Origin: Oscillospiraceae bacterium
GTDB lineage: Bacteria > Bacillota > Clostridia > UBA1381 > UBA9506
DNA: 64,000 nucleotides
Assembly (NCBI GenBank): GCA_015068855.1
Contig: SVJS01000004.1
Coordinates: forward strand, 62,001-126,000
Reading direction: 5' to 3'
Under the pieces are notes generated by a model. It was given only the letters and a program-made list of their open reading frames with translations. It made no database searches and was not told where the DNA came from. How positions within the stretch are numbered: position 1 is the first letter of the stretch; every line of letters begins with the position of its first letter. A program made the position numbers and the translations under genes. Below, piece after piece: positions 1 through 64,000 of this stretch.

Positions 1-18
1 GCAAGCGGGGCTCGCAGA

Positions 19-897
19 ATGAGCGGGCAGGATTTTTCCCGCCGCTCCGTACGGCGTCAGCTTTCAGGAGAGGGCTTGCGGCCGAAAAAGGGGCTGGGAC
101 AGAATTTTTTAACGGATGCATCGGTTCTTTATGATATTGTCGATGCAGCAGCGCTCAGTGAGGACAGCTGTGTGTTGGAAATCGGCCCCGGCATGGGCGT
201 GTTAACACGGCAGCTGGCAATGCGGGCAGCCTTAGTGACGGCGGTGGAAATTGACAGGACAATTTTGCCGGTTCTGGAAAAAAATTTATCGGATTTTTCG
301 AATGTAACTGTTGTAAATCAGGACATACTACAAGTAGATTTGGAAGCGTTGTTTGCCAAACAATTTGGCGATAAGCCTGTTTCTGTTGTGGCCAATCTTC
401 CTTATTATATCACAACCCCCATTTTGATGAAGCTTTTGGAAGCAAAAGTGCCCATCAAAACCATCGTGATTATGATTCAGCGCGAGGTGGCGGAGCGCCT
501 GGCAGCAGGGCCCGGCAGCAAGGAATTTGGCGCCATCAGCCTGGCGGTTCAATATAGAGCCGAGGTTGAGCCCGTCCGAGATGTGCCTCCCGAAGCGTTT
601 GAACCCATGCCTAAGGTCTGGTCTTCCGTCATCAGGCTCATGCCCCGTGAAAAACCGCCAGTAGTGGTTACAGATGAAGGGCATTTTTTCCGTCTCATCA
701 AGGCGGCCTTTGCCATGCGACGCAAAACTCTGGTTAACGCCGTCAGTCATGAAGCGAGTCTGGGCGCCACCAAGGAGCTTTTGAAGGCTATCTTGCAGGA
801 TATGGGCTTTGATGAAGCTGTGCGGGGCGAATGCCTAGGGCTTCAACAGTTTGCACAACTCTCCAATGAGATTATTGCAAAAAGATTGTCGAAATAG
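19..897 (+). CDS. rsmA: 16S rRNA dimethyladenosine transferase RsmA (KsgA)
   Basis: This enzyme dimethylates two adjacent adenines near the 3' end of 16S rRNA using S-adenosylmethionine, a late step of 30S subunit assembly in the cytoplasm. The 292-aa product has the family N-terminal motif GQNFL (27-31), the SAM-binding GPGMG (56-60), the acidic residue E77 that holds the SAM ribose, and the catalytic NLPYYI (126-131). Length is typical for the family. The ATG at 19 lies close to the window edge, so any operon partner upstream cannot be seen. No strong terminator follows; the next 199 bp hold the pckG promoter. Confidence 0.96.
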   Translation: MSGQDFSRRSVRRQLSGEGLRPKKGLGQNFLTDASVLYDIVDAAALSEDSCVLEIGPGMGVLTRQLAMRAALVTAVEIDRTILPVLEKNLSDFSNVTVVNQDILQVDLEALFAKQFGDKPVSVVANLPYYITTPILMKLLEAKVPIKTIVIMIQREVAERLAAGPGSKEFGAISLAVQYRAEVEPVRDVPPEAFEPMPKVWSSVIRLMPREKPPVVVTDEGHFFRLIKAAFAMRRKTLVNAVSHEASLGATKELLKAILQDMGFDEAVRGECLGLQQFAQLSNEIIAKRLSK

Positions 898-922
898 ATA
901 ATGCTTTTTTGGCATAAAAGCC

Positions 923-951
923 TTTGCTTTTTCGTAATAATAGAGTATAAT
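923..951 (+). promoter_or_regulatory. Putative promoter of pckG
   Basis: TTTGCT (923-928) and TATAAT (946-951) are separated by 17 bp. The transcript would carry a leader of about 140 nt before the pckG start. Confidence 0.5.
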
Positions 952-973
952 AGATGAAGATAGCAAAGAGACA

Positions 974-1018
974 GCCTGCCCGTGGTGTCCTGTAAAAACA
1001 GTGATAAAACGGCAGGGC
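974..1018 (+). promoter_or_regulatory. Structured leader hairpin upstream of pckG
   Basis: CCTGCC (975-980) can pair with GGCAGG (1011-1016), enclosing an inner hairpin CTGT-AAAA-ACAG. It sits in the predicted pckG leader. It does not match a riboswitch class that I recognise, and no U-tract follows, so it is not a simple terminator. Confidence 0.3.
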
Positions 1019-1096
1019 AAGACATATAGTATCCATGTGTTTATCAAATAGTTTAATCTATTCAAAAGATAAAGCAAAATGAAAGGAGTCAGAAAC

Positions 1097-2851
1097 ATGA
1101 CAAAGAATCAAGCTGTACTGTCCTGGTTGGACGAAATGATTAAGCTGACAACACCTGATGAAGTTGTTTGGATTGACGGCAGCGAAGAGCAGAAGCAGAA
1201 GCTTTATGACGAAGCCTGCGAAGCCGGCGAAATGATCAAACTGAATCAGGAAAAATTACCGGGTTGCTATCTCCACAGAACCGCAGAGAATGACGTTGCC
1301 CGTGTAGAAGACAGAACCTTTATCTGCACCAAGAAGCAGGAGGATGCCGGCCCGACCAATAACTGGGAGGATCCCGAAACAATGTATGCAAAGCTTTCCG
1401 ACCTGTTCCGCGGCAGCATGAAGGGCAGAACCATGTATGTTATTCCCTACCTGATGGGACCTTATGGCTCTCCGTTCTCCAAAATCGGTATCGAGCTGAC
1501 AGACTCCCGTTACGTTGTACTTAACATGCTCATTATGACCCGTGTTGGTACAAAGGTTATGGAAGAATTAGGCGACAGTGACGATTTTGTGCGTTGCCTG
1601 CATGCTAAGAAAGATATTGACCCCGAAAACAGATACATTGTTCATTTCCCCGAAGACAACACCATCTGGACCATCAACTCCGGTTACGGCGGAAACGTTC
1701 TGCTGGGCAAAAAGTGCTTCGCACTGAGAATTGCCAGCCACATGGGACATAACGAAGGCTGGATGGCTGAACATATGTTAATCTTAGGTCTTGAAAATCC
1801 CCAGGGTGAGGTTAAATATATCTCTGCCGCATTCCCCTCTGCTTGCGGTAAGACCAACCTGGCTATGCTCATCCCCCCCGAAACCTTAAAGGGTTACAAG
1901 GTTTGGACCGTTGGTGATGATATTGCCTGGCTGAAAATCGGTAAAGACGGCAGATTGTGGGCCGTTAACCCCGAAGCAGGTTTCTTCGGTGTTGCACCGG
2001 GTACCTCTACCAAGACCAACCCCAATGCACTGGCTACAACCATGAAAAATACCATTTTCACAAATGTTGTATTAAACACAGAGGATAACACCGTTTGGTG
2101 GGAAGGCCTGGATGCTGAACCGCCGAAGCATGCACTCGACTGGAAGGGCAATCCCTGGACAGCAGACAGTGGCGTTAAGGGCGCACATCCAAACTCCCGC
2201 TTCACAGCACCTGCTGCACAGTGCCCCTGCATTTCCAGCGAATTCGAAGCTGCCGGTGGTGTTCCCATCAGCGCTATCGTATTCGGCGGCCGTCGTGCTA
2301 AGACTGCTCCGCTGGTATACGAAGCATTTGATTGGCAGCATGGTGTATTCGTTGGTGCCACCATGGCATCTGAGACAACAGCAGCCGCTGCTGGTGCAGT
2401 TGGCGTTGTTCGTCGTGACCCCATGGCTATGTTACCGTTCTGCGGTTATAACATGGCTGACTATTTCGCACATTGGCTGGAAATGGGTAAGAAAATCCCC
2501 AATGCGCCGAAAATTTTCCACGTGAACTGGTTCCGTCTGGATGAAAACGGCAAGTTTATGTGGCCGGGCTTTGGCGATAACCTCCGTGTTCTGAACTGGA
2601 TTTTGGATCGCTGCGAAGGCAAAGCCGGTGCTAAGGAAACAGCAATCGGTTACCTGCCCGAAGCTAAGGACATTAACATTGACGGCTTGAAGCTGGATAT
2701 GGAAACCTTAGAGCAACTGCTCAGCGTTGATAAAGAGGTTTGGAAGGAAGAAGTTGCCGGCCAGAAGGAATTCTTCAAAAAGTTCGGCGACAGACTGCCT
2801 GCCGGTATCAAAGAAGAGCTGGATAAGCTGGAAGCACGCTTAAACGGCTGA
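1097..2851 (+). CDS. pckG: Phosphoenolpyruvate carboxykinase (GTP)
   Basis: The enzyme interconverts oxaloacetate and phosphoenolpyruvate with GTP/GDP and Mn2+. It can run toward gluconeogenesis or, in fermenters, toward CO2 fixation. The 584-aa protein belongs to the GTP family rather than the shorter ATP family: the P-loop-like [12 protein letters not shown] (around residue 247) and the metal/nucleotide motif VGDDIAW are both present. I place the start at ATG 1097 rather than the in-frame ATG at 1079, because an AAAGGAG ribosome site (1080-1086) lies just before 1097. A possible leader hairpin precedes it. Most Firmicutes use the ATP-type enzyme, so the GTP type is a taxonomic hint. Confidence 0.95.
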
Positions 2852-2943
2852 TCAATGCGGAATCGTTCTCATAACAATCGTTAAATAGACGATGTTTCGT
2901 CTGTTAAATATTTTAAGGATTATGTATGAGGAGGAATTTCAAA

Positions 2944-3201
2944 ATGAAAAGCAAAGTTTTGTTAGGTGCAATGTCTTTATTGGTGGTTGCCGGCAGTTTA
3001 GTCGGCTGCGGTACCAATATGGATCAGGAGGCAAAGCCTTCTGAACAGCAGCAACAGCAGCAAACCACAGCACCTACCACGGCTTCTACAAAAGCTCCCG
3101 AAGCTGAGTCTGACAAAACTGAAACCGGCGTTGGCGACAAAATTGTTTCCGACGTTAAGGATGCAGGAAAAGCAGCATCTGATGCAGTTAAGGCTCAGTA
3201 A
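2944..3201 (+). CDS. Small secreted lipoprotein, unknown function
   Basis: An 85-aa protein with a lipoprotein signal: a Lys-containing N-terminus, a hydrophobic core (residues 5-18) and the lipobox LVGC with Cys22 as the lipidation site. The mature part is low complexity, with a Gln run (about 36-41), Thr/Ala-rich linker and charged Asp/Lys/Ala tail, and shows no recognisable enzymatic domain. Start is ATG 2944 behind GAGGAGG; the in-frame ATG at 2926 overlaps that ribosome site. It lies 92 bp after pckG and is followed by a terminator. Function is not predicted. Confidence 0.75.
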   Translation: MKSKVLLGAMSLLVVAGSLVGCGTNMDQEAKPSEQQQQQQTTAPTTASTKAPEAESDKTETGVGDKIVSDVKDAGKAASDAVKAQ

Positions 3202-3220
3202 GGATGAACACAATAAAAGG

Positions 3221-3252
3221 ATAAGCAAGGCGCGAGCCTTGCTTATTTTTTA
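3221..3252 (+). terminator. Rho-independent terminator after the lipoprotein gene
   Basis: A perfect 11-bp stem, ATAAGCAAGGC / GCCTTGCTTAT with a GCGA loop, is followed by a T-run. Confidence 0.9.
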
Positions 3253-3275
3253 TGTTCTTTTGTAACGGCATCGAC

Positions 3276-3304
3276 TTGACAAGCTTTGGCAAAAATGATA
3301 TGAT
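3276..3304 (+). promoter_or_regulatory. Putative promoter of kduI-kduD
   Basis: Consensus TTGACA (3276-3281) and TATGAT (3299-3304) with a 17-bp spacer, downstream of a terminator and about 90 bp before kduI. Confidence 0.7.
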
Positions 3305-3393
3305 TAAACAAGATGGGAGTGACCGGGCTTAAAGCTGTCGTCGGTCTCGTCTGAAGGTCTGTTAAAAATTTTTTACATAAAGGAGATTTGAAC

Positions 3394-4224
3394 ATGGAAA
3401 TCAGAAATGCAACAAACCCCAAAGATTTTAAGCATTACACAACTGAAAGACTGCGTGAAGAACTGTTAATCACAGAACTCTTCACCGCAGATAACGTAAA
3501 AATGGTGTACAGCCACATAGACCGTATCATCACCGGTGGTGCTATGCCCGTTGCCAAGAAACTGACCGTTGAAGCCGGCAAAGAACTGGCAGCAGATTTC
3601 TTCCTGCAACGCCGTGAAATGGGCATCATCAACGTTGGCGGCGAAGGCAAAATCACCGTTGACGGAACGGTTTATAACATGCTGCCCCGTGACGGTCTGT
3701 ATATCGGTATGGGAAACAAGGACATTGTGATGGAAAGCATCGATCCCAAGAACCCCGCGAAGTTTTACATCAGCTCTTGCCCGGCTCACAAATCTTATCC
3801 CAATGTTAAAATCGACATTGCAAAGGCTAAGAAAGTGCCCTGCGGCAGCGCAGCAGACGCTAACAAGCGCGTAATCAATCAGTACATTCATCCCGAAGTG
3901 TTGGATACCTGTCAGCTCTCCATGGGTCTCACGAACTTAGAGGAAGGTTCCGTTTGGAACACCATGCCCAGCCACACCCATGACCGTCGTATGGAAGTGT
4001 ATCTGTATATCGACTTGGGCGAGGATGATGTTGTTTTCCACATGATGGGCGAACCCACAGAAACACGTCACATGATTATGCACAATGAAGAAGCCGTTAT
4101 CAGCCCCAGCTGGTCCATCCATTCCGGTGTTGGCACCAAGGCCTATTCCTTCATTTGGGCTATGTGCGGCGAAAATCAGGAATTTACCGATATGGACCAT
4201 ATCGCAACCAAGGATTTAAGATAA
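3394..4224 (+). CDS. kduI: 4-deoxy-L-threo-5-hexosulose-uronate ketol-isomerase
   Basis: KduI isomerises 5-keto-4-deoxyuronate to 3-deoxy-D-glycero-2,5-hexodiulosonate in the breakdown of pectin and other unsaturated uronides. The 276-aa cupin has the zinc ligands H194, H196, E201 and H243, in the same spacing as the Escherichia coli enzyme (family length 278). ATG 3394 is chosen over a TTG at 3388 because AAAGGAG (3379-3385) is well spaced only for the ATG. The next gene, kduD, carries out the following step, and the two share one promoter. No kdgK, polysaccharide lyase or transporter lies beside them. Confidence 0.95.
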   Translation: MEIRNATNPKDFKHYTTERLREELLITELFTADNVKMVYSHIDRIITGGAMPVAKKLTVEAGKELAADFFLQRREMGIINVGGEGKITVDGTVYNMLPRDGLYIGMGNKDIVMESIDPKNPAKFYISSCPAHKSYPNVKIDIAKAKKVPCGSAADANKRVINQYIHPEVLDTCQLSMGLTNLEEGSVWNTMPSHTHDRRMEVYLYIDLGEDDVVFHMMGEPTETRHMIMHNEEAVISPSWSIHSGVGTKAYSFIWAMCGENQEFTDMDHIATKDLR

Positions 4225-4257
4225 TCTATTATTTTACAACATACAGGAGGGTTACTC

Positions 4258-5055
4258 ATGAACATGCAGGATTTTCGTTTAGACGGTAAAGTTGCGCTGG
4301 TTACCGGTGCTTCCTATGGTATCGGTTTTGCGATTGCCTCCGGCTTCGCCGCAGCAGGCGCAACCATCGTTTTTAATGACATTAAACAGGAACTGGTCGA
4401 CAAAGGTCTGGCTGCTTACAAAGAAGCCGGTATCGAAGCGCATGGTTATGTTTGCGACGTTACCAATGAAGAACAGGTTAACAACCTGGTTGCCACCATT
4501 GAAAAAGAGGTTGGCGTGATTGACATCTTGGTTAACAACGCCGGTATTATCAAGCGTATTCCCATGTGCGACATGTCCGCTGATGAATTCAGACAGGTTA
4601 TCGATGTTGACTTAAATGCGCCTTTCATCGTTTCCAAGGCCGTTATTCCGTCCATGATTAAAAAGGGTCATGGTAAAATCATTAACATTTGCTCCATGAT
4701 GAGTGAACTGGGTCGTGAAACTGTTTCTGCTTATGCAGCAGCCAAGGGCGGTCTGAAAATGCTGACCCGTAACATCTGCTCTGAGTATGGCGAACAGAAC
4801 ATCCAGTGCAACGGCATCGGCCCCGGTTACATTGCAACACCGCAGACCGCACCGCTTCGCGAAAAGCAGGCTGACGGTTCCCGTCATCCCTTTGACCAGT
4901 TTATTATCGCCAAAACTCCCGCAGCTCGTTGGGGAACACCCGAAGATTTAATGGGTCCGGCTATTTTCTTAGCCTCCGATGCGTCCAACTTCGTGAACGG
5001 TCATGTTCTCTATGTTGACGGCGGTATCCTGGCTTATATCGGCAAACAACCCTAA
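4258..5055 (+). CDS. kduD: 2-dehydro-3-deoxy-D-gluconate 5-dehydrogenase (SDR)
   Basis: KduD reduces 2,5-diketo-3-deoxygluconate to 2-keto-3-deoxygluconate with NAD(P)H, the step after KduI. The 265-aa short-chain dehydrogenase shows the cofactor motif TGASYGIG (16-23), NNAG (93-96) and the catalytic triad S146, Y159, K163. The start has an AGGAGG site upstream; it lies 33 bp after kduI, in one operon. Family membership is certain; the substrate rests on overall similarity plus pairing with kduI. Transcription ends in the repeat/terminator region that follows. Confidence 0.92.
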   Translation: MNMQDFRLDGKVALVTGASYGIGFAIASGFAAAGATIVFNDIKQELVDKGLAAYKEAGIEAHGYVCDVTNEEQVNNLVATIEKEVGVIDILVNNAGIIKRIPMCDMSADEFRQVIDVDLNAPFIVSKAVIPSMIKKGHGKIINICSMMSELGRETVSAYAAAKGGLKMLTRNICSEYGEQNIQCNGIGPGYIATPQTAPLREKQADGSRHPFDQFIIAKTPAARWGTPEDLMGPAIFLASDASNFVNGHVLYVDGGILAYIGKQP

Positions 5056-5072
5056 TAGACGCGGGATGTAAA

Positions 5073-5173
5073 AATCGCGCATATCGCGCGAAATTCACCA
5101 CTCGGCGTACCTCTAAGTACGCCGTCGGGACGAAAAGGCAAGGCTTTTGGCCTTGCCTTTTTTCATTTCGAGC
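5073..5173 (+). repeat. 101-bp repeat, copy 1
   Basis: Nearly identical to 5212-5312 (one mismatch seen, G versus A near position 19), at an exact 139-bp offset. Each copy holds a hairpin GGCGTAC-CTCTAA-GTACGCC (5104-5123 here) followed by a terminator-like hairpin (5133-5163). It contains no coding potential that I can defend. A diverged element with the same order of parts lies at 49963-50110. Confidence 0.9.
5133..5163 (+). terminator. Terminator inside repeat copy 1
   Basis: Stem AAAAGGCAAGGC / GCCTTGCCTTTT with loop TTTTG and trailing T-run. It follows kduD. Confidence 0.85.
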
Positions 5174-5211
5174 AATCTGCATCGATTTTTCCTATCCCGC
5201 TTGCAAGAGGT

Positions 5212-5312
5212 AATCGCGCATATCGCACGAAATTCACCACTCGGCGTACCTCTAAGTACGCCGTCGGGACGAAAAGGCAAGGCTTTTGGCCTTGCCTTTT
5301 TTCATTTCGAGC
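5212..5312 (+). repeat. 101-bp repeat, copy 2
   Basis: Second copy of the element at 5073-5173. The 38 bp between the copies is unique. The repeat ends at the same base in both copies, after which the sequences diverge, so the element has defined boundaries. Confidence 0.9.
5272..5302 (+). terminator. Terminator inside repeat copy 2
   Basis: Same stem-loop and T-run as in copy 1, giving a tandem terminator downstream of kduD. Confidence 0.8.
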
Positions 5313-5376
5313 CTCCGCATTTTAGTTTTGACGAGGAAAGCCACAGAGGAGTGAGGCTTGTCTCGCAGCACAATAC

Positions 5377-5406
5377 AAAAAAGGACAGCCGGTGGCTGTC
5401 CTTTTT
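5377..5406. terminator. Bidirectional terminator between kduD and topA
   Basis: AAAAAGGACAGCC / GGCTGTCCTTTTT with a 3-base loop, flanked by A and T runs. It can serve topA on the minus strand as well as readthrough from kduD. Confidence 0.85.
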
Positions 5407-5422
5407 ATAGTATACTGTCTGC

Positions 5423-7501
5423 TTACGCTTTTCTCTCAAAGTCGCAGGTTTCGCTGGCGCAAACAACCTTTTTCGCACGACCGGTTTTTTGCAGGAGCAA
5501 ACCACCGCACTTGGGGCAGGATTCCTTGGCAAGCGGCACATCCCAACTCATGAAGTCACATTTGGGGTTATGCTCGCAGCCAAAGTATTTCTTGCCGCGC
5601 TGGGATTTTTTCTCCAAAATTTTGCCGCCGCATTTGGGGCATTTGGCGCCGGTTTCCTTAATAATCGGCTTTGCGTTCCGGCATTCGGGGAAGCCGGGGC
5701 AGGCTAAGAACTTGCCGAAGCGACCCATTTTATAAACCATCATCCGGCCGCATTTTTCACAAACCACGTCGGAAACCTCGTCGGCAATTTTAACCTTTGC
5801 AAGCTCGGATTCGGCTTTCTTTAAGTGAACGGAGAACGGGTCGTAGAAATCACGGATAATTTTCACCCAATCGGCAGAACCTTCTTCGATAGAGTCAAGT
5901 TCTTTTTCCATATTGGCCGTGAAGGCAACATCAACGATGTCCGTAAAGTGCGAGGCCATAATATCGGTGACAACCTTGCCCAGCTCCGTGGGTAAAAATT
6001 GTTTTTTCTCACGGGTTACATAGCCGCGGGCTGTGATGGTTGTGATGGTAGGTGCAAAAGTGCTGGGACGGCCGATGCCCTTTTCTTCCATGGTTTTAAT
6101 CAGGGTTGCCTCTGTGTAACGGGGTGGGGGCTGCGTGAAGTGCTGTGAGCTGGACAGGCTTTCCTTCTGCAAGGTGAGACCGGCGGAAAGAAGCGGCAAC
6201 ATAGCATTGCGCTCTTCCTCTGTTTCGTCGCTGCCCTCAACATAGAGAACCATAAAGCCCTTAAACTTCATCTGGCGACCGTTTGCCTTAAACAGGTAAT
6301 CCTTGGCAACGATGTCAACATTGACGGTGTTATAAACAGCGGATTCCATCTGGCAGGCGATAAAGCGCTCCCAAATCAGCTTATACAGCTTATACATATC
6401 CGGCGTGAGGCTTGCCTTTAAGGAAGCCGGTGTCAGGTCAGGGTAGGTAGGCCGGATGGCTTCGTGAGCATCCTGTGCCGTAGCCTTGGTTTTGTAAATA
6501 CGGGGAGAGGCAGGGAGATAGGCATCGCCGTACTGGGTTTTGATGTAAGCACGGGCGTCATCTAAGGCTTCCTTTGCAATGCGCAGGGAGTCTGTTCTCA
6601 TGTAGGTAATTAAACCCACGGTGCCATGTCCGGGAACCGTCACACCTTCATACAGATTCTGGGCGGCCATCATGGTGCGCTTAACGGTGAAGCCAAGCTT
6701 ACGGGAGGCCTCCTGCTGCAAGGTGCTTGTAATAAACGGCGGTGCGGGGTGACGGTTTTTCTCGCCGGCCTTAACGCTGTCAACCACAAAATCGGCCTGC
6801 TCCAATTGGGACAAAACCTTATCCACGCTTGCCTTGTCGGACAGCTTCATTTTCTTGCCTTTTTTACCGTAAAACTCAGCGATAAAGCTTTCGCCGCTGG
6901 CAGGGTCCGTGACGCTTGCGTCAATTTCCCAATATTCTTCTGCCACAAATTGCTCAATTTCTTGTTCTCTGTCGCAAATTAATTTGCATGCGACCGACTG
7001 AACGCGACCGGCAGAGAGTCCTTTGCGGACTTTTTTCCAGAGAATGGGGCTGATGGAATAGCCCACGATGCGGTCTAAAACACGACGGGCCTGCTGCGCA
7101 TCCACCAAATCGAGGTCGATGGCGCGGGGCTCTGCAATCGCAGCTTTAACAGCGGTTTTTGTGATTTCATTAAAGGTTATGCGGCATTTTTCTTTATTGT
7201 CAATGCCTAAAACATTGGCAAGATGCCAGCTGATAGCTTCGCCTTCGCGGTCCGGGTCAGTTGCCAGATACACTTTTTTAGAGTCCTTGGCAGCTTTTTT
7301 GAGCTTGGCCAAAAGGTCTCCCTTGCCGCGAATGGTAATGTATTTCGGTTCAAAATTATGTTCAATATCAATGCTCATTTTGCTTTTCGGTAAATCGCAA
7401 ACATGCCCGAAAGAAGCCATGACCGTATAGGATTTCCCTAAATATTGTTTAATCGTCTTGGCTTTTGCCGGGGATTCCACAATCACAAGATTGGTTGCCA
7501 T
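5423..7501 (-). CDS. topA: DNA topoisomerase I
   Basis: A type IA topoisomerase that relaxes negative supercoils by cutting one strand through a 5'-phosphotyrosine. The 692-aa protein has an N-terminal Toprim domain with the metal motif TDPDREGE (81-88), the catalytic Tyr300 in GLITYMRTDS, and three C-terminal four-cysteine zinc motifs over about the last 110 residues (CEKC..., CPKCGGKI..., CPKCGGLL...). Length and layout match Firmicute TopA. It follows dprA by 47 bp on the same strand, a common Firmicute order, so the two are probably cotranscribed. Confidence 0.97.
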   Translation of the reverse strand: MATNLVIVESPAKAKTIKQYLGKSYTVMASFGHVCDLPKSKMSIDIEHNFEPKYITIRGKGDLLAKLKKAAKDSKKVYLATDPDREGEAISWHLANVLGIDNKEKCRITFNEITKTAVKAAIAEPRAIDLDLVDAQQARRVLDRIVGYSISPILWKKVRKGLSAGRVQSVACKLICDREQEIEQFVAEEYWEIDASVTDPASGESFIAEFYGKKGKKMKLSDKASVDKVLSQLEQADFVVDSVKAGEKNRHPAPPFITSTLQQEASRKLGFTVKRTMMAAQNLYEGVTVPGHGTVGLITYMRTDSLRIAKEALDDARAYIKTQYGDAYLPASPRIYKTKATAQDAHEAIRPTYPDLTPASLKASLTPDMYKLYKLIWERFIACQMESAVYNTVNVDIVAKDYLFKANGRQMKFKGFMVLYVEGSDETEEERNAMLPLLSAGLTLQKESLSSSQHFTQPPPRYTEATLIKTMEEKGIGRPSTFAPTITTITARGYVTREKKQFLPTELGKVVTDIMASHFTDIVDVAFTANMEKELDSIEEGSADWVKIIRDFYDPFSVHLKKAESELAKVKIADEVSDVVCEKCGRMMVYKMGRFGKFLACPGFPECRNAKPIIKETGAKCPKCGGKILEKKSQRGKKYFGCEHNPKCDFMSWDVPLAKESCPKCGGLLLQKTGRAKKVVCASETCDFERKA

Positions 7502-7548
7502 GGGATGCCTCCTTATTGTGTTCTTAGATGTTTCTCACAGCCGCCATA

Positions 7549-8790
7549 TCAGGGCATTGGCGGCGGCTCCGGCAGACAAAATTGCCGACCGGGCAGGGCA
7601 CAAACCAAACCCTTTATTTCCAGGCTTGTCATGGTTGCGGCAAGTGTTGCCGCGGGAAAACCATGTTCTGCTAATGTATCAATGTGAACAGGTTCATAGC
7701 TCAAAAGCCGGTAAACTGCTTTTTCCGTCTCGCTTAAAGGGATATCCGGCAGCGGGGGTGGAACCTGTTTTGTGACAGTTTTTTCTTTTGCCTTCTTCCT
7801 GGCGGGTAAAAAAGATTTCACTTTCTCTTTAACCGGAGTCTTAGAGGTTGGATACGGCGCAATGTCCTTCCGGGTTTTCGATTCCTCCGGTCTGTTGGTC
7901 TCTAAAAGCCCGCAAAACCGCTCCTGATATACGCATAATACATCCTCGGCGCTAAGAACCGGCAGAGCACCGCTGACCATTAAGCGGTTGGAGCCTTTGG
8001 CAGAGGGACGGGTGACATCACCCGGCACCACAAAGAGCTCCCGCCCGTGGTCGCAGGTCCAGTTGGCGGAATTGAGTGCGCCGCTTCTTGCAGGTGCCTC
8101 AACAACAACAGTTCCCTGAGAAAGACCCGTGATAATGCGGTTTCGCGGAAGAAAATGTTTTGACAGCGGCGGAGAGCCGGGCGGATATTCAGATAAAAGC
8201 ATGCCGTGCTCTATGATGTGCTCCATCAAAGCCGCGTGCTCCGGCGGATAACAAATATCCAGACCATTACCCAAAACAGCAACGGTAACGCCGCCTGCCC
8301 GCAGGGCGCCTGTGGCGGCAGCACCGTCAATACCCCTTGCCATACCGCTGACCACGGTCATACCCTCGCGGGCAAGGTCATAGGAAAGCTGCTGAGCCAC
8401 GGTGATGCCGTAATCAGAACAATCTCTGGTTCCGACCATAGCGAGGCACAGGTGCTCATTTAAGTCTATTCTTTCCTTATAACGGGCATACAATACGTAA
8501 GGCGGGTCGTAAATTTCCTTCAAAAGAGCGGGGTAATAGGGGCTGTCAAAGGTTAAAATCCGGATGCTGTGTTTCCGGCAATCGCTTGCCACTTTCTCGG
8601 CAACTGCCATACTGCGGTCGGTCAAACGGCTGATGTCATGCTTAGACAAACCGGGCACAGCGCGCAGCCTGTCAGGCTCGGCAGAAAACACCTCTTCCGG
8701 CGTTTCGAACACTTCTAAAAGGGAGGAGATTTTGGAAGAGGTTATACCCTTTTTCAGGGTTAACCAAAGCCAATACTGTATGTTTGTCAT
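7549..8790 (-). CDS. dprA: DNA-processing protein DprA (Smf)
   Basis: DprA binds incoming single-stranded DNA during natural transformation and loads RecA onto it. The 413-aa product has an N-terminal helical HhH-like region, the Rossmann-type DprA core with VGTRDCSDYG and VSGMARGIDG, and a C-terminal winged helix (about the last 65 residues). The reading frame extends upstream to 8886, but ATG 8790 is preceded by AAGGAGAGG, and the extra 32 residues are an unrelated hydrophobic stretch, so 8790 is the start. Its presence alone does not show that the organism is competent; no com genes are in the window. Confidence 0.93.
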   Translation of the reverse strand: MTNIQYWLWLTLKKGITSSKISSLLEVFETPEEVFSAEPDRLRAVPGLSKHDISRLTDRSMAVAEKVASDCRKHSIRILTFDSPYYPALLKEIYDPPYVLYARYKERIDLNEHLCLAMVGTRDCSDYGITVAQQLSYDLAREGMTVVSGMARGIDGAAATGALRAGGVTVAVLGNGLDICYPPEHAALMEHIIEHGMLLSEYPPGSPPLSKHFLPRNRIITGLSQGTVVVEAPARSGALNSANWTCDHGRELFVVPGDVTRPSAKGSNRLMVSGALPVLSAEDVLCVYQERFCGLLETNRPEESKTRKDIAPYPTSKTPVKEKVKSFLPARKKAKEKTVTKQVPPPLPDIPLSETEKAVYRLLSYEPVHIDTLAEHGFPAATLAATMTSLEIKGLVCALPGRQFCLPEPPPMP

Positions 8791-8960
8791 ACATATCGCC
8801 TCTCCTTCAAACAAAAATCCTAAAAAACGCTCTTCCCATATTACACTACTACAAAACAGAAAGATTGTAAAGAAAATTTTTCTCAATTATGTTAAATTAC
8901 AACCAAATGGTTGTTTGTGAAACGGAATTTCTTCTTTATTATATGTCATTTTATTTTTTC

Positions 8961-8989
8961 TTGACGGGTTAATTTTTTCATGATACAAT
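8961..8989 (+). promoter_or_regulatory. Putative promoter of the DRTGG/hydrogenase cassette
   Basis: TTGACG (8961-8966) and TACAAT (8984-8989) with a 17-bp spacer, about 70 bp before the first cassette gene. Confidence 0.7.
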
Positions 8990-9058
8990 TACAATAAGAA
9001 ACGAAAGCAGAACCACAGGTGATGAAAGACTATTTTCTATTAAGAGAGGAACAGAGTT

Positions 9059-9406
9059 ATGAAGTTAAAGCAGGTAAGTGAAATTTTACAGGCAAAGGTT
9101 TTAACTGGGCGTCCCTGGGAAGATATTGAAGTGCATTCTGCTTGCGGCTGTGACCTGATGAGCGATGTGCTTGCTTTTGTTAAGGATCAGGCACTCCTTT
9201 TAACAGGCCTTGTGAATCCGCAGGTTATCCGTACGGCGGAGATGATGGATATTAAGACCATTGTTTTCGTGCGCGGCAAGGTGCCGCAGGGTTCGGTTTT
9301 AGAGCTTGCAGAAGAAATGGGCATGACGATTATGACAACAGCGCTGCCTTTATATGTTGCCTGCGGGGAACTGTATCAAAACGGATTGAAAAGCAAAGAG
9401 GTGTGA
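9059..9406 (+). CDS. DRTGG-domain protein (cassette gene 1)
   Basis: A 115-aa single-domain protein resembling the DRTGG fold, a small alpha/beta domain that also occurs beside CBS domains and in phosphotransacetylase and CobB-like proteins and is thought to be regulatory. Visible features are the opening KQVSEILQAKVLTG, GCDLMSDVLAFV (about 32-43) and a hydrophobic core with LLLTGLVN. No catalytic motif is evident. It starts a run of five tightly packed genes (gap to next 3 bp), and a second DRTGG-like protein is encoded at 11219. That arrangement suggests one signalling or redox-regulatory unit, whose function is unproven. Confidence 0.75.
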   Translation: MKLKQVSEILQAKVLTGRPWEDIEVHSACGCDLMSDVLAFVKDQALLLTGLVNPQVIRTAEMMDIKTIVFVRGKVPQGSVLELAEEMGMTIMTTALPLYVACGELYQNGLKSKEV

Positions 9407-9409
9407 AAG

Positions 9410-9835
9410 ATGGCCGAACAACTTGTATTGCGTTACCCGATTGACGGGGAGAATTTTACAACGGCCGGCCAGGCTTCCAGCAACCTTAAAAAGGTTTTGA
9501 AACAATTAGGCGTTGCGCCGGAGATTATCCGTAAAGCAGCCATCTCAATGTATGAGGGCGAAATTAACACGGTCATTCACGGCAAGGGCGGGGAAGCAGA
9601 GGTCACCATTTTTTCCGATGAACTCAGGATTGTTTTCCGTGACCATGGCCCCGGCATTCCTGATATTGAAAAAGCCATGCAGGCCGGCTTTTCCACGGCA
9701 ACGGATGAAGCCCGTGAGCTGGGATTTGGTGCGGGCATGGGTCTGCCTAATATGAAAAAATATTCTGATGAACTTTCTATTGAGTCGACGGTTGGTCAGG
9801 GGACAACAGTGACCCTGATTATCCAATTACGCTAA
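9410..9835 (+). CDS. RsbW-like ATP-binding (HATPase) protein (cassette gene 2)
   Basis: A 141-aa GHKL ATPase of the anti-sigma-factor/serine kinase type. It has an N box EGEINTVIHG (E49, N53), G1 box DHGPGIPD (78-85) and G2 box GFGAGMGLPN (105-114). It has no sensor or dimerisation domain, so it is not a complete histidine kinase; as in RsbW/SpoIIAB, it may phosphorylate a protein partner on Ser/Thr. No anti-anti-sigma STAS protein is present nearby. It lies 3 bp after the first DRTGG gene and 44 bp before the hydrogenase-like gene. Confidence 0.85.
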   Translation: MAEQLVLRYPIDGENFTTAGQASSNLKKVLKQLGVAPEIIRKAAISMYEGEINTVIHGKGGEAEVTIFSDELRIVFRDHGPGIPDIEKAMQAGFSTATDEARELGFGAGMGLPNMKKYSDELSIESTVGQGTTVTLIIQLR

Positions 9836-9879
9836 GGAAACGAAGGGCATGCTCTTCTATCCTTAAAGGAGGGTTTTGC

Positions 9880-11214
9880 ATGAATGAAAATCTGTATTAT
9901 CATTCGGTGCGTCTGGATAAAGACCGCTGCAAGGGCTGCATCAACTGCATTAAGCATTGCCCCACAGAGGCAATTCGCGTGCGGGACGGCAAGGCGAAAA
10001 TCATTAAAGAACGCTGCATTGATTGCGGCGAATGTATTCGCGTGTGTCCGTATCAGGCTAAAAGCGCGGTGACGGAGCATCTGGATGATATTTTTAATTT
10101 CCGCTATAAAGTGGCCATTCCGGCACCTACCCTGTATGGTCAGTTTAACAATGTGAAAGATATCAACCTCATTCTGACAGGGCTTAAATACTTGGGGTTT
10201 GATGATATTTATGAGGTGGCAAAGGCCACGGAAATCGTAACGGATTACACCAAAAAGCTGATGGCGGAGGGAAAACTCGTAAAGCCCATTATTAACTCTG
10301 CCTGTCCGACGGTTATCCGCCTGATAACGGTTCGTTTCCCCGGTCTGATTGACCACATTCTGCCGCTGATTTCGCCTATGGAAACGGCAGCCATTGCAGC
10401 CAGACGGGAGGCGGTTGAAAAAACAGGGCTCTCGCCCTCTGAAATCGGCGTGTTCTTTATTTCGCCCTGTGCGGCAAAAGCCACCAGCATACGCAGCCCC
10501 CTGGGCCGGGACTATACGCCCATTGACGGCGTTTTATCCATGAAGGAAATTTACTTAAAGCTTCTGCCGATTTTGGGAAAGATTGAAACCATTGAACCGC
10601 TATCCACCTGCGCCTTTGAGGGCGTTCGCTGGGCCAATTCCGGCGGCGAAGCCAGTGCGCTGGATACAGAAAAGTATGTAGCGGTGGACGGCATTCATAA
10701 CGTCATCAAGCTTTTGGAAGAAATTGAAGATGATGAAAAGCTGGATATTGATTTTGTCGAGGCTTTGGCCTGTACAGGCGGCTGCGTGGGTGGACCTCTC
10801 AACGTGGAGAACACCTTTGTTGCCAAAACAAAAATTAAAAAGCTGGCGCAGGAACTCAAACAGCAGAAGCAAAAGCATGTGCCCATTCCCGTGGCGGAGG
10901 AAGAGCTGCTCTGGGATGTGCCCATTACATACCGCAACATTATGAATCTGGATGAAGACATGAGCGCTGCCATGCGGAAAATGGAGCGCATGCAGGAGAT
11001 TTATCGCAGCCTGCCGCAACTGGATTGCGGCTCCTGCGGGGCACCAAACTGCAAGAGTCTGGCAGAGGATATTGTGCGTGGCTTTGCAACAGAAACGGAT
11101 TGTATTTATAAGCTCCGTGAAAAAGTGCGCGATTTAGCCCGGCAAATGGTCGAGTTAGAAGATGAAATGCCCGGCGTTTTCAAAGCGGACGATAAAGAAT
11201 ATTACGGAAGGTGA
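9880..11214 (+). CDS. [FeFe]-hydrogenase-like iron-sulfur protein, probably sensory (cassette gene 3)
   Basis: A 444-aa protein with two N-terminal 4Fe-4S motifs (CKGCINCIKHCP at 17-28; CIDCGECIRVCP at 46-57), a central hydrogenase large-subunit-like domain and a C-terminal Fe-S motif (CGSCGAPNC at 383-391, plus C408). H-cluster ligand positions are retained: C142 in NSACPT, C197 in SPCAAK, and C298/C302 in LACTGGC. The residue before C142 is Ala141, where catalytic hydrogenases have the proton-relay Cys of TSCCP. That change, the lack of a maturation or electron-transfer partner, and the HATPase and DRTGG neighbours favour a sensor of H2 or redox state over a bulk hydrogenase. That role is inferred. 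Confidence 0.85.
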   Translation: MNENLYYHSVRLDKDRCKGCINCIKHCPTEAIRVRDGKAKIIKERCIDCGECIRVCPYQAKSAVTEHLDDIFNFRYKVAIPAPTLYGQFNNVKDINLILTGLKYLGFDDIYEVAKATEIVTDYTKKLMAEGKLVKPIINSACPTVIRLITVRFPGLIDHILPLISPMETAAIAARREAVEKTGLSPSEIGVFFISPCAAKATSIRSPLGRDYTPIDGVLSMKEIYLKLLPILGKIETIEPLSTCAFEGVRWANSGGEASALDTEKYVAVDGIHNVIKLLEEIEDDEKLDIDFVEALACTGGCVGGPLNVENTFVAKTKIKKLAQELKQQKQKHVPIPVAEEELLWDVPITYRNIMNLDEDMSAAMRKMERMQEIYRSLPQLDCGSCGAPNCKSLAEDIVRGFATETDCIYKLREKVRDLARQMVELEDEMPGVFKADDKEYYGR

Positions 11215-11218
11215 GTCT

Positions 11219-11548
11219 ATGACAGTTCAGGAATTTGCAACAAACAATGGATTGGAAATTGTGACGCAAGGGGATGTCTCCCGCACCATTTCCGGTTGTT
11301 ATATCGGGGATTTGCTAAGTCTGGCCATGAGCCGCGTGGAAGAGGGTCAGCTCTGGATTACCATTCAGGGGAACGTGAACATTGCGGCGGTTGCGGCGCT
11401 GACAGAGCCTGCTGCCATTTTGCTGGCGGAGGGTCGCCGTGCCGACGAGGAAACTCTTTTACGCGCCTCGCAGCAGGGTATTACTATTTTATACAGCGAC
11501 AAAACGGCCTATGAGCTGGCTTGTCTTTTATATGAGCAGAGTCGATGA
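11219..11548 (+). CDS. DRTGG-like protein (cassette gene 4)
   Basis: A 109-aa protein with the same layout as the 9059 gene product: MTVQEFATNNGLEIVTQGD at the start, GCYIGDLLSLAMSRV (about 23-37) where the first has GCDLMSDVLAFV, then a core with AAVAALTEPAAILLAEGR. Start is ATG 11219, 4 bp after the preceding stop, with a GGAAGGTG ribosome site; a longer frame from 11162 lies inside the hydrogenase-like gene. The two DRTGG-like proteins flank the hydrogenase-like gene and may form a pair. Confidence 0.72.
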   Translation: MTVQEFATNNGLEIVTQGDVSRTISGCYIGDLLSLAMSRVEEGQLWITIQGNVNIAAVAALTEPAAILLAEGRRADEETLLRASQQGITILYSDKTAYELACLLYEQSR

Positions 11549-12285
11549 AGCTGTTTTGTGATTTGCATATTCATTCCGCGCTGTCCCCGTGCGGGGATAT
11601 GGATATGACTCCCAACAACATTGTGAATATGGCGATTCTGAAAGGTCTTTCCATGATTGCGCTGACAGACCATAACTCCGTGGGCAACGTTCGGGCGATG
11701 CTCCAATGTGCGAAAGATAAGCCGCTTTGCGTTGTGCCCGGGATGGAGCTTGAAACCATGGAGGAAGCGCATTTTGTCTGCCTGTTTCCGACGATAGAGC
11801 AGGCCGAGGACTTTGAGGCATACATACAGCCCTACCGCATGGGGATTGAAAACCGGCCGGACATCTTCGGGGAGCAGGCCTATATGAACGCAGAAGACGA
11901 CATTATCGCTCATGAACCTGTGCTGCTGGCGGCAGCACTGACGCTGTCCATTTACGATGCGGCGCCGGTGGTTTCACAGCTTGGCGGCGTGATTCTGCCT
12001 GCCCATGTGGACAAAAGTTCTTACAGCGTCATTTCTAACTTAGGCGCTGTGCCGGAGGACCTGGGCTTTACCGCCGTGGAGCTGTCTAAAAACACGAGTT
12101 TTGCGGCAGCGCTTACAACCTGGCCGTACCTTGCAGACTATCAGGCGATAACAAGCTCGGATGCCCATTATTTATGGGATATCTATGAAACCCAGCAGGC
12201 CATCGACCTCGCGGAGCTTTCAGCTCCCTGTTTGGTGGAGACGCTGCGAAAAGCGAAAAATAGCGGGACATCTATTGAAAAATAA
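11545..12285 (+). CDS. PHP-domain metal-dependent phosphoesterase (cassette gene 5)
   Basis: A 246-aa PHP protein, a polymerase/histidinol-phosphatase-type metallohydrolase. Metal-binding motifs are DLHIHS (6-11), TDHNS (41-45), PAHVDKSSYS (in the middle) and SSDAHYLWD near the C-terminus. Relatives include the TrpH/YciV family, which acts on nucleotide phosphates or short RNA ends; the substrate here is unknown. Its ATG overlaps the upstream TGA by 4 bp, so translation is coupled to the cassette. A terminator follows. If the cassette is a signalling unit, this could make or remove a phosphorylated messenger, but that is speculation. Confidence 0.82.
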   Translation: MKLFCDLHIHSALSPCGDMDMTPNNIVNMAILKGLSMIALTDHNSVGNVRAMLQCAKDKPLCVVPGMELETMEEAHFVCLFPTIEQAEDFEAYIQPYRMGIENRPDIFGEQAYMNAEDDIIAHEPVLLAAALTLSIYDAAPVVSQLGGVILPAHVDKSSYSVISNLGAVPEDLGFTAVELSKNTSFAAALTTWPYLADYQAITSSDAHYLWDIYETQQAIDLAELSAPCLVETLRKAKNSGTSIEK

Positions 12286-12328
12286 AAGCCGATGTGATAT
12301 ACTACATTATATTGCGTCGGCTTTTTTT
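12284..12328 (+). terminator. Terminator after the cassette
   Basis: AAAAGCCGA (12284-12292) pairs with TCGGCTTTT (12317-12325), followed by more T residues. The loop is long, about 24 bases. Confidence 0.65.
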
Positions 12329-12380
12329 GTAGAAGCGAGACGCCCGAAACCACAGACAACAAAAGGAGATGTAGAGATAT

Positions 12381-13478
12381 ATGAAATTAGGTATAGTCGG
12401 TCTGCCTAATGTGGGAAAATCCACGTTATTTAATGCGATTACACAGGCGGGGGCAGAGTCTGCCAATTATCCGTTCTGCACCATTGAACCCAATGTGGGC
12501 GTTGTGCCGGTGCCGGATGAACGTTTAGATGCGCTTAAAGAGATGTATCATCCCCAAAAGGTGACCCATGCGGTGATTGAATTTGTGGATATTGCCGGCC
12601 TTGTGAAAGGTGCCAGCCGCGGCGAGGGACTGGGCAACAAATTCTTATCTCACATTCGTGAGGTGGACGCCATTGTTCATGTTGTTCGTTGCTTTGAGGA
12701 TGAAAACATTGTGCATGTGGAGGGCTCTGTTTCGCCTCTGCGTGATGTGGAAACCATTCAGCTGGAGCTGATTTTTGCAGATATGGAAATGCTGGACAAG
12801 CGCATTGACAGAACCAAGAAAATGATGAAGTCCGGCGAGAAAAAATATCAGCAGGAGCTCAATCTTCTGGAAGAGCTGAAAGAGCTGCTGGAAGCAGGTA
12901 AGCCTGCCCGCGCCAAGGCGTTTTCTGATGAAGAGGCAGAGCTCATTAAGGATTTGCCGCTCTTAACCTTAAAGCCGGTTTTATATGCTGCCAATGTGTC
13001 CGAGGATGATTTTATCGGCGGCATAGAAAACAATGCTATGGTGCAGGAACTGACGGAAATGGCAGAGCAGGAGGGCTCTGAGGTTATGCCGATTTCGGCT
13101 AAAATTGAGGAAGATGTTTCCTCCCTTGAGCCTGATGAAAAAATTGAGTTTTTGAAGGAGCTGGGCATTGCCGAGTCTGGCCTTGACCGTTTGGTTAAAA
13201 AAAGCTACAAGCTGTTGGGCTTAATCAGCTTCCTAACGGCGGGAGAGCCTGAGGTTCGTGCCTGGACGATTACCCGTGGCACAAAAGCACCGGGCGCTGC
13301 CGGCAAAATCCATACTGATTTTGAAAAAGGCTTTATCCGTGCCGAGGTTGTGGCATACCGTGATTTGATGGACTGTGGCAGCATGACAGTGGCCAAGGAA
13401 AAAGGTCTGGTGCGTTCGGAAGGCAAGGAATATGTCATGGAAGACGGCGACGTGGTGCTGTTCCGTTTCAACGTGTAA
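12381..13478 (+). CDS. ychF: Redox-regulated ribosome-binding ATPase YchF
   Basis: YchF/Ola1 is an Obg-family P-loop protein that binds ribosomes and usually prefers ATP to GTP. The 365-aa product has G1 GLPNVGKST (7-15), the G3-type DIAGLVKGAS, a coiled helical insertion (about 130-180) and a C-terminal TGS domain (about 280-365). The start has AAAGGAG upstream. It appears monocistronic, between two terminators. Confidence 0.95.
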   Translation: MKLGIVGLPNVGKSTLFNAITQAGAESANYPFCTIEPNVGVVPVPDERLDALKEMYHPQKVTHAVIEFVDIAGLVKGASRGEGLGNKFLSHIREVDAIVHVVRCFEDENIVHVEGSVSPLRDVETIQLELIFADMEMLDKRIDRTKKMMKSGEKKYQQELNLLEELKELLEAGKPARAKAFSDEEAELIKDLPLLTLKPVLYAANVSEDDFIGGIENNAMVQELTEMAEQEGSEVMPISAKIEEDVSSLEPDEKIEFLKELGIAESGLDRLVKKSYKLLGLISFLTAGEPEVRAWTITRGTKAPGAAGKIHTDFEKGFIRAEVVAYRDLMDCGSMTVAKEKGLVRSEGKEYVMEDGDVVLFRFNV

Positions 13479-13604
13479 GTTACAACCAAAGGAACGTAAA
13501 AGACGGCCACAGGGCCCTTTGCACGCCCTCGAAAAAGGCACATCTGAACGGTTGTGACAGTTGACGACATTCCGTTTGCTTTGTGTCAAGACAAAAAGAA
13601 AGCA

Positions 13605-13635
13605 AATTCCCCGCAAAAAAGCGGGGAATTTTTTT
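13605..13635 (+). terminator. Terminator downstream of ychF
   Basis: AATTCCCCGC / GCGGGGAATT with an A6 loop and a T7 run. Confidence 0.9.
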
Positions 13636-13677
13636 ATGCTTTCAAAAATGCCCCTACAATCTTTTTTGATAAAAAAC

Positions 13678-13706
13678 TTGCTTTTTATATTAAAATATGG
13701 TATAAT
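13678..13706 (+). promoter_or_regulatory. Putative promoter of gyrB-gyrA
   Basis: TTGCTT (13678-13683) and perfect TATAAT (13701-13706) with a 17-bp spacer, 56 bp before gyrB. Confidence 0.65.
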
Positions 13707-13761
13707 GTAATAGAAGGCTATTTTTGAAATTAATTCGCTGAAAAAGCCATCGGAGGTAGAA

Positions 13762-15699
13762 ATGGAAAATAAAGTAAATGTGCAATATGACGAAACCCAA
13801 ATTCAAGTTTTAGAAGGTCTGGAAGCAGTTCGAAAAAGACCGGGTATGTACATCGGTTCAACCTCGGCCCAAGGTCTTCATCACCTTGTTTATGAAATCG
13901 TGGATAACGCCATCGACGAAGCGCTGGCGGGCTTTTGCACGGAAATTGAGGTTATCTTGAACGAAGACAATTCCGTTACGGTTAAGGATAACGGTCGTGG
14001 TATTCCCCACGGCATTCATCCTAAGATGGGAATTTCCACCATTGATGTTGTCTTCACCGTTCTGCATGCCGGCGGTAAGTTCGGCGGTGGCGGCTATAAG
14101 GTTTCCGGTGGTTTGCACGGTGTTGGTGCCTCTGTTGTTAACGCTCTTTCCACCCATCTGGAGGTTAAGGTTCACGATGGGGAGAAAATCTGGTTCCAGA
14201 GCTACAAGCGCGGTATTCCCGACGGCGAGGTTCATGTGATTGGCGAAACAAACAGAACCGGCACGGAGATTACCTTCTGGGCTGACGGCGAAATTTTTGA
14301 AGAAACCGTGTATGATTATCAGGTGCTGTTAAAACGTCTTCGTGAGCAGGCGTTCTTAAACGGCGGGCTTAAAATTATTTTCAGAGACGACAGAGAGGAA
14401 AAAAGTGAAGAAGTGCTGCACTATGAGGGCGGTATCAAAAACTTTGTTTCCTATTTGTTCAACGAGAAAAAAGCAAGAAAAGAAAGCCTTGAAGTGGTTA
14501 ACGAAGAGGTTATTTATGTTAAGGGCGAGCGGGATGGTTACATGGCCGAGGTGGCGCTGCAATGGTATTCCGGCTATGATGAAAAGACCGAAAGCTTTGC
14601 CAACAACATCGCCACAACAGAGGGCGGTATGCACGTAACCGGCTATAAGGCAGCCTTGAAAAAGGTGTTTGTTGACTACGGCAAGAAATTTAAGATATTA
14701 AAGGACAACGAAGAATTAGAGGGCGAGGATATCCGTGAGGGTTTAATTGCCGTTATCTCCGTTAAATTAGAAGAACCGCAGTTTGAGGGTCAGACCAAAA
14801 CGAAGCTGGGTAACTCTGTGATGCGTAGCTTTGTGGAAGCCATGATTAAGGAAAAACTGGCGGACTACATGGAAGAAAATCCGGCTGTTGCCAGAGCCAT
14901 TTTGGAAAAGGCCCTGATGGCATCCCGTGCCAGAATTGCCGCCAGAAAGGCAAGAGAAGCAAACCGCAAAACCCCGCTTGGCTCTTCCAGCCTGCCGGGT
15001 AAGCTGACAGACTGCATCGTGAAAGACCCCACCAAGACAGAGCTTTACATCGTGGAGGGTGATTCTGCGGGTGGCTCTGCCAAAAGCGGTCGTGACAGTA
15101 AATATCAGGCCATTCTGCCTCTTTGGGGTAAAATGTTAAACGTTGAAAAAGCCAGAGCAGATAAGGTTTACGGTAATGATAAATTAACGCCGGTTATTCA
15201 GGCTTTGGGTACCGGTATTGCGGATGAATTTAACTTAGAAAAGCTGCGGTATGATAAAATTGTTATCATGGCCGATGCCGACGTTGACGGTGCGCACATT
15301 CAGACGCTTTTGTTAACCTTCTTCTTCCGCTTTATGAGGCCTTTGATTGAAACAGGCCACATTTATCTGGCTAAGCCCCCGCTTTATAAGCTCTCCCGCG
15401 GCAAGAAAACCCAGGTGGCATTCAGCGATGAAGAACGAGATGCCATCAGTGAAGAGTTAAAGGGTGGCGACATAAACGCAAAGATTGACATCAGCCGCTA
15501 TAAAGGTCTTGGTGAAATGAACCCCGAAGAGCTTTGGGAAACCACCATGGACCCGAAAAATAGAATTCTTTTGAAAGTGACCTTAGAGGATGCCGAAAGA
15601 GCGGATGAAATCTTTACCGTTCTGATGGGCGATGAGGTTGAACCAAGACGAATCTTCATAGAAGAAAATGCTCAGTATGTTACAAATCTTGATGTATAA
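13762..15699 (+). CDS. gyrB: DNA gyrase subunit B
   Basis: The ATPase subunit of gyrase, which introduces negative supercoils as GyrA2B2. The 645-aa protein has the GHKL ATP-binding domain ([13 protein letters not shown], about 45-57; DNGRGIPHG), the transducer domain, and the Toprim domain with [14 protein letters not shown] and the metal motif DADVDGAH, plus the C-terminal [19 protein letters not shown] segment. It lacks the roughly 170-aa insertion of proteobacterial GyrB, as expected for Firmicutes. GyrA follows after 13 bp. recF/dnaA genes are not adjacent. Confidence 0.98.
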
Positions 15700-15712
15700 G
15701 TAGGTGATTGAA

Positions 15713-18265
15713 ATGGCTAAAAATAAAAAATATGAAGATTCCCATTTTGAAGAATATTTTGAAACCCAGAAAATTGTAGATATTGATATTGAAAAAAGAA
15801 TGCGCGAGGCTTTTATTGATTACGCCATGAGCGTTATCGTGAGCCGCGCCCTGCCGGATGTTCGTGACGGCTTAAAGCCGGTTCACAGAAGAATTTTATA
15901 TTCCATGCATGAAGAACATCTGACCTATGACAAGCCGTTCTTTAAGTCGGCGACCACCGTCGGTAACGTTATCGGTCGGTATCATCCCCACGGTGATGCC
16001 TCTGTTTACGATGCCATGGTGCGCCTTGCGCAGGATTTTTCCATGCGTTATATGCTGATTGACGGTCACGGTAACTTCGGTTCTGTTGACGGTGACCCAC
16101 CGGCTGCTTACCGTTACACCGAGGCCAGAATGAGCAAACTTGCCAACGTTATGTTGGAAAACATTGAAAAGGACACGGTGGATTTTCTCCCCAACTTTGA
16201 CGAAAAGAGAGTGGAGCCCACGGTGCTGCCGACTCGTATTCCGACTCTGTTAATCAACGGCAGCTCGGGTATCGCAGTTGGTATGGCAACCAACATTCCG
16301 CCTCATAACCTGACCGAGGTTTTAGACGGCGTGATTGCCAAAATTGAAAATCCCGAGATTACCCTGGCGGAGATGATGGAATACATAAAGGGTCCTGATT
16401 TCCCGACGGGTGCTTCCATCATGGGTAAACGCGGCATTATCAGCGCCTATGAAACAGGTCGCGGTAAGGTTATTGTTCGCGCCAAAACAGAAATTGAAGA
16501 ACACAGCGACGGCACATCTTCCATCATCATCACCGAGCTTCCCTATCAGGTTAACAAGAAGATGCTGGTGGAATCCATTGCAGAGCTGGTTAAGGACAAG
16601 AGGATTGAGGGTCTGTCTGATATTGATGACCATTCCTCTGACCGTGTCGGCATCCGTGTTGACATCTCCTTAAAGAGAGATGCTAACCCGCAGGTTGTGC
16701 TGAATCAACTCTATAAATACACAAGATTGCAGGACAGCTTCTCTGTGAATATGCTGGCCATTGAGGGTGGCAGACCGAAAACCATGGGCCTCATGGAAGT
16801 GCTGGACCACTTCATCAGCTTCCAGGAAGAAATCGTGACACGTCGCACCCGCTTCGACCTGAAAAAGGCCGAGGACAGAATGCACATCTTAGAGGGTCTT
16901 CGCATCGCCCTTGCTAACATTGATGAAATCATCCAGATTATCAGAAATTCCTATGATGATGCCAAAGAACGCCTGATGGAACGCTTTTCAATGTCTGACA
17001 TTCAGGCGCAGAGCGTCCTGGATATGCGTCTTGCTCAGTTGCAGCGCTTAAATGGCGAGAAGATTGAAGCAGAGTATAATGAGCTGGCAGACAAAATCAG
17101 GGAATACAATCTGCTGTTATCTGACCATGATAGACTCATGGAACAGATTAAGGACGAGCTCATCGAAATCCGTGATAAGTACGGCGATGAACGTAAAACA
17201 GAGCTTCTGGATTCCTTTGATGAAATTGACATTGAGGACCTGATTGAAGAAGAGGATGTTGTCATCACCTTAACCCATTTCGGCTACATTAAGCGTTTGC
17301 CTGTGGATACCTATAAATCCCAGCGTCGCGGTGGCCGCGGGATTACGGGTATTACCACCCGTGAAGAGGATTTTGTTGAACGCCTGTTCGTTACCTCAAC
17401 CCATAATCATGTTCTGTTCTTTACCTCAAAGGGCAGAATGTATCGCTTAAAGGCTTATGAAATTCCCGAGGTTGGCCGGCATGCCAAGGGCACGGCCATT
17501 GTTAACCTTTTGCAGCTTGATCCTGATGAAAAGGTAACGGCGGCCATTCCCATCAAGGCGTTTGAAGAGGGCAAGTTCCTGTTCTTCGGCACCAAAAAGG
17601 GTGTTGTTAAGAAAACCGATTTCATGGCCTATGACACAGCCAGAAAAGGTGGCTTAAACGCCATTGTTTTAGAAGAGGATGACGAACTGATTAACGTTGT
17701 TTTAACCGACGGCACCAACGACATTCTGCTTTCCACCTATAACGGTATGTGCATCCGCTTCAACGAGAAAAACGTTCGTCCTATGGGTCGTGTGTCCCAT
17801 GGCGTGCGCGGTATTCGTCTGGCGAATGCGGAGGACTATGTTGTGGGCATGAGTGTTGCCACAGAGGGCGCTGACCTTTTGGTTGTTACCGAAAACGGCT
17901 TTGGTAAGAAAACAGCCTTAACAGAATATAAAACCCAGAATCGTGGCGGTCAGGGTGTTAACACCTACCGCTTAACGGAGGGCACGGGTAAGGTTGCAGG
18001 CATTATGGTCGTAGAAGAATCCGACGACATTATGCTCATCACCTCCGATGGTACTATCATTCGCATGAAGACCTCTGAAATCAGCCGCATTGGCCGTTTG
18101 ACCAAGGGCGTACGTCTCATGCGTTTAGATGGCGTTCAGGTTGTCAGCGTGGCCCGTACTGATGAACGGGAAGAAGAGGAGCCCGAGACAGAAGAGCAAG
18201 AAGCAACCGCAGGCAGCGCAGAAGCCGTTGCCGCTGAGGAACCTGCTGAACCAACAGAGGCTTAA
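15713..18265 (+). CDS. gyrA: DNA gyrase subunit A
   Basis: The DNA cleavage/wrapping subunit of gyrase, 850 aa. The active-site Tyr135 lies in RYTEARM, and the GyrA box [11 protein letters not shown] that identifies gyrase rather than topoisomerase IV opens the C-terminal beta-pinwheel. The tail is strongly acidic (Glu/Ala-rich). ATG 15713 is preferred to the in-frame GTG at 15704, because TAGGTG (15701-15706) is suitably spaced for it. In the quinolone-resistance region the sequence is [10 protein letters not shown] (91-100), so the position equivalent to E. coli Ser83 is Ala96. Confidence 0.98.
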
Positions 18266-18295
18266 ACCGAAGACAGCAGAAAGGAGTCGGATGTT

Positions 18296-18526
18296 ATGAA
18301 GCATTATAATGACAGAATTCGCGATTTGCGAGAAGCGCGCCGTTTAACGCAGAAACAGGTGGCGGAAATGCTGGGCATCCGTCAACAGGTTTATTCCAAA
18401 TATGAGCTGGGCGTTCGCTCCTTGCCGATTGAGCATTTGATGAAGCTTTGCCGCTTTTATGAGATTTCGTCCGATTGGGTGCTGGGTCTTGTGGCAGATG
18501 ATAGCGAGCAGGAGGCAGACAATTGA
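18296..18526 (+). CDS. Small XRE-family DNA-binding regulator
   Basis: A 76-aa protein made almost entirely of one Cro/C1-type helix-turn-helix (IRDLREARRLTQKQVAEM, about 8-25, then LGIRQQVYSKYELGVRSLP). It has no ligand or oligomerisation domain. It has a good AAAGGAG site 30 bp after gyrA. Its stop overlaps the TTG start of azlD, so it may control that gene; the target is not shown by the sequence. Confidence 0.85.
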   Translation: MKHYNDRIRDLREARRLTQKQVAEMLGIRQQVYSKYELGVRSLPIEHLMKLCRFYEISSDWVLGLVADDSEQEADN

Positions 18527-18822
18527 AATTAGTATGGTATCTGCTGGTTATGGCGGGTGTGACCTATTTCATTCGCGCATTGCCCTTTGTTCTTTGCCGT
18601 GAAAAGGTTAAGTCAACCTTTCTGCAATATTTCTTTGCCTACATTCCCTATGCTGTTTTGGCGGCTATGACGTTGCCCCACATGCTTTTTGAGGGGGAAA
18701 GTCCCCTATCAGCCTGCGCAGGGCTTTTAACGGCTGTGATTTTGTCTGTATGCAGACAATCTCTCATTGTGGTTGCAGCAGGCGCCAGCGTGGCAGCATT
18801 TTTAGCAGCGATGCTTTTGTAA
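18523..18822 (+). CDS. azlD: AzlD-family branched-chain amino acid export subunit, orphan
   Basis: A 99-aa membrane protein with three or four hydrophobic segments and the AzlD signature TYFIRALPFVL (14-24) and YIPYAVLAAMTLP (40-52). AzlD normally works with the larger AzlC to export branched-chain amino acids, but no azlC lies on either side. The start is TTG 18523, overlapping the upstream TGA, with CAGGAGGCAG before it. A terminator follows immediately. Confidence 0.85.
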   Translation: MKLVWYLLVMAGVTYFIRALPFVLCREKVKSTFLQYFFAYIPYAVLAAMTLPHMLFEGESPLSACAGLLTAVILSVCRQSLIVVAAGASVAAFLAAMLL

Positions 18823-18840
18823 AAAAGTGCAATTATAGTA

Positions 18841-18869
18841 AAAGACCGCCGGATGGCGGTCTTTTTTTG
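18841..18869 (+). terminator. Terminator after azlD
   Basis: AAAGACCGCC / GGCGGTCTTT with a GGAT loop and a T-run. Confidence 0.9.
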
Positions 18870-18946
18870 TTAAAGATGAAGCGTGTTTTGGGGCGAGGTG
18901 TTGGAGATAAAAGCAATAAATGTATATTTATAGGCAAAATCGGTTA

Positions 18947-18975
18947 TTGAATTAGCAAATAATATGTGATATATT
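18947..18975 (+). promoter_or_regulatory. Putative promoter of the KDPG-aldolase-like gene
   Basis: TTGAAT (18947-18952) and TATATT (18970-18975), 17-bp spacer. Confidence 0.5.
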
Positions 18976-19003
18976 AATGGAAAATACGGCAGGGGGCGAG
19001 ACA

Positions 19004-19651
19004 ATGCATACATTAGACACGTTAACCTTTGAGGCAGGGATTATGCCTATTTTATTTGCTGAGCAGGAGGGGATTGCAGAGAGGATTGTGACAGCCATTG
19101 AGCAAACGACCATGCCTGTTGTGGAGATTCTGCAACGGGGCGAAACGGCGTTTCGTGTGCTTTGCGATGCGGCAAAATGTAAAAAAACGGCCTATATTGG
19201 TGCAGGCACGGTTTGCAGCTTAGAGCAATGCAAGAAAATGGTGGATGCAGGTGCGGACTTCGTTGTTTCCCCGGGCTTTAATACCGAGATGGTGGCTTGG
19301 TGCCTTGACCATAACATTCCCATTGTGCCGGCTGTTTCCACAACATCGGAGCTGATGATGGCTGCCGATATGGGGCTTCGTACCGTTAAGTTCTTTCCGT
19401 TTAACGAGTTGGGTGGCGAGAGCTATCTGTCTGCTTTTGCAGGGCCGTTTCCCGATTACATCAAGTTTTCCATTACCGGCTGCTTAGATGACAGAGCGCT
19501 CCACTATCTTTCCAACCACAGAATTGCGTGCATCGGCGGGGTGTGGATGTTCCAGGGCGAGGTGGACCACACGCCGTTTACGGAAGAAGAAATCATCCGC
19601 CGTATGAATTACAGCCTTGACACTGCCCGCCATTACAGATATGGTTGGTAA
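19004..19651 (+). CDS. KDPG/KHG aldolase family protein
   Basis: A 215-aa class I aldolase resembling Eda, which splits 2-keto-3-deoxy-6-phosphogluconate into pyruvate and glyceraldehyde 3-phosphate. Present are the general-base Glu41 in PVVEIL, IGAGTV (65-70), VVSPGFN (87-93) and the Schiff-base Lys129 in VKFFPF. The usual phosphate-binding TGG appears as TGC (SITGCLDD), so activity on another keto-deoxy acid is possible. ATG 19004 is preferred to ATG 18977 because AGGGGG (18991-18996) precedes it. It stands alone between terminators and could complete the pathway started by kduI-kduD if a KDG kinase exists elsewhere. Confidence 0.82.
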   Translation: MHTLDTLTFEAGIMPILFAEQEGIAERIVTAIEQTTMPVVEILQRGETAFRVLCDAAKCKKTAYIGAGTVCSLEQCKKMVDAGADFVVSPGFNTEMVAWCLDHNIPIVPAVSTTSELMMAADMGLRTVKFFPFNELGGESYLSAFAGPFPDYIKFSITGCLDDRALHYLSNHRIACIGGVWMFQGEVDHTPFTEEEIIRRMNYSLDTARHYRYGW

Positions 19652-19680
19652 GGCAGACAGAAAAATCATATAAAAAGAGC

Positions 19681-19715
19681 AAACGGCGGTGGCCCTTGGG
19701 CCATCGCCGTTTTTA
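19681..19715. terminator. Bidirectional terminator between eda-like gene and nrdD
   Basis: Imperfect stem ACGGCGGTGGCCC / GGCCATCGCCGT with A-rich and T-rich flanks, between convergent genes. Confidence 0.8.
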
Positions 19716-19743
19716 TAAAGAATTATATTATTGGGAGACTGTT

Positions 19744-22131
19744 TTATGCTTCCTGCTCGGTTGCAAACTGTCTGATAGCACCGGCGCCGGCAAAGATGCG
19801 AACATCATTACCCTTGGTAACCACTAAGGTGGGAGCCTGTGTGATATCATACTGCTCAACTAAATCAGCATGTTCATCAGCCATCAGCTTTTCGTAGGAA
19901 ATGCCGGCTTTGTCAAGGTAACCGCATGCGATACGGCAGTTGGGACAAGTCTGGGTTGCAAACAGGATAACCTGCTCTTTGCCATCAGCGCTCTCTGCCG
20001 GAGCCGCGGGCTTAATGGTGTCAGGACGCAGAGCGGACACATCGCGGGGCTTTAACACGCTGGTTTCAATGTTATATTCCAGACGCTCTTTATATTCCTG
20101 TGTTTTACCTGCGTTCCAGTTCTGCACGGGACGATAGTAACCTGTGATACGGCTGTAAACCTCAGCGGTTTCGCCACAGGTGGGACAGTTAAACTGCTCG
20201 CCGGACAGATAACCATGGTTTTTGCAGACGGAATAGGTGGGAGACATGGTGTAATAGGGCAGTCTGTAATTTTCGGCAATCTTGCGAACCAGCTTGGCAG
20301 CCGCTTCCCAGTCAGGCAGCTTCTCGCCTAAGAAAGCATGGAACACGGTACCGGAGGTATACAGCGTCTGCATTTCGTCCTGAATGTCTAAGGCTGAGAA
20401 GATATCATCCGTGTAGTTAACAGGCAGGTGGCTGCTGTTGGTGTAATACGGGGAACCACCGGCTTCGGCTGCTGTGATGATGTCGGGGAACTGTTCCACG
20501 TCATGTTTAGCTAAACGGTAGGAAGTGGATTCAGCAGGAGTTGCCTCTAAGTTATACAGGTCGCCATATTGTTCCTGATAGTCAGAGAGGCGTTCTCTCA
20601 TGTGGTTTAATACTTCCTTCGTAAATTCCTGACAAGCGGGGTCGGTCATGTCGGCCTTAACCCAGTTTGCATTCAGACCGGCTTCGTTCATACCAACCAG
20701 ACCAATGGTTGAGAAGTGGTTGTCCAAGGTGCCTAAGTAACGCTTGGTGTAGGGATACAGGCCCTCATGCAACAGCTTTGTGATAACCGTTCTCTTGGTT
20801 TTTAAGGAACGGGCTGCTATGTCCATCATGCGGTCTAAGCGCTTATAGAAATCTTCTTTATCCGTTGCCTGGTAAGCGATACGGGGCATGTTGATGGTAA
20901 CAACGCCGATGGAGCCGGTGCTTTCGCCGGAACCGAAGAAGCCACCGGATTTCTTACGCAGCTCACGCAGGTCAAGACGCAGACGGCAGCACATGGAACG
21001 AACGTCGCTGGGCTCCATGTCGCTGTTGATGTAGTTGGAGAAATAAGGTGTACCGTATTTGGCGGTCATCTCAAAGAGAAGCTTATTGTTCTCAGTGGGG
21101 GACCAGTCAAAGTCACGGGTGATGGAATAGGTCGGAATCGGGTACTGGAAGCCGCGACCGTTAGCGTCGCCTTCAATCATGATTTCAATGAAGGCCTTGT
21201 TAATCATTTCCATTTCCTTTTGACAATCGCCATAGGTAAAGTCAACTTCCTTGCCGCCTACAATCGCCGGCAGATTCTTTAAGTCATTGGGCACGGTCCA
21301 GTCTAATGTGATGTTTGAAAAAGGTGCCTGTGTACCCCAACGGGAGGGGGTGTTAACACCGTAAATAAAGGACTGGATGCACTGTTTAACTTCTTTATAG
21401 CTTAAATTATCAACCTTAACGAAAGGAGCAAGGTAAGTATCAAAGGAAGAGAAGGCCTGAGCGCCTGCCCATTCATTCTGCATGATACCCAGGAAGTTAA
21501 CCATCTGGTTGCAGAGGGTGGACAGGTGGCTGGCAGGGGCAGAGGTAATTTTACCGGGAACGCCGCCTAAGCCTTCCTGAATCAGCTGCTTTAAGCTCCA
21601 ACCGGCACAATAACCGGTCAGCATGGAAAGGTCATGCAGATGGATATCGCAGTTGCGATGGGCCATGGCGATTTCCTCATCATAGATTTCGGTGAGCCAG
21701 TAGTTCGCTGTGATGGCGCCGGAGTTAGACAGAATCAAACCGCCGACGGAATAAGTAACCGTGGAATTTTCCTTAACACGCCAGTCTAAAACGTTAACAT
21801 AGTTATTAACGGTTTCCTTATAATCAAGATAGGAGCTTTTTAAGTTACGCAGTTTCTCGCGCTGTTTACGATAGAGGATGTAAGCCTTTGCAACACCGTC
21901 ATAACCGCCACGGGATAAAACAGATTCCACACTGTCCTGAATATCTTCCACAGCAACGAAACCGTCCTTGATTTTCGGGAGAAAATCAGCAGAAACTTTC
22001 AGAGCCAGAAAGTCAATAATGTTATCGGTGTATTCGGTTTGGGTGGCATCAAAGGCCTTTTTCATGGCGTTTGCGATTTTGGTAATATCAAATTCCGCAA
22101 TTTTGCCATCGCGCTTAATGATTTGATACAT
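19744..22131 (-). CDS. nrdD: Anaerobic ribonucleoside-triphosphate reductase with C-terminal glutaredoxin-like domain
   Basis: NrdD makes dNTPs from NTPs without oxygen, through a glycyl radical. The 795-aa product has an N-terminal ATP-cone (about 1-95) for allosteric control, the catalytic barrel, a zinc site (CKNHG with CPTC), and the glycyl-radical segment RITGYY with Gly664. After that comes a linker and a fused thioredoxin-fold domain (about 718-795) with the redox motif CPNC (729-732) and cis-Pro in APTLVV. The fusion suggests that disulfide reductant is supplied in cis instead of formate. NrdG is encoded 25 bp upstream on the same strand. Confidence 0.96.
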   Translation of the reverse strand: MYQIIKRDGKIAEFDITKIANAMKKAFDATQTEYTDNIIDFLALKVSADFLPKIKDGFVAVEDIQDSVESVLSRGGYDGVAKAYILYRKQREKLRNLKSSYLDYKETVNNYVNVLDWRVKENSTVTYSVGGLILSNSGAITANYWLTEIYDEEIAMAHRNCDIHLHDLSMLTGYCAGWSLKQLIQEGLGGVPGKITSAPASHLSTLCNQMVNFLGIMQNEWAGAQAFSSFDTYLAPFVKVDNLSYKEVKQCIQSFIYGVNTPSRWGTQAPFSNITLDWTVPNDLKNLPAIVGGKEVDFTYGDCQKEMEMINKAFIEIMIEGDANGRGFQYPIPTYSITRDFDWSPTENNKLLFEMTAKYGTPYFSNYINSDMEPSDVRSMCCRLRLDLRELRKKSGGFFGSGESTGSIGVVTINMPRIAYQATDKEDFYKRLDRMMDIAARSLKTKRTVITKLLHEGLYPYTKRYLGTLDNHFSTIGLVGMNEAGLNANWVKADMTDPACQEFTKEVLNHMRERLSDYQEQYGDLYNLEATPAESTSYRLAKHDVEQFPDIITAAEAGGSPYYTNSSHLPVNYTDDIFSALDIQDEMQTLYTSGTVFHAFLGEKLPDWEAAAKLVRKIAENYRLPYYTMSPTYSVCKNHGYLSGEQFNCPTCGETAEVYSRITGYYRPVQNWNAGKTQEYKERLEYNIETSVLKPRDVSALRPDTIKPAAPAESADGKEQVILFATQTCPNCRIACGYLDKAGISYEKLMADEHADLVEQYDITQAPTLVVTKGNDVRIFAGAGAIRQFATEQEA

Positions 22132-22156
22132 GGTCGACTCTTCCTTTCCTTCTCTT

Positions 22157-22855
22157 TTAGATGCCTCTTAATTGGGCATTGGGTACATAGGTTTTAATAC
22201 ATTGTAAAAATTCCTGCATTTCCTGCTCGGAATAGGCGGAAAGTCCTTCCGCGGCGAGCAACTGGCCGGAATCAGAAAAGCCTTGCAAAAAGTAGCTTTC
22301 GTCGCCGGCAATCCACTTTGCAAGTGCCGTCAGGCTCTCTTTGTCATGCAGGGGACGCACCACGGTGGTGCGAAATTCAAAGGGAACATGCCCTTCCATC
22401 AAAAAAGTCTTGGAGCGGGTAACCGAGGTCATATCAAACGCATCTTTTCCAATGGTTTTGCCATATTGCTCGGGTGCGTTTTTAATGTCCATGGCAACAT
22501 AGTCAACTAATCCTGCGGATACCAGCTGTTCCAGCATATCCGGTACGGAGCCGTTGGTATCAAGCTTGATTTTATACCCCAAGGCTTTGATTTTGGCAAG
22601 CAGTGCAGGCATGTCACGTTGCAACAGGGGTTCGCCACCTGTGATGGCAACGCCTTCCAAAATGCCCGTACGACTTTCTAAAAAGGAAAGAAGTGTTTCT
22701 TCTGTGAGCGCAGGTTCGTTTTCCGTTTGTCCTACAACCAGCGATGCATTGTGGCAAAAAGGACAACGAAAATTGCAACCTTTTGTGAACACGGTGCAGG
22801 CCACTGTGCCGGGAAAATCCAGCAGGGTTAATTTCTGAAAAGCAGCTAATTGCAC
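22157..22855 (-). CDS. nrdG: Anaerobic RNR-activating radical-SAM protein
   Basis: The activase uses SAM and a 4Fe-4S cluster to place the glycyl radical on NrdD. The 232-aa protein has the cluster motif C28-x3-C32-x2-C35 (GCNFRCPFC), the GGEPLL motif and a TNGS motif of radical-SAM enzymes, and a KLTLLDFPG opening typical of the longer NrdG2-type activases. The frame is open to 23032, but GTG 22855 follows GAGGAGGGA at a good distance and begins the conserved sequence. It precedes nrdD, the reverse of the common nrdD-nrdG order. Confidence 0.9.
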   Translation of the reverse strand: MQLAAFQKLTLLDFPGTVACTVFTKGCNFRCPFCHNASLVVGQTENEPALTEETLLSFLESRTGILEGVAITGGEPLLQRDMPALLAKIKALGYKIKLDTNGSVPDMLEQLVSAGLVDYVAMDIKNAPEQYGKTIGKDAFDMTSVTRSKTFLMEGHVPFEFRTTVVRPLHDKESLTALAKWIAGDESYFLQGFSDSGQLLAAEGLSAYSEQEMQEFLQCIKTYVPNAQLRGI

Positions 22856-22886
22856 AACATTCCCTCCTCTTGGGCGACTATGTACA

Positions 22887-22915
22887 ATTATAGCATATGT
22901 TGTAGACGTTGTCAA
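22887..22915 (-). promoter_or_regulatory. Putative promoter of nrdG-nrdD
   Basis: On the minus strand, perfect TTGACA (22910-22915) and TATAAT (22887-22892) with a 17-bp spacer. The NrdR-box-like palindrome lies just upstream, at 22922-22937. Confidence 0.75.
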
Positions 22916-22921
22916 TAAGAA

Positions 22922-22937
22922 ATACAAGATATTGTGA
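22922..22937 (-). promoter_or_regulatory. Possible NrdR box
   Basis: ATACAAGATATTGTGA resembles ACACWATATATWGTGT (13 of 16). NrdR boxes usually occur in pairs about 31 bp apart; I find no convincing second box, so this is weak. Confidence 0.3.
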
Positions 22938-23160
22938 TATTTTTGTGTTACAATATGATGACAAAACAGCAAAATGGCTCTGTTAAGCCATTTGTTTGCT
23001 GTCAAAATTCGATAAAAATTTTGGCAGAACACAACGGGTTGGGTGCTGCAAAAAAGAAAGGAAAAAAGTGGGATTTTCCTTTGACAAAATCAGGGGGTAA
23101 TTTTGGCTTGCATCAGGGCGTTTTCGGATGGTATTTTTCCTAAAATAACAAGAAAAACTA

Positions 23161-23189
23161 TTGATTTACGGATGTTGTTGTGATACAAT
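23161..23189 (+). promoter_or_regulatory. Putative promoter of alaS
   Basis: TTGATT (23161-23166) and TACAAT (23184-23189) with a 17-bp spacer. Confidence 0.55.
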
Positions 23190-23265
23190 AGTAAATTAGG
23201 TATACTATGGCATAATATAGGAAGAAAGTCATGATTTACAATATAGTTTTGAGAGGACGATTTGT

Positions 23266-25911
23266 GTGAAACAATTGGGACTGAATGAAATCCGAGAAAA
23301 ATTCCTGTCTTTTTATGAAGAGAAGGAACATTACAGATTGCCGAGCTTTTCGCTGGTGCCTGAAAACGACCCCAGTTTGTTGCTCATCAATGCCGGCATG
23401 GCGCCGCTTAAACCGTTTTTCACAGGCCGTCAGAAGCCGCCGAAGAGCAGAGTGACAAGCTGCCAGAAATGTATCCGCACCCCGGATATTGAGCGTGTGG
23501 GAAAAACAGCGCGTCACGGCACCTTTTTTGAAATGCTGGGTAACTTTTCTTTTGGCGATTACTTCAAACGTCAGGCCATCAGCTGGGCTTGGGAGTTTGT
23601 GACGGGCGTGCTTGAAATTCCCGTGGAGAAGCTGTATGTCACCGTGTATCAGGACGATGATGAGGCCCATGACATCTGGACCAAGGAAATCGGCGTCGAC
23701 CCTTCTCATGTGGTGCGTATGGGCAAAGAGGACAACTTCTGGGAAATCGGCACAGGCCCCTGCGGTCCCTGCTCCGAGCTTTACTATGACCGTGGCGTAG
23801 AACACGGCTGTGGATCTCCTGATTGCGGTGTGGGCTGCGAATGCGACCGCTTTGTGGAGTTTTGGAATCTGGTGTTTACGCAATTTGACCGTCAGGAAGA
23901 CGGCAGCTATCTCCCCTTGGAGCATCCCAATATTGACACCGGCATGGGCCTTGAACGAATTGCCTGCATTATGCAGGGCGTTGACTCATTATTCGATGTT
24001 GATACCATTCATAAAATTTCCGAAGAGGTTTGCCGCATCGCCGGCGTTACCTATAAAAAGGACGAAGCAGTTGATGTTTCTGTCCGTGTGGTCACAGACC
24101 ATATCCGCAGCACGGTGTTTTTAGTATCCGATGGCGTACGTCCCTCCAACGAGGGCAGGGGCTATGTTCTGCGCCGCTTGCTGCGCCGTGCGGCCCGTCA
24201 CGGAAAGCTTCTGGGTATTGACCGCGCCTTTTTGGCAGAGCTTGCCGATGTTGTTATTAACGAATCCGCAGGGGCTTACCCTGTGCTTTCAGAAAACCGT
24301 GACAGAATCAAAAAAGTAATTGCGCTGGAAGAAGACCGTTTCCGTGAAACCATTGATGCGGGCTTCCAGATTTTAGCCGGCTTTGTGGAAGACCATAAGG
24401 CTGCTGAGGGCAAGTTGTTTTCCGGCGAGCAAGCCTTTAAGTTATATGATACCTATGGTTTCCCCATTGATTTGACCCGTGAAATTTTAGCAGAACAGGG
24501 TATCAGCGTGGACGAGGAAGGCTTTAACCAGGAAATGCAGAAGCAAAGAGAGCGTGCCCGTGCCGCAACCCGTGCGCATGTTGGCGATGCCGGCTGGGAC
24601 GATAAGGTGGCAGACCTTTTGGCGCCGCTTGCGCCCACAAGTTTTGTTGGTTATGACAGCTGCGAGACCGAGGCAAACGTGATTCTTTTGATTGACGGTC
24701 AGGAGGCCGCTCAAACGTTGTCAGAGGGTGCCGAGGGCATTGTGGTGCTGGACAAGACCTCGTTCTATGGCGAGGGCGGCGGCCAGGTAGGCGATATTGG
24801 CTGGATTACAAGTGACGCCTGCCGCGTTAAAGTTTTAGATACGAAAAAGACTGCCGACGGTAAGTTTTATCATATTGTGAAAGTCTGTGAGGGCGAGCTT
24901 TCAAACGGCGCAGGCGTTGTTGCCTCGGTTGATTCTGAAAGCCGCAGCGCCATCTGCCGCAACCACAGCGTTACCCACCTTTTGCACAAGGCTTTGCAGA
25001 ATCGCTTTGGCAAGGAAGTGGGTCAGGCAGGCTCCTTAGTTGAACGGGACAGAATGCGTTTTGACTTCACGTTAACAGAAGCGCCCTCTGCAGAGGATTT
25101 GCGCATTGTTGAAGAGGAAGTTAATCATATGATTATGAAAGCTATGGCCGTCACATGGGAAACCATGGGTTTAGATGCCGCCAAGGCAAAGGGCGCAACA
25201 GCCATGTTTGGCGACAAATATGGTGACACCGTGCGCGTTGTGACCATGGGCGATTATTCCATGGAGCTTTGTGGTGGCTGCCATGTCAGCAACACAGCCC
25301 AAATCGGCCTGTTCAAAATTTTGTCCGAAAGCGGTGTGGCTGCCGGTGTACGCCGTATTGAAGGCACGACGGGCCTGGGTGTTATGGCTGAGCTTTACAA
25401 TGCACAAAAGACGCTTTCAGATGCTGCAAGCGTGATGAAATGTGCACCCCGCGATGTGGCGCAAAAGGCCAAGAGCATGCAGGACGAGATGAAGGCGCTT
25501 AGCTCGCAGGTGGAAGCCATGACTGCAAAAATGGCTCAGAATGCTGCCGGGGATTTAATTTCTGCGGCTGTCAATGTTGACGGGGTTTCTGTTGTCAAAG
25601 GGCAGCTTTCCGGTGCCGGTGCCGGCGCATTGCGTACGCTGGGCGATTCTATTAAAGAGAAATTACCCTGTTGCTTTATTGCGTTGGCTGACGTATCCGG
25701 CGACAAAGTCACTTTTGTGACCATGGCAACGCAGGATGCTGTTAAACGTGGTGTTCATGCAGGAAATATTATCCGTGAAATGGCTAAGGTGGCCGGCGGT
25801 GGCGGTGGCGGTCGTCCCGATTCAGCACAGGCAGGCGGCAAGGATGCGGCCCGCGTTCCCGAAGCCTTAGAGCTGGCAGAGACCTTAGTCAGAGAAGCCG
25901 TTTCGAAATAA
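23266..25911 (+). CDS. alaS: Alanyl-tRNA synthetase
   Basis: Charges tRNA-Ala and edits misacylated Ser/Gly. The 881-aa protein has the class II catalytic core (RVTSCQKCIRTPDIE, MLGNFSFGDYFK, GMGLERIA), the editing domain with HSVTHLLHKAL and CGGCHVSNTAQIG zinc ligands, and a C-terminal DHHA1 domain ending in the glycine-rich GGGGGGRPD. The start is GTG 23266, with GAGAGGA (23251-23257) ahead of it. It has its own promoter and opens the block with pgsA and valS. Confidence 0.97.
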   Translation: MKQLGLNEIREKFLSFYEEKEHYRLPSFSLVPENDPSLLLINAGMAPLKPFFTGRQKPPKSRVTSCQKCIRTPDIERVGKTARHGTFFEMLGNFSFGDYFKRQAISWAWEFVTGVLEIPVEKLYVTVYQDDDEAHDIWTKEIGVDPSHVVRMGKEDNFWEIGTGPCGPCSELYYDRGVEHGCGSPDCGVGCECDRFVEFWNLVFTQFDRQEDGSYLPLEHPNIDTGMGLERIACIMQGVDSLFDVDTIHKISEEVCRIAGVTYKKDEAVDVSVRVVTDHIRSTVFLVSDGVRPSNEGRGYVLRRLLRRAARHGKLLGIDRAFLAELADVVINESAGAYPVLSENRDRIKKVIALEEDRFRETIDAGFQILAGFVEDHKAAEGKLFSGEQAFKLYDTYGFPIDLTREILAEQGISVDEEGFNQEMQKQRERARAATRAHVGDAGWDDKVADLLAPLAPTSFVGYDSCETEANVILLIDGQEAAQTLSEGAEGIVVLDKTSFYGEGGGQVGDIGWITSDACRVKVLDTKKTADGKFYHIVKVCEGELSNGAGVVASVDSESRSAICRNHSVTHLLHKALQNRFGKEVGQAGSLVERDRMRFDFTLTEAPSAEDLRIVEEEVNHMIMKAMAVTWETMGLDAAKAKGATAMFGDKYGDTVRVVTMGDYSMELCGGCHVSNTAQIGLFKILSESGVAAGVRRIEGTTGLGVMAELYNAQKTLSDAASVMKCAPRDVAQKAKSMQDEMKALSSQVEAMTAKMAQNAAGDLISAAVNVDGVSVVKGQLSGAGAGALRTLGDSIKEKLPCCFIALADVSGDKVTFVTMATQDAVKRGVHAGNIIREMAKVAGGGGGGRPDSAQAGGKDAARVPEALELAETLVREAVSK

Positions 25912-25960
25912 GACGGCAGAGAAACGCGGAGACAGTTAGAAAGCAGGTGACAAAAAACCT

Positions 25961-26524
25961 ATGAATATACCAAATATTCTTACCCTGTTCAGGCTTTGCC
26001 TGGTGCCCTTGTTTGTTGTGGTGTTTCACAGCGAGCAAAACATGCATGTGTTTGCAACATTGATTTTTCTATTGGCCAGCGCAAGCGATGTGGCAGACGG
26101 GTATATTGCGCGGAAATATAACTTAACCACCCGTTGGGGACAGCTCATGGACCCCTTGGCGGATAAATGCATGCAGCTGGCCGTGATTGTTTCCTTGTTT
26201 ATCGCCGGGCAGTTGCCGGTTTGGTTTATTGTCATTTTGATTGCCAAGGAACTTTTGATGATTGGCGGCGGCGCCTTTTTGTACAGCAAGAAGACCTATG
26301 TTAAAGCGAACCTGATTGGAAAAATGAACACCGTTGTGCTGTTTTTAGTGATGACGCTTTTCCTCTTGATTCCTGACATGTCAAAGGCTTTGCAAACCGT
26401 GTTGCTTCTCATTTCTGCGGCCTTTGCGCTGCTGGCCGGTTCCGGGTATTTATATTTATATTTTGTTCACAACAAACGCTTCCGTAAATATACGGGCAGG
26501 AACAAAGAAGGAGTGGAGCTATGA
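25961..26524 (+). CDS. pgsA: CDP-diacylglycerol-glycerol-3-phosphate 3-phosphatidyltransferase
   Basis: Makes phosphatidylglycerol phosphate, the committed step to phosphatidylglycerol and cardiolipin, at the inner membrane. The 187-aa protein has a complete CDP-alcohol phosphotransferase motif with D43, D46, G47, A50, R51, G60, D64 and D68 in exact spacing, and about five transmembrane segments. The C-terminus is basic. It lies 49 bp after alaS, and its stop overlaps the next gene by 4 bp. Confidence 0.9.
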   Translation: MNIPNILTLFRLCLVPLFVVVFHSEQNMHVFATLIFLLASASDVADGYIARKYNLTTRWGQLMDPLADKCMQLAVIVSLFIAGQLPVWFIVILIAKELLMIGGGAFLYSKKTYVKANLIGKMNTVVLFLVMTLFLLIPDMSKALQTVLLLISAAFALLAGSGYLYLYFVHNKRFRKYTGRNKEGVEL

Positions 26525-26706
26525 GCAATTGGGCATGGGTTTTGATTGTTGTTGGTGGGCTTCTTAATTTCCTGGCAGGGCCCATTTTGAAAAAGACAGT
26601 AGGAGATAGCGCAAGTCAAAAGGCGTTGTTCAGTATTAAAATAACAGGCTTGTTGTTGGTTATTATCGGCGCAGCCAATATATTTATTGCAGGGGGTAAA
26701 ATTTGA
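26521..26706 (+). CDS. 61-aa two-helix membrane protein, unknown
   Basis: A short protein with two hydrophobic helices (about 4-23 and 39-57) joined by a polar segment [13 protein letters not shown] do not recognise a family. Its ATG overlaps the pgsA stop (ATGA), and its TGA shares a base with the valS ATG (TGATG), so it is translated in step with both. Position and a strong AGGGGG at its 3' end for valS argue that it is a real gene. Confidence 0.65.
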
Positions 26707-29336
26707 TGGCAGAGCAATTAGATAAAATTTATAACCCGAAAGAGGTTGAAGACAGACTCTATGAAAACTGGGTGGAAAAAGGCTATTTCACGCCGACTCC
26801 GGACCCGGATAAAAAACCGTTTACCATTGTCATTCCGCCACCGAATGTAACGGGGCAGCTGCACATGGGTCACGCTATGGACGAGACCTTGCAGGATATT
26901 TTAATTCGCTATAAGCGCATGGCGGGCTTTTCCACTTTGTGGGTACCCGGTACAGACCATGCGGGTATCGCAACACAGATTAAGGTTGAGGAAACCCTGC
27001 GAAAGGAAGAGGGCCTGACCCGTTATGATTTGGGTCGCGAAGCCTTTACCGAGCGCGTTTGGGACTGGAAGCATAAGTTTGGCACCCGCATTATCAATCA
27101 GCTGAAAAAGCTGGGTAGCTCCTGTGACTGGACCCGTGAGCGCTTCACCATGGATGAGAATTTATCCAAAGCCGTTAAAGAGGTGTTTGTTACCTTATAC
27201 GAAAAAGGTTTGATTTATCAGGGCGAGCGCATCATCAACTGGTGCCCCCGCTGTATCACGGCTCTTTCCGATGCCGAGGTTGAATATGCAGAGCAGGGTG
27301 GCTGCTTCTGGTATATCCGTTACCCGGTTAAAGACAGCGATGAGTCCTTTGTGATTGCCACAACCCGTCCCGAGACCATGCTGGGAGACGTGGCAGTTGC
27401 CGTGCATCCGGAGGATGAGCGCTATCAGCATCTGGTGGGTAAATCTTTGATTCTGCCTCTTACAGGCCGTGAAATTCCCATCATTGCCGATGATTATGTT
27501 GATAAAGAATTTGGTACCGGTGCCGTTAAGATTACACCGGCCCATGACCCCAACGACTTTGAGATTGGTGTGCGCCATAACCTGCCCACCATTAAGGTGT
27601 TGGATGATAACGCCAAGATGAATGAAAACGGCGGCAAATATCAGGGTCTTGACCGTTATGAAGCACGCCGTCAGGTTGTGGAAGACCTGGAAAAAGAAGG
27701 CTTCTTGGTTAAGACAGAAGACCATGTTCACAACGTTGGTCAGTGCTATCGTTGCGGCACGACCGTTGAACCGATTACATCCCGTCAATGGTTTGTTAAA
27801 ATGGCGCCTCTGGCTGAAAAAGCCCTGGAGGTTGTTAAGGACGGCACCATTTCCTTTGTGCCTGACCGTTTCTCCAAGACCTACATCAACTGGATGGAAA
27901 ATGTGCATGACTGGTGTATTTCCAGACAGCTCTGGTGGGGTCACAGAATCCCTGCTTATTATTGCGATGCCTGCGGCAAAACCGTGGTTAGCCGTGAGGA
28001 CGTGACCGTTTGTCCCGATTGCGGCGCACCCATGCGTCAGGATGAGGACGTTTTGGATACCTGGTTTAGTTCTGCTCTCTGGCCGTTCTCAACCTTAGGC
28101 TGGCCGGATGAAACAGAGGACCTTAAATATTTCTATCCCACCAGCGTTTTGGTTACAGGCTACGATATTATTTTCTTCTGGGTTGCCAGAATGATTTTCT
28201 CCGCTATGGAAAACATGGGTCAGGAGCCGTTCCGCCATGTTTTGATTCATGGTTTGGTTCGCGATTCGCAGGGCCGTAAAATGTCAAAATCCTTGGGTAA
28301 CGGCGTGGACCCCTTGGAGGTTATTGAAAAATACGGCGCTGACGCGCTGCGTATGACCTTGGTCACGGGTAATTCCCCGGGTAATGACATGCGTTATTCA
28401 GACGAACGCGTGGAGGCAAGCCGTAACTTTGCCAACAAAATCTGGAATGCATCCCGTTTCGTTCTGATGAACCTGACAATTTCCGAGCGCTCTTTGCCTG
28501 ATGCAAGTGAGCTGACTATGGAGGATAAGTGGATTCTCAACCAGTATAATAACTTAGTTAAGGCCGTAACCGAGAACTTAGAGAAATTTGAGCTTGGTAT
28601 TGCGCTTGGTAAGCTGTATGACTTTATCTGGGATGAATTCTGTGATTGGTATATCGAGCTGATTAAGCCTCGCCTCTATGATGAGGATTGCCCCTCCAAC
28701 AAGGCGGCACAACAGGTGCTTTCCTATGTTCTTTCCGGCGCCTTAGAGCTTTTGCATCCCTTCATGCCCTTCATCACAGAGGAAATCTGGCAAAAGCTGC
28801 CGCATGAGGGCGAAAGCATCGTGATTGCCAAGTGGCCCACCTATGACAGCGCCCTTTCCTTTGCCGAAGAGGCACATAATATGGAACTGATTATGAATGC
28901 CTTAAAGGCGGTTCGTAATCAGCGCTCCGAAATGAACATTCCGCCCTCTAAAAAGGCGACGGTTTACATTAAAACCGATAAGCAGGCCGTTTTCTCTCAG
29001 GGAACGCTGTTCTTTGAAAAACTGGCCAGCGCGCAGGAGGCCATTGTGGTTGATGCGGGTTTTGCCGTGCCTGAAAATGCAGTTTCCTGCGTTGTAGACG
29101 GCGCGCAAATCTTCATGCCCTTAGATGATCTGGTGGATAAAGAAAAGGAACTGGCTCGTCTTAAAAAGGAAGAAGAGAGACTGCTTTCTGAAATCAAGCG
29201 CGTGGAGGGTAAGCTAAACAACCAGGGCTTTGTGGCCAAGGCGCCGGCTCATGTGGTTGAAGAGGAAAAGAAGAAAGAGGAAAAATACCGTGAAATGCTG
29301 GATAAGGTGTTAGAAAGCATTAAGCTGTATCAGTAG
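26706..29336 (+). CDS. valS: Valyl-tRNA synthetase
   Basis: Charges tRNA-Val and clears Thr-tRNA-Val. The 876-aa class I enzyme has the HIGH-type motif [13 protein letters not shown] (about 47-59), the CP1 editing domain with [10 protein letters not shown], a zinc-type CDACGKTV...CPDCGAP segment, KMSKSLGNG, and a C-terminal coiled coil rich in Lys/Glu (about 810-876). ATG 26706 is chosen over TTG 26703 because AGGGGGT (26691-26697) is correctly spaced. Confidence 0.97.
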
Positions 29337-29349
29337 AAAGGATAAGACT

Positions 29350-29667
29350 ATGAGCGATTTTGAAAATAAACAGTTTGAGTCTGAGGAAACCGAGCCGACC
29401 ATCGTCACCTTGCTGGACGAAGACGGCAACGAACATGCCTTTGAGCATGTTGACTCTTTCCCCTTTAACGGCGAAACCTATGTGGTTTTAATCCCCACCG
29501 AGGAAGAGGTTGCAGCCGGCGAGGCGGACGAGGTTCTGATTTTCACCTTGCATACAGATGAAGAGGGCAACGAAACCCTGCTGTTTGTGGAGGATGAGGC
29601 AGAGCTCGATATGGCTTTTGAGGAATTCAAAACCCGTATGCAGGATGAGTTTGATTTCGAGGAATAG
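29350..29667 (+). CDS. DUF1292 family protein
   Basis: A 105-aa, very acidic cytoplasmic protein with the DUF1292 pattern: TIVTLLDEDGNEHAFEHVD, then FNGETYVVLIP and EDEAELDMAFEEF. Members are widespread in Firmicutes; their role is unknown. In many genomes the family gene sits beside alaS-linked ruvX, but here it follows valS by 13 bp. Confidence 0.85.
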   Translation: MSDFENKQFESEETEPTIVTLLDEDGNEHAFEHVDSFPFNGETYVVLIPTEEEVAAGEADEVLIFTLHTDEEGNETLLFVEDEAELDMAFEEFKTRMQDEFDFEE

Positions 29668-29670
29668 TCT

Positions 29671-30312
29671 ATGAGTGTATCAACGCATATCAAGGAGGAG
29701 CTTGTCAATTCCATTACCCATGGGATTGGTGCGGTTTTAGGTGTCGCCGGAACGGTGGTTGCCATTGTCTGGGCGGCACTGTATGGGGATGCTTACAGCG
29801 TTGTGGCGGCATCGATTTATGGCGCCATGCTGATTATCCTGTACACGATGTCCACGCTGTACCATGCCTTTACCAATAAAACGGTAAAAAAAGTGTTTCG
29901 CATTTTTGACCATTGCTCCATCTTTCTGCTGATTGCAGGCACATATACGCCCTACACCTTAGTCTCCCTGCGGGGTCCTTTTGGCTGGACCATTTTTGGC
30001 ATCATTTGGGGCCTGACCATTCTGGGCGTTACGCTAAACGCAATCAGTTTGGAAAAATTTAAGGTTTTTTCCATGATTTGTTACATCATCATGGGTTGGC
30101 TCATTATCATCGCCTTTCGTCCCATGCTGGATGCCCTGGGTTTTATGCCCGCCATTTTGCTGTTGTTGCTTGGCGGCATTTCCTACACCGTCGGTATTAT
30201 TTTCTTTGCCCTAAAACATGTTCCGTACATGCATGGCATCTGGCATTTGTTTGTGCTGGGCGGTAGTATTTTGCATTATTTCAGTATTCTTTTCTATGTT
30301 TTGCCTGTTTGA
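29671..30312 (+). CDS. Hemolysin III / PAQR-like membrane protein
   Basis: A 213-aa integral membrane protein with seven predicted helices. It has the family motifs NSITHGIGAVLGVAG (near residue 15), STLYHAF (about 60-66), FDHCSIFLLIAGTYTP (about 79-94) and the C-terminal HGIWHLFVLGGSILHYFS with metal-ligand histidines. The family is distantly related to PAQR receptors; a hemolytic role is not established for most members. Its ATG is 4 bp after the DUF1292 stop. Confidence 0.88.
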   Translation: MSVSTHIKEELVNSITHGIGAVLGVAGTVVAIVWAALYGDAYSVVAASIYGAMLIILYTMSTLYHAFTNKTVKKVFRIFDHCSIFLLIAGTYTPYTLVSLRGPFGWTIFGIIWGLTILGVTLNAISLEKFKVFSMICYIIMGWLIIIAFRPMLDALGFMPAILLLLLGGISYTVGIIFFALKHVPYMHGIWHLFVLGGSILHYFSILFYVLPV

Positions 30313-30340
30313 TGATGTACATAAAGGATGATGAGGAATC

Positions 30341-31693
30341 ATGAGAAAAAACAGCGTGAATATGTTGGAGGGCTCCCTTTGGAAAAATATTCTTGCTTTT
30401 TCCATACCGGTTATGCTGACGGGTATTTTGCAGCTTTTATTCAATGCCTGTGACCTGATTGTGGTGGGACAGTTTACCAATGACAGCCGGGCGTTGGCTG
30501 CTGTTGGTGCAACCAGCTCTTTAACCTCGCTGCTCGTTAATGCGTTTATGGGTCTTTCTGTTGGTGTCAATGTGCTGGCGGCCCGCTGCTTTGGCGCTAA
30601 GGACACAGAGGGCATTCAGAATGCCGTTCACACGGCGGTGACCCTCAGCCTGATTTGCGGCGTGGTCTTATCGGTTCTTGGTATCGTCATCTGCAAACCC
30701 TGTCTTGTGGCCATGAATACGCCGGAGGATGTCATTGACCTGTCCGTGCTTTACATGCGCATTTATTTTGCCGGTATTCCCTTTACCCTGCTGTATAATT
30801 TCTGTGCGGCCATTTTGCGTGCTCACGGTAACACAAAACAACCGCTCATTTTCCTGACAATTGCGGGTGTTGTCAATGTTGCTCTGAATGTTGTGCTGGT
30901 TGCTGCGTTTCATCTTTCGGTGGAGGGTGTTGCCATTGCCACAGCGGTTTCACAGCTTGTGGCCTCAGCACTCGTCATTCATTATCTTCGTGAGCCGGGG
31001 AGCGTTTATTTTTTAGATTTTCGTCGACTGCGGGTGCACTGGGCATCCTTTAAGGAAATCCTGCGTGTTGGTATTCCGGCAGGTATGACCAGCGTGCTCT
31101 TTGCTTTTTCCAATATTCAGATTCAATCGTCGATTAACATTTTCGGGTCCGTTGCCATGGCCGGTAATGCGGCCGCTGCCAGCGTGGACGGGTTCATTTA
31201 TGTAACAACGAACGCCTTTCATCATGCAGCCCTGAATTTCACGGGGCAGAACATGGGCGCCGGACGAGGCGACAGGATTTCTAAAATCATGGGTGTTTCC
31301 CTGGTGTATGCACTTGTGTTTGGAACGGTTTTGAGTGCCGTATTTTATCTGTTTGGGGAATTTTTCTTAGGGTTTTACACAAAGGAAGCGGCAGCCATCA
31401 GTTACGGTATGACCCGTCTTTTGATTGTGGGCCTTTTGTATTTCCTTTGCGGTGGCTTTGAGGTTGTTATTGGTGTTTTGCGCGGTATGGGTTATTCCGT
31501 CATGCCGACAATTATCGTCTTAGTGGGTGTTTGCGGCTTGCGCATTTTGTGGATTTCCACGATTTTCAAAGCCTATCTTGATTACCAGGTTCTGCTTTTG
31601 AGTTATCCGGTTTCCTGGTTGCTGACAATGATGTTTTCCTTTGTTTATTATCTTTTTGTTGCCGGAAAATTAAAGAGAAAAGCTCTGCAATAG
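30341..31693 (+). CDS. MATE-family efflux transporter
   Basis: A 450-aa transporter with about 12 transmembrane helices in two repeated halves, exporting organic compounds in exchange for Na+ or H+. The N-terminal signature MLEGSLWKNILAFSIPVML and LFNACDLIVVGQF are typical of the DinF-like MATE branch. Substrate cannot be told. It is the last gene of the plus-strand block, followed by a strong bidirectional terminator. Confidence 0.9.
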   Translation: MRKNSVNMLEGSLWKNILAFSIPVMLTGILQLLFNACDLIVVGQFTNDSRALAAVGATSSLTSLLVNAFMGLSVGVNVLAARCFGAKDTEGIQNAVHTAVTLSLICGVVLSVLGIVICKPCLVAMNTPEDVIDLSVLYMRIYFAGIPFTLLYNFCAAILRAHGNTKQPLIFLTIAGVVNVALNVVLVAAFHLSVEGVAIATAVSQLVASALVIHYLREPGSVYFLDFRRLRVHWASFKEILRVGIPAGMTSVLFAFSNIQIQSSINIFGSVAMAGNAAAASVDGFIYVTTNAFHHAALNFTGQNMGAGRGDRISKIMGVSLVYALVFGTVLSAVFYLFGEFFLGFYTKEAAAISYGMTRLLIVGLLYFLCGGFEVVIGVLRGMGYSVMPTIIVLVGVCGLRILWISTIFKAYLDYQVLLLSYPVSWLLTMMFSFVYYLFVAGKLKRKALQ

Positions 31694-31702
31694 GGATGAA
31701 AT

Positions 31703-31746
31703 AAAAAAAAGGCCGTTGTGCGAAAACGAAGCACAACGGCCTTTTT
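31703..31746. terminator. Bidirectional terminator between the MATE gene and gltX
   Basis: AAAAGGCCGTTGTGC / GCACAACGGCCTTTT with a 9-base loop, flanked by A and T runs, between convergent genes. Confidence 0.92.
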
Positions 31747-31752
31747 ATTTTT

Positions 31753-33204
31753 TTATTTACTGAGAAGCGCAATACCTTGCTTCACACGTTTGATGGTTTC
31801 ATCCTTACCTAAAATTTCGGCCAGCTCAACACCACCACCGGGGGTGAAGGCCTTGCCGGAAACGGCAACACGAAGTGGCCATAAAATCAAGCCGTTTTTC
31901 ACTTCCAGCTTGGCAATTAAAGCAAACAAAGCCTCATGAATGGCATCATAGCTCCAATCGCTAATCGTCTCTAACACAGGCAGAATTTCCTGCAAGCTTG
32001 CAAGAGAATTTTCCTCATTGGTCTTCATTTTCTTGTGACAGTAAAGCGCCGGCTCATAGTCGGGCAAAGCATCGATAAAATCAAGCTGTTCGGGAATGTC
32101 GGAAAGCTTTTCACAACGGTCGTGGAGCAGAGAGGCAATCTTTTTCGTATCCACGTTTTCGCCTTTCACAGCCTCACGAATAAAGGGCAGCGCCTTTTCA
32201 TAGAACGCATCAAAAGGCAGCTTGCGGATATATTCCCCGTTCAGCCAGTCGAGCTTCATCGGGTCAAAAATGGCGGGGGATTTGCTGATGCCCTTAATGT
32301 CAAAAGCGCGGGTCAGCTCATCCAATGTGAAAATTTCCTGTTCGCCACCCGGGCTCCAACCCAACAGGGCGATGTAGTTGAGGACGGCTTCTTTTAAGTA
32401 ACCTTTATTGATAAAGTCCTCGTAGGAGGCGTCGCCGTCGCGCTTGCTCAGCTTTTTGTGCGCATCGCGCATAACGGGGGACACATGAATGTAGGTGGGA
32501 ATCTCCCAACCAAAGGCTTCATAGAGAAGATTATATTTCGGGGTCGAGGACAGATATTCACTGCCACGGATGATGTGTGTGATGTTCATCAGGTGGTCGT
32601 CAATGACGTTCGCAAAATTATAAGTGGGATAGCCGTCGGACTTTAAGAGGATGTTGTCATCCAAGGTGGCGTTATCCACGGTGATTTTACCATAAATTTC
32701 ATCATAAAAGCTCGTTGTGCCACGGCGGGGAATTTTCTGGCGGATAACGTAAGGAACGCCGCTTGCCAGCTTTTCCTCAATTTCCTCTTTGGAAAGATGC
32801 GCACAATGACCGTCATATTTCGGCATGAGTTTGGCAGCCTCCTGCTGTGCGCGCAGGTTATCTAAGCGCTCTTTATCGCAGAAGCAATAGTAAGCGCCGC
32901 CCAGCTCGACAAGCTTTTTAGCATATTCTTGGTAAAGCCCCAGACGCTCACTCTGAACATAGGGGCCATAGTTACCGCCGATATCCGGACCTTCGTCGTG
33001 GATGAGGCCGGTTTCGGCCATGGTTCTGTATATTAAATCCACCGCTCCGTCAACATAGCGTTCCTGGTCGGTGTCCTCAATGCGCAGGATAAAATCGCCG
33101 CCGTCCTTTTTGGCAATTAAATAGGCATACAGCGCGGTGCGCAGGTTGCCGATATGCATATAGCCCGTGGGACTGGGGGCAAATCTGGTTCTGACTTTGC
33201 TCAT
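31753..33204 (-). CDS. gltX: Glutamyl-tRNA synthetase
   Basis: Charges tRNA-Glu (and possibly tRNA-Gln, if the cell uses GatCAB). The 483-aa class I enzyme has [17 protein letters not shown] (about 10-26, the HIGH motif) and KLSKRDGD (the KMSKS motif), plus an all-helical anticodon-binding C-terminus. The start has AAGGAGGACAA ahead of it. It has a promoter of its own and a leader of about 120 nt, in which I see no T-box element. Confidence 0.96.
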
Positions 33205-33330
33205 GTTTTTGTCCTCCTTCTTTCTCGTGCCGGCAAAATGAATAGGGAAGGCAGATTAGGCATACAATACTAATTCAGCCATATTCTGCGACATTTCCGC
33301 CTTTTCGTTTTGCAAGCAGAGTCTTACATT

Positions 33331-33359
33331 AGTATATCGTATTTTTATTGGAAAATCAA
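33331..33359 (-). promoter_or_regulatory. Putative promoter of gltX
   Basis: Minus-strand TTGATT (33354-33359) and TATACT (33331-33336), 17-bp spacer. Confidence 0.6.
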
Positions 33360-33379
33360 GGATTTTATCGCAAAATAGC

Positions 33380-33408
33380 TTTACCTTGTCAGAATTTTGT
33401 GGTATACT
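33380..33408 (+). promoter_or_regulatory. Putative promoter of secA-prfB
   Basis: TTTACC (33380-33385) and TATACT (33403-33408), 17-bp spacer. The -35 is weak. Confidence 0.45.
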
Positions 33409-33483
33409 ATATCATAGAATATTGTAGCTTTATTTGGGAGACGAGCCGCTTGCCGGTTTGTCTTTTGAAAGGAATGAAGATAG

Positions 33484-36213
33484 ATGAGAAAGCTCCTGGA
33501 AAAAATACTGGGAAATTATAGTGACCGTGAACTCAAACGCATCCGCCCCATAGCGGACCGCGTTATGGCGCTTGAAGATGAATTTGCTGCGCTTTCTGAT
33601 GCTGCGTTACAGGCAAAAACACAGCAATTTAAGCAGCGCTTAACCGCCGGCGAAACGCTGGACGAATTGTTGCCCGAGGCCTTTGCAACCGTTCGTGAGG
33701 CAGCCTGGCGTGTGCTCGGCATGAAGCATTTTTATGTGCAGGTGTTAGGCGGCATTGTGCTGCATCAGGGCCGCATTGCCGAAATGAAAACAGGTGAAGG
33801 TAAAACCCTGGTTTCCACCTTGCCAGCCTATCTTAACGCTTTGGAGGGACAGGGCGTTCACATTGTTACCGTGAACGATTATCTGGCAAAGCGCGACAGC
33901 GAATGGATGGGTAAAGTGTTCCGCTTCTTGGGCCTTAGCGTCGGTTTGATTATTCACGATATTCCGGCAGAAGAACGCCGCGCGAATTATGAGGCAGATA
34001 TTACCTACGGCACCAATAACGAATTTGGCTTTGACTATCTTCGTGATAACATGGTAATTTATAAAGACAGAATGGTGCAAAGAGGGCAGCATTATGCCAT
34101 CGTGGATGAGGTTGACTCAATTTTGATTGACGAAGCCAGAACACCTCTGATTATCTCCGGTATTGGGGATAAGTCCACAGAGCTTTACCATATTGCAGAC
34201 CGCTTTGCAAGAGGGCTGACCTGCCATCGTGTTACAGAATCGGACGATAAATCCTTAGATGACGACATTTTGGCAGACTATATTGTTGACGAAAAGGCGC
34301 ACACTGCCACCCTGACAAAGCAGGGGATTGCCAAGGCGGAACAGGCCTTTCATTTAGAAAATTATTCAGACCCCGAGAACATGACCCTGCAACATCACAT
34401 TAACCAGGCCATCCGTGCGCATGGTATCATGCATATTGACCAGGACTATGTGAAAAAAGACGGGGAAATCATCATTGTTGATGAGTTCACGGGTCGTCTC
34501 ATGCTGGGTCGTCGCTATTCTGACGGCTTGCATCAGGCGATTGAGGCAAAAGAGGGGGTTACGGTTGAGCGCGAAAGCAAAACCCTGGCCACCATCACGT
34601 TCCAGAACTATTTCCGTTTGTATGGCAAACTGGCCGGCATGACAGGTACCGCTCAGACAGAGGAAACGGAATTTCAGGACATTTATAAGCTGGATGTTAT
34701 TGTGATTCCCACCAACCGTGACATGATTCGTGAGGATAAACCGGATTCTGTGTATAAAAACGAAAAAGGGAAGCTGGCGGCTGTGGTTGAGCAGGTTGCC
34801 GCATGCCATGAAAAGGGGCAGCCGGTGTTGGTCGGTACGGTTACCATTGAAAAATCCGAGCTGTTATCGGGCATGTTAAAACGTCGCGGCATTAAGCATG
34901 AGGTCTTAAATGCCAAGTACCATGAAAAGGAAGCCGAGATTATCGCGCAAGCCGGTAAACCTGGTGCCGTTACCATTGCGACCAACATGGCCGGCCGTGG
35001 TACGGACATTATGCTGGGCGGTAATGCAGAGTTCATGGCAAAGCATGAGATGAAGCGCCGCGGTATGAGCGATGAACAAATCAGCGAAGCCACGGGATTT
35101 TCTGAAACAAATGACGAAGAAATTAAAGCGTCAAGAGCTTTGTATGCAGAGCTTTTAGCACAATATAGGGCAGAAATTGCGCCAAAGGCAGAAGAGGTTA
35201 GAGCCTCAGGTGGTCTTTATATCATTGGTACGGAGCGCCATGAATCCCGCCGTATTGACAACCAGCTCCGTGGCCGTGCCGGCCGTCAGGGCGACCCGGG
35301 CACCTCTCGCTTCTATATCTCCTTGGAGGATGACTTGATGCGCCTGTTCGGCTCAGAAAGAATGAGCGCCATGGTGGAGGCCCTGGGCATGGAAGAGGAC
35401 CAGCCCATTGAACACAAGATGCTCTCCGGCGCCATTGAGAACGCTCAGAAGCGCGTGGAGGGACGCAACTTCCAGATTCGAAAACACGTGCTGCAATATG
35501 ACGATGTTATGAATCAGCAGCGTGAAATTATTTATGGTCAGCGCCAGCAGGTCTTGAACGGTGACAGCATGAAAGAAAGCATTCTCTCCATGATGGAAAG
35601 CTTTATTCGTGAAACGGTTGACCGTTACACGGGCGCCACCGATAACCCGGAAGAATGGAACCTTAGCGGCCTGTTTGAATACCTTGAAACGGTTTATCTG
35701 CCGGCAGGCATGGTCAGCGTCAGCCATGATGAGCTCAATTATATCACAAAAGAAGAGCTGACACAGCGCCTGATTGATGCAGGACACAAGCTGTATGCCG
35801 TAAAAGAAGCCGAGTTCGGTCCGGAGCAAATGCGTGAGCTGGAACGGGTGGTTTTATTAAAGACCGTCGACAGCAAGTGGATGGACCATATCGACGATAT
35901 GGACCAGCTGCGGAACGGTATCAGCCTGCGTGCCTATGCCCAACGCGACCCGATTATTGAATATAAATTTGAGGGTTACAACATGTTTGAAGAGATGATT
36001 GCCGCCATCCGTGAGGATACGGTTAAATATCTGTTCCATGCACGGCTGGAAGCACCACCGGAACGAAAAGCCGTAGCTGAGCCTACGAATGCGGGGCTGG
36101 CCGGCGAGACCACTAAAAAGCCTGCACAAAAAGCAGAGAAAGTCGGGCGTAATGACCCTTGTCCCTGCGGTTCCGGAAAGAAATATAAAAAATGCTGTGG
36201 GATAGAGGAATAA
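33484..36213 (+). CDS. secA: Preprotein translocase ATPase SecA
   Basis: The motor that drives unfolded preproteins through SecYEG. The 909-aa protein has Walker [10 protein letters not shown] (about 101-109), the DEAD-type VDEVDSI, the preprotein-crosslinking domain, NMAGRGTDI in the second ATPase lobe, a long scaffold helix, and a C-terminal SEC-C zinc motif [13 protein letters not shown]. Length is normal for SecA1. prfB follows after 41 bp, a conserved Firmicute order. Confidence 0.98.
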
Positions 36214-36254
36214 GGAACGAAAATAATCTTGTTTGAGAAGGGACTGAAAACAAC

Positions 36255-37377
36255 ATGATTGAGTACGATCAGTATCGTCTTGACCTCCATGCCATGGAGG
36301 ATGTTATTTTGGAATTGAGGGATTCACTTTGACGTCGCTAAACATGAAGAGGAAATCAAAGCATTAGAGGAAAAATCAGCGGATGCAGATTTCTGGAACG
36401 ACATGGAAGCGTCACAAAAAGTGTTGCAACAATTAAAGCAGCTGAAAACCAAGGTGGGTCGCTTTAACGCCTTGTATGCCGCCTGGGAGGATGCTGTCAC
36501 CTTGGTGGAACTGGCCATTGAGGAAAATGACGACAGTTTGCTTGCCGAGGTGGAGGAAAGCGTTAAGGCCGTTTCGGAGGACATGGAAAACCTGCGCCTT
36601 GAAACACTGCTTTCCGGCAAATATGATGCCAACAATGCCATTTTGGCCATTCATCCCGGTGCGGGCGGTACAGAAGCTCAGGACTGGGCGGAAATGCTTT
36701 TGCGCATGTATCAGCACTGGGCTGAACGCAGAGGCTTTACCGTGGAAACCCTTGACTATCTGGCGGGGGATGAAGCGGGGATTAAAAGTGTTACCATTCA
36801 GATTTCAGGCGAAAATGCCTATGGCTATGCCAAATGCGAAAAAGGCGTGCATCGCTTAGTTCGTTGCTCACCCTTTGATGCTTCGGGCAGACGGCACACC
36901 TCCTTTGTTTCCGTTGATGTTATGCCGGAAATCAGTGATGATATTGATGTGCAGATTAACCCCGAGGACTTAAAGGTTGACACCTTCCGCTCAGGCGGTG
37001 CCGGCGGTCAGCACGTTAACAAAACAGACTCTGCCGTTCGTATCACCCATATTCCCACAGGTGTTGTTGTGGCGTGTCAGAATGAACGCTCTCAGCATCA
37101 GAACAAGGATACAGCCATGAAAATGCTCAAAGCAAAGCTTGTGGAAATGGCAGAACGGGAGCACAAGGAAAAGATTGACGACTTAAAGGGCGATATGAAA
37201 GATATTGCCTGGGGCAGCCAGATTCGCTCCTACGTGTTCCATCCGTACAGCATGGTGAAAGACCACAGAACCAACTGGGAAACAGGAAACACCGGCGCGG
37301 TTATGGATGGGGATTTAGACCCGTTTATCAACGCTTACTTAAAGGGCGCAAGTCTGGGAACGTTGCAGCTGAAATAG
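36255..37377 (+). CDS. prfB: Peptide chain release factor 2, programmed +1 frameshift
   Basis: RF2 recognises UAA and UGA and triggers peptide release. Translation starts at ATG 36255 behind AAGGGA, runs 25 codons to CTT (36327-36329), meets in-frame TGA (36330-36332) and must shift +1 to continue with GAC GTC GCT. The joined protein is about 373 aa, the normal RF2 length. Downstream are the stop-codon motif SPF (in [11 protein letters not shown]) and the catalytic GGQ (in [10 protein letters not shown]). A plain ORF call would start at 36403 and lose about 49 residues. The frameshift autoregulates RF2 level. Confidence 0.95.
36317..36333 (+). other. RF2 +1 frameshift site
   Basis: An internal Shine-Dalgarno-like GAGGG (36317-36321), slippery CTT (36327-36329), then TGA C (36330-36333). 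The classic site has its SD element 3 nt before CTT; here the gap is about 5 nt. Confidence 0.88.
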
Positions 37378-37428
37378 GCATAATGCAATTGATTTTTTCA
37401 TAGGAATAGGACAAGGAGGCGGAAGCAT

Positions 37429-38601
37429 ATGATACGGAAATGTATTTTTCTGGCAGTTGTCATGACAATTTTTGTTTTAACCAATACAGCGGCTGTTTTG
37501 CCGAAACAGTCGATGGATTTTATTGATGTAACGGAGAACCATGCCTGGGCGCATGAGGCCATCAGCGCGCTGGTTGCAGAAGACATCATTGAAGGCGTGG
37601 GCAACAACCTGTTTGAGCCGGATGAAGAGGTCAGCAAGGAACAGTTTGCTAAAATGCTGGTGCTTGCCCTCGGCATTGAACTTGATGAAGAAAGTGCCCA
37701 GAGCTACATTGATGTTCCGACCGACCGCTGGTCCTTTGCCTATATTGAAGCAGTTAAGGACTTTTTCCCCATGGAGGAAACGGGCGAGGTTAACGAATTT
37801 GTGCCTAGCCGGGCTTTCCTGCGGCAGGAGGTTGCCGCAACCATCGTCAGCGGCATGGGCCTGAACGCTAAAAACAACCTGTTTAACACCGGCGTGTTAG
37901 ACCAGATGTTTACGGACAGCGATGAGGTCAGAGGCTCTTTGGCGCTGCCTGTGGGCATAGCCGTTGAGCGCGGCATTCTGCGTGGCTCGGATATGCTTCT
38001 GCGTCCGGAGGCGTCAGTCACACGTGCAGAGGCGGCGGTTTTCATTCACAGAATGATGATGATTCGTCAGGGTAAAGGAGAGCTTTCCTTTGTGACCACC
38101 ACGCCCATGGTGGGCGAGAGTCAGGTGCCCTTAGAACAGGCAAAAGCCTGGGCCACATCCCGCGGGGCGCATCAGCGCTTTATTGATATTGCGGATGTTT
38201 ATTGGAAATACGGCGAAATTACAGGTATCCGTCCTGAAATTTTATATGCACAGGCTGCCAAGGAAACCGGCTATGGCAAATATGGCGGACGGGTTTTGCC
38301 GGAGCAGAACAACTGGGCAGGAATTAAAACGGCGGTGGCTAACGGCGATGCAACCTATGACCATGAAAGTTTTGAAACGCCCGATGATGGCGTTCGTGCC
38401 CATTTTAACCACATGTCGGCCTATCTTGGCTTAGACCCTGTGGGCGAGCCGCATGGCCGCTATTTCACAGCGTGCCGCACCGCCTGGGCGGGCACCGTGA
38501 CAACGGCCGAGGAACTGGGGAACCGCTGGGCGCCCGAGCACACCTATGGATATAGCTTAGTCGCCAAGTTCTTGCAGCCCATGATGGAATTTGGAAAGTA
38601 A
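37429..38601 (+). CDS. SLH-domain glucosaminidase-type wall hydrolase
   Basis: A 390-aa exported protein. A signal peptide (about 1-24) is followed by three S-layer-homology repeats (about 30-85, 88-145 and 150-205) that bind secondary wall polymer, then a linker and a glucosaminidase domain (about 235-380) related to endo-beta-N-acetylglucosaminidases. The probable catalytic Glu lies in AAKETGYG, followed by NNWAGIK. It likely trims peptidoglycan while held on the cell surface. It starts 51 bp after prfB with an AAGGAGG site. Confidence 0.88.
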   Translation: MIRKCIFLAVVMTIFVLTNTAAVLPKQSMDFIDVTENHAWAHEAISALVAEDIIEGVGNNLFEPDEEVSKEQFAKMLVLALGIELDEESAQSYIDVPTDRWSFAYIEAVKDFFPMEETGEVNEFVPSRAFLRQEVAATIVSGMGLNAKNNLFNTGVLDQMFTDSDEVRGSLALPVGIAVERGILRGSDMLLRPEASVTRAEAAVFIHRMMMIRQGKGELSFVTTTPMVGESQVPLEQAKAWATSRGAHQRFIDIADVYWKYGEITGIRPEILYAQAAKETGYGKYGGRVLPEQNNWAGIKTAVANGDATYDHESFETPDDGVRAHFNHMSAYLGLDPVGEPHGRYFTACRTAWAGTVTTAEELGNRWAPEHTYGYSLVAKFLQPMMEFGK

Positions 38602-38619
38602 TGTAGACAAATCTATTTG

Positions 38620-38658
38620 AAAAAAACAGAGCCACCCTGATGGGTAGCTCTGTTTTTT
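38620..38658. terminator. Bidirectional terminator for the SLH gene and tRNA-Leu
   Basis: AAAAAACAGAGCCACCC / GGGTAGCTCTGTTTTTT with a short TGAT loop and one mismatch, flanked by A and T runs. Confidence 0.9.
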
Positions 38659-38741
38659 GGTGCGAGTGACGGGACTTGAACCCGTACGTCATGGACACAC
38701 GCCCCTCAAACGTGCCTGTCTGCCAGTTCCAGCACACTCGC
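38658..38741 (-). tRNA. tRNA-Leu(GAG)
   Basis: Read on the minus strand. The acceptor stem GCGAGTG pairs with CACTCGC, discriminator A, and CCA is encoded (38658-38660). Anticodon stem CACGT/GCGTG encloses loop TTGAGGG, so the anticodon is GAG (38705-38707). There is a long class II variable arm and a T arm ACGGG-TTCAAGT-CCCGT. Its own consensus promoter and terminator flank it. Confidence 0.95.
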
Positions 38742-38750
38742 TCGCAGACT

Positions 38751-38779
38751 ATTATACTATACTTAGAAAGGTTTGTCAA
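38751..38779 (-). promoter_or_regulatory. Promoter of tRNA-Leu
   Basis: Minus-strand perfect TTGACA (38774-38779) and TATAAT (38751-38756), 17-bp spacer, about 10 bp before the tRNA 5' end. Confidence 0.88.
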
Positions 38780-38865
38780 GGCATTAAACAGATTAAATTT
38801 TGCATATTTTTCTAAAAAAGGTGGCAAGCGACAACGTGGGCCTCCGCCTGCAAAAATTGGCTGAC

Positions 38866-38894
38866 TTGACAATCGTCTTGCTGCATGTCATAAT
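38866..38894 (+). promoter_or_regulatory. Putative promoter of the histidine-phosphatase gene
   Basis: TTGACA (38866-38871) and CATAAT (38889-38894), 17-bp spacer. Confidence 0.65.
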
Positions 38895-38937
38895 AATTAT
38901 GTAAGAGTGTTATTACGATACGGGGGGGAACAAAACG

Positions 38938-39585
38938 ATGAAAACCACGCTTATTTTTGTCCGTCATGGAGAAGCAACGGGCAATATCGATAGAATTTTT
39001 CATGGCTTTACCGATTCGGATTTAACAGACAACGGACGGGCACAGGCCAAGCAAACAGCGAAGCGTCTGGCTGACTTTCCTATTGACCATATTTGTTCCA
39101 GCGACTTAAAACGTGCCTATGAAACAGCTTGTGCCGTGGCAGAGCCGCATGGGCTTACCGTGGCAGTGGACCCACGTTTTCGAGAGATTAACGGAGGGCT
39201 ATGGGAAAATCATTATTGGGATGAGTTGGGAACGCTTTTTCCTGAAAGCGGCAAGACCTGGCTTGATGCACCCCATGCCTTGCAGATGCCCGAGGGCGAA
39301 AGCATGAGGGATTTTTTTGAACGTCTGCGTGACGGGGTGCAGGATTTGCTCCTGCATCATAAGGGAGAAACCATTTGTGTTGCCACCCATGGCACGGCCA
39401 TTCGCGTGCTTTGCTGCTATTGCAAAAATAAGCCGCTGGAAGAGCTTAACGACGTAGCATGGTGCGACAACGCTGCCGTTACCATTGTGGAGCATGACGA
39501 AAACGGGTTTTCTATGGTGTTAGAGGGCGATAATTCCCATTTGGGAGACCTGTCCACCATTAAAAATCAGAACTGGTGGCGCTGA
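38938..39585 (+). CDS. Histidine phosphatase superfamily protein
   Basis: A 215-aa phosphoglycerate-mutase-like phosphatase. The phosphohistidine motif VRHGEATGN is at residues 8-16, the partner acid lies in FREINGGLWE, and the second catalytic His in ATHGTAIRV. Relatives include CobC and broad-specificity phosphatases; it lacks evidence for true phosphoglycerate mutase activity. It has its own promoter and is separated from its neighbours, so context adds nothing on substrate. Confidence 0.88.
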   Translation: MKTTLIFVRHGEATGNIDRIFHGFTDSDLTDNGRAQAKQTAKRLADFPIDHICSSDLKRAYETACAVAEPHGLTVAVDPRFREINGGLWENHYWDELGTLFPESGKTWLDAPHALQMPEGESMRDFFERLRDGVQDLLLHHKGETICVATHGTAIRVLCCYCKNKPLEELNDVAWCDNAAVTIVEHDENGFSMVLEGDNSHLGDLSTIKNQNWWR

Positions 39586-39617
39586 GTTTTTCGTTCTGCT
39601 ATTTTGGTAAGAAAGAA

Positions 39618-39646
39618 TTGTAATCTCGGTGCGAGTGTGGTACAAT
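39618..39646 (+). promoter_or_regulatory. Putative promoter of the SPFH gene
   Basis: TTGTAA (39618-39623) and TACAAT (39641-39646), 17-bp spacer. Confidence 0.6.
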
Positions 39647-39691
39647 AGTGTTGTACAGGAAATACAAAAAATGTATAAAGGAGAGATTAGT

Positions 39692-40639
39692 ATGGAATTT
39701 ATTATCATTGTATTGATTTTGGCGCTTATTATTTTGATTCCGAATGTGAAAATTGTGCCGCAGGCACATGAATATGTTATTGAACGCTTGGGGCGCTATC
39801 GTGCTACCTGGTCTGCGGGCATGCATGTGAAGGTTCCGCTGATTGAAAGAGTGGCAAGACGTGTCACCATTAAAGAACAGGTTTTAGATTCCCCGCCGCA
39901 GCCCGTTATTACGAAAGATAACGTTACCATGCAGATTGACACGGTTATTTATTTTGCCGTGTTTGATGCTAAACTGTATGCTTACGGTGCGGTTAACCCC
40001 ATTTCCGCCCTGGAAAACCTGGCGGCGACAACGCTGCGTAATCTGGTTGGCGAACTGGAACTGGACGGCACCTTAACCTCCCGTGACACCATTAACGGCA
40101 AGATGACGGCCATTTTGGATGAGGCGACAGACAAATGGGGTATCAAAGTAAACCGCGTTGAACTTAAAAACATCATTCCGCCCACGGCCATTCAGAACGC
40201 CATGGAAAAACAAATGAAGGCCGAGCGTGACCGTCGTGAGGTTATGTTGCAGGCAGAGGGTCACAAAGCCGCTGCCATTACCCGTGCAGAGGGCGATAAG
40301 CAGGCTATGATTTTGGCGGCAGAAGGTGAACGTGATGCACGTATTGCCCGTGCCGAGGGTGAAGCCAAAGCAATTTTGCTTTCCAAGCAGGCTGAGGCAG
40401 ACGGTTTGGCTGCCTTAAAACGGGCAGGTGCTGATGCGGCTGTTTTGGAACTTAAAAAGTATGAAGCTTTAATCTCAATGTCCAACGGCAAAGCGGCTAA
40501 AATTATTGTCCCCACCGATACGGTTAACATGACAAAGGCAAACGTTCTTTTTGCCGAAACAAGCGGTCTGGGGGACGTGACAAAGGCGGACGAGACGCCC
40601 GACCCCGTACCGGTGCAGGAGGACCCCTGCTGCCAATAA
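39692..40639 (+). CDS. SPFH/Band 7 membrane protein (stomatin-like, QmcA type)
   Basis: A 315-aa protein with one N-terminal transmembrane helix (about 2-17), the Band 7/SPFH domain starting with VPQAHEYVIERLGRYR (about 21-36), a long Ala/Glu/Arg-rich coiled coil (about 170-250) and a short tail ending CCQ. Such proteins oligomerise at the membrane and organise or protect membrane proteases. ATG 39692 follows AAAGGAGAG; an upstream in-frame ATG at 39629 precedes the promoter's expected start and is rejected. The usual NfeD partner is absent. Confidence 0.9.
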   Translation: MEFIIIVLILALIILIPNVKIVPQAHEYVIERLGRYRATWSAGMHVKVPLIERVARRVTIKEQVLDSPPQPVITKDNVTMQIDTVIYFAVFDAKLYAYGAVNPISALENLAATTLRNLVGELELDGTLTSRDTINGKMTAILDEATDKWGIKVNRVELKNIIPPTAIQNAMEKQMKAERDRREVMLQAEGHKAAAITRAEGDKQAMILAAEGERDARIARAEGEAKAILLSKQAEADGLAALKRAGADAAVLELKKYEALISMSNGKAAKIIVPTDTVNMTKANVLFAETSGLGDVTKADETPDPVPVQEDPCCQ

Positions 40640-40647
40640 AGAAAAAT

Positions 40648-40680
40648 AAAAAGTCTCCCTTTTTTCAGGGGAGACTTTTT
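40648..40680 (+). terminator. Terminator after the SPFH gene
   Basis: AAAAAGTCTCCC / GGGAGACTTTTT around a T-rich loop, with a T-run. Confidence 0.88.
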
Positions 40681-40697
40681 AAGAGAAAGTGACAGAT

Positions 40698-41816
40698 ATG
40701 ACAAGGGAGAAAACAAAGAACAAATTCATAGTTTTTATCAGGCGGAACGTTGTTATGGTCATCGCTTTTTTGGCGGCGCTCATCACGAGCTTGATTGTGC
40801 CGCCGGACAGGGCATACCTGGGTTATTTTGACTGCAAAACGCTGGTTTGTCTGTTTTGCGTTTTGGCGGTGGTTTGCGCCTTAAGGCGAATTCACTTTTT
40901 CTATATGCTTGCCAGAAAAGTGGTTCAGTTTTTTAAGACAACGAGGCTGTGCATTCTGGTGCTGGTGTACATCACCTTTATCGGCTCCATGTTTATCGCA
41001 AATGACATGGCTCTGTTAACGTTTCTGCCCCTTGGCTACTATGTTTTATCCACCACGGGTAAGGAAAAGTACATGGCCTTTACCTTTATCATGCAAAACA
41101 TTGCGGCAAACCTGGGCGGCATGCTGACTCCTTTTGGTAATCCGCAGAATTTATATTTATATACGGCCTTTTCGATTCCGAACGGCGAGTTTCTTGCCAT
41201 TATGGCACCGCCGTTTCTGCTTTCCGTTGCCCTCATCACGGTTTGCTGCCTGTTTGTTAAGGCAGAGCCGCTGATTATGGAAGAGGACGAACTTGTTTTA
41301 CATAAAGGGAAAACGCTTCTATACCTGCTTCTCTTTGCGCTTTCCATTTTGATTGTGTTTCGCAGCATTCCCTATTGGATTGGTCTTTTGGTTATCCCTG
41401 TTGTGTTGTTTTTTGTGGATAAAAAGGCTCTCAAAGCGGTGGACTATCCCCTGCTTCTGACCTTTGTGTTTTTCTTCATTTTCTCAGGAAACATGGCACG
41501 CATCGGGGCTGTGCAGGCGTTTTTTGCAAATCTTCTGGCCAAGAACACGCTTCTTGTCAGCGTGCTTTCCTGTCAGGTTATCAGTAATGTTCCGTCGGCC
41601 ATTTTGCTCTCTCGCTTTGCGGAGGATTATCGGTCGCTGTTGGTGGGCGTGAACATTGGCGGTGTGGGAACGGTGATTTCGTCTCTTGCAAGCCTGATTA
41701 CCCTGCGGGCATATGCCACCTATCAGCCGGGACGTGTGAAACGCTATATTCTGCTATTTTCGCTCTTTAACTTTGGTTTTCTGATTATTTTAACGGGCTT
41801 TGCGCTGCTCATGTAG
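40698..41816 (+). CDS. Ion transporter superfamily (ArsB/NhaD/SLC13-like) permease
   Basis: A 372-aa polytopic membrane protein with about ten hydrophobic segments. ANDMALLTFLPLGYY (about 95-109) and ANLGGMLTPFGNPQN (about 135-149) match the duplicated re-entrant-loop motifs of the ion-transporter superfamily, and SNVPSAILLSRF is the equivalent of the second loop. Cargo (a dicarboxylate, arsenite or Na+) cannot be fixed. ATG 40698 is chosen; GTG 40689 is possible, and both have weak ribosome sites. Likely transcribed from readthrough or an unseen promoter after the terminator. Confidence 0.78.
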   Translation: MTREKTKNKFIVFIRRNVVMVIAFLAALITSLIVPPDRAYLGYFDCKTLVCLFCVLAVVCALRRIHFFYMLARKVVQFFKTTRLCILVLVYITFIGSMFIANDMALLTFLPLGYYVLSTTGKEKYMAFTFIMQNIAANLGGMLTPFGNPQNLYLYTAFSIPNGEFLAIMAPPFLLSVALITVCCLFVKAEPLIMEEDELVLHKGKTLLYLLLFALSILIVFRSIPYWIGLLVIPVVLFFVDKKALKAVDYPLLLTFVFFFIFSGNMARIGAVQAFFANLLAKNTLLVSVLSCQVISNVPSAILLSRFAEDYRSLLVGVNIGGVGTVISSLASLITLRAYATYQPGRVKRYILLFSLFNFGFLIILTGFALLM

Positions 41817-41851
41817 GCGGCATAAGGCACCGTTTAACGCGAGGTGGAACC

Positions 41852-42418
41852 ATGAATTGCTACGATTTTGATAATACGATTTATCGGGGAGACAGCAGTA
41901 TTCATTTTTATACATACTGTCTTGTGCGCTATCCGAAAATCTGGCGGCATCTTCCGGCGCAGCTTTGTGCTTTTGTGCGCTATTATCTTCTGCATAAGGG
42001 CAACAAAACAGAGATGAAGGATGTGTTTTACCGCTATTTGCCGGACATTCCGGATTTGGATAGGGTTGTGCAGCGGTTCTGGGACAAACGCTTTGGTCAC
42101 ATCAAGCCCTTTTACTTAGAGCAGAAGCAGGCGGACGATGTGATTATTTCCGCCTCGCCTGAATTTTTTCTGGCCCCTGTTTGTAAGCGCTTGGGCGTGG
42201 GGCTCTTGTTAGGGTCTCGGGTGGATGCCGGAACGGGTCTGCACGACGGGCTCAACTGTCATGGGGAAGAAAAGGTAAGGCGCCTTTTTGAGAGCTTGCC
42301 TCAGGCTGCGATTACGACCTTTTATTCAGACTCCCTGTCGGACAGTCCGCTCGCGCGTCTGGCCGAGAAAGCCTATCTGGTCAAGGGCGACAGGGTATAC
42401 GATTGGCCCGCAATGTGA
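41852..42418 (+). CDS. HAD-family (subfamily IB) phosphatase
   Basis: A 188-aa hydrolase with the nucleophile motif DFDNT (D5, D7), the second motif IISASPEF and the third-motif region TTFYSDSLSDSPL. It resembles the PSPase-like HAD-IB group (phosphoserine or lipid-phosphate phosphatases). Substrate is not predicted. It is 35 bp after the permease gene and followed by a bidirectional terminator. Confidence 0.83.
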   Translation: MNCYDFDNTIYRGDSSIHFYTYCLVRYPKIWRHLPAQLCAFVRYYLLHKGNKTEMKDVFYRYLPDIPDLDRVVQRFWDKRFGHIKPFYLEQKQADDVIISASPEFFLAPVCKRLGVGLLLGSRVDAGTGLHDGLNCHGEEKVRRLFESLPQAAITTFYSDSLSDSPLARLAEKAYLVKGDRVYDWPAM

Positions 42419-42423
42419 TACAT

Positions 42424-42478
42424 AAAAAACCGACTCCGATGCATGCTGCCGTTTGGCGCTACGGGGAGTCGGTTTTTT
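42424..42478. terminator. Bidirectional terminator between HAD and M50 genes
   Basis: AAAAAACCGACTCC / GGAGTCGGTTTTTT around a loop of about 26 bases, between convergent genes. Confidence 0.82.
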
Positions 42479-43331
42479 ATATGTCATCCAGGCTGATGTG
42501 CCAGCCTTTTTGCAGCAGGGCATCAACAAGCTGTGCCTCAGACACCGTCCGCAGATATTGCTGGGAGCTATTTAGAATATGAATCACATAGTAACAATCA
42601 TAGCTGAGGCGTTTTAAGAGGCTGCGGGCTGGGAGAGAAGCAAGGGCGCTGATGGTACGCGAGCGCATGAGCCCGCGGCTTTTTAGTTTTGTCTTGTTAT
42701 ATAAAAGCTCCTGCATGATGATATACTCATTTTCCTGCTTTTCGCGGATTAAGCTGAGTGCTAAAAACGAGCAGACAATCACGAGGGAGAGATTGATTTT
42801 TGTTATAATGAGCAGCAAAATGGCTACCATAAACAGAAGCACTAAGAACAAGCGGCTGAGTTTTCGCATGATGGAGATAGCGGTTGTGTAGCCACAGAGA
42901 ATGGTCAAAAAGGCCTTAACCATGCGCCCGCCGTCTAAGGGCAGGCAGGGGAGGCAGTTCAAAAAAAGCATGAACAGGTTAATCAGGCGAAATTGCCACA
43001 ATGCTAAGCTATCGCCATAGAGGCCTGCCAAAAGGGGGCAAAGCATCAGCATCAGGAGGTTGGCAAGGGGACCGGCGGCAGCAATCATGATTTCCTTACC
43101 CGGCGAGCGGATGATGCGTGCGGCCAGTCGCAGAGTCATCCCGAAGGGGAGCAACACGAGTGCCCCGATGCGTTCTTTAAGCAGCAGGGCCGCAAACAAA
43201 TGAAACAGCTCATGAATCGTGACAATGGCATAGGCCATGAAGGTGGAATAGAGCCCGCCTACGAGATAGCTGAGCGCTAAGAGAGGCAGGACGAGCCAAT
43301 GAATGTAAAAAAAACGTGTGATTTTAATCAT
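42477..43331 (-). CDS. M50 (site-2) membrane metalloprotease, SpoIVFB-like
   Basis: A 284-aa intramembrane protease. The zinc motif HELFH is at residues 40-44, AAAGPLANLL near 86-95, and the third ligand motif N126-x5-P132-L-D134-G-G follows. About six hydrophobic segments lie in the first 190 residues; the roughly 90-residue tail has no clear CBS domain, unlike classical SpoIVFB. Its ATG overlaps the M23 gene stop by 4 bp, so the two are translated together, as spoIVFA and spoIVFB are. The substrate may be a membrane-tethered sigma or anti-sigma factor, but none is encoded here. Confidence 0.88.
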   Translation of the reverse strand: MIKITRFFYIHWLVLPLLALSYLVGGLYSTFMAYAIVTIHELFHLFAALLLKERIGALVLLPFGMTLRLAARIIRSPGKEIMIAAAGPLANLLMLMLCPLLAGLYGDSLALWQFRLINLFMLFLNCLPCLPLDGGRMVKAFLTILCGYTTAISIMRKLSRLFLVLLFMVAILLLIITKINLSLVIVCSFLALSLIREKQENEYIIMQELLYNKTKLKSRGLMRSRTISALASLPARSLLKRLSYDCYYVIHILNSSQQYLRTVSEAQLVDALLQKGWHISLDDI

Positions 43332-44038
43332 GGCTGTGTGTCCTGCTTAAAGTCAATCAGTTGGGCGGGATCCAGCCAAGTGTCGCCTTTACGAACCTCA
43401 AAGTGCAGATGCGGCCCCGTGACCCTGCCGCTGTCTCCTACGGTGGCAATGAGTTGCCCCGCTTGCACCGATTCTCCTGCGGCAAACAAGACGGTTTCAC
43501 AATGGGCATAGAGCGTGTACAGCTCATCGGCATGGGAGATGAGAAGATAGTGGCCGTAATCCTCGCTTTCGCCTGCCTCTGCCACAACGCCGTCAGCCGC
43601 GCAGACGATTTTATCTCCCTTGGCGGCGCCCAAATCAACACCGTAATGAAAGGCTTCTTCGCCTGTTTGCGGGTCTGTCCTCGAGCCGAAGGGGGAGGTG
43701 ATAACCGCATCAGTCGGGCACAAAAGATTGGCAGAAAGACTGCTGCTTTGTTCGAGCGTCCGCCGCGTGGATTGTTGTTTTTGATAGCTCGCCAAAAAGT
43801 CCCGCAGCTGTGACGGGATGGCAGCAAAATCGGTTTGGGTTTCCAGCATCAGCTGAATGGTTTGGCGAACTGACGCAAAAGAGGGAGCAGAGGAAAATTT
43901 GGCATATAAACAGAAGGCAAAAAGCGCCAGACAGAGAAAGGCCTGTTTCACAATCCGGCTTCTGCCGCCTCTTTCTTTGATTGCCTTATGTCGGCTTCCT
44001 GCCCGGGCTGAGCCGCGCATTCTGTAAACCTGGTCCAT
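43328..44038 (-). CDS. Membrane-anchored M23 peptidase, SpoIVFA-like position
   Basis: A 236-aa protein with a basic cytoplasmic N-terminus, one transmembrane helix (about 31-46), a linker and a C-terminal LytM/M23 domain (about 110-225). The zinc ligands H131 and D135 (HYGVD) and H212 (in HLHFE), and the catalytic H179 (in YAHC), are all present, so it could be an active endopeptidase, unlike many regulatory LytM proteins. Start ATG 44038 follows AAAGGGGAC. It is the first gene of the pair with the M50 protease. Confidence 0.87.
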   Translation of the reverse strand: MDQVYRMRGSARAGSRHKAIKERGGRSRIVKQAFLCLALFAFCLYAKFSSAPSFASVRQTIQLMLETQTDFAAIPSQLRDFLASYQKQQSTRRTLEQSSSLSANLLCPTDAVITSPFGSRTDPQTGEEAFHYGVDLGAAKGDKIVCAADGVVAEAGESEDYGHYLLISHADELYTLYAHCETVLFAAGESVQAGQLIATVGDSGRVTGPHLHFEVRKGDTWLDPAQLIDFKQDTQP

Positions 44039-44114
44039 ATCCTTGTCCCCTTTCGTTTGATACTATACTATATGGAAAGGGCGGGAAGAATATGCCATGC
44101 CGGCAAGGAAAAAG

Positions 44115-44540
44115 TCAAACACATTCTCTTTTTGCATCATAAGCAGGAGAAGAAGCGGAAACGGGGGATTGCGTGCTTTTAATGTAATCATAAAAGGCAA
44201 GCATGGAAAGTTTGTGTCGTGTCGAGAGATGGGCGATATCAAGCGTTTCTTCGTGGCTTTGCAAAAGCTTTTGGAAACGGTTTTGTGTTTCGGCTTCTGC
44301 CTCCCGCAAAGGAGTGCCGTAAAACAGAGTGAGGCTTGTAAAACAATCTACGTCCACATGCAAAGCAGAGGCGATTTTAGCAAGCATGACAGCATCGGGC
44401 TGTCGTTTGCCCGTTTCGTAATTTGCCAGACAACTGCGGGAAATGCCAAGTTCTGCTGACAGAATTTCCTGTGATTTGCCTCGTTCCAGACGGAGCATTT
44501 TTAGCTTTAAGGGAAATGAATTTGCTTTGAATTTCTGCAT
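44115..44540 (-). CDS. XRE-family transcriptional regulator
   Basis: A 141-aa protein with an N-terminal Cro/C1 helix-turn-helix (LKMLRLERGKSQEILSAELG and SRSCLANYETGKRQP, about 12-50) and a C-terminal helical region of about 75 residues that I do not recognise. ATG 44540 follows GGGAGGC; the frame begins at 44561, but those residues overlap that site. Inverted half-sites ACTTTC/GAAAGT around its promoter suggest self-repression. Confidence 0.85.
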   Translation of the reverse strand: MQKFKANSFPLKLKMLRLERGKSQEILSAELGISRSCLANYETGKRQPDAVMLAKIASALHVDVDCFTSLTLFYGTPLREAEAETQNRFQKLLQSHEETLDIAHLSTRHKLSMLAFYDYIKSTQSPVSASSPAYDAKRECV

Positions 44541-44567
44541 AGTAGCCTCCCAAAATATCAATTATAT

Positions 44568-44612
44568 TTGGACTTTCAAGACAATTATACAATAAAAATC
44601 CAAGAAAGTCAA
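44568..44612 (-). promoter_or_regulatory. Promoter and possible operator of the XRE gene
   Basis: Minus-strand TTGACT (44607-44612) and TATAAT (44584-44589) with a 17-bp spacer. Inverted sequences GGACTTTCAAG (44570-44580) and GAAAGTCAA (44604-44612) flank the core and could be operator half-sites. Confidence 0.55.
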
Positions 44613-44689
44613 GATAAAATGACAAAAAAGTACAAGATATTTGTATTTACAAAAGGTGCCCCGTGGGAGGCTAAAAATAAAGGTTTCTA

Positions 44690-44718
44690 TTGAAATCAAA
44701 GGCCATTTATGGTATAGT
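44690..44718 (+). promoter_or_regulatory. Putative promoter of tagA-era-recO block
   Basis: TTGAAA (44690-44695) and TATAGT (44713-44718), 17-bp spacer, 41 bp before the tagA-like start. Confidence 0.55.
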
Positions 44719-44759
44719 TAAGGAAGATTGTTTTTGCTGTCAAAGCAGGAGGTGTCGGC

Positions 44760-45494
44760 ATGAAAAAGATTGACATTTTAGGTGTTCTGATTGACCATGT
44801 AACCATGGAGGAGGCTGTGAAAAAAGCCGAAGATTTTATTAAAGAACCGGGCAGCCGCATGATTTTTACACCTAATTCTGAAATTGTTATGCTTGCGTAT
44901 CAGGACCCGTCCTTTTGCGCGCTCTTAAACCGTGCCGATATGGTCATTGCTGACGGAATCGGTGTTGTCTATGCATCGAAAATCTTAAAGGCACCCTTGC
45001 CTGAGCGCGTGGCGGGCTTTGACCTGGCCAGCCGCCTGATTGAAAAAGCAGGCGAGGGACAATATAGTATTTACTTTTTTGGCGGGAAGCCCGGTGTAGC
45101 AGAGCAGGCCACCGAGAATTTACAGAAAAAATACCCGTCTCTTCGGGTTGTAGGATGTCAGGATGGTTATTTTGATTCCGCTAAGGAGCAAGCTATTATC
45201 GAAGACATCAAGGCGAAGCAGCCGGATATTCTGTTTGTTTGCTTAGGGGCTCCCAAGCAGGAACGATGGATTGCAGAGCATAAGGATGCTTTGGGCGCAG
45301 GGCTTGTTTTAGGGGTTGGCGGCAGTCTGGATGTCTGGGCAGGCGTTGTAGAGCGGGCACCGGAGGCCTATCAGAAGGCGGGCCTTGAATGGCTGTACCG
45401 GTTGAAAAAACAGCCTTCCCGCTTTTTCAGAATGCTTGCGCTGCCGAAATTTGCCCTGACCGTTTTGTTTAAGGGGAAGCGCGTTACAAAGTAA
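44760..45494 (+). CDS. tagA: WecG/TagA/CpsF-family glycosyltransferase
   Basis: A 244-aa GT26 enzyme. In Gram-positive bacteria TagA adds N-acetylmannosamine to undecaprenyl-PP-GlcNAc, the first committed step of teichoic-acid linkage-unit synthesis; here it may build the wall polymer that SLH proteins bind. Visible motifs are TPNSEIVMLA (about 38-47), ADGIGVVYAS (about 66-75), FGGKPGVAEQA and LGAPKQERWI. The start has an AGGAGGT site. The specific sugar is inferred from the family. Confidence 0.87.
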   Translation: MKKIDILGVLIDHVTMEEAVKKAEDFIKEPGSRMIFTPNSEIVMLAYQDPSFCALLNRADMVIADGIGVVYASKILKAPLPERVAGFDLASRLIEKAGEGQYSIYFFGGKPGVAEQATENLQKKYPSLRVVGCQDGYFDSAKEQAIIEDIKAKQPDILFVCLGAPKQERWIAEHKDALGAGLVLGVGGSLDVWAGVVERAPEAYQKAGLEWLYRLKKQPSRFFRMLALPKFALTVLFKGKRVTK

Positions 45495-45518
45495 ACCGTG
45501 ATGAGAAAGGAAACAAAC

Positions 45519-46409
45519 ATGAGTGAATTTAAGTCAGGTTTTGTCAGCATTGTCGGTCGCCCGAATGTAGGGAAATCCACCCTGTTAAATCGCATTATCG
45601 GGCAGAAAATAGCCATTATTTCCGATAAACCGCAAACCACAAGAAACAATATTTTAGGCATTTATCACGCGCGCGACTTGCAGATGGTTTTTGTGGATAC
45701 CCCGGGGATTCATCGCCCCTTTACCAAGCTCGGCGAGGTGATGATGAAATCGGCCGACAGCGCTATGGGCGATGCCGATGCTGTTTTGTTTTTGGTTGAG
45801 CCTACGGGTGGTCCTGGGCGGACGGAAGAGAAAATTATGGACGATTTGCGCCGCCGGTCTGTGCCTGTTATTTTGGTCATTAATAAAATTGATAAGGTTA
45901 AAAAGGACACATTGCTTCCCATCATCGCAGCCTATCAACAGGCCTTTGACTTTGCTGATGTGTTCATGATTTCAGCCCGTCAGGATGACGGCGTTACCGC
46001 CCTCATTAGTGCTTTGGCTGAAAGAATGCCGGAGGGACCCATGTACTTTCCTGAGGATGCGGTCACCGACCAGCCGGAGCGTCAGGTTGTGGCAGAGCTT
46101 GTCAGAGAAAAGCTTTTGCATCTTTTGGAGCAGGAAATTCCCCACGGTCTTGCCATTGAGGTTTTTTCCATGAAGGAGAAGGAAAAGCTGTATGACATTG
46201 AAGTGAATATTTACTGTGAGCGACAGAGCCATAAGGGAATCGTGATTGGTAAAAACGGGACAGTCCTGAAAGAGGCAGGGTCTTTGGCGCGGGCCGATAT
46301 CGAGACCATGCTCGGCAAAAAGGTTCTCTTAAAGATTTGGGTTAAGGTGAAAGAGGATTGGCGAAACAGAGAGGGCTTGCTTCGTAATTTCGGCTATACG
46401 GCAGAATAA
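45519..46409 (+). CDS. era: GTPase Era
   Basis: Era binds the 3' end of 16S rRNA and checks 30S assembly. The 296-aa protein has G1 GRPNVGKST (about 11-19), the effector region ISDKPQTTRNNI, G3 DTPGIH, G4 NKID, and a C-terminal KH domain (IVIGKNGTVLKEAG, about 235-248). ATG 45519 follows AAAGGAA; the frame opens at 45498, but the conserved sequence begins at MSEFKSGF. It is in the standard Firmicute order era-yqzL-recO. Confidence 0.97.
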   Translation: MSEFKSGFVSIVGRPNVGKSTLLNRIIGQKIAIISDKPQTTRNNILGIYHARDLQMVFVDTPGIHRPFTKLGEVMMKSADSAMGDADAVLFLVEPTGGPGRTEEKIMDDLRRRSVPVILVINKIDKVKKDTLLPIIAAYQQAFDFADVFMISARQDDGVTALISALAERMPEGPMYFPEDAVTDQPERQVVAELVREKLLHLLEQEIPHGLAIEVFSMKEKEKLYDIEVNIYCERQSHKGIVIGKNGTVLKEAGSLARADIETMLGKKVLLKIWVKVKEDWRNREGLLRNFGYTAE

Positions 46410-46501
46410 GATTTTTATTCCTCACTTTGCATTTTTTTCATGGTATATTCCCGTTCCCTTGTGCCAAAATAGTCATACATTGGTAGTGGGAGGCGAAAAA
46501 A

Positions 46502-46735
46502 ATGCTTGAAAAATTTGCGTGGGAGTATTTTACCAAGACGGGCAGTCTTGATGGATATTTATTATACAGACAGAGCCTATCTGTCAAAGAAAACAGTGGT
46601 GCATATGGAGATAATCAAAACCAGTGGGGTAGTCATCAGGCAGACCAAGACACGGGACAACGACCTGATGCTGACAATTTTCACAAAGGACCTGGGAGTG
46701 ATTCGGGCATCGGCACGGGGCGCACGGGGATTTAA
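46502..46735 (+). CDS. yqzL: YqzL-family small protein overlapping recO
   Basis: A 77-aa frame whose first 24 residues, KFAWEYFTKTGSLDGYLLYR within them, match the YqzL pattern, and which lies exactly where yqzL lies in Bacillus, between era and recO. GTGGGAGGCG provides a strong ribosome site. Family members are about 45-50 aa, but here the frame runs on through 131 bases of recO in a different frame; that tail (Gly/Asp/Gln-rich) looks like an out-of-frame shadow, so the natural stop may have been lost. Function is unknown. Confidence 0.72.
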   Translation: MLEKFAWEYFTKTGSLDGYLLYRQSLSVKENSGAYGDNQNQWGSHQADQDTGQRPDADNFHKGPGSDSGIGTGRTGI

Positions 46736-47348
46736 GAACCGTTTGTCTGCGGGGACGGCGCTGTTTGCTTACAGCGAGTTTCTGCTTTATCCCGGCCGTG
46801 AGCTTTACAAGGTTAACAGCTGTGACCTCATTGAGAGCTTTTACAGCTTAACCACCAATATTGAGCGGCTGGCCTTTGCTACCTATATTGCCGATATAAC
46901 GGGCTACACCGTTCAGGAGGAAGCCGGTACGGAAAAGCTTTTATCCTTGTTTTTGAACACCTTTTATCTGCTGGCAAAATGGGATGGGGACCTGCGCACG
47001 GTTAAATGCGTCTATGAGCTGAAGCTGCTGGACTTTTTGGGGTTCGGGCCATGCCTTTTTGAATGCATTTCCTGCGGCAGTGAGGAGACGCCCTATTTTT
47101 CCGCAGAAGAAGGCGGACTTTTGTGCTCTGCCTGTCGGGCAGAGCTGCAAAAGGGACGGGCGATTTCGCCCGCCTGCTTAGAGGCCATGCGCCATGTGCT
47201 TAGTGCGGAGGACAAGCAGGTTTTTGCGTTTCGTCTTTCAGAGGCCGTCCGGCAGGAGCTGGAACAGGTTGTGGCATCTCTTATGTCAGCCACCATTGAC
47301 CACGAGTTTTATTCGTTAACCTATCTTAACACGGTGCTGGGGAAATAA
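46605..47348 (+). CDS. recO: DNA repair protein RecO
   Basis: RecO anneals single strands and, with RecR, loads RecA onto SSB-coated DNA. The 247-aa protein has the N-terminal OB fold (MEIIKTSGVVIRQTK then DLMLTIFTKDLGVI), a helical domain, and a zinc site CISC...CSAC (about 180-205). The frame is open from 46506, but family alignment favours ATG 46605. That ATG has a poor ribosome site and lies inside yqzL, so initiation may depend on yqzL translation. Confidence 0.9.
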   Translation: MEIIKTSGVVIRQTKTRDNDLMLTIFTKDLGVIRASARGARGFKNRLSAGTALFAYSEFLLYPGRELYKVNSCDLIESFYSLTTNIERLAFATYIADITGYTVQEEAGTEKLLSLFLNTFYLLAKWDGDLRTVKCVYELKLLDFLGFGPCLFECISCGSEETPYFSAEEGGLLCSACRAELQKGRAISPACLEAMRHVLSAEDKQVFAFRLSEAVRQELEQVVASLMSATIDHEFYSLTYLNTVLGK

Positions 47349-47373
47349 ACCCGCCCCGGAAAGGAACAGATAC

Positions 47374-49206
47374 ATGGAATTAGATGCAATCTTAAAGGAA
47401 GTCCAGAAGCCCGCACGGTATGTGGGGGCAGAATTTAATAGTGTACATAAAGACCTTGCTGAGGTTTACATTCGGTTTGCTTTTTGCTTTCCTGATGTGT
47501 ACGAGGTTGGTATGTCGCATCTCGGCATTAAAATTTTGTACCATCTGTTAAACGAGCAGAGGGACATTTACTGCGAGCGCGTGTTTGCTCCCTGGATTGA
47601 CATGGAGGAAAAAATGCGGACAGCGAACATTCCGCTTTTTTCCATTGAAAGCCGCACGCCGGTTCGGGATTTTGATGTTGTGGGCTTTACGCTTCAATAT
47701 GAAATGAGCTACACAAACATTATTAACATGCTTGATTTAGCAGGTATTCCGGCTCTTCGTGAGGAGCGCGGCGAGGATATGCCCTTTGTCTATGCAGGCG
47801 GCCCTTGTGCCTATAATCCGGAACCGCTGGCAGACATCATGGACTTTTTTATGATTGGCGAAAGCGAAGAGCAGATTATCGAAGTGATGGATGCCTATCG
47901 CAGCTGGAAGCAATCCGGCAAAGAGAAGCGGGCATTTTTAGAAACCATTGCTTCCATCCGTGGCATTTATGTGCCCGGTTTTTACGACGTGAGCTATCAC
48001 GAGGACGGCACCATAGCCGACATGAAGCCCAACACGCCGCTGGCACCGGCACGGGTGCAGAAGCAATATGTCCGTGATATGGACAAGGCATATTACCCCG
48101 AAACCATGATTGTGCCGAATATGGAAATCATCCATGACCGCATTACACTGGAACTGTTTCGCGGGTGCATCCGCGGCTGTCGTTTTTGTCAGGCGGGGAT
48201 GATTTACCGTCCGGTTCGAGAAAAAAGCCCCGAGCGACTGTTGGAGCTTGCCGAAAAGCTGATTGACAGCACCGGCTATGAGGAAATTTCCATGTCCAGT
48301 CTTTCTACCAGCGATTACACGGGCCTTACGGAATTGACAGAGGGGCTGTTAGATTTAACCGTTGAAAAGAAAATTAATTTGAGCTTGCCCTCGCTGCGTA
48401 TTGACAGCTTTTCCATGGACCTGATGCAGAAAGTGCAGAAGGTCAGAAAAAGCGGGTTGACCTTTGCCCCTGAGGCAGGGTCGCAGCGTATGCGTGATGT
48501 GATTAACAAGGGTGTTACAGAAGAGGATTTGATGCGCTCTGTGTCGCTTGCCTTTGCCGGCGGTTACAGCGGCGTTAAGCTTTATTTTATGATTGGTTTG
48601 CCTACGGAAACAGAAGAAGATGTGAAAGCCATTGCCCATCTTGCCCACAAGGTTGTGCAGGCCTATCGGGATACGCCCAAGCACCTGCGAAACAAGGGGC
48701 TTCGGGTGACGGTTTCGGCATCTTCCTTTGTGCCGAAGCCCTTTACGCCGTTCCAATGGGCAGCGCAGGATGATATTGAAACGCTGCGTGACAAGCAGCA
48801 CATCTTAAAGGATGCTATTTGCGATAAAGCCATCAGCTATAACTGGCATGAGGCCAAGCTCAGCGTTTTAGAGGGCGTTTTCGCCCGTGGCGACAGACGG
48901 CTTTCCAAGGTGTTGCTCCGTGCTCATGCTCTGGGTGCCCGCTTTGATGCATGGCATGAATGCTTTGACTATGATTTATGGCAGGAGGCCTTTCGCCAGG
49001 AGGGAATTGACCCTGATTTTTATAATCACAGAGAACGCTCCTACGATGAAATTCTGCCCTGGGAGATTATTGACCCGGGTGTTTCCCGCGCCTTTTTGGA
49101 ACGGGAAAACGAAAAGGCAAAACGGGGCGAGTTGACCCCAAACTGCCGTGAAAGCTGTGGCGGTTGCGGCATCAGACAAATCGGAGGGGGTGGCGTTTGT
49201 GATTAA
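47374..49206 (+). CDS. B12-binding-type radical-SAM protein (TIGR03960 family)
   Basis: A 610-aa protein with an N-terminal cobalamin-binding-like fold (about 1-190), the radical-SAM cluster motif CIRGCRFC (about 268-275), and the barrel with SMSSLSTSDYTGL and FAPEAGSQRMRDVINK. The C-terminus has a Cys-rich motif CRESCGGCG. The family always pairs with the DUF2344 protein encoded next, and near ribosomal L21 genes in many genomes; an RNA or protein modification role has been suggested, not shown. Confidence 0.88.
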   Translation: MELDAILKEVQKPARYVGAEFNSVHKDLAEVYIRFAFCFPDVYEVGMSHLGIKILYHLLNEQRDIYCERVFAPWIDMEEKMRTANIPLFSIESRTPVRDFDVVGFTLQYEMSYTNIINMLDLAGIPALREERGEDMPFVYAGGPCAYNPEPLADIMDFFMIGESEEQIIEVMDAYRSWKQSGKEKRAFLETIASIRGIYVPGFYDVSYHEDGTIADMKPNTPLAPARVQKQYVRDMDKAYYPETMIVPNMEIIHDRITLELFRGCIRGCRFCQAGMIYRPVREKSPERLLELAEKLIDSTGYEEISMSSLSTSDYTGLTELTEGLLDLTVEKKINLSLPSLRIDSFSMDLMQKVQKVRKSGLTFAPEAGSQRMRDVINKGVTEEDLMRSVSLAFAGGYSGVKLYFMIGLPTETEEDVKAIAHLAHKVVQAYRDTPKHLRNKGLRVTVSASSFVPKPFTPFQWAAQDDIETLRDKQHILKDAICDKAISYNWHEAKLSVLEGVFARGDRRLSKVLLRAHALGARFDAWHECFDYDLWQEAFRQEGIDPDFYNHRERSYDEILPWEIIDPGVSRAFLERENEKAKRGELTPNCRESCGGCGIRQIGGGGVCD

Positions 49207-49849
49207 ATACCGTTTTTGTTATGCCAAATTCGGCGATGCAAAATATATCTCGCATCTGGATTTAATCCGTATGTTTTCCCGTGCTTTTAAGCGGGCCGGC
49301 ATTCCGCTGACACATTCAGAGGGCTTTAATCCCCATCCTAAGATGGCCATCGGGCTGCCCCTTTCTGTGGGTCTGACCAGCGAATGCGAATATATGGATG
49401 CCGAGCTTGACAGGGCAATCTCTGCTGACGATGTCAGTGCACTGAATGCCTCGCTTCCCATGGGCATTTCCATCAGCGCAGCAGCAGAGCGCCTGGTTGG
49501 CACCAAAAAGCTGGCAGATATCCGCTGGGCGACGTATAAGGTGACGCTGCATGACGGCGCAGTGTCTCAGGATGCCCTGGATGCTTTCATGGCGCGGGCT
49601 GATGTGGTTGTGGAGAAAAAGACCAAGCGCAAGGTTTCGGACACGGACATTTTGCCGGATATTGCCGCGCTCATTGTTTCTAAGGACGGCACGGTTCTTA
49701 CCATGACGGTTTCGGCCGGTGCGTCCTATAATATCAAGCCGGAGCTGGTGCTTCTGGCTATGCGGACCTACATAGAGGGTTTTGGCGCTACAAACTATGA
49801 CATTCACAGAGCTGCCATCATCACAGATGACGGACGCAACTTAATGTAA
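49199..49849 (+). CDS. DUF2344 family protein (TIGR03936)
   Basis: A 216-aa partner of the preceding radical-SAM protein. Motifs are KYRFCYAKFGDAKYISHLDL (about 3-22), RAFKRAGIPLTHSEGFNPHP (about 27-46) and KMAIGLPLSVG. It begins at GTG 49199, within an 8-bp overlap with the upstream gene, behind GGAGGGGG. In many Firmicutes rng and rplU follow; here the operon ends with a terminator instead. Confidence 0.87.
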   Translation: MIKYRFCYAKFGDAKYISHLDLIRMFSRAFKRAGIPLTHSEGFNPHPKMAIGLPLSVGLTSECEYMDAELDRAISADDVSALNASLPMGISISAAAERLVGTKKLADIRWATYKVTLHDGAVSQDALDAFMARADVVVEKKTKRKVSDTDILPDIAALIVSKDGTVLTMTVSAGASYNIKPELVLLAMRTYIEGFGATNYDIHRAAIITDDGRNLM

Positions 49850-49962
49850 GGAAATAAACAAAGGGCTGTAGAAAAATGCGCATACCACACAAGGCAAACA
49901 AATCGCAAGATAATCCACATCAATTGCCCTAATGAAGATTACATGCCATAAAATGCAAGGAG

Positions 49963-49991
49963 GAAATTCGTCGTTTGACGAATTTCTTTTT
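49963..49991 (+). terminator. Terminator after the DUF2344 gene
   Basis: GAAATTCGTC / GACGAATTTC with a GTTT loop and a T-rich run. Confidence 0.85.
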
Positions 49992-50110
49992 ATTTGTCGC
50001 CTTGTGTTTTGAACAAACTTCGCCTCTTTGCGTACCATCGTACGCATGCGGGTAACCAAAAACAAGGCTACGCCTTATTTTTGCTCAGTTTGTCCAATCT
50101 GCGCTATTTT
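49963..50110. repeat. Diverged relative of the 5-kb repeat element
   Basis: In order: a GAAATTC hairpin, GCGTAC-CATC-GTACGC (50030-50045), CAAGGC-TAC-GCCTT plus T-run (50063-50080), and CAATCTGC (50095-50102). The 5073 element has GAAATTC, GCGTAC...GTACGC, CAAGGC...GCCTTG plus T-run, then CAATCTGC in the same order. Sequence between is different. This 325-bp gap holds no gene that I can support. Confidence 0.5.
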
Positions 50111-50122
50111 TCGTCCAGCCTA

Positions 50123-50162
50123 AAAAAAGAAGCTGTGGTTAAAAACCACAGCTTCTTTTTTA
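50123..50162. terminator. Bidirectional terminator at the ilvE end
   Basis: AAAAGAAGCTGTGGTT / AACCACAGCTTCTTTT with a 3-base loop and flanking A and T runs. Confidence 0.92.
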
Positions 50163-50174
50163 TTTATATGCAAC

Positions 50175-51236
50175 TTACAGTCTGACAACAAAATCAAAGG
50201 TATCTTCAATTTTGCCGCTTTGCAGACCGGTGATGGTATCATACAGCTTCTGAGAAGTAGCACCGATTTCGCCATTGTTAATGGTGATTTTCTCGCCCTT
50301 CCAGCAAAGCTCGCCAACGGGGGAGATAACAGCGGCGGTACCTGTGCCGAATACTTCCTCGAGCTTGCCTGCTTTGTGTGCTTCAAACACTTCCTCGGCG
50401 GAAATCTTGCGCTCTTCCACAGGAACGCCCCAGGATTTCAGAATCTGGATGGAGGAATCACGTGTGATGCCGGCCAAAATGCTGCCGTTTAACATCGGTG
50501 TGATAACCTTGCCGTCAATCTTAAAGAAGATGTTCATGGCGCCAACCTCTTCGATATACTTTCTCTCAACGCCGTCCAGCCAGAGAACCTGAGAATAACC
50601 CTTGGTTTCAGCAACCTCCTGCGCCTTTAAGCTGGCTGCATAGTTACCTGCGGTTTTAGAGAAGCCCATACCGCCACGAACGGCACGAACAAATTCATCC
50701 TCAACAAAAATCTTGACGGGGTTTAAGCCCTCTTTATAGTAAGAACCAACGGGAGAAAGAATGACGATAAATTTATAGGTCTGCGCCGGATGCACACCTA
50801 AGAACGGGTCTGTTGCGATGATGAAAGGACGGATGTAAAGAGAAGTGCCGGGGCTTTCGGGAATCCAGTCCTGTTCCAGTTCAACCAGCTTCTTGATGGC
50901 GCCGACTGCAAATTCCACATCAATCTGGGGAATGCACAGACGGTCGTTAGACTGGTTCAGACGATTCATGTTGCTGTAAGGACGGAACAACAAAACGTTG
51001 CCGTTAGCATCCTTATACGCCTTTAAGCCTTCAAATACGGCCTGGCCGTAATGCAGAACGGCACAGGACGGGTCAAGCTGCAGGGGACCGTAGGGAACGA
51101 TGCGGGCATCATGCCAGCCCTTGCCCTCTGTGTAGTCCATAACGAACATGTGGTCAGAAAAATGTTTACCGAAGCCCAGTGCGTCAACCGGCGGTTTAGC
51201 CTTGGGTGCGGTTGTTTTTGTTACTGTAATTTCCAT
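50175..51236 (-). CDS. ilvE: Branched-chain amino acid aminotransferase
   Basis: Transfers the amino group between Leu/Ile/Val and 2-oxoglutarate using pyridoxal phosphate. The 353-aa fold-type IV enzyme is of the long, eukaryote-like BCAT II type; the PLP lysine is in GFSKTAGNYAASL (about residue 196), followed by QVLWLDG and EEVGAMNIFF. The start has AAGGAGGCT ahead. It stands alone with its own promoter and terminator, with no other ilv or leu genes nearby. Confidence 0.95.
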   Translation of the reverse strand: MEITVTKTTAPKAKPPVDALGFGKHFSDHMFVMDYTEGKGWHDARIVPYGPLQLDPSCAVLHYGQAVFEGLKAYKDANGNVLLFRPYSNMNRLNQSNDRLCIPQIDVEFAVGAIKKLVELEQDWIPESPGTSLYIRPFIIATDPFLGVHPAQTYKFIVILSPVGSYYKEGLNPVKIFVEDEFVRAVRGGMGFSKTAGNYAASLKAQEVAETKGYSQVLWLDGVERKYIEEVGAMNIFFKIDGKVITPMLNGSILAGITRDSSIQILKSWGVPVEERKISAEEVFEAHKAGKLEEVFGTGTAAVISPVGELCWKGEKITINNGEIGATSQKLYDTITGLQSGKIEDTFDFVVRL

Positions 51237-51270
51237 TATGTAGCCTCCTTATATTAATTCCTTAGTTGCT

Positions 51271-51299
51271 ATTGTATCGCTTTTTTTTATTTTTGTCAA
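51271..51299 (-). promoter_or_regulatory. Promoter of ilvE
   Basis: Minus-strand TTGACA (51294-51299) and TACAAT (51271-51276), 17-bp spacer. Confidence 0.8.
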
Positions 51300-51355
51300 A
51301 TTGCCTCTTAAATTCAGCAAATTTCGTTTGGTTTTGGTTTACCTGTTAACAAAAT

Positions 51356-53026
51356 TTAGAACAAGCCGCTGATGATGCCGTCTTCGTCAACATCAATGCC
51401 TACGGCCGCAGGACGGGCGGGCAGACCGGGCATGGTCATGATGTTGCCGCAGTAAACAGCCACAAAGCCGGCGCCGGCATAAAGACGAACGTCACGAACG
51501 TGAACAGTAAAGTCTGTGGGGCGGCCCAAAAGTGCAGCGTTATCGGACAGAGAATACTGGGTTTTGGCCATACAAACAGGCAGATTGCCGAGGCCCCGTT
51601 CTTCCAGACGTGCCAGTTCTTTGGCTGCTTCCGGAGCGAAGCTGACATCTTTTCCGCCATAAATATCCGTTACAATCTTGCGGATTTTATCTTTAAGGGG
51701 CAGTGCATCTTCATATAAAACATGGAAATCGGAGCTTTGCTCATCCAGCATAGCGACCAGTTTTTCAGCTAAATCAATACCGCCCTCGCCGCCTTTTGCA
51801 AAGACTTCGGAAAGAGCAAAGGAAGCACCGGCTTTTTTGCAGCAATCCTCGATTAAAGCAAGTTCTTTATCCGTATCGGTGCCGAAACGATTGATGGCAA
51901 CTAAAACACCAACGCCATAGCGGCGCAGATTTTCAATGTGTTTTTCCAGATTGCAAAGACCTTTGGAAAGGGCGTCCAGATTTTCGGGAGCAAGCTCGGT
52001 TTTGGGAACACCACCGTTATATTTTAAGGCACGAACGGTTGCAACCAAAACAACAGCCTCGGGCTTTAAGCCGGCCACACGGCACTTGATATCAAAAAAC
52101 TTTTCTGCGCCTAAATCGGCACCGAAGCCCGCCTCTGTGATGACATAATCAGCCATGCGCAGTGCGGCCTTGGTGGCACGGATGCTGTTGCAACCGTGGG
52201 CAATGTTGGCAAAGGGACCGCCATGCATCAGGCAGGGGGTTTCCTCCAAGGTCTGCACAAGGTTGGGCAGGAGAGCGTCTTTTAACAGGGCCGTCATGGC
52301 GCCGGCAGCATCCAGTTCTCCGGCTGTGACGGGTTCTCCGTCGTAGTTATAGGCAACCACAATGCGGGAAAGACGCGCTTTTAAGTCCGTAATATCAGAG
52401 GCTAAGCACAAAATCGCCATAACCTCAGAAGCGACAGTGATGGTAAAACCATCCTCACGGGGAATGCCGTTTACTTTGCCGCCCAAGCTGCAAACAATCT
52501 GGCGGAGGGCACGGTCATTCATATCTAAAACACGGCGGAAAATCACACGGGTGGGGTCAATGCCCAGTGCATTGCCGCGCATGATGTGGTTATCCAGCAT
52601 GGCACACAGCAGGTTGTTGGCGGCTGTGATGGCATGCATATCGCCCGTGAAATGCAGGTTGATATCCTCCATGGGGATAACCTGAGCATAGCCACCGCCG
52701 GCAGCACCGCCCTTAACACCCATAACAGGACCCAAGGAGGGCTCACGCAAAGCGATAACGGCTTTTTTCCCGATTTTGGCCATAGCCTGTCCCAAACCAA
52801 CGGAGGTGGTTGTTTTGCCCTCGCCTGCGGGGGTGGGGTTGATGGCTGTGACCAAAACAAGCTTACCCATGGGCTTATTTTCCAGGCTCTTTAAGAACGA
52901 TTCAGAGAGCTTCGCTTTATCCTGACCGTAATAAATCAGGGCATCTTCGGGGATGTCAAGCTTTTCTGCAATCTTCTTAATATGTAACGGTTTTTTCTCT
53001 TGTGCGATTTGGATATCACTTTTCAT
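51356..53026 (-). CDS. fhs: Formate-tetrahydrofolate ligase
   Basis: Makes 10-formyl-THF from formate, THF and ATP; it feeds purine and formyl-Met synthesis and the methyl branch in acetogens. The 556-aa length is standard, with the nucleotide motif [10 protein letters not shown] (about 64-73), [19 protein letters not shown] and [16 protein letters not shown]. Other acetyl-CoA pathway genes are absent, so it need not imply acetogenesis. It starts 7 nt after the thioesterase stop on the same strand. Confidence 0.97.
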
Positions 53027-53033
53027 GGCGTTC

Positions 53034-53432
53034 TCATTCCTTTCCGCGGTTTTCTGTTTTTTTCATAAAGGCATCCTTTTGGATGATAAAACGTTCATGC
53101 GTGCCCTCGGCAACCAGCCCGACCGCATCATACACACAAACACGGAACACCAAACGACGACGGTCAATTTCTGTTAACTCCGATTCAGCATAGGCGGTCA
53201 TGCCCATAGGCGTTGCGGCAATGTGGCGGATGTTTACCAAGGTGCCGACGGTGGCACAGCCCTCTTCCAGATACGGTCTGACGCTTTTGTCAGCCGTTTG
53301 CTCCATTAAGGCGATGACATAAGGTGTGCCGAACACATCCATCTCGCCGCTGGCAGCCTGTTTTGCGCTGACAGAAGCATCGACGGTTATGTCGATACGG
53401 CCCTTGATACCAAGGTGCAGACTTTGACTCAT
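53034..53432 (-). CDS. FlK-like hotdog thioesterase
   Basis: A 132-aa single hotdog-fold protein. The residues T36, E44 and H70 have the same spacing as the catalytic Thr42/Glu50/His76 of fluoroacetyl-CoA thioesterase Fl[15 protein letters not shown] carries T and [10 protein letters not shown] carries H. It probably hydrolyses a short acyl-CoA; fluoroacetyl-CoA is not implied without tests. ATG 53432 is preferred to TTG 53438. It is the likely first gene of an operon with fhs. Confidence 0.83.
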
Positions 53433-53463
53433 TTTCAATCACTCTTTTTTTGCTGATATGGTA

Positions 53464-53499
53464 TCCCTGCGGGCAAAGAGGCGCCGCAGGGACAGATTT
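53464..53499. terminator. Hairpin between tepA and the thioesterase gene
   Basis: TCCCTGCGG / CCGCAGGGA with an 11-base loop. The T-run lies on the plus-strand side, so for tepA (minus strand) it is at best a weak terminator. Confidence 0.45.
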
Positions 53500-53500
53500 T

Positions 53501-54235
53501 TTATTCCTGTTTGTTTTGCTCTCTGTTTTCAGCGATGCGCTCATACAGATATTCCAGGGCTTGTGAAAGGCCGCCGACCTCATCAATCAAGCCTTGGCGG
53601 ACGGCTTCGTCCCCTAAAATAATGCAACCAACATCGTTGGCAATCTCGCCTGTTTTCATCATCATCTCCGTGAACACATCGCGCTTGATATGCGAGTTTT
53701 TAACCACAAAATTCACAACCCGCTCCTGCATCTTGTTGAAATATTCGTAGGTTTGCGGCACACCGATGATGGTGCCGTTCATGCGAATGGGATGAATGGT
53801 CATGGAAGCGGAGGGAACGATGAAAGAACGGGAGGCCGAAACGGCCAGGGGCACGCCGATGCTGTGACCACCGCCCAAAACCAGGGAAACGGTGGGCGTT
53901 TGCATGCTTGCAATCATTTCAGCAATGGCAAGACCCGCCTCAACATCACCGCCAACAGTATTCAAAACAACCAAAAGCCCTTCAATGCGCTCATCCTGTT
54001 CAACGGAAACGAGCAGGGGAATCACGTGCTCATATTTGGTGGATTTGTTCTGTGAGGGCAACAGCATGTGACCCTCCACCTGACCGGCGATTGTCAAACA
54101 ATGAATGTTGCCGCGCGGGTTTTTAACATCGGCCATGCCGAAATCCTTAATATTCTGCGCATTTTCCTCCGGGGCGCTTTGGTCCTTATTCTCTTCCTGA
54201 TTCTGGTTTTCTTGCTTCGTTTTTTCGTCCGGCAT
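53501..54235 (-). CDS. tepA: ClpP-class serine protease TepA
   Basis: A 244-aa cytosolic ClpP-like peptidase; in Bacillus TepA aids protein translocation and has been linked to spore outgrowth. After a Gln/Glu/Lys-rich disordered N-terminus (about 1-45) the crotonase-fold domain shows [15 protein letters not shown], the nucleophile Ser in [11 protein letters not shown], and His in MTIHPIRM. Start ATG 54235 has AGGAGACTGCT before it. It stands apart from ftsK/spoIIIE, its usual neighbour. Confidence 0.9.
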
Positions 54236-54399
54236 AGCAGTCTCCTTTTCCGTTTTTTCTCAGTATGAGTAGAAAAAGGGAATTTTATGCAGACAGTTAC
54301 AAGAAAACTTTCTACCTTTTCATTATACCTTTTTTTTCCTTCCTGTGCAATCTTTTTTTGCAATCCGAAAAAAATCCTGCGATGGTCCCCCCAAAGCTG

Positions 54400-54678
54400 C
54401 TACGGAGTTCTGCCTTCCCAGGACTTACACAGAGCCTCTTTTTGCGCGCGGGATAAAGCCTTGATGGCCCGCTCACGCTTTAAGGCAGAAGATGTGTCAC
54501 AGCAGAGTTCTGTGTAAACCAACGAAACAGGCAGACGGGAACGGGTATATTTGGCGCCGTGCCCGCTGTTGTGGGTTGCCACACGGGCAGAGACATCCGT
54601 TGTCCAGCCTGTATATAAGCTGTTGTCACGGCAACGGACCATATAAACATAATGTGTGGTCTTTTTTTCGTCTGCCAC
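54400..54678 (-). CDS. GIY-YIG domain protein (YhbQ-like)
   Basis: A 92-aa single-domain nuclease-like protein. HYVYMVRCRDNSLYTGWTTD holds the GIY-YIG equivalent, followed by RVATHNSGHGAKYTRSR and ALKRERAIKAL. Such stand-alone proteins are found in most Firmicutes and may act in DNA repair. The start is GTG 54678 with GGAGGT six bases upstream; the frame extends to 54705 without support. The 164 bp before tepA's start holds no other gene. Confidence 0.87.
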   Translation of the reverse strand: MADEKKTTHYVYMVRCRDNSLYTGWTTDVSARVATHNSGHGAKYTRSRLPVSLVYTELCCDTSSALKRERAIKALSRAQKEALCKSWEGRTP

Positions 54679-54703
54679 GGCGAGACCTCCCATCGTTAAT
54701 GAC

Positions 54704-54732
54704 AAAAAGTCCGCCTCAGGGGGCGGACTTTG
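54704..54732 (-). terminator. Terminator of mntP
   Basis: On the minus strand AAAGTCCGCC / GGCGGACTTTTT with a short loop; it follows the mntP stop directly. Confidence 0.85.
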
Positions 54733-54737
54733 GCCGT

Positions 54738-55286
54738 CTAAAAGAATAGATGCTCAATCAAAATTTTAATGCCCATCAGAATTAAAACAGCACCGCCGAC
54801 GGTTTGGGCGTGACGCCCCACCTTGCTGCCGATTTGTTTGCCTAAGAGGGCGCCCAAGGTGCACAGCGCAAAGGTAATGGAGCCGATGATGAGGATGCTT
54901 ACTAAAATATTAATCGGCATAAAGGCAAAGGTGATGCCGGCGGCTAAGGCGTCAATGCTGGTAGCGATGGAAAGGATGATCAGTATGCGGACATGCGTGC
55001 AGCCGCAGGGCTCATCACTTTCGCGGGAATCGCGTATCATCTTGCCACCGATATAGGCCAAAAGACCAAAGGCAATCCAGTGGTCAATGGATATGATATA
55101 GGTACTGAACAGGGAACCTGCCAGCCAGCCGAGGAGTGGCATGAGTGCCTGAAAGAAGCCGAAAAACAGGCCAAATCGCAGAGCATCCCGCAGGCGCAGG
55201 TTGGAAATGGCCATGCCATTGGAAACGGACACGGCAAAGGCATCCATAGACAGTCCCACGGCAATTAAAGCAATTTCAATATACAT
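54738..55286 (-). CDS. mntP: Manganese efflux pump MntP
   Basis: A 182-aa membrane protein with six helices arranged as two repeats; MntP exports Mn2+. The first helix has GLSMDAFAVSVSNG (about 13-26), and the repeat partner has ATSIDALAAGITFA (about 108-121), each with the conserved Asp. The 94-bp leader does not contain the yybP-ykoY Mn2+ riboswitch motifs I would expect in many mntP genes. Confidence 0.92.
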   Translation of the reverse strand: MYIEIALIAVGLSMDAFAVSVSNGMAISNLRLRDALRFGLFFGFFQALMPLLGWLAGSLFSTYIISIDHWIAFGLLAYIGGKMIRDSRESDEPCGCTHVRILIILSIATSIDALAAGITFAFMPINILVSILIIGSITFALCTLGALLGKQIGSKVGRHAQTVGGAVLILMGIKILIEHLFF

Positions 55287-55380
55287 GTATGTGCCTCCCT
55301 ATACTTTGCGCAAAAACATAAGCGCCGGAAACGAGCGACGAAACGGATGGTTTGCGTGTGCAATATATGCCGTTTTTGTC

Positions 55381-56118
55381 TTATACCTGATTGCAGGCAT
55401 AAGACGGGTGGTTTTTAATTTCAAAATAAAAGTTAACAACAGTCATGCCTATGTAAGGATAGAGCCATAAAACGCCGATGCCCAAGGTGAGAGCGGCCAG
55501 AAAAGCCCAACCTAAAAAGGACAGGCAGAGAACGAAAAATTGAAAGGTATAACCCCGCATCATGGTTTCGCTCCGGATGAAAGCCGTCCAAATGGGAGTG
55601 TCAGGACTTTCAAGTAAAATCATGGGTACAAAAGAAAGGCGCAGCCGCAAAACCGTATACCCGAACGAAAGAACCAGAATCAGAGGAATGGCAAGCAGCG
55701 GCATGAGGGAAACGAAGAACCAGACCAAGAGAAGATACACAAGGTCAATCGCCGTATACAAAAGCGTCATCTTAACAAGCTCTTCCGTCCGCTCGGTAAA
55801 AGGATGAAAGAGCATGGCGCAGCTTGTCGGATGGCCGGCTTTGATGTTCATCAGAATGTCTAAATAGCCAAACTGCAAAAAGGATGTGGCAATAGAGGCA
55901 ATTAGGGAGAGGATAAGCCCCCAGACAGGCGCCACAGTAAAAAGAGGCCAGGTGATGCGAAACTCTGTGACGGCATGGCGGGAAAGCTCCCCGCTGGGAC
56001 CCTGGAAAGCAGAAAGAACGCTTAAAAGCAAAAGCAGGACGAATGTGCACAGCGCACAATGGCCCCATTTGCCGGAAAGCGATCGCTTAGCGTCTTCTTT
56101 GAGTAAAGCTCGGTTCAT
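55381..56118 (-). CDS. DUF975 family membrane protein
   Basis: A 245-aa integral membrane protein with five or six hydrophobic segments, starting LLKEDAKRSLSGKWGHC and containing FGYLDILMNIKAGHP and LRLSFVPMILLE, as in the DUF975 family of Firmicutes. The function of the family is unknown. It sits between mntP and lysC, with no overlap with either, and has an AGGAGG site. Confidence 0.82.
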   Translation of the reverse strand: MNRALLKEDAKRSLSGKWGHCALCTFVLLLLLSVLSAFQGPSGELSRHAVTEFRITWPLFTVAPVWGLILSLIASIATSFLQFGYLDILMNIKAGHPTSCAMLFHPFTERTEELVKMTLLYTAIDLVYLLLVWFFVSLMPLLAIPLILVLSFGYTVLRLRLSFVPMILLESPDTPIWTAFIRSETMMRGYTFQFFVLCLSFLGWAFLAALTLGIGVLWLYPYIGMTVVNFYFEIKNHPSYACNQV

Positions 56119-56150
56119 CAGAATCCTCCTTTTTTATAAGAAAAATTGGG

Positions 56151-56191
56151 GAAAAATTGCGGAAGCCTCTCGCAGGACGAAAAGCTTCCGC
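56151..56191 (-). terminator. Terminator of lysC
   Basis: On the minus strand GCGGAAGC / GCTTCCGC around a 17-base loop, followed by AATTTTT. Confidence 0.78.
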
Positions 56192-56211
56192 ATTCTTTTG
56201 CTATGTAACAC

Positions 56212-57420
56212 TTATGCCAGTTCAAACTTATCGTGGATAGCACGAACGGCTTTATCCTCACAGCCAGCATCAATCAGGACAGAAACCTTGATTTCGGAGG
56301 TGCCGATCATGTGGATGTTAATCTGTGCTTCATAGAGAGCCTCAAACATCTTGGCAGCAACGCCGGGGTTGGAAACCATACCGGCACCAACAATGGAAAC
56401 CTTGGCAACATCCTTGGTCCAGTTTAAGGACTGATAATCGATGGTGTCCTTATTGGCTTCCAGAATTTGCAGAGCCTCATCTAAGTGCGCCTCGGTGGTG
56501 GTGAAGCTGATGTCCTTCATGCCATCATGGCCGATGGACTGTAAGATGATGTCAACATTAATATTTTTCTTGGCAAGCAAGGAGAAGATTCTAAATGCCT
56601 TACCCGGCGTGTCAGCGATGCCGCAGATTGAAATCCGCGCTACGTCTGTGTCCTTTGCAATACCTCTAACTAACATTTTTTCCACATTAACAACCTCCTT
56701 AACGATGGTGCCCGGTGCTCTGGTCAAGCTGGAACGGACACAGATGTTTACATTATATTTTTTACCCATTTCAACAGAACGGTTATGGAGCACGTTGGCA
56801 CCTAAGCTTGCCAGCTCCAACATTTCATCAAAGGTAATTTCCTCTAATTTAGCCGCATTTTTAACAATGCGGGGGTCGGTGGTATACACACCGTCAACGT
56901 CTGTATAAATTTCACACAAATCAGCGTGCAGGGCAGCGGCCAGCGCCACAGCGGAGGTATCGGAACCGCCGCGACCTAAGGTGGTCACATCATCATAGCG
57001 GTTAATGCCCTGGAAGCCCGTAATCAAAACAATGTTTTTCTTATCCAGTTCTTTCTGCACACGCTCATGGTCAATTTTGCGGATGCGGGCGGCAGAGTAA
57101 TTGGAGTCTGTATGAACGCCTACCTGCCAAGCGTTTAGCGAAATAACCGGATACCCCATTTTTTCAATGGCCATCGCCATCAAAGCAACGGAAATTTGTT
57201 CGCCGGTGGAAAGAAGCATATCCATCTCACGCTTGGAGGGAGAGGGATTGATTTCCTTTGCCTTGGCAATCAAATCGTCTGTTGTGTCGCCCTGAGCAGA
57301 GAGAACAACAACAACCTGGTTGCCGGCTTTGTAGGTATCTGTTATGATGCTGGCCACGTTATAAACGCGTTCTGCATTGGCAACAGAAGAACCACCGAAC
57401 TTTTGCACGATCAAACTCAT
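56212..57420 (-). CDS. lysC: Aspartate kinase
   Basis: Phosphorylates aspartate, the first step toward Lys, Thr, Met and diaminopimelate for the wall. The 402-aa protein is monofunctional, with KFGGSSV (about 6-12), the substrate motif TLGRGGSDTSAVALA (about 149-163) and two C-terminal ACT domains (about 265-400) for feedback control. No lysine riboswitch is evident in the 61 bp upstream. ACT-domain contacts suggest Lys/Thr inhibition, but which effector applies cannot be told. Confidence 0.96.
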   Translation of the reverse strand: MSLIVQKFGGSSVANAERVYNVASIITDTYKAGNQVVVVLSAQGDTTDDLIAKAKEINPSPSKREMDMLLSTGEQISVALMAMAIEKMGYPVISLNAWQVGVHTDSNYSAARIRKIDHERVQKELDKKNIVLITGFQGINRYDDVTTLGRGGSDTSAVALAAALHADLCEIYTDVDGVYTTDPRIVKNAAKLEEITFDEMLELASLGANVLHNRSVEMGKKYNVNICVRSSLTRAPGTIVKEVVNVEKMLVRGIAKDTDVARISICGIADTPGKAFRIFSLLAKKNINVDIILQSIGHDGMKDISFTTTEAHLDEALQILEANKDTIDYQSLNWTKDVAKVSIVGAGMVSNPGVAAKMFEALYEAQINIHMIGTSEIKVSVLIDAGCEDKAVRAIHDKFELA

Positions 57421-57481
57421 AGAATCTGTCCTTTCTGAATCGGCTGCCCAATTATAGCGCAGCCGTTATATAATACTGATT

Positions 57482-58330
57482 TTATTTGCGGATGACAAAG
57501 GCACCTAAGGTGTCAGGTCCGCAATGGGATGAAATGGTGCAGCCTGCGCGGGTGAGCAGCACCTCTTCAAATAAACCGGACTCTTTAACCAGATTGTAAG
57601 CAAAGTCCACAATCTCGGGGTCACAGCCTGCGTGAGTCACAATGGCGCGATGAGAATCATAAGGACCGTCGGCCAAAATTTCTTCAAAGTACTTTCCTAA
57701 AACGGCCTTGAATTTTCCACGGTATTTCTTGCCCACATCCATTTTACCGTCACGCACTAAAATGCTGGGCTTAATGCTGAGCAGGTTGGCGCCAAGGCTT
57801 GCCAGAGCACTGCACCGGCCACCCTTTCTTAAAAACTCCAACGAGTCAACCACAAAGCCGCCTTCAATCCGCGGAATATAGTCCTGAACCAGGCGGACAA
57901 TCTCTTCGCAATCCGTTCCTGCTTCTGCCAGTTCGGCAGCATAGAGAATGGACATGCCCTCGCCGGTAGAGAGGTTCATGGAATCAATCACGTGAACGCG
58001 ACCACCAAATTCTTCGGCGGCAATGGTGGCGTTTTGATATGTACAGGAGAGCGCTGAACTGAGAGAGAAATGAATCACATTCTCTGCTTCGGTCAGAAGA
58101 CCCTTGAAGTATTCAATAAAATCTCCAATGGACACGGCGGCTGTTTTGGGCAGAACGCCGCTTTCACGGTATCTTTTATAAACCTCATCGGGGGTGATTT
58201 CAATGCTGTCTAAGTAGCTCTCATCGCCAAAACTAATATAAAGCGGAATCTGGCTGATTCCGTAGCGCTCCACTATATCCTTGGGTAAATCACAAGTTGT
58301 ATCAGACGAAATCAAAATAGTTTTGCCCAA
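57482..58330 (-). CDS. DegV family fatty-acid-binding protein
   Basis: A 282-aa two-domain DegV protein. DegV/FakB proteins carry a fatty acid to the kinase FakA. Motifs are SSDTTCDLP (about 8-16), SAALSCTYQNA-like region LSSALSCTYQ (about 90-99) and the C-terminal ISSHCGPDTLGAF (about 266-278), where the conserved Ser/Thr/His residues contact the ligand. FakA is not in the window. It has its own strong promoter. Confidence 0.88.
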   Translation of the reverse strand: MGKTILISSDTTCDLPKDIVERYGISQIPLYISFGDESYLDSIEITPDEVYKRYRESGVLPKTAAVSIGDFIEYFKGLLTEAENVIHFSLSSALSCTYQNATIAAEEFGGRVHVIDSMNLSTGEGMSILYAAELAEAGTDCEEIVRLVQDYIPRIEGGFVVDSLEFLRKGGRCSALASLGANLLSIKPSILVRDGKMDVGKKYRGKFKAVLGKYFEEILADGPYDSHRAIVTHAGCDPEIVDFAYNLVKESGLFEEVLLTRAGCTISSHCGPDTLGAFVIRK

Positions 58331-58365
58331 AGCTGTTCACCCTTTCTTACGTGTATACTCATATT

Positions 58366-58394
58366 ATTATAATATACGAGCAAAGTAAAGTCAA
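58366..58394 (-). promoter_or_regulatory. Promoter of degV gene
   Basis: Minus-strand TTGACT (58389-58394) and TATAAT (58366-58371), 17-bp spacer. Confidence 0.8.
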
Positions 58395-58469
58395 TATGAA
58401 AAACGATGATAAACTCCATTTTTTCGATGGCAAAGTAACTGAAAAAGGGGAGTCTGAGACGGCATTTTG

Positions 58470-58498
58470 TTGACTTTTTTGACAATGGTTGCTATAAT
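58470..58498 (+). promoter_or_regulatory. Promoter of ymdB-like gene
   Basis: TTGACT (58470-58475) and TATAAT (58493-58498), 17-bp spacer. A second TTGACA (58479-58484) is too close to the -10. Confidence 0.8.
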
Positions 58499-58537
58499 AC
58501 AATCATAGAAAAGAGAACGGCGAGGGAGGAAATCCGT

Positions 58538-59305
58538 ATGCATATTTTGGCAATAGGAGATATTGTCGGCGATAGCGGCACGGAGTTATTTTTAGAGAAA
58601 ATTGATGAACTAAAACAGCGCTATCAGGTTGATTTTTGCATTGTGAACGGAGAAAATGCCTGTACGGGAAACGGCATAAACAGGCATAAAGCGGAGCTTT
58701 TGTTAGATGGTGGTGCTGATGTTTTAACGCTGGGCAATCACACCTTCCGGCAAAAAGAGGCCACAGCGCTCTTAGCGCACAACGACAAAATTCTGCGCCC
58801 CCTGAATTTTCCGCCCGAAACGGTTGGAAAAGGCGCGGCGGTCTATCAGGTGGGAGATGTGCGCATTGGTGTAATTAATCTGTTGGGACGGGTTCATATG
58901 GACCCTGTGGATTGCCCGTACAGAGCGGTGGATGCAGCCTTGAAAACGATGAAGGCGGACCTGATTTTTGTTGATTTCCATGCGGAAACAACCAGCGAAA
59001 AGGTTTCCATGGGTTGGCATTTAGACGGCCGCGTTACGGCGGTTTTCGGGACTCACACCCATGTGCAAACCGCAGATGAATGGGTGCTGCCCGGCGGCAC
59101 GGGCTACATTACGGATTTGGGCATGACAGGCCCCATCTATTCCTGCCTGGGCGTTAAAAAGGAAATCACGCTGGAACGCTTCATCACAGCAATGCCCAGA
59201 CGCTTTGAGTTTGCAGACGGCAAGGCGAAACTGTGCGGCGCGCTGTTTTGTGTGGATGAAAAAACAGGGAAAACACAAAGCGTGGAAAGGGTTTGCGAGG
59301 TATGA
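58538..59305 (+). CDS. ymdB: YmdB-family metallophosphoesterase (TIGR00282)
   Basis: A 255-aa phosphoesterase; Bacillus YmdB hydrolyses 2',3'-cyclic nucleotides and affects biofilm choice. Metal ligand motifs: IGDIVGDSG (about 6-14), NGENACTGNG (about 39-48), LGNHTF (about 67-72), DFHAETTSEK and GTHTHVQTAD. In many Firmicutes ymdB lies just after recA-rny; here it is 4 kb upstream of recA. Its stop overlaps the next ATG by 4 bp. Confidence 0.9.
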   Translation: MHILAIGDIVGDSGTELFLEKIDELKQRYQVDFCIVNGENACTGNGINRHKAELLLDGGADVLTLGNHTFRQKEATALLAHNDKILRPLNFPPETVGKGAAVYQVGDVRIGVINLLGRVHMDPVDCPYRAVDAALKTMKADLIFVDFHAETTSEKVSMGWHLDGRVTAVFGTHTHVQTADEWVLPGGTGYITDLGMTGPIYSCLGVKKEITLERFITAMPRRFEFADGKAKLCGALFCVDEKTGKTQSVERVCEV

Positions 59306-59865
59306 CAAAACAAGAGCTGAGAGGGCAGTATTTGCAAAAACGGCAAGAGGCCCCGCCTGCGCTTTTGGAGCAACTATCGGAGGCAATTGCTGCGCATGTG
59401 TTACGTTATGTCAAAGAACAGGGCGTTAAGGCAGTGATGGCGTATGCCGATGTTCGAAATGAGCCTAAAACAGAGAAGCTCATTCGGGCGCTTTTGCGGG
59501 AGAATGTTTGTGTGGGGCTGCCCAAATGCGGCACAAAAGGGAAAATGGAGGCCTTTCGCCTGCGGGACTGGGACGAGCTGACAACAGGCCGTTATGGTAT
59601 TTTAGAACCCGGTGGAGACGAATTCCTGGCGCCGGAGGGCTTTGGGCTGGTGCTTGTGCCGGGGAGCTGTTTCGGCTTTGATATGAACCGCCTGGGCTAT
59701 GGCGGCGGCTATTATGACCGCTATTTGCCGAGGTGCAGAAACGCCGTTTATGCCGGCGTTTGCTACGGTTTTTGCATGGAGGAAACCGTGCCCCGGGACG
59801 ACTTTGATATTCCCATGGATTTTGTGTTTACGGAAGCCGGTTTAGTGACAGCACAATTTATATAG
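59302..59865 (+). CDS. 5-formyltetrahydrofolate cyclo-ligase
   Basis: Converts 5-formyl-THF to 5,10-methenyl-THF with ATP, returning a storage form to the active pool that fhs also feeds. The 187-aa product has the basic N-terminus, LPKCGTKGKMEAFRL in the middle and the ATP/phosphate motif GYGGGYYDRYLP (about 134-145). ATG 59302 overlaps the ymdB stop (ATGA), so translation is coupled; the frame from 59293 lies inside ymdB. Confidence 0.93.
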   Translation: MTKQELRGQYLQKRQEAPPALLEQLSEAIAAHVLRYVKEQGVKAVMAYADVRNEPKTEKLIRALLRENVCVGLPKCGTKGKMEAFRLRDWDELTTGRYGILEPGGDEFLAPEGFGLVLVPGSCFGFDMNRLGYGGGYYDRYLPRCRNAVYAGVCYGFCMEETVPRDDFDIPMDFVFTEAGLVTAQFI

Positions 59866-59892
59866 ATTTTTGCAAAAAAACGAAGGAGAGCA

Positions 59893-59921
59893 TTGTTTTT
59901 TTGTAAAATATATGATATACT
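59893..59921 (+). promoter_or_regulatory. Putative promoter of the APC permease gene
   Basis: TTGTTT (59893-59898) and TATACT (59916-59921), 17-bp spacer, giving a leader of about 130 nt with a GCAGC...GCTGC hairpin. Confidence 0.55.
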
Positions 59922-60058
59922 TGTCTTATTATGGAATACGCTGTGTTTCAATTCGTTGAGCAGCAATGAGGTGAGGGCTGCTGTGCTTGCAAGGAACGGG
60001 AATACGGGCGTTTTAATTCCAAAACTATTGAACATATTGATTAGGGAGTGAAGAAAAG

Positions 60059-61495
60059 ATGGCAAATGAACTGACGAAAAAGTACGGGTTACCTACCGCG
60101 ATTGCAATGGTTATCGGTATCGTAATCGGTAGCGGTGTCTTCTTCAAGGCACAGAACATCTTGAATCTGACAGAGGGCAATATGCTCGTGGGTATTGTGG
60201 CATGGCTCCTCGGTGGCTTTGTTATGATGGTTTGCGCATACTGTTTCGCAACCATGGCAACGAAGTATGAAAAGGTTAACGGCCTTGTTGACTATGCAGA
60301 AGCAACCTGCGGCAAGAACTATGCTTACTACATAGGTTGGTTTTTGATTACCATTTATTATCCGGCTATGACCTCTGTACTCGCCTGGGTTTCTGCAAGA
60401 TACACATTGGTTATTTTCGGCCAGATGGATCCAACGACAGGCACCTGTATGGCGCTGGCAGGCTTTTATCTCTGCCTGAGCTACTGTATGAATGCTCTTT
60501 CTCCGGTTTTGGCCGGTAAATTCCAGGTTTCAGCAACCGTGATTAAGCTGGTCCCCCTTTGCCTGATGGCCGTTGTGGGCACCATTTATGGTCTGGTTGT
60601 TACACCGGAGACGGCATCAGCTCCCCTGTTGATTACAAACTTTGCTTCCGGCGGTAGCGGTAACTGGGGTGCTTTGTTCGGCGCCAGTGTTGCAACCGTA
60701 TTTGCTTATGAGGGCTGGATTTTGGCAACCTCCATCAATGCGGAAATTAAGGATGCCAAGAAAAACCTGCCCCGCGCTTTGATTTTAGGTACAGCGATTA
60801 TTGCTATTATTTACATTACCTATTACATTGGTATTGCCGGCGGTGCAACCATTGACTCTCTCCGTGAAAACGGTGCTACCATTGCTTTCCATAATATTTT
60901 TGGTGGTGTGTTCGGTACCATCTTAAACGTATTTATCGCCATTTCCTGCCTGGGCACCTTAAACGGTCTGATGCTTGGTTGTACAAGAGGCATCTATGCG
61001 CTGGCAGCCAGAGACCAGGGCTTAAAGCCGGGCACCTTCAAGCAGGTTGACCCCAGCACAAACATGCCCACTAACTCTGCTATTTTCTCGTTGCTTGTAA
61101 CAGCAGCATGGCTGTTCTATTTCTTCTGTGCAAACTTAGGCAACATTTTTGTTGCAGAATATGATGCAGCAACGGCTAATGCACTGATTCAACTGATTGG
61201 TACGCCCAACGCAGAAACAGGTATGCTGACCGTTAACTGGTTTGGCTTTGATTCTTCGGAAATTCCGCTGGTTACCATTTATGCTCTGTATCTGCCGATT
61301 TTCCTCAGAATGATGTTCGAAAAAGACCTGTCCTTCATCAAGAGATTTATCATGCCGGTGCTGGCTATTTTAGGTTCCTTGTTTATGATTTTCGCAACCT
61401 TCTATGCACATAAATGGGGCGTTGCATTCTACCTGATTATCTTTACCATTATCATGGTTTTAGGCGGCGTTGTTAAAAACAAGAAAAAGGCATAA
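60059..61495 (+). CDS. APC-family amino acid permease
   Basis: A 478-aa transporter with about 12 membrane helices. The first helix has the unwound substrate-binding motif IGIVIGSGVFFKA (about 19-31), and FAYEGWILATSINAEIKDA (about 216-234) matches the conserved helix 6 region of APC permeases of the SteT/LAT-like group. Substrate cannot be fixed; serine/threonine or related exchange is typical of the group. It has its own promoter and AGGGAGTG ribosome site. Confidence 0.9.
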   Translation: MANELTKKYGLPTAIAMVIGIVIGSGVFFKAQNILNLTEGNMLVGIVAWLLGGFVMMVCAYCFATMATKYEKVNGLVDYAEATCGKNYAYYIGWFLITIYYPAMTSVLAWVSARYTLVIFGQMDPTTGTCMALAGFYLCLSYCMNALSPVLAGKFQVSATVIKLVPLCLMAVVGTIYGLVVTPETASAPLLITNFASGGSGNWGALFGASVATVFAYEGWILATSINAEIKDAKKNLPRALILGTAIIAIIYITYYIGIAGGATIDSLRENGATIAFHNIFGGVFGTILNVFIAISCLGTLNGLMLGCTRGIYALAARDQGLKPGTFKQVDPSTNMPTNSAIFSLLVTAAWLFYFFCANLGNIFVAEYDAATANALIQLIGTPNAETGMLTVNWFGFDSSEIPLVTIYALYLPIFLRMMFEKDLSFIKRFIMPVLAILGSLFMIFATFYAHKWGVAFYLIIFTIIMVLGGVVKNKKKA

Positions 61496-61559
61496 ATAAA
61501 GAAGAGCAAAATATCATTAACCGTGAAAGCTTGCCCCGCAAGCTGGAAAGAGGCAACAC

Positions 61560-62108
61560 ATGGATGTTTTTTTAGAGTATTTGTTTGAGAAAAAGACAAC
61601 CGCTCAGGATGTCGTTAAAAAAATGCTTCTGGTGCTGGCGGCAGTGCTCGTCTGCATGGTGGTTATAGTTGTTTTTTCCATGCTGGGACAGTTTTTCATG
61701 AGCTATGTGTTACTGGCGATTGCGGCTGTTGTTTACGGTTTGGTGGTTTTGCTCAGAAATTTCAGCCTTGAATATGAATATGTCTTCACCAACGGAGACC
61801 TTGACGTTGACATTGTTAAAGGGCGGAAAACGAGAACCCGTCTGACCAGTCTGCATTGCAGACAAATTCAACTGATGGCCCCGATAACGGATGCGGACAT
61901 GAAACGCCAGGCTGAAAGCGATTCGATTTCAAGACGATATAACGCAGTTTATGACGAGAGTCAGGGCGGCGTGTATCACGTGATTTACATTCGTGACGGC
62001 GAGCGGCTGCTGCTTACCTGGCAGCCGCCCCGTGCTTTGCTTGCAGCCATGAAAAAAACAAATCCCCGTGTCATTACGATTGCACCGGAGGATGAGGTGG
62101 ATGCCTGA
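61560..62108 (+). CDS. DUF6106-like membrane protein
   Basis: A 182-aa protein with two transmembrane helices (about 22-44 and 48-66) and a soluble C-terminal domain with YEYVFTNGDLDVD (about 74-86) and LHCRQIQLMAP. This pattern resembles the DUF6106 family of Clostridia, whose role is unknown. It is encoded 64 bp after the permease and 38 bp before cinA. Confidence 0.68.
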   Translation: MDVFLEYLFEKKTTAQDVVKKMLLVLAAVLVCMVVIVVFSMLGQFFMSYVLLAIAAVVYGLVVLLRNFSLEYEYVFTNGDLDVDIVKGRKTRTRLTSLHCRQIQLMAPITDADMKRQAESDSISRRYNAVYDESQGGVYHVIYIRDGERLLLTWQPPRALLAAMKKTNPRVITIAPEDEVDA

Positions 62109-62146
62109 GCCCAGGGATTAAAATCATGTCGGAAAGAGGACACAGC

Positions 62147-63373
62147 ATGAAAGCAGAAATTGTGGCAGTCGGAACGGAAATTTTGGTTGGTGACATTGTG
62201 AACACCAATGCGCAATTTTTGTCCCGCGAGTTGTTTGCCTTAGGGATTGATATGTATTATCAAACCGTTGCAGGGGATAACCCCTCGCGGCTTTCTGAGG
62301 CTATCAGGCTGGCTTTTTCCCGTGCTGATTTGGTCATTTTTTCCGGCGGATTAGGGCCCACAGATGATGATTTGACAAAGGAAACAGTAGCGGCGTTTTT
62401 TGACGTACCGCTGCTTTTTCATGAGGAAATATTTGCAGAGATTAAGTCGTACTTAAAGGGACCCTGTCCTGAAAGCAACAAAAAACAGGCAATGATTCCG
62501 CAGGGAGCGATTGTTTTGCATAACAGCCGCGGAACGGCGCCCGGGGTCATTTTGGAGGCACAAGGGAAAATCGCCGTTTTGTTGCCGGGCCCGCCCAGAG
62601 AGCTGCTTCCCATGTTCACAGAGCAGGTTGTTCCCTATTTACGCTCAAAATCAGATGCCTCGATGTATGCAAGAACCCTACGTCTGTTCGGCATTGGCGA
62701 GGCACGATTGGGCGAAGAATTATCTGATTTGATGGAAAACGCAAACCCCTCTTTGGCACCCTATGCCAAGGATAATGAGGTTACCCTGCGAATTGCCGCC
62801 AAGGCCGGCACAGAGCAGGAGGCCAAGGCGCTTATTCATGACATGGAGCAAAAGGTTATGAAGCGCGTGGGCGCGTTTGTTTACGGATATGACGAGCAGG
62901 ACATGAAGACCACCGTTGCCGGGCTCCTTATGGAAAAACAGCTGACAATTGCCTGCGCAGAATCCTGCACGGCGGGGCTGCTTACGGCGGCGCTTGGTTC
63001 GGTTCCCGGTGTTTCAGCTGTGCTGTCCGAAAGCGTTGTGACCTATTCCAATGAGGCGAAAATGAAATATTTGGGTGTTTCTGAAAAGACCCTTGCAGCC
63101 CATGGGGCCGTCAGCGAGGAGACCGCAGCGGAAATGGCCTGCGGTATCCGGAAAGCAGCCGGTGCAGACATTGGCGTTTCTGTGACGGGCATTGCGGGCC
63201 CCGACGGCGGCACGGCAGAAAAACCCGTTGGCCTTGTCTATGTCGGTGTTTGCTATCGTGGCCACGTTACCGTGACAAAGCTTAGGCTCAAAGGAGAACG
63301 GGACAAGGTGCGCAGCGCAGCCGTTATGCATGCGCTGGCAGCGGTGCGGCGACGCATTTTGGACATAGAATAA
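62147..63373 (+). CDS. cinA: CinA-family protein (competence/damage-inducible; NMN deamidase domain)
   Basis: A 408-aa two-domain protein. The N-terminal MoaB/MogA-like domain has VGTEILVGDIVNTNAQFL (about 8-25) and SGGLGPTDDDLTKE; the C-terminal PncC-type domain has AESCTAGLLTAALG (about 271-284) and TGIAGPDGGT and may deamidate NMN in pyridine-nucleotide salvage. ATG 62147 follows AGAGGA; the frame opens at 62126. It directly precedes recA, the classic Gram-positive cinA-recA order. Confidence 0.94.
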   Translation: MKAEIVAVGTEILVGDIVNTNAQFLSRELFALGIDMYYQTVAGDNPSRLSEAIRLAFSRADLVIFSGGLGPTDDDLTKETVAAFFDVPLLFHEEIFAEIKSYLKGPCPESNKKQAMIPQGAIVLHNSRGTAPGVILEAQGKIAVLLPGPPRELLPMFTEQVVPYLRSKSDASMYARTLRLFGIGEARLGEELSDLMENANPSLAPYAKDNEVTLRIAAKAGTEQEAKALIHDMEQKVMKRVGAFVYGYDEQDMKTTVAGLLMEKQLTIACAESCTAGLLTAALGSVPGVSAVLSESVVTYSNEAKMKYLGVSEKTLAAHGAVSEETAAEMACGIRKAAGADIGVSVTGIAGPDGGTAEKPVGLVYVGVCYRGHVTVTKLRLKGERDKVRSAAVMHALAAVRRRILDIE

Positions 63374-63446
63374 AAGCGAAAATAATGACGGAATGACCGT
63401 TTAACGGATAGATGGTGTGTGAGAAAGAAAACAGGAGGCAGAGAAT

Positions 63447-64000
63447 ATGGAAAAACGAGCAGATAAAAAAATGGTTGGCGGTGTTGCACCAAAAACAAAC
63501 ATGGATGAAAGAAAAGAAGCCCTGGAAATGGCGATGAAACAGATTGAAAAAACCTATGGAAAAGGCTCCATTATGCGTTTGGGGAGCAGCGACCGTATGA
63601 ACGTTGAAACGATTTCAACGGGTGCGCTCAGTCTGGATATTGCGCTGGGCATCGGCGGCCTTCCCAAGGGTCGTATTATTGAAATTTATGGGCCGGAATC
63701 ATCCGGTAAAACAACCGTCGCATTGCACTGCGTGGCAGAAGCACAAAAGCTTGGCGGCAATGTTGCCTTTATTGACGCAGAGCACGCATTAGATCCTATT
63801 TATGCCGAGAAATTGGGCGTTAACGTGGCAGACCTGATGGTGGCACAGCCCGACACAGGTGAGCAGGGTCTTGAAATTGCCGAAATGCTGGCAAGAAGCG
63901 GTGCGGTTGACCTTTTGGTTGTTGACTCGGTTGCAGCATTGGTGCCCAAGGCAGAGATTGAGGGCGACATGGGCGATTCTCATGTGGGTCTTCATGCCAG
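63447..64000 (+). CDS. recA: Recombinase RecA, truncated by the window edge
   Basis: The first 184 codons of RecA, the ATP-dependent strand-exchange protein that also triggers LexA self-cleavage. Visible are Walker A GPESSGKT (about 73-80), [10 protein letters not shown] and the Walker [19 protein letters not shown] 63447 has ACAGGAGG upstream. The N-terminal 15 residues ([15 protein letters not shown]) are a slightly long basic leader. Its end lies beyond position 64000. Confidence 0.97.

Follow-up and report, generated by a model that had tools for sequence, protein, structure and literature searches.

A conserved gene cassette around a group D putative sensory [FeFe]-hydrogenase, a candidate signalling module for the bifurcating hydrogenase of Clostridia

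Organization of the locus

The window (the whole stretch of 64,000 nucleotides that was analysed) carries five co-directional open reading frames on the + strand at positions 9059 to 12285, encoding in order DRTGG1, a HATPase, HydS, DRTGG2 and a PHP protein. The genes are separated by gaps of 3, 44 and 4 bp, followed by a 4-bp ATGA overlap. The features assigned to the locus were as follows.

8961 to 8989, + strand: promoter-like site TTGACG-17-TACAAT with extended TG, 10/12 consensus positions (consensus match only)
9059 to 9406, + strand: DRTGG1, stand-alone DRTGG domain protein, 115 aa (profile match, predicted fold)
9410 to 9835, + strand: HATPase of RsbT/SpoIIAB type (HATP), 141 aa (HATPase_c profile and catalytic residues)
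9880 to 11214, + strand: HydS, group D (M2e) putative sensory [FeFe]-hydrogenase, 444 aa (profiles, motifs, tree)
10294 to 10308, + strand: H-cluster motif L1, NSACP, with Ala in place of the proton-relay Cys
10462 to 10479, + strand: H-cluster motif L2, SPCAAK, with Ser at the M353 equivalent
10759 to 10785, + strand: H-cluster motif L3, EALACTGGC, with Leu at the M497 equivalent
11026 to 11103, + strand: [4Fe-4S] motif Cx2Cx4Cx16C at the C terminus, characteristic of sensory hydrogenases
11219 to 11548, + strand: DRTGG2, second stand-alone DRTGG-like protein, 109 aa (profile match, invariant residues)
11545 to 12285, + strand: PHP-family phosphoesterase, 246 aa (profile match, metal ligands, predicted fold)
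12284 to 12325, + strand: intrinsic terminator, 18-pair hairpin and U run

The initial annotation had described five genes with this spacing under one promoter and one terminator. The coordinates of the reading frames bear this out, with the one promoter-like consensus match and a strong terminator hairpin (−22.2 kcal/mol versus −6.5 ± 2.5 in shuffles; z −6.25). The start of DRTGG2 was placed at the Met at 11219, which is conserved among relatives; a further in-frame ATG is present at 11162. Control of the window's copy by Rex was rejected because the best upstream site matched 10/14 positions, which is the chance level; good sites were found in some relatives.

Assignment of the five products

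HydS matched the profiles Fe_hyd_lg_C (3e-31) and PF04060 (FeS) together with two 4Fe-4S sites, and is laid out as two N-terminal [4Fe-4S] motifs, the H-domain and the C-terminal Cx2Cx4Cx16C motif. In a tree that did not contain TamHydS itself, and whose hydrogenase groups were set from motifs and length, it fell into clade D (support 100/100), which is distinct from A, B and C and sister to the sensory group C. The four H-cluster cysteines were kept in all 174 group D HydS sequences, the window protein included, and the proton-relay Cys was missing from all 174, the C299 position being occupied by A, S, T, N or G (A in the window). The M353 position was T or S in 172/174 (Ser in the window). 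The equivalents of the charged residues reported as conserved in group D from work on TamHydS (R30, R32, K35, K58, D378, E392, D393 and D403; PMC13104023) were all present (8/8). No PAS domain, the criterion for group C (M2f), was found in HydS by domain search. From these motifs and the tree, the central cassette protein is assigned to group D (M2e), the putative sensory [FeFe]-hydrogenases. The initial annotation had described it as [FeFe]-hydrogenase-like; a sensory role had already been proposed for group D HydS, and is putative for the characterised members too (PMC3561251, PMC8163306). Since HydE, HydF and HydG are encoded in the window genome, H-cluster assembly is possible and a lack of maturation could be ruled out.

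The closest described systems are TamHydS of Thermoanaerobacter mathranii (PMC8163306, PMC13104023) and Cthe_0335 of Clostridium thermocellum (PMC3561251), which have the same domain layout and a HATPase neighbour, and share with the window HydS the absent proton-relay Cys, the replacement of M353 by Ser/Thr, the Cx2Cx4Cx16C motif and the charged residues. In vitro, TamHydS is an active, reversible catalyst with slow turnover and raised H2 affinity; its gene is located upstream of a bifurcating hydrogenase (PMC8163306); Cthe_0335 is located upstream of Cthe_0340-0342 (PMC3561251). The position of HydS upstream of hydABC, like HydS itself, was thus already known. The published neighbours are the HATPase/kinase and, for TamHydS, an AraC-type regulator, and the DRTGG and PHP proteins are unmentioned; in Thermoanaerobacterium (L136), DRTGG2 is the gene immediately 3' of hydS. 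The sister group C, represented by TmHydS, Ruminococcus albus HydS and Thermoanaerobacterium HfsB (PMC6776011, PMC11837493), has in common with HydS the C-terminal Fe-S motif, the absent proton-relay Cys and regulatory partner genes. It differs in having a PAS domain and a serine-phosphatase partner, the R. albus copy being linked to a ferredoxin hydrogenase, whereas group D lacks PAS and has other partners.

The remaining families named by the initial annotation (a serine-kinase-like ATPase, two DRTGG-like proteins and a PHP protein) were likewise matched by profiles. The HATPase (HATPase_c, E 5e-13) has E49, N53, DxGxG and GFGAGMGLPN, and these kinase-type residues are (nearly) invariant among relatives. 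The N-box Glu/Asn, DxGxG and GxGxG that define RsbT/SpoIIAB/RsbW are all present; the ATPase family, the catalytic Glu/Asn and the ATP-lid glycines are common to it and to the switch kinases (SpoIIAB 1til, 1l0o and 1th8). Unlike these, it has no STAS partner nearby and is fused to DRTGG1 or HydS in some genomes. By analogy, the DRTGG domains may take the place of the STAS partner; the likeness to partner-switch kinases is meant in the sense of "works like", its kinase activity being presumed.

The DRTGG profile E-values were 8e-5 and 4e-4, both slightly below the Pfam gathering score. For DRTGG1, the predicted fold (pLDDT 84) supports the assignment, its best matches being the DRTGG domains of AF1212 (2ioj, Z 15.5) and of a CBS-DRTGG pyrophosphatase (3l31, Z 13.6). 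DRTGG1 has an invariant S35 within a D-L-M-S-D motif, carried on a loop of low model confidence, and DRTGG2 has invariant D31 and S34 within D-L-L-S; the serines of both are (nearly) invariant among relatives. In contrast to AF1212, both proteins stand alone and carry the invariant D-L-[LM]-S motif, which is not seen in AF1212 when aligned to the profile.

The fifth product matched PHP with an E value of 3e-8, and its metal-ligand residues are complete and (nearly) invariant among relatives; it also carries an invariant S-P-C motif. Its model (pLDDT 95.5) best matched endonuclease Q (5zb8, Z 22.5) and RNase AM (9etk, 7ug9; Z 16.6), with which it has the fold and metal ligands in common, while at ~20% identity and with the S-P-C motif it forms a family of its own. 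Predicted fold and ligands thus fit a PHP-family phosphoesterase.

Conservation, linkage to hydABC and gene fusions

Counting only loci with enough flank, the order DRTGG1-HATPase-HydS-DRTGG2-PHP was complete in 73/89 evenly sampled loci of the phylum and in 50/54 named loci, and it is kept across 40-80% identity. Group D HydS and PHP occurred together in 146 genomes, HydS only in 10, PHP only in 9 and neither in 233 (uncorrected for kinship), so that this PHP family is almost restricted to genomes carrying group D HydS; the HydS-bearing genomes spread over roughly 50 families. These counts exclude a chance co-location in this lineage only, which the initial annotation had named as an outcome that would refute it. 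In some lineages, HydS is accompanied by DRTGG2 alone or the HATPase alone.

The proposed check for linkage to hydrogenase operons gave a clear result: HydA/HydB lay within about 9 kb of the cassette in 72/93 sampled loci (downstream and co-directional in 65, divergent in 7), and the nearby operon has the order hydC-HATP2-hydD-hydB-hydA in most genomes, HATP2 being a second HATPase encoded within it. Group D HydS was almost always accompanied by HydA, which occurred in 145/156 genomes with HydS and in 138/242 without it. Proximity to a bifurcating group A hydrogenase is the common setting of group D proteins and does not serve to define them. The claim that the hydrogenase-like protein has no electron-transfer partners therefore holds for the window genome, where hydABC is on a separate contig (C1, L246), and fails in most genomes, where the cassette adjoins hydABC. 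The cassette is unlinked in the window's family, in which it is detached in contrast to TamHydS and Cthe_0335, and the unlinked copies neighbour the unrelated housekeeping genes AddA, RecG and Sua5. The large gene 5' of the cassette in same-genus genomes was considered as pyruvate:ferredoxin oxidoreductase and rejected, as it encodes a UvrD-type helicase/nuclease (AddA-like). A pseudogene state or decay after unlinking was ruled out since pN was 0.09-0.29 and pS 0.66-0.81 for all five genes. On these comparisons, the cassette in the window's lineage is judged to have moved from hydABC as an intact block under purifying selection.

These data bear on the possibility that HydS is an ordinary slow H2-producing or H2-oxidising enzyme whose neighbours are housekeeping genes travelling by chance. 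The in vitro activity of TamHydS (PMC8163306) and the conserved N-terminal [4Fe-4S] clusters for electron transfer would suit it. It is nevertheless considered highly improbable, as the proton-relay cysteine is missing in 174/174, the block was relocated intact among unrelated neighbours, and passengers would not be expected to show the conserved order, the exclusivity of PHP or four kinds of fusion. The fusions, found in other genomes, were DRTGG1-HATPase (7), PHP-HATP2 (5), HydS-DRTGG2 (2) and HATPase-HydS (2). They indicate that the cassette proteins probably act together, with a likely contact chain DRTGG1-HATPase-HydS-DRTGG2 and a likely contact PHP-HATP2, the latter adding HATP2 of the hydABC operon as a sixth member. 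With the conserved order, they favor the earlier view that the Fe-S protein (as input), the kinase-like ATPase, the DRTGG domains and the phosphoesterase form one functional unit.

The tight linkage to hydABC and the fusion of PHP to HATP2 could also point to an accessory or assembly set for the bifurcating hydrogenase, in which the HATPases would be ATP-driven chaperones or gates, DRTGG and PHP would aid cofactor insertion or repair, and HydS would serve as scaffold or electron-transfer subunit and not for sensing. The cassette also has no DNA-binding or classical two-component output. This explanation was deemed unlikely. A HydA homologue was found in 138/242 genomes lacking group D HydS, from which it follows that HydABC does not require HydS; further, the HATPase is similar to anti-sigma/switch kinases and retains their catalytic Glu/Asn pair, and the nearest clade to HydS is sensory group C.

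A candidate signalling module

The reading to which we give moderate preference is a dedicated signalling module around group D HydS, in which H2 or redox sensing would be passed through the HATPase, DRTGG and PHP proteins to tune HydABC. At a slow H-cluster detuned for catalysis, HydS would bind H2 or report the redox state of ferredoxin or of the H-cluster, and a conformational change would be conveyed to its neighbour, the HATPase of RsbT/SpoIIAB type, as well as to the DRTGG domains. This HATPase would phosphorylate one DRTGG domain or both at the invariant serine, and PHP would either undo this phosphorylation or hydrolyse a nucleotide signal that DRTGG binds. From there the signal would reach the NAD- and ferredoxin-linked hydrogenase HydABC, probably via HATP2. 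Domain searches of the five cassette proteins found neither a DNA-binding domain nor a STAS phospho-acceptor domain. A more specific version, held tentatively, is a six-protein phospho-switch (DRTGG1, HATPase, HydS, DRTGG2, PHP and HATP2), widespread in Clostridia, in which a detuned [FeFe]-hydrogenase would directly control a DRTGG-targeting switch kinase to regulate the bifurcating hydrogenase; as no DNA-binding domain is present in the parts, this regulation may be post-translational.

What is sensed could instead be the redox/ferredoxin or nucleotide state inside the cell and not H2 itself, with HydS an electron sink for reduced ferredoxin and DRTGG a nucleotide reader. This would be consistent with the DRTGG fold, which a nucleotide-regulated pyrophosphatase has in its regulatory region (3l31), with the Rex-like (NADH/NAD) sites enriched 5' of the cassette in some relatives, and with the TamHydS C-terminal cluster, which is not reduced by H2 (PMC13104023). 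It was regarded as distinctly unlikely because all H-cluster ligands are kept, which would be needless for a pure ferredoxin reader, and because the raised H2 affinity and CO tolerance of TamHydS recall regulatory [NiFe] hydrogenases (PMC8163306).

Several observations weigh against the signalling module: the missing output and acceptor domains, the turnover of H2 by TamHydS and the failure of H2 to reduce its C-terminal cluster, the DRTGG scores and the poorly modelled S35 loop, the unlinked cassettes of the window's family and the partial cassettes elsewhere. In addition, a same-genus genome (G006, 95% complete) has HydA and no group D HydS.

The literature search found no experimental work on the cassette. 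No description of DRTGG, PHP and hydrogenase in one locus was found in a partial search, and an earlier account of the flanking genes may exist; nor was the membership of DRTGG and PHP or the gene fusions described in the literature searched. How group D HydS relays a signal in the absence of PAS was posed as a question by the authors of the TamHydS work (PMC8163306). The conserved partners and fusions name likely contacts and make this question directly testable by binding or phosphorylation. Among fermenting bacteria of the gut and rumen, the electron-bifurcating hydrogenase is one of the main routes by which H2 is turned over, and the host of the cassette has a gut/rumen-type Clostridia genome.

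Identity of HydS and layout of the cassette

The five genes, their gaps, and the lone promoter-like site and terminator from which the initial annotation proposed an H2- or redox-sensing unit all matched the re-examined sequence. The start of the fourth gene, DRTGG2, is most likely at 11219, since this position is conserved in relatives.

The central protein, HydS (444 aa), was assigned two ferredoxin-type clusters, followed by an H-domain and, at the C-terminus, an Fe-S domain. All four H-cluster-binding cysteines were retained in the alignment, alanine replaced the proton-relay cysteine, serine occupied the Met353 position (CpI numbering), and the C-terminal motif was Cx2Cx4Cx16C. Retained H-cluster cysteines, an altered proton-relay cysteine and Met353, and the C-terminal motif are hallmarks of group D (M2e) (PMC8163306; PMC13104023). 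In a maximum-likelihood tree, the clade that held HydS was supported at 100/100, with the group C proteins as its sister and groups A and B separate. By sequence, HydS is a group D (M2e) hydrogenase. Contig C1 of the genome assembly (1.25 Mb, 21 contigs, 93% complete) carries the operon for a bifurcating hydrogenase of group A. The genome also encodes two more [FeFe] hydrogenases as well as HydF, HydG and HydE, so that H-cluster assembly is possible.

Conservation, fusions and linkage to hydABC

The search for group D HydS covered an even sample of 398 genomes over the phylum, plus named genomes. Where the flank sufficed, and with fused forms included, all four HydS partners were present at 73/89 evenly drawn and 50/54 named loci. 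The commonest order was DRTGG1-HATPase-HydS-DRTGG2-PHP-hydC-HATP2-hydD-hydB-hydA; at 65 of 93 loci HydA or HydB lay downstream in the same orientation, and at 7 the operon was divergent. The PHP family was nearly exclusive to genomes with group D HydS (both, 146; HydS alone, 10; PHP alone, 9; neither, 233), and a close HydA homologue occurred in 145 of 156 HydS genomes, both sets of counts being uncorrected for kinship. At L139, L140 (a Spirochaetaceae MAG), L169 and L237, group D HydS was adjoined by a HATPase only, and no DRTGG or PHP gene was found nearby. In a reduced variant (L200, L206 and L209), HydS-DRTGG2 was followed directly by hydD-hydC-hydB-hydA; in these genomes a more complete cassette lies at another site as well (L207, L210).

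Fusions in other genomes joined DRTGG1 to HATPase (7 loci), HATPase to HydS (2), HydS to DRTGG2 (2) and PHP to HATP2 (5), the second HATPase, which normally lies within the hydABC operon. That operon was without HATP2 in the five genomes with the last fusion. Combined, the fusions give the chain DRTGG1-HATPase-HydS-DRTGG2 and the pair PHP-HATP2, and HATP2 was therefore counted as a sixth member. This pattern points to physical contact among the counterparts of the fused partners.

L246, 6095-6643, outside the window: HATP2 of the window genome

At L246:5592-10660 (contig C1), the window genome carries hydC-HATP2-hydD-hydB-hydA, unlinked from the cassette and with the second HATPase retained. 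At L170 (13369-15672) and L176 (13543-15879), a single polypeptide of 767-778 aa comprises a sensory-type hydrogenase and, C-terminal to it, a histidine-kinase-like ATPase; its gene lies ~5.5 kb upstream of a group D HydS fused to its DRTGG2.

The cassette was also apart from hydABC in four further genomes (same genus or family), where its neighbour was an AddA-like gene, as against YchF in the window. Being intact at different sites away from hydABC, the five genes evidently stay together after leaving the hydrogenase operon; all five were under purifying selection. One same-genus genome (95% complete) had HydA and lacked group D HydS, and the module is thus dispensable for having HydABC.

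Rex-like operators were found upstream of DRTGG1 at seven sampled loci (L074, for example TTGTTAATCTCTTAACAA; L084, L163, L175, L193, L201 and L215). Matches to the Rex motif at at least 12 of 14 positions occurred in 8 of 146 upstream regions, versus 0.95 expected from shuffles. The same scan found no such operator upstream of the window cassette.

Partner proteins and proposed mechanism

The SpoIIAB catalytic Glu and Asn and the ATP-binding glycines were retained in nearly all or all of 164 HATPase sequences. DRTGG1 and DRTGG2 share a D-L-[LM]-S motif with an invariant serine, which we infer to be a candidate phospho-acceptor. AF1212 is the closest DRTGG protein of solved structure, and a profile alignment with it did not show the motif. 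Residues 35-40 of the modelled DRTGG1, the loop that follows the motif, were the sole segment of very low confidence.

The PHP protein retains its metal ligands. Its fold was closest to endonuclease Q (Z 22.5), followed by RNase AM (16.6), with only 8.4 for the PHP tyrosine phosphatase Cps4B; for this reason a nucleotide or nucleic acid substrate is no less likely than a phosphoprotein. An invariant Ser-Pro-Cys lies in the active-site loop (residues 14-16, window 11584-11592), where RNase AM has Ser-Asp; its cysteine is possibly redox- or metal-sensitive.

The best-supported reading, in which we infer every biochemical step, is that the cassette is a sensor-switch informing the bifurcating hydrogenase. 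HydS would act as the sensor of H2 or of redox state, with the HATPase and the DRTGG domains as carriers of the signal; PHP would reset or execute it, and HATP2 would couple it to HydABC. A domain search found no DNA-binding domain in any cassette part, and the output may therefore be post-translational.

Relation to earlier records

Group D HydS has been recorded upstream of the bifurcating hydrogenase, often with a histidine/serine kinase between (PMC3561251; PMC3608648), and its sensory role is proposed and unproven (PMC8163306; PMC8924675). The window cassette is a new case of this unit, unlinked from hydABC. No earlier description of the DRTGG and PHP membership or of the gene fusions was found in the literature covered, key subscription papers lying outside it. 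In Thermoanaerobacterium (L136:10280-10609), DRTGG2 is the gene directly after hydS; judged from this locus, the AraC-type regulator described beside TamHydS, the group D HydS of Thermoanaerobacter mathranii, may be a misnamed DRTGG2.
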